Source: a virus. From it: a stretch of DNA of 26,901 nucleotides. The notes under the pieces are model-generated. The model was given only the letters and a program-made list of their open reading frames with translations. It was not told the DNA's origin and searched no databases. Shown piece after piece: positions 1-26,901 of this stretch. The position numbers were made by a program, and so were the translations under genes. The stretch covers positions 1-26,901 of the IMG/VR virus record IMGVR_UViG_3300033182_000952; one strand, given 5' to 3'. Numbering within the stretch: the stretch's first letter is position 1; each line of letters opens with the position of its first letter.

Positions 1-19
1 CAAAGTTTTCTTGTGCCAT
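1..19 (-). CDS. 5' end of a gene cut by the window edge
   Basis: An ATG at 19-17 on the minus strand opens a frame reading MAQENF before the window ends. It lies 3 bases after the stop of the preceding gene (23-25), the spacing seen throughout this array, and a GAGGG stretch lies about 9 bases upstream as a possible ribosome binding site. Only six codons are visible, so no function can be given. Confidence 0.4.
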
Positions 20-22
20 AGT

Positions 23-763
23 TTATACCCTCTTTAGTAGCATGGCTCGATTTCCATTTGTGAATAGGAAACTTTCGCCAAATTTGTCAATGTTATAATC
101 GCCTAACAACTTTGTTAGCCAAACAATTTCACTGACAGAATTTTGATCCGCTGCAATAGAATCTGCAAGTGTTTCGTGTATAGTTTGCGGATCGTCTTCT
201 TTAACCATTTTTAATTGAACCGTTACACCAAATGGTTTATGAATTGTGATAATATCGTCGCTTAAAGTTAAATCGTCCATGAGAGTCTTTGTGAAAAAAC
301 TTTTAACTTCATCAGTGCGTATTGTGTTTAATTTTTGTTCGTACATACCAGACGTACCCGGTATAACACTTTTTAAATTTTCAGTGGTAACTTCAAAGTC
401 TCTACCGCTTTTATAATATTTGAATTTCCAATCATTGATACCTGTGAGTTTTTCTAGTCCGTATGTTAGATCTCTAATTTCTTCTGCAATCTTTGGAGTT
501 CTTAAAATTTCCACAAACACAGAATATTCACCATCGGTATTTTCGCCAGAACTAACATCAGCATCTAAAACGAAAGGGTAACCTTTCTCTACAAACTCCA
601 TCATGTCCTTTGCAGGATAACGATCTTTTATTTGAAATGTTAACACACAAACATCTTTGTCCTCGCCCATTTTAGAACGATATGTATCCACTTCAAACAT
701 AGGGCGGATCATGTCTTTCAGGTCGTTTGCTCTTAAACCTTCATTAAGCGGCTGGCTGTTCAT
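23..763 (-). CDS. conserved-type T4-like phage protein, unknown function
   Basis: This encodes 246 residues with no signal peptide or membrane segment, so it is probably soluble. The N-terminal part contains DLKDMIRPMFEVD and later VLDADVSSGE, and the composition is acidic and mixed alpha/beta. I recognise the general look of a conserved protein of marine T4-like myoviruses but cannot give a function. The ATG at 763 lies inside the end of the upstream gene (stop at 744), an overlap of 20 bases, so the two are probably translated together and may act together. A structural or assembly role is possible but not shown by the sequence. Gene reality is well supported by length and by the coupled arrangement. 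Confidence 0.8.
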   Translation of the reverse strand: MNSQPLNEGLRANDLKDMIRPMFEVDTYRSKMGEDKDVCVLTFQIKDRYPAKDMMEFVEKGYPFVLDADVSSGENTDGEYSVFVEILRTPKIAEEIRDLTYGLEKLTGINDWKFKYYKSGRDFEVTTENLKSVIPGTSGMYEQKLNTIRTDEVKSFFTKTLMDDLTLSDDIITIHKPFGVTVQLKMVKEDDPQTIHETLADSIAADQNSVSEIVWLTKLLGDYNIDKFGESFLFTNGNRAMLLKRV

Positions 764-1283
764 TTGCTGTCATTTCCTCTGCTGCTTGTTCTTGGGAAGG
801 TTCTAGAGGAGCGTTTACTCCAACAGCACCTTGCGAAAGAATGTCTTCTACTTTATTTTTATCGAGATTCGTATAGCCTCTTTGAATATTGCTCATCAAT
901 CTTTTCGGCATAGTAATTTTTACTAACCAAATTTCTTCTAAATCTATTTTACCTTTGCGAGTGCCTGGGCGGATGTCATCTGGCGTTTTAATTTTTCTAA
1001 CACGGGAAATAACGCTTTCACCGTATTGAACCTTGCAACCATACTCTAACAATCTTTCGCCACCTTTTGGTTCTGGCATTTTTTCTTTTGGCCACATAAA
1101 TGTGCATTCAATGAAATAGCGAGATTCTTTTGGTCCCGATACTAATTCACCGTCAATCCAGTTGTCGTAAACATATACGTCTAATTCGTCAATTACACGC
1201 TCAAAATCCTTCAATGTTTGTAACGAGTTATTCGACCCGTAGATTTGCTCTATATTGTTAATAATGTCTTTTATATTAGCCAT
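744..1283 (-). CDS. conserved-type T4-like phage protein, unknown function
   Basis: This encodes 179 residues. The central part holds FMWPKEKMPEP, GCKVQYGES and RPGTRKGKIDLEE, and it ends in a low-complexity Glu/Ala/Pro/Gln tail (from about residue 155) that is probably disordered. No catalytic motif is recognisable. A ribosome binding site AGGAAG lies 8 bases before the ATG at 1283. A late-promoter-like AATAAATA box lies 18 bases before the ATG, so this gene probably starts a transcript running leftward through the 246-residue gene. It is divergent from phoH. Function unknown. Confidence 0.8.
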   Translation of the reverse strand: MANIKDIINNIEQIYGSNNSLQTLKDFERVIDELDVYVYDNWIDGELVSGPKESRYFIECTFMWPKEKMPEPKGGERLLEYGCKVQYGESVISRVRKIKTPDDIRPGTRKGKIDLEEIWLVKITMPKRLMSNIQRGYTNLDKNKVEDILSQGAVGVNAPLEPSQEQAAEEMTANEQPAA

Positions 1284-1301
1284 GTGTTTTCTTCCTACTT
1301 G

Positions 1302-1309
1302 TATTTATT
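1302..1309 (-). promoter_or_regulatory. late-promoter-like box AATAAATA
   Basis: The minus strand reads GAATAAATAC, one mismatch from the T4 late -10 motif TATAAATA. It is 18 bases from the ATG at 1283, which leaves room for a short leader carrying the AGGAAG ribosome binding site. The same arrangement recurs at 21212-21219. The assignment is inferred from motif and position. Confidence 0.45.
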
Positions 1310-1327
1310 CAAAAAAATATCTAACAC

Positions 1328-1356
1328 TATAATATATTCTTTATCGAGTTAAATAC
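1328..1356 (+). promoter_or_regulatory. candidate promoter elements for phoH
   Basis: A perfect sigma-70 -10 hexamer TATAAT lies at 1328-1333, but no convincing -35 box sits 16-18 bases upstream. A GTTAAATAC box at 1348-1356 resembles the GTAAATAC boxes found before the two other plus-strand genes (20729-20736 and 21220-21227), so it may be a late-promoter variant. Either would give a leader containing the hairpin at 1370-1390. Confidence 0.35.
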
Positions 1357-1369
1357 TTTTGTGTTCGGG

Positions 1370-1390
1370 GTTCGGACACTGGGTCCGAAC
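1370..1390 (+). other. hairpin in the phoH leader
   Basis: GTTCGGAC at 1370-1377 is the exact reverse complement of GTCCGAAC at 1383-1390, with a 5-base loop (ACTGG). The 8-bp, partly GC-rich stem stands out in AT-rich surroundings. No T-run follows on either strand, so it is not a simple terminator. It ends 13 bases before the phoH ribosome binding site (AAGGAG, 1404-1409), which suits a structured 5' leader or a protein-binding site. Confidence 0.55.
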
Positions 1391-1420
1391 TTGGCACATT
1401 ATCAAGGAGAAACGACCTTT

Positions 1421-2125
1421 ATGAAAAGAAAAAAACAAGCGCAATTAGCAGAAAACGTGATCGAAATGCATAATCACAGATCCAAAAGAATTCAAATTTA
1501 TCCAAGAAATCTTAGTCAAGAAACTTACCTATTAAAATTAAATGACGAAAATAGGCATATTGTATTTGCAATAGGTCCTGCTGGTACGGGTAAAACAATG
1601 ATGGCTGTTCAATGGGCTATCAATGAATTCAAATGCGGTTTTGCAGATAAGATTGTGATTACACGCCCTGCTGTTTCGGTTGACGAACAACACGGATTCT
1701 TACCTGGAACTTTACAGGAAAAAATGGAACCATGGACTCGACCGATATTTGACGTGTTTGCGGAAAATTTTCATGCTAAAGAGATTGAGTCATTAGTAAG
1801 GGAGAATTTAATAGAAACTAGTCCTTTAGCGTATATGAGAGGAAGAACGTTTAAAAATGCAGTCATCATCGCAGACGAGATGCAAAATGCAACCCCAAGT
1901 CAAATGAAAATGCTTTTGACTAGAATAGGCGAAGGTTCTAAAATGATTGTTACTGGAGACTTGCAACAAGCAGATCGTCCAAGTAACAACGGTTTGTTAG
2001 AATTCCTTCAACTGTATAATAATTTTGAATGTCACAGATATGTTGATATATGTCAATTTACAACAAGTGACATCGAACGACACGAGGCGGTAAAAGAAAT
2101 ACTGGCTATTTACGGAGAAGAGTAA
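1421..2125 (+). CDS. phoH: PhoH-family P-loop ATPase
   Basis: This encodes 234 residues of the PhoH (NYN-less) ATPase fold. The Walker A motif GPAGTGKT is at residues 52-59, the Walker B/DEMQN motif (IIADEMQN) at about 149-156, and the TGD sensor at 178-180, all typical of PhoH. The ATG at 1421 was chosen because AAGGAG sits 11 bases upstream. An in-frame GTG at 1361 would add 20 residues translated through the leader hairpin and has no ribosome binding site. PhoH proteins are common in marine phages; the biological role is unsettled, with RNA metabolism or a phosphate-stress link proposed for relatives. This is one of only three plus-strand genes in the window. Its last codons overlap the convergent gene by 16 bases. 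Confidence 0.95.
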   Translation: MKRKKQAQLAENVIEMHNHRSKRIQIYPRNLSQETYLLKLNDENRHIVFAIGPAGTGKTMMAVQWAINEFKCGFADKIVITRPAVSVDEQHGFLPGTLQEKMEPWTRPIFDVFAENFHAKEIESLVRENLIETSPLAYMRGRTFKNAVIIADEMQNATPSQMKMLLTRIGEGSKMIVTGDLQQADRPSNNGLLEFLQLYNNFECHRYVDICQFTTSDIERHEAVKEILAIYGEE

Positions 2126-2361
2126 TCAGGCAAAAACGGAGTTAACTGATCTCCTAATTGTCTTTTATAAAACTCTAACATATCAGAAAATTCAGCCTTA
2201 GGATTAAGGCTGTTTTTAACAACCTTCTGCTCTTTAAGATCCAAGATTACACGGGCAGAGGTCAAGTGTTTATTTTTGACGGATTTCTTAAATTCAGTAA
2301 TCTCGTCCCATTTTCCATCTGGTTTTAGAATATAAGTTACAATCATATACCTGCCGTCCAT
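2110..2361 (-). CDS. small conserved-type phage protein
   Basis: This encodes 83 residues, beginning MDGRYMIVTYILKPDGKWDE and rich in Lys, Asp and Glu, with no membrane segment. It looks like a small alpha/beta protein, and the first half suggests paired beta strands. GGAG lies 9 bases before the ATG at 2361. It follows the dCMP deaminase gene by 3 bases in the same operon and overlaps the end of phoH convergently. A terminator-like hairpin for phoH lies inside it on the opposite strand. No function recognised. Confidence 0.75.
   Translation of the reverse strand: MDGRYMIVTYILKPDGKWDEITEFKKSVKNKHLTSARVILDLKEQKVVKNSLNPKAEFSDMLEFYKRQLGDQLTPFLPDYSSP
2193..2217 (+). terminator. rho-independent terminator-like hairpin after phoH
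   Basis: CAGCCTTA (2193-2200) pairs with TAAGGCTG (2205-2212) across a GGAT loop, and five T residues follow at 2213-2217. It lies 67 bases past the phoH stop on the same strand, as expected for an intrinsic terminator, although it is embedded within the convergent gene at 2110-2361. Confidence 0.65.
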
Positions 2362-2364
2362 TTA

Positions 2365-2829
2365 TTATTCTCCTTGTTTGTTTACTTCGACACCGGATGC
2401 TTTTAGGAATTGTATTCCTGAATCATCTCTATAATCTTCACCGTAAAATACACGCTGAATACCGCTTTGGTAAATTAATTTAGCACATTCTATACAAGGA
2501 CTATGTGTAATAAAAATGTCAGCACCGTATCCACTTTCGAATGATTTTGCTAGTTTAGTAATGGCGTTTGCTTCTGCGTGTAACACTTCGGGTTTAGTTT
2601 TAGGACCAGTACAATGATCGTGATAGCAACCAAGATCATAAGCAGGTCCTCCACCATCACAACATTGTTCACACGCATTATCCCAACCACTAGGCATACC
2701 ATTGTAACCGATAGAGATGATGCGATCATCCTTTACAACAATCGCACCTACCTTTAAACGCTTTGCTGAACTGAGGTTAGCAAAAATTTTTACTACCTCC
2801 ATGTATGCATTTATAAATTTTTGTTTCAT
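2365..2829 (-). CDS. dCMP deaminase
   Basis: This encodes 154 residues of a deoxycytidylate deaminase, which converts dCMP to dUMP to feed dTMP synthesis for phage DNA. The zinc and catalytic signature is complete: HAE at residues 84-86, and PCIEC with Cys112 and Cys115. A Cys/His-rich insert (CEQCC at 53-57, then CYHDHC at about 68-73) lies between strands, as in T4-type dCMP deaminases that bind a second zinc. Its ATG overlaps the ferredoxin stop (ATGA at 2829-2826), so translation is probably coupled. With the MazG-like enzyme downstream it forms a nucleotide-pool module. T4 calls this gene cd. Confidence 0.93.
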
Positions 2830-3149
2830 TCTTCTAGTAAGTCTAGTTTATTAGTTTTGCCATTCCACTCGTCTGCATCTGGTAACGAGTCTTTTCTTTG
2901 TGTAATATTAGGCCACATTTCACTTAATCGTTCATTGAGTTCTGTCCACATAGGAATATCATAATTCACATCATTGTCGGCAATAATAGCGTCTGCTGGA
3001 CATTCTGGAACACAAACACCGCAGTCAATACATTCACTTGGCTTAATTACTAGAAAGTTAGGACCTTCGTAAAAGCAGTCTACTGGACAAACTTCTACAC
3101 AGTCGGTGTACTTGCATTTAATACAATTATCTGTTACTAAGTATGTCAT
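2826..3149 (-). CDS. fdxA: seven-iron ferredoxin (FdI/FdxA type)
   Basis: This encodes 107 residues, the usual length for Azotobacter FdI-type ferredoxins with one 3Fe-4S and one 4Fe-4S cluster. Cysteines at 9, 12, 17, 21, 25, 40, 43, 46 and 50 match that arrangement, including [14 protein letters not shown] and CIDCGVC. The C-terminal MWPNIT and [12 protein letters not shown] stretches are also family hallmarks, so this is an intact, full-length protein. It would carry low-potential electrons; the partner is unknown. Candidates are host reductases or a ribonucleotide reductase elsewhere in the phage genome. GAGG lies 7 bases before the ATG. Close likeness to bacterial FdI suggests acquisition from a proteobacterial host, which is inference. 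Confidence 0.93.
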
Positions 3150-3185
3150 TTTTATACCTCATCATGATTATGCATGTACATATTT

Positions 3186-4100
3186 TTATAATCTCGCAAG
3201 TTTAATAAGTGTTGCGGCTAGGTTAATTTCAGGATCAACAACTAATGTATGATCAACTAGTCCTTGTTTAATTATCAAAATTGCTTTGTCTTGATTAATT
3301 TCATCCCCAAAGATTTCGATATTATCATAAAGCCATCTGTATACTTCTTCCATTTCTTCAGCACGAATTTTACCACAAAGTAATTTACGTGCTTCTTGTA
3401 TCTTTCCTGCTTTAAACAATTCAACCATTTCAAATTTCCAATCTGCTTCTCCCGCATCGCCTTTTTGAGGAGAATCTAAATGATTGTCGTGTACGTTTTG
3501 TTGTATAAGATTAATACATTTGCGTAAGTCTGGATATGTAACACGCACATAATTATCTAATGTGTCTAGATCGAAATCAACTTGCTCGTCGATTAGAATG
3601 GTTGCTACTCTAGCAGTAAATTCTGCCATATCAACTTTTTCGATATGGAATCCTTGACAACGACTATGGATAGCAGGAATAATTTTATTAGGATAGTTAC
3701 ATGTTAGAATGAAACGTGCAGTATTATGATATTCCTCCATAACTCCACGCAATGCCGCTTGTGCGTTTGGCGACAAATAATCCGCTTCGTCAAGTAATAC
3801 AACTTTAAACGGACCAAATGGAATCATTTGCACAAAGTTAACAATTTTATCACGAACATCATCCACGCTGTTTGTTCGACTTGCGTTGATTTCTAAAAAG
3901 TCATATTCTTCCACTCCAAGTTCATGAACAAGCATTTTTGCCATAGTGGTCTTGCCAATTCCTGCACTACCACTAAGCAATAAGTGAGGTATACTTTTAT
4001 CAGCAATCCAACGTTTTACTTGTTTACGTTGACCTTCATCTCGAAATACATAACCGTCTAGGGTTTTAGGACGATACTTTTCAACCCAAAGTTCTTTCAT
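3186..4100 (-). CDS. 44: sliding-clamp loader ATPase subunit (T4 gp44-like)
   Basis: This encodes 304 residues of an AAA+ clamp loader; T4 gp44 is slightly longer at 319. Visible motifs are VEKYRPKTLDG at the N terminus, Walker A GSAGIGKT at 44-51, Walker B VVLLDEAD at 100-107, a sensor 1 region TCNYPNKI at about 133-140, and the arginine-finger SRC motif at 146-148. Four copies would load the phage sliding clamp (gp45) at primer ends together with a small subunit (gp62), neither of which is in this window. AAGGAT lies 7 bases before the ATG. It follows the 73-residue gene by 3 bases. Confidence 0.94.
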   Translation of the reverse strand: MKELWVEKYRPKTLDGYVFRDEGQRKQVKRWIADKSIPHLLLSGSAGIGKTTMAKMLVHELGVEEYDFLEINASRTNSVDDVRDKIVNFVQMIPFGPFKVVLLDEADYLSPNAQAALRGVMEEYHNTARFILTCNYPNKIIPAIHSRCQGFHIEKVDMAEFTARVATILIDEQVDFDLDTLDNYVRVTYPDLRKCINLIQQNVHDNHLDSPQKGDAGEADWKFEMVELFKAGKIQEARKLLCGKIRAEEMEEVYRWLYDNIEIFGDEINQDKAILIIKQGLVDHTLVVDPEINLAATLIKLARL

Positions 4101-4103
4101 AAT

Positions 4104-4325
4104 TTATCCTTCGTGTGTTTTTCCAGAAAGTGTATTCATATAGATAGAATCAGGATCAAATTTACTTGGAACCTTTTTAACTTCTGTTTTTATTAGTTCA
4201 TTAGTTCTGTCAGCTACACGTCGAATATCTAACGATAGCGCACCTGTTCCAATTTGATTTTCTACAAATTGGGCTACATCATGCAAGCAGATTACTGCCT
4301 GCTTTAAATTTTTAATGTCGGTCAT
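4104..4325 (-). CDS. small protein of unknown function
   Basis: This encodes 73 residues. The first 50 look helical (LKQAVICLHDVAQFVEN and later IRRVADRTNELIKTEV), followed by a short polar tail. There is no cysteine pair, membrane helix or enzyme motif. Gene reality is supported by its tight position between the clamp loader (3 bases) and the upstream 128-residue gene (27 bases), with GGAG about 6 bases before the ATG. It could be a small partner of a replication protein, but nothing in the sequence proves this. Confidence 0.65.
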   Translation of the reverse strand: MTDIKNLKQAVICLHDVAQFVENQIGTGALSLDIRRVADRTNELIKTEVKKVPSKFDPDSIYMNTLSGKTHEG

Positions 4326-4352
4326 CTTCCACTCTCCAAATCCCTTACGACT

Positions 4353-4739
4353 TTATACCTTTATCCAAACAGAATAACTGTTTAATTTAAACGCACCTAG
4401 ACATTCTCCGTCCCATAAAGGATTTTCTTTAGGTCCGGTCATTGATAACCAGGTTGATCCGTTTTCTCTTTTCCATACATAATAAATTTGTCCTATAATA
4501 GGAACAAACCTATATTCTGAATTATACACTAATTCATTTATTTCTGCAAGCTCTATTAGTTCATCATATTGTTTTTTTATTTCATCAAAACGTTGATCTA
4601 CAAAATGTTGAGCTTCTACCAATTTAGACTTTTTGAAACCAACAACATCAGGAACCGTGATTGCCGGAGCACCTACATTACTGGCATAAGTTAGGCTTCT
4701 AGCATTTTCACAATACCCTAAAGGTTTCTTATCAGCCAT
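4353..4739 (-). CDS. DUF2452-like conserved protein
   Basis: This encodes 128 residues. The N-terminal SNVGAPAITVPDV resembles the GAP-containing start of DUF2452 proteins found in marine T4-like phages and some bacteria; this is a tentative family match from memory. The middle is a charged helix (residues about 35-68), and the C-terminal half looks like a small beta domain (YRFVPIIGQIYYVWKR, then WLSMTGPKENPLWDG). It overlaps the MazG-like gene by 8 bases. Function unknown. Confidence 0.7.
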   Translation of the reverse strand: MADKKPLGYCENARSLTYASNVGAPAITVPDVVGFKKSKLVEAQHFVDQRFDEIKKQYDELIELAEINELVYNSEYRFVPIIGQIYYVWKRENGSTWLSMTGPKENPLWDGECLGAFKLNSYSVWIKV

Positions 4740-5106
4740 TTTTTATCAAATAAGGTTCCAGTTCTGGAGCCTTCCAACCTTCTGGTTTTAGTACTTTGCC
4801 ATCGTCACGCTTGCGAACTTTTCCTGTTTCTGGATCAATCTTAGCAAAGTTAGTACGCATTACTTCGTTCCATGCACCTTCTCCATCTGCACCTATGCTA
4901 TGTATAGCACCAATGGTGACAACAAGAATATCAATTAATGCATCTAGTTCTTCTATGCGATCATTTCTAATGAGAGCAAGTTCAAGCTCTTCTACTTCTT
5001 CTCTAATAAGATCCAAATACATTCCGTATTGTGAGTTATTCATTTTAATTGTGCTTTGGTCGCACGCCTTCATAAATTTTTCTTGATCTGCAAACGGGTT
5101 AGTCAT
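4732..5106 (-). CDS. MazG-like / PRA-PH nucleotide pyrophosphohydrolase
   Basis: This encodes 124 residues of an all-alpha NTP pyrophosphohydrolase. The metal-binding pattern is present: EEVEE at 36-40 and a second set including Glu53, Asp55 and Asp59 (EELDALIDILV). The C-terminal NFAKI-DPETGKVRKRDDGKV region with KPEGWKAP is typical of phage MazG-like and phosphoribosyl-ATP pyrophosphohydrolase-like proteins. It would hydrolyse nucleoside triphosphates or derivatives, shaping nucleotide pools or (p)ppGpp-type signals; the substrate cannot be read from sequence. The ATG at 5106 overlaps the stop of the dehydrogenase gene (TAATG). Confidence 0.85.
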   Translation of the reverse strand: MTNPFADQEKFMKACDQSTIKMNNSQYGMYLDLIREEVEELELALIRNDRIEELDALIDILVVTIGAIHSIGADGEGAWNEVMRTNFAKIDPETGKVRKRDDGKVLKPEGWKAPELEPYLIKNG

Positions 5107-5882
5107 TATTTTCTCCTGTGTCTGTTGTTGATCGTTTCTACTCTATCCATAAGTTCAAAATTAATATTTTTATCTAAAGCATATTCTATAATAGCAGCAA
5201 CATCTTTTGGAAAACAACCTCCTCCCCAACCGTATTGCCCATCGTATCCTGGAACATTCATGTGTGTTTTACCAATTCGATCATCACAATGTGCAAGTCG
5301 TTGTATTTCCTTCCAATCAATATTATCTTGTTCTGCTAACTCATAAAAGTCGTTCATAAAAGTTACTTTTGTAGCAAGGTAACTATTCATCATGTATTTG
5401 AAAAATGATGCTGATTTTATATCAGTAATTAATATTTTTTTATCATCAATGTCAATAGAACCGGTAATAATTTCCACAGCACGATTACAAAATGACAATG
5501 TTCCGCCTACAACTAAAAATTTAGACATCATGTAATCTTTGATGTTATTTTTTGCTGTTAAAAATTCTGGTGAGTGTACAAGGTTTGGGTATGTCTTTTG
5601 TAACTTTTCGTAAGTACCGGGAGGAGCAGTTACTTTGCTAATAATAGGAACAGAAGGATGCACTTCTAATTTTGACAATACTTCCTCTAGAATAGAAGTA
5701 TCACAGTGACCGTCTTCGGTAGGCGGCGATGGAACGCAAACGTAAACTGCATCGCACGCTACAAATTTTTCTAAAGGGACGCTTTCTTTTAAACCAGGAT
5801 CATTAATAATAACATTGTGATCGTTATGTGACCATGCAATGGCCGATCCTACATAGCCAAAGCCAACAATTCCAATAAGCAT
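5106..5882 (-). CDS. short UDP-glucose/GDP-mannose dehydrogenase-family protein
   Basis: This encodes 258 residues. The N-terminal Rossmann domain has GFGYVG at 7-12, followed by VCVPSPPTEDG and the SPEFL motif at 104-108. The central dimer domain has Lys162 and Asn166, and the catalytic loop GGGCFPKD contains Cys223 and Asp227. These are features of NAD-dependent nucleotide-sugar 6-dehydrogenases (UDP-glucose to UDP-glucuronate type). Usual members exceed about 390 residues; this one stops after the central domain and lacks the C-terminal nucleotide-sugar domain. The position of the second conserved Glu after PEFL is Ala110. It may be a minimal enzyme or have altered specificity. It may feed surface-sugar chemistry with the KDO operon at 21.5-25.7 kb. 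Confidence 0.88.
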   Translation of the reverse strand: MLIGIVGFGYVGSAIAWSHNDHNVIINDPGLKESVPLEKFVACDAVYVCVPSPPTEDGHCDTSILEEVLSKLEVHPSVPIISKVTAPPGTYEKLQKTYPNLVHSPEFLTAKNNIKDYMMSKFLVVGGTLSFCNRAVEIITGSIDIDDKKILITDIKSASFFKYMMNSYLATKVTFMNDFYELAEQDNIDWKEIQRLAHCDDRIGKTHMNVPGYDGQYGWGGGCFPKDVAAIIEYALDKNINFELMDRVETINNRHRRK

Positions 5883-5893
5883 ATTAACCTACT

Positions 5894-6130
5894 TTATTTT
5901 TTTAAGTAGTTTACTATACGCTCTTTTTCTCTAGTTGTCAACCACTCATCTTCGCCCACGAACGTCGGACATTCTTCAATTAGGCTATCTAATATGTCTT
6001 TAATAAGATACAAATCTTTTTTAAGATCAAAAGAAACGTAGCCGTCATTATACGGACTGCTACATTCTCTTGCAATCTGTCTTAAATTAGATATTATTTG
6101 AGGAACATCTGCTGGTTGTTTATACCCCAT
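5894..6130 (-). CDS. small protein of unknown function
   Basis: This encodes 78 residues, mostly predicted helix, with VPQIISNLRQIARE near the start and KDLYLIKDILDSLIEE centrally, then WLTTREKERIVNYLKK. The ATG at 6130 overlaps the stop of the GroES-like gene (TGATG), and AAAGGA lies 4-5 bases upstream. A GTG at 6133 is in frame but too close to the ribosome binding site. No membrane segment or enzyme motif is visible. Confidence 0.7.
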   Translation of the reverse strand: MGYKQPADVPQIISNLRQIARECSSPYNDGYVSFDLKKDLYLIKDILDSLIEECPTFVGEDEWLTTREKERIVNYLKK

Positions 6131-6534
6131 CACGTCCTTTCCATAAACACGGAAGGATCAATGTCATAACCTGCGCCATCTTTATATTCTGTTCCAATAT
6201 AATTGATATCAGGTTCCTCATCGCTCCACCCAATAATTGATTTTGTTTCTACTTTCTGCAATTCAATAATTTCTCCATTATCAAATTGCAAGGGAAATTT
6301 ACGAGTCCATCTACCATGTTCTACTAAGATCCAATCTCCTACTTTCACATCTTTTTGTTCTGGACCAACAGCAAACACCTTACCCCATCTTGGTTTAATC
6401 CCATGATTTTTGCCGTCGTCGGATCCAATTATAATTCCTGTTTTGGTTTTCATTTCACCAAATTCCATATCTTTTACTAACACGTCGTCGTGTATAGCTC
6501 TAATATTTTTAACTTTAATTGGATTAATAACCAT
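6130..6534 (-). CDS. groES: GroES-like co-chaperonin (T4 gp31 type)
   Basis: This encodes 134 residues, against about 97 for bacterial GroES and 111 for T4 gp31. The GroES beta-barrel pattern is visible: AIHDDVLVKDMEFGE at the start, a mobile-loop region with KTKTGIIIGSDDGK (about 29-42), RWGKVFAVGPE, then KVGDWILVEHG. The C-terminal 25-30 residues past SIIGWSDEEP are an extension. It would cap the host GroEL for folding phage capsid or other proteins. GAGGAA lies 5 bases before the ATG. It is followed directly by the 78-residue gene. Confidence 0.87.
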   Translation of the reverse strand: MVINPIKVKNIRAIHDDVLVKDMEFGEMKTKTGIIIGSDDGKNHGIKPRWGKVFAVGPEQKDVKVGDWILVEHGRWTRKFPLQFDNGEIIELQKVETKSIIGWSDEEPDINYIGTEYKDGAGYDIDPSVFMERT

Positions 6535-6543
6535 AAATTCCTC

Positions 6544-6768
6544 TTATTTCTTACGTGACGGTACGTCTTCTTGTGCTGCTCTTGGATTTTTCTTATAGTA
6601 GTCTGCTAGAATTTGTTCTCTAGTTTTAACAATTTTTCCGCCCTTGCCAAGTTCATCACCACGAGCATTAACTTTCATATTTCCTACAGCAGGAAGCAAT
6701 TCATTTTTGAGGTTAAGTTTTTCCATATCAACTTCTTTACCTCTCATACTTCTGTATACTTTACCCAT
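6544..6768 (-). CDS. small conserved-type T4-like phage protein
   Basis: This encodes 74 basic, polar residues beginning MGKVYRSMRGKEVDMEKL. Later NARGDELGKGGKIV is followed by TREQILADYYKKNPRA. I recognise this as the type of short conserved protein seen in marine T4-like phages but know no function. A strong AAGGAG ribosome binding site precedes the ATG by 6 bases and is itself coded within the end of the 28-residue ORF upstream, whose stop overlaps this start (TAATG at 6770-6766). Confidence 0.75.
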   Translation of the reverse strand: MGKVYRSMRGKEVDMEKLNLKNELLPAVGNMKVNARGDELGKGGKIVKTREQILADYYKKNPRAAQEDVPSRKK

Positions 6769-6854
6769 TATTTTCTCCTTTTTAATTTACGGCCTTCCAA
6801 AATACGTTTAGCATTACGGCCTGACACGCTACCTGGACTTCTTCTTTTCGAAAT
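6768..6854 (-). CDS. 28-residue basic peptide with apparent ATT start
   Basis: An 87-base frame (28 codons plus TAA) fills the gap between the two neighbours. There is no ATG, GTG or TTG at its head, but a perfect AAGGAG (6867-6862) sits 7 bases before an ATT at 6854-6852. The frame opens 1 base after the upstream stop and ends with a TAATG overlap on the next start. The peptide is 12/28 Lys or Arg and contains SPGSVSGRNAKRILEGRK, which looks like real coding rather than noise. AUU starts are known in bacteria (infC, pcnB). It may be an RNA- or DNA-binding peptide; that is inference. Confidence 0.55.
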   Translation of the reverse strand: MSKRRSPGSVSGRNAKRILEGRKLKRRK

Positions 6855-6855
6855 T

Positions 6856-7365
6856 TTAAATCTCCTTGAAAAATTCTTCAATTGGTATACTGTATTTAAT
6901 CGGGTTTATCTTGTGTACGCCTAGTAAATGGAGAACATAACTGGCTACACTGGATCCACGTCCTACACCCCAAACTATGTTATTTTTTCTAAGTGTGTCT
7001 ACTATATATTTCATTTGACGGAGTAACTGAATCAAATTTCTATTTTGAAATTCTTTCAGTTCTTGCTCCATACGCTGATATTCCGGAGTTTCTATTACAC
7101 GTAAATCCGTAATTTCAAAACCAGTTTCATCGCAAACACGACTTTTTAGAAAATTAATAATATCATACTTTTGATATTCTTCTGGCATATACCAGTTTGT
7201 ATGATCGATACTTTGTGGAGGAATTGGATAATTTAGATGCTCTTCTTCTATTCTTTTTAAGTAATCATCTAGATTTTCTGAACATAAACAATTGTCTAGG
7301 ATATCAGGTCCAAACCGAACCACTCCATTGATTAACTGTTCTATATTATTTGTTTTAGTCCACAT
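6856..7365 (-). CDS. short protein resembling part of DNA polymerase III alpha (DnaE)
   Basis: This encodes 169 residues. The C-terminal part, PEYQRMEQELKE (about 94-105) followed by IVWGVGRGSSVASYVL (130-145) and then HKINPIKYSIP, resembles the start of the C-family polymerase palm, where bacterial DnaE has a GPGRGS motif and then a (D)P-x-xY segment. The protein ends about where DnaE would go on to its catalytic PDFDID aspartates, which are absent, so it should not be a polymerase. It could be a regulatory or decoy fragment, or a stand-alone domain binding nucleotides or DNA. The ATG overlaps the upstream gene by 11 bases. The family match is read by eye. Confidence 0.75.
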   Translation of the reverse strand: MWTKTNNIEQLINGVVRFGPDILDNCLCSENLDDYLKRIEEEHLNYPIPPQSIDHTNWYMPEEYQKYDIINFLKSRVCDETGFEITDLRVIETPEYQRMEQELKEFQNRNLIQLLRQMKYIVDTLRKNNIVWGVGRGSSVASYVLHLLGVHKINPIKYSIPIEEFFKEI

Positions 7366-7588
7366 TAATTAAATTATCCAAGTCTTGATCTTGATGTTTT
7401 ATTTTGGAAGAAAGATATCTTCTTTGTAATTCATCTTTGTATATTGTAACAAAAGTAGACAATTGTGTCAACAAGTCTTGGTTATTTAATCTTTGTGCAG
7501 CAAAAAATTTTTTGGTCAATTCAGAAATCTTTGCTTCGATCTCCGAATCTTTTAGTTCTGATAAATCTTCAGCGAACGGGTGGAACAT
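7355..7588 (-). CDS. small conserved-type T4-like phage protein
   Basis: This encodes 77 residues beginning MFHPFAEDLSELKDSE, with a helical middle (about 15-55) and the tail QDQDLDNLINVD. The ATG at 7588 overlaps the TAA of the fibre gene upstream (TAATG), so I prefer it over an in-frame start 18 codons earlier that would overlap the neighbour by 55 bases. It looks like a family shared by marine T4-like phages and usually found beside structural genes, but the function is unknown to me. Confidence 0.75.
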   Translation of the reverse strand: MFHPFAEDLSELKDSEIEAKISELTKKFFAAQRLNNQDLLTQLSTFVTIYKDELQRRYLSSKIKHQDQDLDNLINVD

Positions 7589-8172
7589 TATGAATATTGT
7601 CCAAGGTATCTCATAAAGATTACATCGGCACTGTGTCTCCAAACTTCGACAAATACAGGATCATTTATAGATTCGACTGTTAAAGCACCTGGAAAACTAG
7701 GATCTTTTTTAATAACAGTTCCGCCTGAGGTAATAAAGGTAATTACTCTAGCAGTTCCGTCTCCGTGAAGTTCTAAAGTTACTTTACCCATTCCGATTGG
7801 TGTAGTTTCATCTGGGTATGCAGCAACGTCACCTGGAAAATTTAAGAAATCCATGTTAATATTATTTCCAACATAGAAAATTTGATAATTTCCATTTTGG
7901 AAATCGACGGTAGTATCTACAGTCACGCTACCATAATCAAATTTTTGTGTTCTGTTATATTGGAACAGAGCATTTTGGATAATTTTTAAATTGAAATCAT
8001 TGTCTTCATCTGTTTTTGCAGTGTTATCTTGAAGATCTGTAATTTCATCTTTTGCTTCTCTGAGGCTATTTTTAATAGTATCAAAGTTATCTCTAAAAGT
8101 CTGCGTGTCATTGTCCTGACCTGCTACAGGAAAGTTTTCGTTAATTCCTAAATAATTTATATTGCTACTCAC
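7588..8172 (-). CDS. virion/tail-fibre-associated protein
   Basis: This encodes 194 residues. The N-terminal region GQDNDTQTFRDNF (18-30) followed by a short helix is a degenerate version of the module shared by the four fibre proteins upstream. The rest looks beta-rich (FDYGSVTVDTTVDF, then GKVTLELHGDGTARVITF), as in fibre or baseplate-attached proteins. It starts at GTG, overlapping the stop of the 821-residue gene (GTGA), with GGAG about 10 bases upstream. It is the last fibre-type gene of the block before the small replication genes. Confidence 0.75.
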   Translation of the reverse strand: MSSNINYLGINENFPVAGQDNDTQTFRDNFDTIKNSLREAKDEITDLQDNTAKTDEDNDFNLKIIQNALFQYNRTQKFDYGSVTVDTTVDFQNGNYQIFYVGNNINMDFLNFPGDVAAYPDETTPIGMGKVTLELHGDGTARVITFITSGGTVIKKDPSFPGALTVESINDPVFVEVWRHSADVIFMRYLGQYS

Positions 8173-10634
8173 GGTAATTTTTCTCCACGTTGCGGGAATG
8201 CAAGGTATTTATCCTCAATTTGCCCGTTCAAAATATCTATTATATATCTATCAACTTCGAAATTGATATTTTTAAAATCGAAATTGCTTGCTTTAATTCT
8301 AGCAATCACATCTAAACCAGTTCCAGGCTTTGCATAGCACAACACTAATGCTTTTGTATATCCTGGCTCGACAAAATTGTCATCTTGGATGCTGCGCATC
8401 CATAACGGCAAAAACTCTCTATCTCTTTCACCTATATCCCTGATCCTGCGTCTCATATTTTTTACAGAATTTGGAAAAATTCTTTGATGATCGCTATCGC
8501 TAACTAGTGGTATATCACTATCGATCTTGATAGCATCGTAACTTACTAGAACTTTACTGTTAATATAATCTGGAAGTTCTACAGTTTGGCTAATGCTCTT
8601 TCCTTCTTTTTCATATTGATCGATTATATCAACGTAAATTGCTTCATAGATTGTTTCTTGAGTTTCTGGATCTTTTGCCTTTGCTAATTTTACATCGCCA
8701 AACATTAGTCGTTTTCTATAGTGATTGCGACTCATTGCTTGGACATATTTAACTGCCTCAACACTTTCAATGCCAGCAAATAATAAAACTTTTAGTTCGG
8801 TTTGAACCCCAAAGTTATTATCACCGTATCTGTAAATGTCTGAAGGTTTGAAAATAGTAGCATTTGTAATAAAATCAAACCATTCCAAACGTTTTGCTTT
8901 GGGTTGTAACGCTCGAGCATACAAGTTAGCAAAGGTTGTAGTAGTAGATGCTTCCACATCAATGTAAAATACTCTATCTGCTTCTGCAACATTGGCATAA
9001 TCAGAAGCTCGAATAGTAAAGACAAATCTTCTATCGAAACTAGTTTGGTCCCCATCAAACGTTGTCGTAAATGTTCTAGACCCTGTAGAATCTTCTTCAC
9101 TAGAATCTTTGTCAAAGAAACGTGTTAAGCCGTCGCCCTGATCATCGGCAAATTGTTTAACTTTGCCTTGTATATCTCCCGAAGGAAGAAATGATAAACC
9201 AGGCGGAAGTCTTCCACTGATAAAATCATACGAAATTCTCCCACCGTAGATTAATGCTTCTGCTCTTATAGATATTTTACTAGGCTGGTTAGGTTTAATT
9301 ATTCCAAGATTACTATCGGTGATCCACGAGATAGCACTTTCAATTTCCCCAATAAGATCTATTGTAAATGTTCTTTCAGATGTAGCAACACCTAATTTCC
9401 AATACTTTCCATCTTGAGGAATTTGATTTCTATGAGCTTCGATACATATATAAATTAACCCGTCATATCTTACTGCTTCATTTACGGAATAATCTATAGT
9501 AGAACTCCAATCTCCTACTAATACGTAATTTAAACTTTCTAATGATGTAGGAAAGTTCACAGCCATCATAGTGAACTGATATGTTTTGGTAACTGCTGCT
9601 TGATAAGGAACTCTTCCAGCAATTTCTCCAGTAATAGTATCTAGTTCCATGCCAGGAGGAAGTTCACTAACACTTCCGTCTGGGTTTTCGTCTAATAAGA
9701 AATATCCAATAGTTCCTGCTAGACTAGGCGGATCGTAAACATCCAAATAAACTGTTACGTAATTGTTTGCACGCCATCTTCCTAAATATGGGTCAGTAAT
9801 CCAAAAAGGAACTCTGTCCCCGCTTGCATCTGCTTGGAATAAATTTGTATCAACTTGTAATAGACTGTTATCTGATTTTAAGAAATCTTCTGTAACAACA
9901 TAAATTCTAAAACTTCTACCTATAGCATTTAAACCATCTGTAACTGCAAGACTAAAATTATAAATTCTACTTAAACGCTTGGGTGTTCTGCTTGGTTCGC
10001 TATAGTCATATGTTTGGTTATCGTAAAAATATGTATCGAAACCGTTGCTTCTTGCTTCCGCTATATCGAAAGTTGTTGTATCAAATGCTTGTGTGTCGTA
10101 AGCACCGGTTGGAGTAGGAGAAAAATCATTATAAAATACAGGATCTGTAAAACCTGAAATTAATCCTGAACGAGAAAGCGTCAGACCTGGAGGAAGTTCT
10201 CCTGAATTTGGTATTAAATAATATTCTAATGTTTCTCCAGCAATAACATCCGGATCATATGCTTCTAATTGAAGATTTACATATGTATTATCTAATACAA
10301 AATATGCTGCACCGTTACCGACATTTAAAAATCCTTCTTCAGTAACCCATTCAGGAATATCAGATCCTTGAACTGCTAGTTTAAATGTTCGATCTTTCTT
10401 ATCTGATCCGTCGTCTGCTCTGATAACAAAGCGACTTTCGGTATATCTTGTAACTTCTGTAGGACTCCCTATGATAGAATTGTTAGATAATCTTAATCCT
10501 CTTGGTAAGTTTCCGGCGATAAGAGAATAAACGATATCTCCTGCATCAGATGTTGCTAAAACAGGAATGTTTATAATTTCTCTTTCTGTCAAAACTCCTA
10601 GCTCACCCGGCGGAGTTGTCCAAGATATAGCCAT
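8169..10634 (-). CDS. large tail/fibre protein with Ig-like LPPG repeats and CBM5/12-like segment
   Basis: This encodes 821 residues. Four copies of a putative Ig-like (He_PIG) repeat are visible through a Y-(F/Y)-L/I...LP-(P/R)-G-(L/M) core followed by G-x-I-x-G: cores at 43-46, 147-150, 325-328 and 476-479. Between the third and fourth, residues about 374-413 (GDWSSTIDYSVNEAVRYDG, then IYICIEAH and YWKL) match the Trp/Tyr pattern of family 5/12 carbohydrate-binding modules. The C-terminal 250 residues are a separate globular part. There is no signal peptide, as expected for a virion protein. It probably binds surface polysaccharide during adsorption. AGGGAT precedes the ATG by 9 bases. Confidence 0.82.
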   Translation of the reverse strand: MAISWTTPPGELGVLTEREIINIPVLATSDAGDIVYSLIAGNLPRGLRLSNNSIIGSPTEVTRYTESRFVIRADDGSDKKDRTFKLAVQGSDIPEWVTEEGFLNVGNGAAYFVLDNTYVNLQLEAYDPDVIAGETLEYYLIPNSGELPPGLTLSRSGLISGFTDPVFYNDFSPTPTGAYDTQAFDTTTFDIAEARSNGFDTYFYDNQTYDYSEPSRTPKRLSRIYNFSLAVTDGLNAIGRSFRIYVVTEDFLKSDNSLLQVDTNLFQADASGDRVPFWITDPYLGRWRANNYVTVYLDVYDPPSLAGTIGYFLLDENPDGSVSELPPGMELDTITGEIAGRVPYQAAVTKTYQFTMMAVNFPTSLESLNYVLVGDWSSTIDYSVNEAVRYDGLIYICIEAHRNQIPQDGKYWKLGVATSERTFTIDLIGEIESAISWITDSNLGIIKPNQPSKISIRAEALIYGGRISYDFISGRLPPGLSFLPSGDIQGKVKQFADDQGDGLTRFFDKDSSEEDSTGSRTFTTTFDGDQTSFDRRFVFTIRASDYANVAEADRVFYIDVEASTTTTFANLYARALQPKAKRLEWFDFITNATIFKPSDIYRYGDNNFGVQTELKVLLFAGIESVEAVKYVQAMSRNHYRKRLMFGDVKLAKAKDPETQETIYEAIYVDIIDQYEKEGKSISQTVELPDYINSKVLVSYDAIKIDSDIPLVSDSDHQRIFPNSVKNMRRRIRDIGERDREFLPLWMRSIQDDNFVEPGYTKALVLCYAKPGTGLDVIARIKASNFDFKNINFEVDRYIIDILNGQIEDKYLAFPQRGEKLP

Positions 10635-10646
10635 TTATTTGATCCC

Positions 10647-11228
10647 TTACGCTGTCAAACTTCCACCATCAACATTTAAACTACTTAGATAAGATAAAGT
10701 TCCAAAGTCAATATTTGCCGACTGTAACGCCAGCTGAATTGCATTATCATAGTTACTGCTAATAGGCCCAAAGTCATAAGTTAAAAGATATTCTGTAACA
10801 GGAACAACTGTTTTAAATTGAATTGTGCTTCCGGATGCTGTAACTTCGATATCTTTTACTTTTGTTTCTGAACCTGGTGCAGCAATTCCTTCAAACGTTA
10901 AATTTTTATATACTGTTGCTTGTACGAACCCCGAATCTGTATCGATTCTTTCAAAAGCATCCGGCGCTGTTGAATTAACAACAATACTATTTTCTTGTTC
11001 ATCTAGTAACATCTTGTTACCACTGACAAGTTTTTTGAATTCTAAATTGTAATCTGTTTTTTGTTTAAAGATTCCAACGCCAGTGCTACCGACATTACTT
11101 GCGGTAATTGAAAGTTCGTCGTTTAGGTCAGCAAAGTTAGCATTGACTTTCTGAAAGGCGGTGCGTAAATCGTCACCTAGTCCGTCGTTTACTAAATTAC
11201 CTATGTTAATTGCTTGTAAGTCTGCCAT
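10647..11228 (-). CDS. tail-fibre-type protein with shared N-terminal module
   Basis: This encodes 193 residues. The N-terminus AINIGNLVNDGLGDDLRTAF followed by QKVNANFADL is the module shared with its neighbours. The remainder is beta-rich with a repeated aliphatic/polar pattern and ends in a Leu/Ser-rich tail. AGGAAG lies 6 bases before the ATG. It probably attaches through the N-terminal module to a common virion site. No enzyme motif. Confidence 0.78.
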   Translation of the reverse strand: MADLQAINIGNLVNDGLGDDLRTAFQKVNANFADLNDELSITASNVGSTGVGIFKQKTDYNLEFKKLVSGNKMLLDEQENSIVVNSTAPDAFERIDTDSGFVQATVYKNLTFEGIAAPGSETKVKDIEVTASGSTIQFKTVVPVTEYLLTYDFGPISSNYDNAIQLALQSANIDFGTLSYLSSLNVDGGSLTA

Positions 11229-11239
11229 TTTGCTCTTCC

Positions 11240-11599
11240 TTATCTATAGTAAGGCAGGTAACTAATCTGCCCGTCAATAGTTATTTCTATCCATCCTTCG
11301 ATGTTATTTTGATCTACGGGTAAACTACTGTCGCCGTGTTTCGTTAAAGTTAATTCCCCATCAACTGAAAGGGTTCCTGTAATTTTCACTGCTTGATCTA
11401 TAGTAATAGAACTAGAATCATTTGTTGTTAATGTACTCCCATTAAATTCAAATGCTCCAATATCGCTGGTTGTTAATGATGAGCTTACTGAAGTATATAA
11501 TTCTGTAAAGTTTTCATTAATCTTGTTAAAGGCTGTGCGAAGACTATCGCCTGTTTTGTCGTTTGCGCTAGTGCCTATATTTACTGTTTGCTTGCTCAT
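11240..11599 (-). CDS. short tail-fibre-type protein with shared N-terminal module
   Basis: This encodes 119 residues. It opens with VNIGTSANDKTGDSLRTAF and NKINENFTELY, the clearest copy of the shared module. After it comes a short beta-rich stretch (TLTTNDSSSITIDQAV, then KITGTLSVDGELTLTK) and a C-terminal WIEITIDGQISYLPYYR. It is little more than the attachment module plus a cap, which suggests a short fibre or an adaptor. AAGGGG lies 8 bases before the ATG. Confidence 0.78.
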   Translation of the reverse strand: MSKQTVNIGTSANDKTGDSLRTAFNKINENFTELYTSVSSSLTTSDIGAFEFNGSTLTTNDSSSITIDQAVKITGTLSVDGELTLTKHGDSSLPVDQNNIEGWIEITIDGQISYLPYYR

Positions 11600-11612
11600 C
11601 TATCTTCGCCCC

Positions 11613-13220
11613 TTATAACGCTGCTATCGCTGCTTTAAACGCTGTAAAGTCTGCACTTGTCGATGCAATGACTTGTAAATCCGCAATGCTAATATAACCA
11701 TTTATTTTGCCATTAACATTTAGATCTTGTTGTACAGTTAAATCGTTTTCAACAGTAACATCTGTATTAAAATTAACTGCTGGAACAATAGTTATTGCAC
11801 TAGAATCGACTGTATCTATTAGCGCAGTAAACAAACTTGTTGTTGTTACGCTAGAGTTATCAACTTCCCCGACAATTTTACCGCTTACTCCGTCGACCAA
11901 TGCTGTTGAATCGTCTCCGTAAACAGAACCATTTAAATCACCTTTAAAGAAAGCACCATCTATTGCTTCAAATGCACCTGCTGTAGTAAATTTTACATAT
12001 GGGTTACCGCTACTTGCATACGGACCAGTATTAAAGAAATAGGTCTCTGATTGCATATTAAGGTAAGTGTCGCTACCGTAAGGATTAATAAGGATAGTGT
12101 TACCAGTTTCGCTTACATCGCCTGTTTTAATTTGCAACGGACCTGCATCTGGACCATCAACAAGACTTACTTTTACTGATATGCCTTCAAAACTAGTAGC
12201 GTATAATTTGTTGTCAATCGAATCGACCATTAATGAACTATCTTGTGCAAACACACTACCATAAATATCGATGTCTTGGTTGACTTCTATTTTTAATGTA
12301 TCTGTTGCTGGTGTAGTTGTTAATGTAATACCGTAACCTTCTTCTAGAGTCAGCAAGTCCGATGTACTATCAGCAATAATAGAATCTGTAACAATATTTG
12401 TTCCACTAACGTAGAATGTTCTAAATGCTACCTGTGCAGGAGCAGAGTTAGTTACTGTTACAATACCAGTAGCATTGTCTCTCGAAATTGTTATACCAAA
12501 TCCAGCATCTACATCAATTACACCAGTGTTAGTTAATGTAATATTACCTGTTGCAGATGTAGTAGATAAACCACTTCCTTCAGGCAATCCGGTAGGAAGT
12601 GTGCTACCGTTAGATATTGATAAAACACCAGTGTTAGTTATGGTAATATTACCTGTTGCAGAACTTACACTAATACCTGCACCTGCAATGTTACTTAATA
12701 CACCGGTGTTTTCAAAAGTAATACTGTCTGCATCGGATCCTGCAATAAATTGCATACCGTTACCACTATAAAAAGATAGTGTATCATTGGTATGGTCTGC
12801 TTCTACAGTATCACCATCGTCTAGGTTAATATATCTAAAATATCTCTTTTCAGGATCAAAAATTAAATCACCATCAACTGTTGAATTTGCAGGAAGGTCA
12901 ATTGTTCCACTTATTCCTTTTATTTGAGCAGTTCCTAACCACACACCGTTATCTTCATAACCAGCAATTGAGTCGTTCCACTCTCCGACGTGAAGTTTAT
13001 CCCAACGATGTGTACTACTTCCTAAAGAATAAGATTCTGTTATTCCTGGACTAACATCACTGAATAACCTTTCAAAGTTTACAACCTCAGTACTTCCATC
13101 GGCTTGTATAGTTGCATAAATTTCATTAAAGTTTTGATTAATGCTTCTAAATGCTTTTTCTATGTTGCTCCAGAGCAACGGTGCTGTTCCCGGATTAATT
13201 TCTTTTGGTGCGCCTGACAT
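11613..13220 (-). CDS. tail-fibre protein with ATGNI-type repeats
   Basis: This encodes 535 residues. The N-terminal module is present in variant form (NPGTAPLLWSNIEKAF, then SINQNFNEIY). Residues about 150-260 carry a tandem repeat around SATGNITITNTGV, recurring as TSATGNITLTNTGV and NATGIVTVTNS, typical of beta-structured fibre shafts. The C-terminal half includes DVTVENDLTVQQDLNVNGKI, a motif common before fibre tips. The ATG overlaps the stop of the giant fibre gene (TAATG at 13222-13218), with GGAG just upstream. Confidence 0.82.
   Translation of the reverse strand: MSGAPKEINPGTAPLLWSNIEKAFRSINQNFNEIYATIQADGSTEVVNFERLFSDVSPGITESYSLGSSTHRWDKLHVGEWNDSIAGYEDNGVWLGTAQIKGISGTIDLPANSTVDGDLIFDPEKRYFRYINLDDGDTVEADHTNDTLSFYSGNGMQFIAGSDADSITFENTGVLSNIAGAGISVSSATGNITITNTGVLSISNGSTLPTGLPEGSGLSTTSATGNITLTNTGVIDVDAGFGITISRDNATGIVTVTNSAPAQVAFRTFYVSGTNIVTDSIIADSTSDLLTLEEGYGITLTTTPATDTLKIEVNQDIDIYGSVFAQDSSLMVDSIDNKLYATSFEGISVKVSLVDGPDAGPLQIKTGDVSETGNTILINPYGSDTYLNMQSETYFFNTGPYASSGNPYVKFTTAGAFEAIDGAFFKGDLNGSVYGDDSTALVDGVSGKIVGEVDNSSVTTTSLFTALIDTVDSSAITIVPAVNFNTDVTVENDLTVQQDLNVNGKINGYISIADLQVIASTSADFTAFKAAIAAL
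12520..12662 (-). repeat. direct DNA repeat within the 535-residue fibre gene
   Basis: Copies at 12520-12557 and 12625-12662 differ at only 2 of 38 positions, with a 105-base (35-codon) period. A third, diverged copy begins near 12700. It encodes the ATGNITxTNTGV fibre repeat. The near-identity at DNA level suggests recent duplication or recombination. Confidence 0.75.
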
Positions 13221-16200
13221 TAATTTCTCCCTACTGCAACTTCAATTGTACCAATTTCTGTGCTTGAATTATAATTTTCCAAAGCCTTACCTATAATCAT
13301 ACCTGGTTTAGGATCGTTATTAACAATTGCTACACCCTCTATATCTGATGTAACAAGTATGTCTCCCTTTTCAACCTTTCCAATTACCTTAACTGGTACA
13401 CGTCCTTGTAGTGCTACTAAGTTCTTTGCACCAGGACACCCTTCATACATTGCAAATGCCGCCGTGTTAGAAACAACACCAGCAACCTTTCTATCATTTG
13501 CTGTTGATGAAATAGTAACTTCCTTGTCACCACCGAATACTAAAACTGTTCCAACTTCATATTCCTTGTCACCCTCATAGTATTCTGCCAAGTCCGCAGA
13601 GTAAGTTGCCTGCAGTCTTGACTCGTTCGGTGAAGTACCTGTTAGCGTCCAACGTCCTGTGATAGTACCTGCGGTAGTGTTACCACCTGTGGTAATAGCA
13701 GTAGTTGTTATTGTTGAACACGAAATAGGTGCCGGATTCAGTCCATTCTCTGTTCTAAATTCGTGAGCATCGTTGTCGTACAAGTTTTTCTTTTCGCCAG
13801 CAGCAGAACCGTTCTGTAAAAGTATACCACCATTGCCATCATAATTAGAAAATCTAAAATAATTACCTGAAGCTAACGGTCCTGAACTAATACACTGTTC
13901 TGCATCAACGTATAATGATACAACATCAACGTTTCTACCGCCAAAGTCACCGTTGCTATCTCTTTGTATAAGTTTACTTGCTGAAACGCCTACAGAACTA
14001 CCTGCGGCAGCATCGATTACTTCGTAATCTGTATCAGCAGAGTATGCACTTGCATTCTTTCTTCTTAAGAAACCGGTTAAACTAAACTGAGATTTCTTAA
14101 CAGCGCCACCGTCATTAACAACAGTGCTAAAAGGAACCTCTGTCGCAGTAGCAGTAGTAAGTGCTGCATTACCAATAACTGTTCTGGTTGTAAGTTGTTG
14201 TATAGCCCCAAGTGTAGTGCCGTTAGTTTTTAAAGAAATCCAACCATCTGTTGCTGAAAATTCAGCACTGTTAAAACTTGCAACACCTAAAGTGGCCTGT
14301 TTGGCTTGTTCAGTTCCTGTAGGTGCTGCTGCAACTACGCCTGCTTTGTTCATATTCAACTTACTTTGAACAATAGCATCGTTAGTAAATTCTGTATTAT
14401 CTGCCGGAGCATGAACATCAGAATTTATAATAGTATCTGGGTTAATTTGAGCATCAATAGTGTTTGCGGTTGAATCAATATTAAGACTAATGTCGCCAAC
14501 TACTGCGGCATTTATTGCTTCATTGCCAGCGCCTGTGAATACTAATAAATCGTTTCCTTGTAAGTTGTTAATGTCAAACTCTTGGAAGTTTGCAAAGGTC
14601 ATACTTCTTAAGTTAACAGCATCCGTTGGTCCAGTTGGATCTGCAAGGTTAAAAATCTTGTTACTATCCAAATTCATGTCGGCTTTCATAGCCAATTGAC
14701 CATCAAGCGCCATAAATCCGCCAGACTCTGGTGGTATTAGTTGAGAACTAATAGTTACAGAACCTGTATGAGATAATCCTAAACGTCTATCGATGTACAA
14801 GCGTGTTGCGTTTTCTGTAGGAACAGTGTCAACAGCGTTATCAGTAAAGCCCGAGTCAGTTGAGAATTCGCTAACAGGAACACCACGTTTGAAACCAATA
14901 CCATCCAAGTTACTCAAAGCAATTGCTGCGGAGAATGTTACCTGACCAGTACCTTGGTCAACACGGAAATAAGGACCTACACTAAAGTTACCGTATTGGT
15001 CTGTAGTAACATAGAATACACGTCCAACGTCTCTTTCGTCTGTTTCGGTATCTGCGTTAATAGGATTAACACTTGGACCATAAATTTCTTTTGGATAGTT
15101 TGTATCTGCATACGAACCAGTACCAATTTCAAGTAAGTCGTGAGATGTAACACGAGTTAACGAAATACGAATGGTTAAGTTACCATCTGCACCAATTGTA
15201 CGTGCGGGCACACCTGATCTAATAGTATAAGAAGAACTAAATTCAACTAAACTATCTTCTAATGCTCTGTCAAATGTAACTCTTGCATATGCTGTACTTA
15301 GGTCACTTTCAGACTCGTACGAAGTAATAACATATTCTTCACCCTTCCAAACAAATACAGAGTTTGGAACTCGACTACGTTCGCCAGGAGAAACCGGAAC
15401 AACGGCAACAGATGTATCTCCTGCACGACCAGTTACTAAACCAAAACTATGTACACCGCTTTGTGAACCACTTGTATCAACTTCTACTGCGGTAACGAGT
15501 GTAGGATATTCTGTTGAAACTGTAAATTGTAATGAACCTGCTCCTAAACCATCTGCATCATTATCAAAAACAAAATAATGTTTAGTATTATTAAGTCCAG
15601 TCGGCAATGCGCCTGTGGTTGTAAATCTAATACAATCGCCTACACTCAGTCCGTGTGGCGTAGCAGTAGAAATAACACCCGGAGAAGCTACCGAAATAGA
15701 ACAAGTTGTAACGGTAGAGACATCATATTCTCCAGGCTGGAATATTGTTAAGTCTACGTAGTTATAGTTTTCACGTATAGTTGTTCTTGTCAAACCATAC
15801 ATACTATAAGAATGTTCACCGCTTCCTGCTAATGTAGTTTCTATAGGAGCTCCTGCTTTATATATCGATACTAAGAATTCAGTGTCTGTTAAACCTTCAG
15901 AAAGAACCCAATATGTTAACGCAGTAGAAGCTCCTGTTGGTAATGCTCCTGTAGTAGAAAGAACTAACGTATAATTTGTAATTAAATTATGAGTTACAAC
16001 ACCTTTTATTGACAAACCAGTGCCATTAGTTAGTGTAAATACGGTTCCTCCTGGAATATTAGATACCGAGAACTGATTATATGCTTGTACGTCTATAATA
16101 TAGTACGTAGCACCTGCGGTAAATCCATTCGCTGTAGTTTTTGGTATAAACTTATCACCTACACGCAAATTGTGATTAATGTCAGTAGTACAAACATTTG

Positions 16201-19200
16201 AAGCAATTGTTGTTACTGTTTGTAATACTGTAAATACTGCTGGGTCGCCTACACTAATCTCTACTTCGAATGGACCTTTTGAATCTTGCGCTGCTTCGAA
16301 CTGTAGTACACGATAAACTTCATTGGTGTTTTCTTGAAGAATTAAACCTGTCGAAGGTCTTACAGCAACTTCTTCCAAACTACCAGTCATCATTAACTGA
16401 GAGTTAGAACGCAAAGTCATTTTCACACCATCAGCAATCTGAGCATATAGTCCGTCAAAGTTTCCGCTTTCGTCGCTAGTCAAGTTAAGTCTTACAACAC
16501 CATCCGGTAAGTCTGTTGTTGTAACAGAAGTTACCGGATATCTATATATTAGGTTCCCGTGATCTACTTCAAGTTCCGAATTGTTTAATGGTTCATAATC
16601 ATAGTTAGTTACAAATACAAATAAACCGTTTGCTGTATTTGCATACGATGGAGATGGGTAATAACAATCAACACGTTGAGCTAACTCATAATATAATGTT
16701 GTTGGTGTTGGAAGTTCTAATGGATCTGAACCTTCTGCTACAAGAGCATAGTTACCATGAGAACTCGAACCGCCTACTGAACGTATTTGAGCACCATTTA
16801 AAGAATAATATGAAATATGACAGTAATACGTAAATATGGACACTGCTTCAATTAAACCGCCGTTTGTAGCAGCAATACCATAACCTAAATCGTTAACTTG
16901 AGTAAAGTCATTACCAAGCATACTTCTATTACCTGGCATTAACAGTTCAAATTTATTAGCGTTCTCGTCAACCCAATCGACCACATCTGAACGAATGCTT
17001 GTTTTATCTGTTTGTAATCCAGTTCTTGCATTCTTAGCAGCACTATCATAGGTATAAGCATTAAGATCAGGATAAGTAATAGCTGGTGCAGATCCAACTC
17101 CTGTTGAAACTATTGTAGAAACATCAGTTAACAATGTTTCGATGGTTGCTTGTGTTGGAGCATCGGATGCACTGTAAGTAGTTGTATCTTGAGGAGTGCT
17201 GCTATATGTTGCAGATGGAGGAGCATTAACAATAACTTGTTTTGCAAGGTATTTAACGTAATCGATCGCAGCAGCAGTTTCATCAGTCTCTCCAGGATTT
17301 TGAGAAACAATAGCAGTTCCTACACCGTCATAATATTTCAAACCAGCGTCAACAGTTTGACTATTACCACCATAAACCAAGTCATACATTAATGCTTCAA
17401 CGATGTAACCGACGTCTCGAGAACATTTAGTTTGATTGTAAGTAAATGACACATCAAACGGAGGATTTCCTGCTGCAATTTGCGCATTAATCCAACCAGT
17501 TGTTTCATCCTGTATGAAATCGATATTGACTGAAAGGATATCTTTTGCATTTTGTATGGCGCTAGAAAGACCGGTTGGACTTGGAATACTTAATACAGGA
17601 GCATAAACACTTCCTCGCTCTATGATAGTTGTTATAATATCAGAGCTGTTGTCAACATTTGTAAGTAAATCAGCATCATAATTCGCAACAACGTCACTAG
17701 CCAAACCGTGCGTATATTCGATTGCTCTTCTTGTAATAGTATTTTGACTGTCAATAACAACTTCAGCGTTTGCTTGTCTGTATGTTAATCCTGCCTTTCT
17801 TGCATGATAGTTAGAACCAAAAACTAAATCATAACCCAGCCCGTCAATAATTAATCCAACGTCTCTGCTACAAACAGTATCGTTATAAGTGAATACCGGA
17901 TAAGGCCATTCGGTGGTTTCGTCTAAGATAAATGTTGCACTAGATCCATCTTTATCATAAGACCAATCTCTAATATAGTTTACACGATAAACGGTATCTT
18001 GAACAATAAACGAACAAGGTAATTGAGGTTTTCTTTCTAAACCAGAAACACCTATTCTTGTGTTACTGTCTTTAGAAATGATTTTAAATTCTAAGTTTCC
18101 TGCAAAACCGTCAACAAACATACCACCAGCAAAGACTTGTCTATCTTTACTGCGTGAGAATGAAGCACATTCTTGAACATACGGTGATCTAGAAAGAATT
18201 TGACCTTCAGGATCCAGTACGCACATGAATCCGCCGTGTCCAATACACGAGATAGCTTGCCAGCGAACGGAGTCGTTAGCAAGGAATACATCCATTTCCT
18301 CGTTTTCTTTAGGATAGTTAACACTACCTGAACCGTCTATAACATCTACTACAACATCAATTAAAGTGCTAATGACTGTATCAGCTCCTGATTCTGCTGT
18401 ATAAGCATTATCAACAATTTGCGGATAGGTATTTTGATAATTGGTAGTAATCTCTGTATTAGCAATTACATCAGATGCTACTGTGTAAATTCTCTGAATG
18501 CCTGCTATTGTTTCTGATTTTTGTGTTGTTATAGCAATTTCACTACTTGTGTTTTCAAAATACTTTAATGCCGCTGAAATAGTTCTGTTATAACCGCCAT
18601 ATTTTATATCAAATATAATGGCATCTATTAATAATCCAACATCTCTTTTACATAAATCACTATTGTATACAAATGAAGAGGTAAATGGACTGTTATTGTT
18701 TGCTATTTGATAATCAATCCAACCAATAACTTCATTTTGAATAAATCTTCTGTTTAAATTTAACAGTATCGATGCTTGATTATATTCACCACCGTTATCA
18801 ATTTTAGGATAAACTGGTTGAGTTTTGTCGTGGAGATAATGATAACCGTATACACTTTCATTACCTTCTGCGTCTTCAAAGGTTAAACCATCTATCTCTA
18901 AGTCTCTTCTAAATTTCTGGAACGCCCATGGAGAACTTGAAGTACCAGGACGAGGTTTAATAATTACACGACGGAATTCGTTACCAACAATAGAAACGTT
19001 TACTGGAACTTTTAACGGATAATTTTCATAATAAACGCCCGACTCAACCAACACGCTGACATGGTCAACTTTAGCAACATCACCGTACGCAATCGGTTCG
19101 CCTTCTTGAAATGAACCGTATTGAATATCAACATCAAATATTTCGTTCCCTTCAGAATCTAATGCTCCTTCGTGAGCTAGAATCTGTGCAAGTGCTCCTG

Positions 19201-20659
19201 ATTCGACGCCTTGTAAGAATAAACCTTCTCTGATATCTCTTCCGCGATAAGCCACAGGAGTATCTGTTAAAACATCTCCTGTAAAATCTGTTCTATAATT
19301 TTCTGTTTTGATAAAGAATCTAGGCAAGTCTGCTTGTACAATCGGGACTGTAGTAAAACCACTTCCTTCGTCAGTCACTATAATTTCAGTAATAACACCG
19401 CCTACAACAATAGCAGTACCAAAAGCAGCTCGTATTGGAGGATTTGGATCGCCAGGAGCCGGATTAATTCTTACTGAAACTAGGCTGTAACCAGAACCAC
19501 CGCTTGTAACAGTCACCTTATTAACTTTATATGTAACGTTAAATGTTACGCCACTACCATACGCACTATCGCTTGTAGTAGCAACCCCTGTACTTCCAGG
19601 CAGAACAGAATATACACCTGAAGATAGCTGTCTGAATGTTACAACAGCACCTGGAGTACTAGCAGTTGAAAGAACTTCGTATTTTGCTGCGGTTCCAGTT
19701 CCGCCGTCTAATTCAATGATATCGCCTACATTGTAGTTAACGCCCGGAGTTGCAAGTTCAATAGTGTCCACACTCATAGTAACTGAACCAGCGAAACCCG
19801 TTCCAGATATAGGAGACGAATCAATCTGAGTTAATGTACAAACTCCTTGACCGTTGTTATAAGTTAAAACTTTTCTATAAGGTCCGATGTCATTAATTGA
19901 CTCGAGCATTATTTCTTCAGCACGTTTTAATGCGGCTTCAAGTGTTCGATAAGCGTAAGGTAATGATCTGCCCTGTAACTCTGTAGATCCAAGAATATTT
20001 TCGTCGCTTCCTGAAGTAGAAACATACAAGTTTACTTGACTTCCTGCACCCGCTGTATCTACATAACGTTTTGTTGCAGCAATTAAACCATCATATACTT
20101 CATCGTCTTCTGATTCGGGGTTTCGAGCAAGAATCAGCGGACCTGTCATAGTGCCAAACGAAGCATCTGTAGCACCAGTTTCCGGGTTTATTGCATTTAC
20201 ACCTGCTTTAGATACTTTAGTATCAGCATATTCTTTGTTAACGGCTTCGTTAGGATCGGTAGGTGTGTCTAAGTCTAAAATTCTATACTGTTCGCCGCCC
20301 GAAAACGCACTAAGATCCCCGCCTAATTTTGGTTCTGGATCACCTTTTAACTCTGAAAAATCGGTGTTTATGCGAATTTCGTTTTCATTTGTAGTATTGT
20401 CAACAGTGACACCTGCAGCGCCGACAATTTGTTTAAATTTAACACCGTCGGTTGTTTGGTTAACGGTTAATACAGCATTTTCCTGCCCTGTATAACTGCT
20501 TGGAGTGTCATCTAACCCAATAAAAGTTAGTTTGTCTCCTAAGCCTAACGAACTGTATAGTTCTCTAAAATTGTCGTTTACCTTGCGAAAGGAATCACGA
20601 ATACTATCACCGGTTCCGTCATTACCAATAGTACCGATATCAATGATCTTTCTAGCCAT
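13220..20659 (-). CDS. giant tail-fibre protein (2479 residues)
   Basis: At 2479 residues this is about twice the length of T4 gp34. The N-terminal module (GTIGNDGTGDSIRDSF, then VNDNFRELY) is followed by fibre repeats of the GxxSxxMTGPLxL / ATKxYVD kind. A pectin-lyase-like beta-helix region (ESGVYYENYPLKVPVNVSI) lies near 527-600. Three copies of a C-x-RDVG-x-(I/L)-(I/V)-(D/E) domain start near residues 666, 926 and 1076. Three beta-repeats around GALPTG or G-x-T-x-G lie at about 1485-1720. A later RDVGRVFYVTTDQYGNF block is followed by more MTG-like repeats. The last 130 residues begin ADLAEYYEGDKEY and resemble the C-terminal tip or autoprocessing-type domains of phage fibres. AGGGA precedes the ATG at 20659. 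It is probably the main host-range fibre. Confidence 0.85.
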   Translation of the reverse strand: MARKIIDIGTIGNDGTGDSIRDSFRKVNDNFRELYSSLGLGDKLTFIGLDDTPSSYTGQENAVLTVNQTTDGVKFKQIVGAAGVTVDNTTNENEIRINTDFSELKGDPEPKLGGDLSAFSGGEQYRILDLDTPTDPNEAVNKEYADTKVSKAGVNAINPETGATDASFGTMTGPLILARNPESEDDEVYDGLIAATKRYVDTAGAGSQVNLYVSTSGSDENILGSTELQGRSLPYAYRTLEAALKRAEEIMLESINDIGPYRKVLTYNNGQGVCTLTQIDSSPISGTGFAGSVTMSVDTIELATPGVNYNVGDIIELDGGTGTAAKYEVLSTASTPGAVVTFRQLSSGVYSVLPGSTGVATTSDSAYGSGVTFNVTYKVNKVTVTSGGSGYSLVSVRINPAPGDPNPPIRAAFGTAIVVGGVITEIIVTDEGSGFTTVPIVQADLPRFFIKTENYRTDFTGDVLTDTPVAYRGRDIREGLFLQGVESGALAQILAHEGALDSEGNEIFDVDIQYGSFQEGEPIAYGDVAKVDHVSVLVESGVYYENYPLKVPVNVSIVGNEFRRVIIKPRPGTSSSPWAFQKFRRDLEIDGLTFEDAEGNESVYGYHYLHDKTQPVYPKIDNGGEYNQASILLNLNRRFIQNEVIGWIDYQIANNNSPFTSSFVYNSDLCKRDVGLLIDAIIFDIKYGGYNRTISAALKYFENTSSEIAITTQKSETIAGIQRIYTVASDVIANTEITTNYQNTYPQIVDNAYTAESGADTVISTLIDVVVDVIDGSGSVNYPKENEEMDVFLANDSVRWQAISCIGHGGFMCVLDPEGQILSRSPYVQECASFSRSKDRQVFAGGMFVDGFAGNLEFKIISKDSNTRIGVSGLERKPQLPCSFIVQDTVYRVNYIRDWSYDKDGSSATFILDETTEWPYPVFTYNDTVCSRDVGLIIDGLGYDLVFGSNYHARKAGLTYRQANAEVVIDSQNTITRRAIEYTHGLASDVVANYDADLLTNVDNSSDIITTIIERGSVYAPVLSIPSPTGLSSAIQNAKDILSVNIDFIQDETTGWINAQIAAGNPPFDVSFTYNQTKCSRDVGYIVEALMYDLVYGGNSQTVDAGLKYYDGVGTAIVSQNPGETDETAAAIDYVKYLAKQVIVNAPPSATYSSTPQDTTTYSASDAPTQATIETLLTDVSTIVSTGVGSAPAITYPDLNAYTYDSAAKNARTGLQTDKTSIRSDVVDWVDENANKFELLMPGNRSMLGNDFTQVNDLGYGIAATNGGLIEAVSIFTYYCHISYYSLNGAQIRSVGGSSSHGNYALVAEGSDPLELPTPTTLYYELAQRVDCYYPSPSYANTANGLFVFVTNYDYEPLNNSELEVDHGNLIYRYPVTSVTTTDLPDGVVRLNLTSDESGNFDGLYAQIADGVKMTLRSNSQLMMTGSLEEVAVRPSTGLILQENTNEVYRVLQFEAAQDSKGPFEVEISVGDPAVFTVLQTVTTIASNVCTTDINHNLRVGDKFIPKTTANGFTAGATYYIIDVQAYNQFSVSNIPGGTVFTLTNGTGLSIKGVVTHNLITNYTLVLSTTGALPTGASTALTYWVLSEGLTDTEFLVSIYKAGAPIETTLAGSGEHSYSMYGLTRTTIRENYNYVDLTIFQPGEYDVSTVTTCSISVASPGVISTATPHGLSVGDCIRFTTTGALPTGLNNTKHYFVFDNDADGLGAGSLQFTVSTEYPTLVTAVEVDTSGSQSGVHSFGLVTGRAGDTSVAVVPVSPGERSRVPNSVFVWKGEEYVITSYESESDLSTAYARVTFDRALEDSLVEFSSSYTIRSGVPARTIGADGNLTIRISLTRVTSHDLLEIGTGSYADTNYPKEIYGPSVNPINADTETDERDVGRVFYVTTDQYGNFSVGPYFRVDQGTGQVTFSAAIALSNLDGIGFKRGVPVSEFSTDSGFTDNAVDTVPTENATRLYIDRRLGLSHTGSVTISSQLIPPESGGFMALDGQLAMKADMNLDSNKIFNLADPTGPTDAVNLRSMTFANFQEFDINNLQGNDLLVFTGAGNEAINAAVVGDISLNIDSTANTIDAQINPDTIINSDVHAPADNTEFTNDAIVQSKLNMNKAGVVAAAPTGTEQAKQATLGVASFNSAEFSATDGWISLKTNGTTLGAIQQLTTRTVIGNAALTTATATEVPFSTVVNDGGAVKKSQFSLTGFLRRKNASAYSADTDYEVIDAAAGSSVGVSASKLIQRDSNGDFGGRNVDVVSLYVDAEQCISSGPLASGNYFRFSNYDGNGGILLQNGSAAGEKKNLYDNDAHEFRTENGLNPAPISCSTITTTAITTGGNTTAGTITGRWTLTGTSPNESRLQATYSADLAEYYEGDKEYEVGTVLVFGGDKEVTISSTANDRKVAGVVSNTAAFAMYEGCPGAKNLVALQGRVPVKVIGKVEKGDILVTSDIEGVAIVNNDPKPGMIIGKALENYNSSTEIGTIEVAVGRN
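17250..18690 (-). repeat. three RDVG protein repeats in the giant fibre
   Basis: The repeat cores read YNSDLCKRDVG (near 18635-18665), YNDTVCSRDVG (near 17855-17885) and YNQTKCSRDVG (near 17407-17435). Each is followed by a hydrophobic helix and a G-x-N/Y segment (for example YGGNSQTVDAGLKYY). Spacing is uneven, with about 780 and 450 bases between cores, so extra sequence is inserted in the first interval. The conserved single Cys and invariant RDVG suggest one domain type used three times. Confidence 0.7.
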
Positions 20660-20699
20660 ATTTTTCCCTAAGAATATATAAAGCAGTACCTGCTATCAT

Positions 20700-20707
20700 T
20701 ATTTATC
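20700..20707 (-). promoter_or_regulatory. late-promoter-like box GATAAATA for the giant fibre gene
   Basis: The minus strand reads CTGATAAATAATG, one mismatch from TATAAATA, 40 bases before the fibre ATG at 20659. A small AGCAG-GTA-CTGCT inverted repeat lies between the box and the AGGGA ribosome binding site. The position fits a late promoter for the whole fibre operon running to 7588. Confidence 0.45.
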
Positions 20708-20728
20708 AGTATGTTTTAAAAGCCTAAT

Positions 20729-20736
20729 GTAAATAC
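20729..20736 (+). promoter_or_regulatory. GTAAATAC box just before the zinc-ribbon gene
   Basis: GTAAATAC ends 3 bases before the ATG at 20740. The same octamer lies at 21220-21227, and a near copy at 1348-1356, before the other two plus-strand genes. If it acts as a late -10 box, transcription would begin at or near the ATG, giving a leaderless message. Confidence 0.35.
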
Positions 20737-20739
20737 AGT

Positions 20740-21027
20740 ATGTTTTTAAAAACTTATAAAGAAAAAACAACATATACTCGGACCAGCAAATTAGGCAACG
20801 AGCACACATACGAACGTTCGAGAACTGTGGCTGTTTTTCGTTGCGATAACTGTGATAATGAATTTTCTAGAGATCTAAAACATATACAGAGAAAGCGTCT
20901 AAGCAACAATTATTTTCATTGTTGCTCTAATTGTGACGCTAAAAGATTTGCCCAACGAAAGGGTGTTGAACAGAAGAGAATTTGGGATATGCCGGCAAGT
21001 TTAGATTTACCTGTCAGCAAATTCTAA
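20740..21027 (+). CDS. small zinc-ribbon protein
   Basis: This encodes 95 basic residues with two CxxC pairs: Cys35/Cys38 (FRCDNCDNEF) and Cys62/Cys65 (CCSNCDAKRF). That spacing fits a zinc ribbon, so it probably binds nucleic acid or a protein partner. The region between the pairs is Lys/Arg-rich (SRDLKHIQRKRL). No Shine-Dalgarno sequence precedes the ATG, unlike almost every other gene here. It stands alone on the plus strand between the divergent giant fibre gene and a convergent membrane-protein gene whose stop begins at the next base. It could be a transcription factor, an anti-host protein or a homing-type remnant; the sequence does not decide. Confidence 0.8.
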   Translation: MFLKTYKEKTTYTRTSKLGNEHTYERSRTVAVFRCDNCDNEFSRDLKHIQRKRLSNNYFHCCSNCDAKRFAQRKGVEQKRIWDMPASLDLPVSKF

Positions 21028-21192
21028 TTATTCAGGCTTCCAAAGTGTCCAAGCACCGTACGCAATAGCAGCATATGCTACTAAACTTGCAATTGGTTTA
21101 AAGATTAAAAACGCGATTCCAGCACCAATTAAAATAGCACCGTCTAAACTAGTACGCTCTTTAATGCGAGCGTTGATCCATTTTTGTATCAT
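21028..21192 (-). CDS. 54-residue membrane protein
   Basis: This encodes 54 residues beginning MIQKWINARIKERTSLDG, then a hydrophobic stretch of about 28 residues (from ILIGAGIAFLIF to AYAAIAYGAW), ending TLWKPE. The hydrophobic part has a Lys-Pro break in the middle, so it could be one long helix or a hairpin. The cytoplasmic side is probably the basic N-terminus by the positive-inside rule. AAGGAG lies 8 bases before the ATG at 21192, and an AATAAATA box lies 19 bases upstream, so it is probably expressed on its own. Its stop abuts the stop of the zinc-ribbon gene. Function unknown; a membrane-remodelling or lysis-related role is possible. Confidence 0.8.
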   Translation of the reverse strand: MIQKWINARIKERTSLDGAILIGAGIAFLIFKPIASLVAYAAIAYGAWTLWKPE

Positions 21193-21211
21193 ATTTGTCT
21201 CCTTATTGCGT

Positions 21212-21227
21212 TATTTATTGTAAATAC
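21212..21227. promoter_or_regulatory. overlapping divergent late-promoter-like boxes
   Basis: The minus strand carries AATAAATA (21219-21212), directed at the 54-residue membrane-protein gene. The plus strand carries GTAAATAC (21220-21227), directed at the Lys/Ala/Pro-rich gene. The two boxes are back to back, so one site may serve both genes. Both match the boxes at other strand switches in this window. Confidence 0.45.
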
Positions 21228-21252
21228 GTGTCCTTAAGGAGATAAATTTTTT

Positions 21253-21498
21253 ATGATTAAGTTTATTAAATCACTATTTGGTTTTAAAGAACCAGCAACG
21301 AAATGGGAACCGTTGCCTGTGACTCCATCAGAACCTGCTCCTGCAGAGGTTCCTGAAGAAGTTGCAGTTGTTGCAGAACCTGCTCCAAAGAAGAAGGCGG
21401 CTCCTAAAAAGAAGAAGGCTGCTCCAAAGAAGAAGGCAGCACCTAAAAAGAAGACCGCTCCTAAAAAGAAGCGTGCTCCTAAGAAGACTGCTGAATAA
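21253..21498 (+). CDS. histone-H1-like Lys/Ala/Pro-rich protein
   Basis: This encodes 81 residues in three parts: a short hydrophobic and basic start (MIKFIKSLFGF), an acidic Pro/Glu/Val/Ala hinge (about 23-43), and a basic C-terminal tail (45-79) made of APKKK repeats, five to six of them. The tail resembles histone H1 C-terminal tails and bacterial AlgP/HctB-like proteins, so it probably binds DNA or RNA in an unfolded form. The hydrophobic start could instead tie it to a membrane. AAGGAG lies 11 bases before the ATG. It overlaps uvdE convergently by 20 bases. No folded enzyme domain is present. Confidence 0.8.
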   Translation: MIKFIKSLFGFKEPATKWEPLPVTPSEPAPAEVPEEVAVVAEPAPKKKAAPKKKKAAPKKKAAPKKKTAPKKKRAPKKTAE

Positions 21499-22507
21499 GA
21501 TAGTTTTCGTACAACAACTTGCTGGCAAGGTTTTTCGCTTTCGATTCGACCATAATGTCAGCATAGTCCAAGAAACTTAGAGCCCATTCGTTAACGGCTG
21601 TATTCCACATATAGTCAGAATGGGCCCTAAGTTTTTGTTTTTTGTAGCCGTTCAATAAAAGATATTCCATATCCGGCCGTTCGTTATTTGGCCATTCTTT
21701 TAGCAATTCTTCTCGACTTACTGAATAATGTATAACTGGACGTACACCACGCCAGGAATCGGCTATACGAGAATATCTATCGTCGGTTGGTGAAATGTAT
21801 TCACCTGTAGCAACCCAGTGATGGTGTATGTCGAGTACCAAGGCAACGTGATTTTGGAGTTCGAGACTAGCGTCGATGCCCCACGACATTTCGTCGTTCT
21901 CAATGGTGATTGTGTTTCGTGCTTCTGGGGATAACCTTGGGAGGACATCGAGTATACCTTGTGGGCCTCGTCTACCCGATATATGGACGTTAATCTTGAA
22001 GTCTTGCCATTTTTGTCCGTAGCCCATCCATCTCGCCATGTCAACATGATACTCGAACTCCTCTATAGAACGGCTGACAATATCGTCTGACTCGCTCGCC
22101 AAAACAGTAAATTGACCAGGGTGGAAACTAAGACGAACATCACTTGTCCTAGCCAACTCGCCCACCCTAGCGAATTCTCTCTCACAATAAGCAACCACAT
22201 CAGGCTGACGCCAGAAATAACTCCAATCGTTGTGAGTATAAACAGGAAGAATGTCACTACTAAGACGAACCATTCTAAGCTCATGTTCTAAACTCCCTAC
22301 ATAGTCTACGAGTCTATAAATTGCTTTAATGTTGTGTTCCATAATGTCCCACAACCTTTGTTCAGCAACATCACGTGTTTGATTATTAAGCCAAGTTACT
22401 GTTGTTGCCTTAGTGTTTAAAGGTCGCTGAATTTCTTCAAGCAATTTCTTTTTAATATTTTGATCGTGATGCATGTATTTGCATGCAAAACCAATACGCT
22501 TAATCAT
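21479..22507 (-). CDS. uvsE: UV-damage endonuclease (UvsE/UvdE)
   Basis: This encodes 342 residues of a UVDE-type TIM-barrel endonuclease, which nicks 5' to UV photoproducts such as cyclobutane dimers in an alternative excision repair. Motifs visible are GFACKY at the start, SFHPGQF (127-133), NVHISGR (173-179), IENDE (202-206), LDIHHHW (225-231) and, later, HYSVS. These contain the His, Glu and Asp residues that bind the metals in this family, so the enzyme looks active. The ATG at 22507 overlaps the cupin stop (TAATG); an in-frame start 10 codons earlier lies inside the cupin gene. T4 uses DenV for the same task, so this is a different repair solution. Confidence 0.93.
   Translation of the reverse strand: MIKRIGFACKYMHHDQNIKKKLLEEIQRPLNTKATTVTWLNNQTRDVAEQRLWDIMEHNIKAIYRLVDYVGSLEHELRMVRLSSDILPVYTHNDWSYFWRQPDVVAYCEREFARVGELARTSDVRLSFHPGQFTVLASESDDIVSRSIEEFEYHVDMARWMGYGQKWQDFKINVHISGRRGPQGILDVLPRLSPEARNTITIENDEMSWGIDASLELQNHVALVLDIHHHWVATGEYISPTDDRYSRIADSWRGVRPVIHYSVSREELLKEWPNNERPDMEYLLLNGYKKQKLRAHSDYMWNTAVNEWALSFLDYADIMVESKAKNLASKLLYENYLIQQSS
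21516..21535 (+). terminator. possible terminator after the Lys/Ala/Pro gene
   Basis: AACTTG pairs with CAAGGTT around a CTGG loop, with one bulged G, and the T-run at 21531-21535 follows. It lies about 18 bases past the stop, inside the convergent uvdE gene. The stem is short, so the call is weak; phoH ends in a similar embedded arrangement. Confidence 0.35.
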
Positions 22508-22857
22508 TAATGACTTCTCTTGCCTTCGAAGATACAAATAAATCTTAGAAAAAAATCACCGGTGTTGTGAACCTTATGGAACGCTCCTCCAGGTACTAGT
22601 ATAACATCTCCTTCGTTAACTTCAAACTCTAAATGGTCGATCTCCATTTTTCCTTTTCCTGAAGTAAAAATATAAACTTCTTCTTGGTCTTCATGCCGGT
22701 GCCCGTTGGTGCTTTTGCCAGAACGTAGTCGTGTTTCACTTACAACTAAATGTTCTAGTGAATTATTATCGTACAATTCGTACTGATCGTTATCTTTTAT
22801 TAGTTTTCCGCCAGAAGTGAACAGTTCGTATTTTAAAGGTTTTGTAAGATGTTCCAT
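22507..22857 (-). CDS. small cupin-domain protein
   Basis: This encodes 116 residues forming one cupin barrel. Motif 1 has His53, His55 and Glu59/60 (GHRHEDQEEVY); motif 2 fits G-x5-P-x-G-x2-H-x3-N exactly, with Gly83, Pro89, Gly91, His94 and Asn98. A metal site is therefore likely. Single-domain cupins act as sugar isomerases, epimerases or dioxygenases, or bind small molecules; the placement between a phosphomannomutase-like gene and uvsE suggests sugar chemistry, which is inference. The ATG at 22857 is preferred over a TTG at 22869; GGAAG lies 4-5 bases upstream. It overlaps the upstream gene by 25 bases. Confidence 0.88.
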   Translation of the reverse strand: MEHLTKPLKYELFTSGGKLIKDNDQYELYDNNSLEHLVVSETRLRSGKSTNGHRHEDQEEVYIFTSGKGKMEIDHLEFEVNEGDVILVPGGAFHKVHNTGDFFLRFICIFEGKRSH

Positions 22858-23537
22858 GTAGCTTCCCAATTTTTAACATTATAACAGTATCCACGGTCAT
22901 TGTCAATAATAGCTTTCATTAATGGGTAATCGTTTCCGTTTTCGTCCATCCGATCTCCAAAAAAATGTAAAGTTACATCCTTATCGTGCATATCATTTAA
23001 AATTTGACTTTTGTTTCTTCCTTTTGGTCCAATATCAATACCAGTTTCTCCGCCGGGTCGTGCTTCTAAATTTTTAAATTTACCGTTAAAGAAAAATGAA
23101 ATAACGTTACGCTCGTCATGTTCTTTGTCCCATGCAACATATTCTGCACGTTCATCTATATTGGCATTACGTCCCACGATACTAAAATTGACCATACCTG
23201 GACGATGTTCAAAATGTAATCCTGTACGTTTAGGAAACTCACTTTCAGTAAGTCTTTCAGACAACCAGGCGTGTGCATCTTCAGGAAGAGACCAATCTTC
23301 GGTGTAGATATTAACACCATTTTCCCAAACATCGCTTCCTGAGCAGTTATACACCCTAACAACTTTCTCACAGATAACTTTCCCTACTTGTTCCAGCGTT
23401 TTAGAATAGTCGCTTCCAGTTACTAATATCACAGAGTGTGTTTCAACAAAATGGTCAAACCATAATTGAAAAGCAGAATTCATTGGCTGTCTGCTTGGTG
23501 TTAGTGTGCCATCAACATCAAATATAAATGTATTCAT
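22833..23537 (-). CDS. HAD-superfamily enzyme of eukaryotic-type phosphomannomutase kind
   Basis: This encodes 234 residues. The HAD motif FDVDGTLTPSR carries Asp7 and Asp9, LVTGSD is motif II (38-43), and HFFGDRMDENGND (191-203) holds the acidic metal residues. The central cap has RPGMVNFSIVGRN (112-124) and GGETGIDIGPKGRNK (162-176), which resemble the GMxNVSPIGR and GGxxSxDVFPxGxDK motifs of PMM1/PMM2. It may therefore interconvert hexose phosphates (mannose-6-P and mannose-1-P) or act as a sugar phosphatase. The ATG at 23537 overlaps the glycosyltransferase stop (ATGA); an upstream TTG was not used. It is slightly shorter than human PMM (about 246-262). Confidence 0.86.
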   Translation of the reverse strand: MNTFIFDVDGTLTPSRQPMNSAFQLWFDHFVETHSVILVTGSDYSKTLEQVGKVICEKVVRVYNCSGSDVWENGVNIYTEDWSLPEDAHAWLSERLTESEFPKRTGLHFEHRPGMVNFSIVGRNANIDERAEYVAWDKEHDERNVISFFFNGKFKNLEARPGGETGIDIGPKGRNKSQILNDMHDKDVTLHFFGDRMDENGNDYPLMKAIIDNDRGYCYNVKNWEATWNILQNL

Positions 23538-24343
23538 CGCCAATTATTTGTTACAAAATCGTCTTGAACTTCGCTTGGGTTTGGATCTCCATGAAAAACA
23601 GCAATACAACATTCCGAATGCGGTTTTATTCCGTGCTTTATTTCTTTGAATTTCCGTTTGCCGCCCGAAACGTGTAAGTCATCTCTATTGCGTATTTCCC
23701 ATTTATAACTCTGTATCCATTCGTCTGGGAAAAATTTTAATTTATCATGCGAAGTTTTCCAAATCCAGTCTTGGTCACCGTGCATTCTCATAGCTGTTCC
23801 TGGACTAGTTTGAAATTGATCCCATATGTGTCGTTGTGTTCCGTGATGCCAAGCCATTACCGAGCTGTTTAAACGTTTCCACTGAGGATGAAACTTCCGG
23901 TTAAAGTCTCTAATTCCTACAAATTGATCCGGATAAACTGTGAACAACTTATCGATGTTCCCGCATATTACTACATCCAAATCCATATACAAGATTCGAC
24001 CTTTTAAAGGAATTTTAGGATCGAACATATGTACTTTATGCCACCAACCTTTTGCGTAGCCGGCGTTTCTTTCTAAGATTAGACGTACTCCTTGAATAGG
24101 AGTAGGGTCGTCAGTTAAACAAACAAATTCGAAAGGAACAGTAGTATGTTTATCAACCATATTACGTAATCTTTCGACGTAATGTCTGCCATATTTGTTA
24201 CCAAATCTAACACACAAGACAGTCATAACACTACCTTTTAATTCAGATAAAACTTGTTGCTGCTTAGAAAGCGATTTTTCTAACTTTCGTTGCCTCTTTA
24301 GTTCTTTCCTTTCTTGTTTTGTTAATTCAGTTTTTAATGACAC
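23534..24343 (-). CDS. glycosyltransferase-like protein with coiled N-terminus
   Basis: This encodes 269 residues from a GTG. After a 40-residue Lys/Gln/Glu-rich helix comes MTVLCVRFGNKYG, and later RILYMDLDVVICG, whose DLD is a DxD metal/nucleotide-sugar motif of GT-A type transferases. HGDQDWIW and FHGDPNPSE further on fit the same GT8-like fold. The sugar donor and acceptor are unknown. The GTG overlaps the kdsA stop by 17 bases and has no clear ribosome binding site. An ATG at 24226 with AAAGG 8-9 bases upstream would drop the helix, but would leave about 100 empty bases in a very tight operon, so the longer form is preferred. Confidence 0.8.
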   Translation of the reverse strand: MSLKTELTKQERKELKRQRKLEKSLSKQQQVLSELKGSVMTVLCVRFGNKYGRHYVERLRNMVDKHTTVPFEFVCLTDDPTPIQGVRLILERNAGYAKGWWHKVHMFDPKIPLKGRILYMDLDVVICGNIDKLFTVYPDQFVGIRDFNRKFHPQWKRLNSSVMAWHHGTQRHIWDQFQTSPGTAMRMHGDQDWIWKTSHDKLKFFPDEWIQSYKWEIRNRDDLHVSGGKRKFKEIKHGIKPHSECCIAVFHGDPNPSEVQDDFVTNNWR

Positions 24344-25109
24344 GGTTAATTGCTACAATATCTTCTATGATTTTTTCAAAATCTTCTAAACGAACCATGT
24401 TAGGTCCGTCGCTAGGTGCGCTGTCTGGATCATCGTGTACTTCTAAAAAGAAATTTTCCACGCCAAGAGCGGCTGCGGCACGAGCCAAGCCAGGTACATA
24501 ATCCCTATTACCGCCACTACTAGTACCGTTACCGCCTGGTTTTTGTACTGAGTGTGTGACATCATATACAAATGGATTTGAAAAATTATCAAGAATATAC
24601 TGCATACCAGAAAAGTCAACAACGAGTGTGTTGTAACCAAATGAAGTCCCTCTTTCTGTAATCCAAACTTCTCGAGCACCGTCTGTCTTACTTAAAATTC
24701 CTGCAACGTCCCACGGTGCAAGAAATTGTCCTTTTTTGATATTTACAATTTTGTCTGTTTCACAAACTGCTCGAATTAAATCTGTTTGCCGACAAAGGAA
24801 TGCAGGAACTTGCAACACATCAACAGATTTGTTAAAGTTGTTTTTGATTAGTCCGACTTGTTCGATATCATGAACATCTGTTAGTATTTGTAATCCTGGA
24901 ATTAATGTTTTCAGTTTGAGGAATTGCATCATGGTATCATTTAAACCTATTCCTCTTACGCCATTAACACTTGTACGATTTGCTTTATCGTAACTTGCTT
25001 TGAAATAATATTCAATATTGTGTTGATCACAAACACGTTTACATTCTGTTGCAATTTTTAAACTATGTTCTAAGTTTTCGTGTTGGCAAGGTCCTGCAAT
25101 TATTTTCAT
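24327..25109 (-). CDS. kdsA: KDO-8-phosphate synthase (metal-dependent type)
   Basis: This encodes 260 residues of KdsA, which joins phosphoenolpyruvate and arabinose-5-phosphate to make KDO-8-phosphate, the first committed step to the KDO sugar of lipopolysaccharide. Hallmarks are FKASYDKANRTS (37-48), VPAFLCRQTDL (101-111), KKGQFLAPWD (125-134), TERGTSFGYN (151-160) and THSVQKPGG (185-193). GPC with Cys8, plus His186, Glu223 and Asp234, match the four metal ligands of the Aquifex-type, metal-dependent enzyme rather than the E. coli Asn type. No kdsB, kdsC or kdsD is present here. The ATG overlaps the upstream stop (TAATG at 25109). Confidence 0.95.
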   Translation of the reverse strand: MKIIAGPCQHENLEHSLKIATECKRVCDQHNIEYYFKASYDKANRTSVNGVRGIGLNDTMMQFLKLKTLIPGLQILTDVHDIEQVGLIKNNFNKSVDVLQVPAFLCRQTDLIRAVCETDKIVNIKKGQFLAPWDVAGILSKTDGAREVWITERGTSFGYNTLVVDFSGMQYILDNFSNPFVYDVTHSVQKPGGNGTSSGGNRDYVPGLARAAAALGVENFFLEVHDDPDSAPSDGPNMVRLEDFEKIIEDIVAINRVIKN

Positions 25110-25699
25110 TAAGCCTCCAATCTAGCAATGGCTTCTGCCGGTGATTCCCAATCCCATCGAGATTTTTTTGGAAGTAACGCTTCATCTGAAGCAATTTTTC
25201 GTTGAGCACTTGATTTTGCATCTTTTTCGTCTACAACAACCATAGCATCGTTACGTTCGTGTTCATATACACGAACTCCTTCGACATAACAACGACCATT
25301 TGTAGTTTTGTATACGTAATGATTAACGTGTTCCCAAATAAACAAAGAACTCATTTCCATCGATACACCGCTTGGTAAAACGCGAAGTGTTCCGAGTACT
25401 TGACCTGGTGAAGTTAATTCTTTTGGAATATCGTTTAAACGTGGATCGTTTGCTGGAAGTACTGTTACATGATCAAAATAGTATTCTAAAAAAGATTTAA
25501 TTGGCTTTGTGGCATCTCCAAATGCAACAATCCATCCCATCTCATCTGGTGTTCCAGCAAATGTTATTTCAACTGCACGATCATATCCATGTACACTAGC
25601 ACACTCGCCTGGGCTACCGTCTGGTTCCTTATCAAAGAACTGTGCGTGACCGCATGGTAGATTACGAAATATTTTTGTTGATTTTACTTTAATACCCAT
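25109..25699 (-). CDS. QueD/6-pyruvoyl-tetrahydropterin-synthase-like protein
   Basis: This encodes 196 residues. The T-fold pattern is visible: FRNLPCGHAQFFD with His18, CASVHGYDR with Cys33 and His37, GWIVAFGDATKPIKSFLEYYFDH (56-77) and GVSMEMSSLFIWE (111-123). In QueD and PTPS the CxxxHGH motif supplies two zinc histidines; here the second is Tyr39, so zinc binding or activity may differ. The length exceeds QueD (about 120-140) by a C-terminal charged tail (from about residue 155). It could make a pterin or deazaguanine precursor, for example for queuosine or 7-deazaguanine DNA, but the partner genes (queC, queE, folE) are not in this window. AGGAG is 7 bases before the ATG; this is the first gene of the operon. 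Confidence 0.78.
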   Translation of the reverse strand: MGIKVKSTKIFRNLPCGHAQFFDKEPDGSPGECASVHGYDRAVEITFAGTPDEMGWIVAFGDATKPIKSFLEYYFDHVTVLPANDPRLNDIPKELTSPGQVLGTLRVLPSGVSMEMSSLFIWEHVNHYVYKTTNGRCYVEGVRVYEHERNDAMVVVDEKDAKSSAQRKIASDEALLPKKSRWDWESPAEAIARLEA

Positions 25700-25793
25700 C
25701 TCTTGTCTCCTATAAATGCTGAGTAAGTGTGATGCGCAGAATATTTAAAGTGGGATGAGCATATAAGACCACTGAATAATTAATATGTGTTTA
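25700..25793 (-). other. leader of the kdsA operon
   Basis: This 94-base untranslated stretch lies between the promoter at 25794-25821 and the first ATG. AGTGG (25773-25769 in transcript order) can pair with CCACT (25753-25749) over a 15-base loop. I found no known riboswitch consensus by eye. It ends in the AGGAGAC ribosome binding site. Confidence 0.4.
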
Positions 25794-25821
25794 ATTATAC
25801 AGGTTATTTATAATTTGTCAA
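25794..25821 (-). promoter_or_regulatory. sigma-70-type promoter of the kdsA operon
   Basis: On the minus strand a perfect TTGACA (25821-25816) and a perfect TATAAT (25799-25794) are separated by 16 bases, one short of the best spacing. The TTGACA lies in the final codons of the upstream DUF115-like gene. This is the strongest promoter seen in the window and should let host RNA polymerase transcribe the operon early. Confidence 0.75.
25805..25812 (-). promoter_or_regulatory. perfect T4-type late box TATAAATA
   Basis: TATAAATA occurs in the spacer of the sigma-70-type promoter, on the same strand. If it works as a late -10 box, the operon can be transcribed both early and late. It overlaps the stop codon of the upstream gene. 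Confidence 0.55.
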
Positions 25822-26419
25822 CAACTTGTTCAAATTTTACATTTGTTTGTTGCCATTCTGTGGGCATTATCCAATCTTTCGAATTCCAAATTATAAAATC
25901 AGTATTAGGAAAATGTTGGAAAATTTTTCCAATTTGGTAGATCCAATAACTAGGATCTACTGGATTTGAATCTGGTTTTGAATAGTGTGTTGTTCCTTTG
26001 TAAACATTATTCACACGTTCGTTTATACCGTATAAATCAAAACCTGCAAGAATAATAGTTTTAAATTCCATTCTTGCCGCTAACAATACAGCATATGGTC
26101 CGCTGCCCCAATGGAATGGTTGATCTTGTTTTATATTACCTTTATATGGAAGTCTAGGTAACTCGCAGATTCTTTTATCTTTTTTTACTTTTCGAAAATA
26201 TTTAAACCATTCGTCTCTAACATATATTTCTGTATTTTTAGTAGATAAACTGGTTATTGCTTCTTCGGCCATTCTTCTGTCGCAACAGATTAAATGATCC
26301 ACATGAATATCTCGATGTAATGCATTACAACCGATAATTGTATAGTCTTGTAAAAAATCTGAAAGATTAAGATTTGAACGACTTTCGCCGTTACCTAACA
26401 CAAGTGCAATGTTTGACAT
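25808..26419 (-). CDS. DUF115/MptE-like or GT42-like Rossmann protein
   Basis: This encodes 203 residues. ALVLGNGESRS at 5-15 is a glycine-rich loop, followed by TIIGCNALH, VDHLICCDRRM and, in the second half, HWGSGPYAVLLAA and IILAGFDLYG. This arrangement occurs in DUF115 (6-hydroxymethylpterin pyrophosphokinase MptE-like) proteins and in GT42 sialyltransferase-like phage proteins. Either role would suit the neighbourhood: surface glycosylation beside KdsA, or pterin chemistry beside the QueD-like protein. No Shine-Dalgarno sequence is obvious; the start is 8 bases past the upstream stop. Its last codons hold the -35 box of the next operon. Confidence 0.75.
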   Translation of the reverse strand: MSNIALVLGNGESRSNLNLSDFLQDYTIIGCNALHRDIHVDHLICCDRRMAEEAITSLSTKNTEIYVRDEWFKYFRKVKKDKRICELPRLPYKGNIKQDQPFHWGSGPYAVLLAARMEFKTIILAGFDLYGINERVNNVYKGTTHYSKPDSNPVDPSYWIYQIGKIFQHFPNTDFIIWNSKDWIMPTEWQQTNVKFEQVVDKL

Positions 26420-26427
26420 ACACTAAT

Positions 26428-26901
26428 TTAGTGTATTTCGCCAAATGCACACCAAATACCTGGATTACCTGCTTTTGTACAAACCCAACCTACATAACCT
26501 CTTTGGATAGGATTAGAATTCCAAACGATATCACCTTGACTGTAAGCACCTGCTTCTGGTGGTTTCGTTCCTGATATTTGAAGTTTGTTATTAAATCTAA
26601 CGCCGCCTTTGACATGTAGATCGACATTAGGATCTGGGTTTTCCACTCCAATACTAAGTTTACCATTGATCGATACTTTTATTGGAGATTGATTTGAATT
26701 TCCTAAACGTATATTGCCACCAGCCTCTACGGTCAGTCTTTTTAGCCCGTCCGTAACTATATTGAAATCATGATGGGCATGGGTTCCAATGAATCCGTTA
26801 GTATAATCTTTTGTTCCTATTACAATTTCAATACCGTCTTCGGCAATGCTGAATGCTGCATTCGGCTCGTCTGTTCCTAAGCCTAGTCGGTCAGTATGAG
26901 A
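26428..26901 (-). CDS. C-terminal part of a tail-fibre protein (5' end outside window)
   Basis: The frame is open from the right edge: 157 codons precede the TAA at 26430-26428. The visible part starts SHTDRLGLGTDEPNAAFSI, continues with IVTDGLKRLTVEAGGNIRLG, repeats the pattern at LSIGVENPDPNVDLHV, and ends YSQGDIVWNSNPIQRG and VGWVCTKAGNPGIWCAFGEIH. The (V/L)GIGT-x-xP-x-LHV pattern and the GWVC-x-x-G-x-PG-x-W-x-FG tail are typical of phage fibre or tip proteins. An internal GTG at 26646 is not the real start. Together with the block at 7.6-20.7 kb this gives the phage a further fibre locus. Confidence 0.85.
   Translation of the reverse strand, partial: SHTDRLGLGTDEPNAAFSIAEDGIEIVIGTKDYTNGFIGTHAHHDFNIVTDGLKRLTVEAGGNIRLGNSNQSPIKVSINGKLSIGVENPDPNVDLHVKGGVRFNNKLQISGTKPPEAGAYSQGDIVWNSNPIQRGYVGWVCTKAGNPGIWCAFGEIH

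Follow-up and report, generated by a model that had tools for sequence, protein, structure and literature searches.

The locus described here raises two questions: whether a 28-codon frame that apparently begins at ATT, lying between two phage genes, encodes a protein, and whether its translation could begin at AUU, as it does in the infC and pcnB genes of Escherichia coli. The frame lies in a 26,901-nucleotide stretch of viral DNA (IMG/VR record IMGVR_UViG_3300033182_000952, positions 1 to 26,901), hereafter called the window. An earlier note had drawn attention to a basic 28-residue frame with an AAGGAG sequence 7 nucleotides before the ATT, 12 lysines or arginines among its 28 residues and a TAATG overlap with the next start. 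All of these observations are confirmed, and they apply to the minus strand, which the note did not specify. A plus-strand reading of the interval is ruled out, as the frame there carries stops. In the order of transcription, the features of the locus are the following.

6856..7365, minus strand: upstream gene of 169 amino acids encoding a fragment of a DNA polymerase III alpha (DnaE)-like domain (PF07733, phrog_11127); stop codon TAA at 6858-6856
6879..6881, minus strand: in-frame TTG upstream of the ATT, rejected as a start; it shows no Shine-Dalgarno (SD) pairing, is a synonymous wobble of an Ile codon of the upstream gene and also occurs in genomes without the micro-gene
6862..6867, minus strand: first SD sequence, AAGGAG, spaced 7 nucleotides from the ATT; pairing with the anti-SD of -8.5 kcal/mol, which places it with the strongest starts in the window
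6768..6854, minus strand: micro-gene with ATT at 6854-6852, 28 codons ISKRRSPGSVSGRNAKRILEGRKLKRRK and TAA at 6770-6768, assigned on the basis of six ATG-started homologues and purifying selection
6775..6780, minus strand: second SD sequence, AAGGAG, in the last codons of the micro-gene (its KRRK tail), 6 nucleotides 5' of the ATG of the 74-amino-acid gene; -8.7 kcal/mol
6544..6768, minus strand: downstream conserved gene of 74 amino acids, function unknown (phrog_14844)
6130..6534, minus strand: GroES-like co-chaperonin (PF00166), third gene of the conserved block

The DnaE-like gene ends one base ahead of the ATT, and the final A of the micro-gene's TAA is also the A of the downstream ATG at position 6768, which creates the TAATG overlap. 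The first SD sequence doubles as Lys-Glu codons of the DnaE-like protein and is inherited: the same site serves the 74-amino-acid gene directly in most relatives, which lack the micro-gene. The DnaE-like gene matches only positions 23-95 of the 260-position PF07733 model and is thus a fragment; it is nonetheless conserved in many phages as a short gene of its own, next to the 74-amino-acid and GroES genes. Elsewhere in the window, a 107-codon open stretch without ATG, GTG or TTG (21234-21557, minus strand) overlaps other frames and is probably spurious. Our searches give no backing to the earlier description of the virus as marine T4-like. A search of the phage collection found no DNA match to the window. 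A more fitting description of the phage is as a relative of a jumbo-phage-like lineage, which has the block of DnaE fragment, 74-amino-acid gene and GroES in common with Vibrio phage 2.275.O. Gene order around the junction is the same in that phage; unlike in the window, no micro-gene was found in its record.

Scanning IMG/VR with both flanking proteins recovered more than 100 distinct junctions. In nearly all of them, the DnaE-like gene passes directly into the SD sequence and ATG of the 74-amino-acid gene (for example, AAGGAGATATAAAATGGGT). A few junctions hold 80-100 additional nucleotides (loci L124, L142, L162/L163 and L166/L276, together with the more diverged L347), and all of these encode the same peptide family. 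L124, L142, L162/L163 and L166/L276 were found through their junctions and with a degenerate pattern for NAKRI-x-GRK; two further matches to the pattern, L161 and L255, were judged to be chance. The family thus defined comprises seven members, the window copy and six in other viral contigs, with lengths of 26-33 amino acids. Six of the seven, the window copy among them, sit between the DnaE-like fragment and the 74-amino-acid gene. The seventh, L167, is ectopic and directly adjoins a tmRNA (locus L167:5888-6329, minus strand), which ARAGORN calls permuted and which matches both the permuted and the betaproteobacterial Rfam models. The L167 contig appears phage-like from a reading of its open frames, which include nrdB, glutaredoxin and AhpC/AhpF-like genes. 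When about 130 related records (among them RaK2, PA5oct and Vibrio phage 2.275.O) were searched with profiles, no copy turned up beyond those already known.

The peptides share the core S-x-R-x-S-P ... A-K-R-[IM]-L-x-G-R-K, which the window copy also carries, and their consensus can be written MSKRRSPxSxAxRNAKRILxGRK. Across the seven sequences, 11 of the 23 core residues are invariant, and the codons for 10 of these 11 vary synonymously. Where it could be measured in pairs with the window copy, dN/dS is approximately 0.12-0.24; the pair with L163 falls outside this set because its synonymous sites are saturated. The window copy and L124 differ at 18 nucleotides over 66, yet 18 of 22 residues are identical. 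In a simulation of 50,000 random mutants, no mutant kept as many, and 53% gained a stop. A family profile finds the window frame at an E value of 9.5e-17, with the window's own copy among the six rows from which the profile was built. Conservation of the peptide through synonymous changes, which the earlier note had named as support for a gene, is therefore what alignment with relatives reveals, and we judge on this comparative evidence that the 28-codon frame is a genuine gene, conserved as a protein.

This protein has no model in the libraries that we searched. With four members as queries, Pfam, PHROGs and NCBIfam (including small ribosomal proteins) returned no family up to an E value of 10, and neither the PDB nor phage records gave a match to the micro-protein. 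One hit (E 8), to the tail protein of a Shewanella phage, is attributed to chance. By their shared core, the micro-proteins are assigned to a so far unnamed phage family.

The distribution of the micro-gene is patchy. In a tree of 106 distinct loci built from three flanking genes, from which L347 was left out, five carriers are scattered among non-carriers. Five changes are needed to account for this pattern, at least four of which are forced by well supported branches, and thus gain or loss has recurred. The scatter could have arisen if an old gene was lost several times, or if phages exchanged it. The nearest kin of the window, L081 (84% amino acid identity) and L003, are without the micro-gene, as is L170, the sister of the carrier L124, even though the 74-amino-acid proteins of L170 and L124 are 97% identical. 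This last contrast might mean that the micro-gene was recently acquired or lost, or that the junction recombined. Judged by its patchy distribution, the micro-gene is accessory and presumably dispensable.

The sequence around the micro-gene offers a possible route for such changes. Two SD-start modules flank it, the first in the tail of the DnaE-like gene (Lys-Glu or Lys-Gly-Glu codons) and the second formed by its own KRRK tail, AAA AGG AGA AAA TAATG. Removal of one module restores the arrangement of non-carriers, and recombination between these short repeats is a plausible mechanism of gain and loss. We propose that the micro-gene was placed between the SD sequence and the start codon of the conserved 74-amino-acid gene, and that it would have brought within its tail a second SD sequence to replace the site formerly used by that gene.

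The start codon of the window copy stands apart from those of its relatives. All six homologues have complete 5' ends and carry ATG exactly at the position of the window's ATT. The ATT lies one base away from the relatives' codon and, in collections that may lack close copies of the window, occurs in a single metagenomic contig. Because all six use ATG, it is a one-off derived change in this genome and not a regulatory start that has been kept. The closeness of the upstream stop to the start is preserved in relatives, in the forms TAATG, TAAATG and TAATATG. Probing for other non-ATG starts behind AAGGAG at gene ends turned up unrelated genes and short frames attributable to chance, and nothing else.

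The peptide might instead begin elsewhere, or might extend the DnaE-like fragment through a frameshift or readthrough, since the frame is open upstream of the ATT to a TTG at 6881 (37 amino acids) and beyond. The earlier assertion that no ATG, GTG or TTG heads the frame must be qualified to that extent. This TTG lies inside the upstream gene, and no SD pairing is predicted for it, against a value of -8.5 kcal/mol at the ATT. The TTG results from a synonymous Ile codon (ATT-GAA, where most relatives read ATA-GAA), and it is also found in L003 and L081, neither of which has the micro-gene. An internal GTG at 6827 pairs at only -3.1 kcal/mol with poor spacing, and its use would forfeit the conserved RRSP. 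Finally, carriers differ in how the micro-gene is phased against the upstream gene (TAATG, TAAATG, TAA-N-ATG), so a frameshift or readthrough product conserved among them is excluded. We therefore regard these alternative origins of the peptide as very improbable.

A derived one-base change in a gene that looks intact implies that AUU is used, that the gene was lost very recently, or that the base is wrong. A change from ATG to ATT might have rendered the gene silent or nearly so, leaving what would be the first stage of decay of a dispensable gene. The uniqueness of the ATT to the window fits such a loss, as do the scarcity of carriers (5 of 106 distinct loci, scattered) and the lack of the gene in the closest kin. 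Conversely, the intact frame has neither stops nor frameshifts, its SD sequence, core residues and TAATG junction are likewise undamaged, and replacements are not in excess. The window copy differs from the majority at 3 of 22 residues, within a range of 2-7 over all copies, and is thus no more diverged than the ATG-started copies. A very recent loss would look identical; on balance, we consider start-codon loss unlikely. It is rather doubtful that the true codon is ATG, hidden by an erroneous base or by mixed strains in the metagenome assembly. Only one base in a single contig would have to be wrong, but the stretch is otherwise free of signs of error and the neighboring frames are intact.

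The most likely outcome is that AUU is used at a reduced level. The S. aureus small gene cvfC1 starts at AUU with a strong SD sequence, and non-AUG starts in that organism give approximately 10% of AUG output (PMC13009471). An SD sequence aids reinitiation, and IF3 acts against starts at non-canonical codons (PMC2268962). Reduced use of AUU is favored because of the analogy with S. aureus non-AUG starts and the known help that an SD sequence gives to reinitiation. After the ancestral ATG changed to ATT in this phage, translation would have continued at a lower level, enabled by the strong SD sequence at 7 nucleotides, and ribosomes that finish the DnaE-like fragment, whose stop lies one base before the AUU, might reinitiate there.

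The composition of the product suggests binding to nucleic acid or to the ribosome. An AlphaFold2 model of the 33-residue homologue L124, in which only the helix is informative, predicts a helix at residues 7-20 preceded by Ser-Pro (mean pLDDT 82). From composition and this predicted helix, we infer a short basic helix that would bind RNA or DNA and act as a dispensable helper during infection. Jointly, then, our best explanation is an accessory basic nucleic-acid-binding micro-protein translated at a reduced level from AUU, to which we assign a probability of about 0.6.

It is also conceivable that the change from ATG to ATT was adaptive, such that the phage uses AUU to hold back a potent basic micro-protein that binds nucleic acid or ribosomes, and ties the level of this protein to IF3 activity. 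If so, the micro-protein would rise only when initiation fidelity drops during infection. We consider this improbable, and the earlier suggestion that the AUU serves to sense or evade IF3 control is unsupported, as the odd start is not conserved and the relatives all use ATG. The window shares with infC, pcnB and cvfC1 the position of an AUU initiator behind a strong SD sequence, and low, IF3-sensitive output would be expected. In those three genes, however, the odd start is established as natural, whereas the window's ATT is a single derived case among ATG homologues. The AUU start of cvfC1 is conserved among staphylococci (PMC13009471).

The micro-gene resembles the unannotated small basic frames of other phages (ORFan micro-proteins) in being short, basic, patchy in distribution, predicted to form a single helix and missed by annotation. 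It differs from them in belonging to a family with a conserved motif and a fixed locus that Pfam, PHROGs and NCBIfam do not model. These sequences thus define a conserved phage micro-protein family without a model in standard libraries, and they illustrate how a small gene may be slotted between an SD sequence and a start codon while supplying a replacement SD sequence for the gene downstream. The natural contrast between ATG and ATT provides a clean case in which to ask whether AUU suffices as the start of a phage gene.
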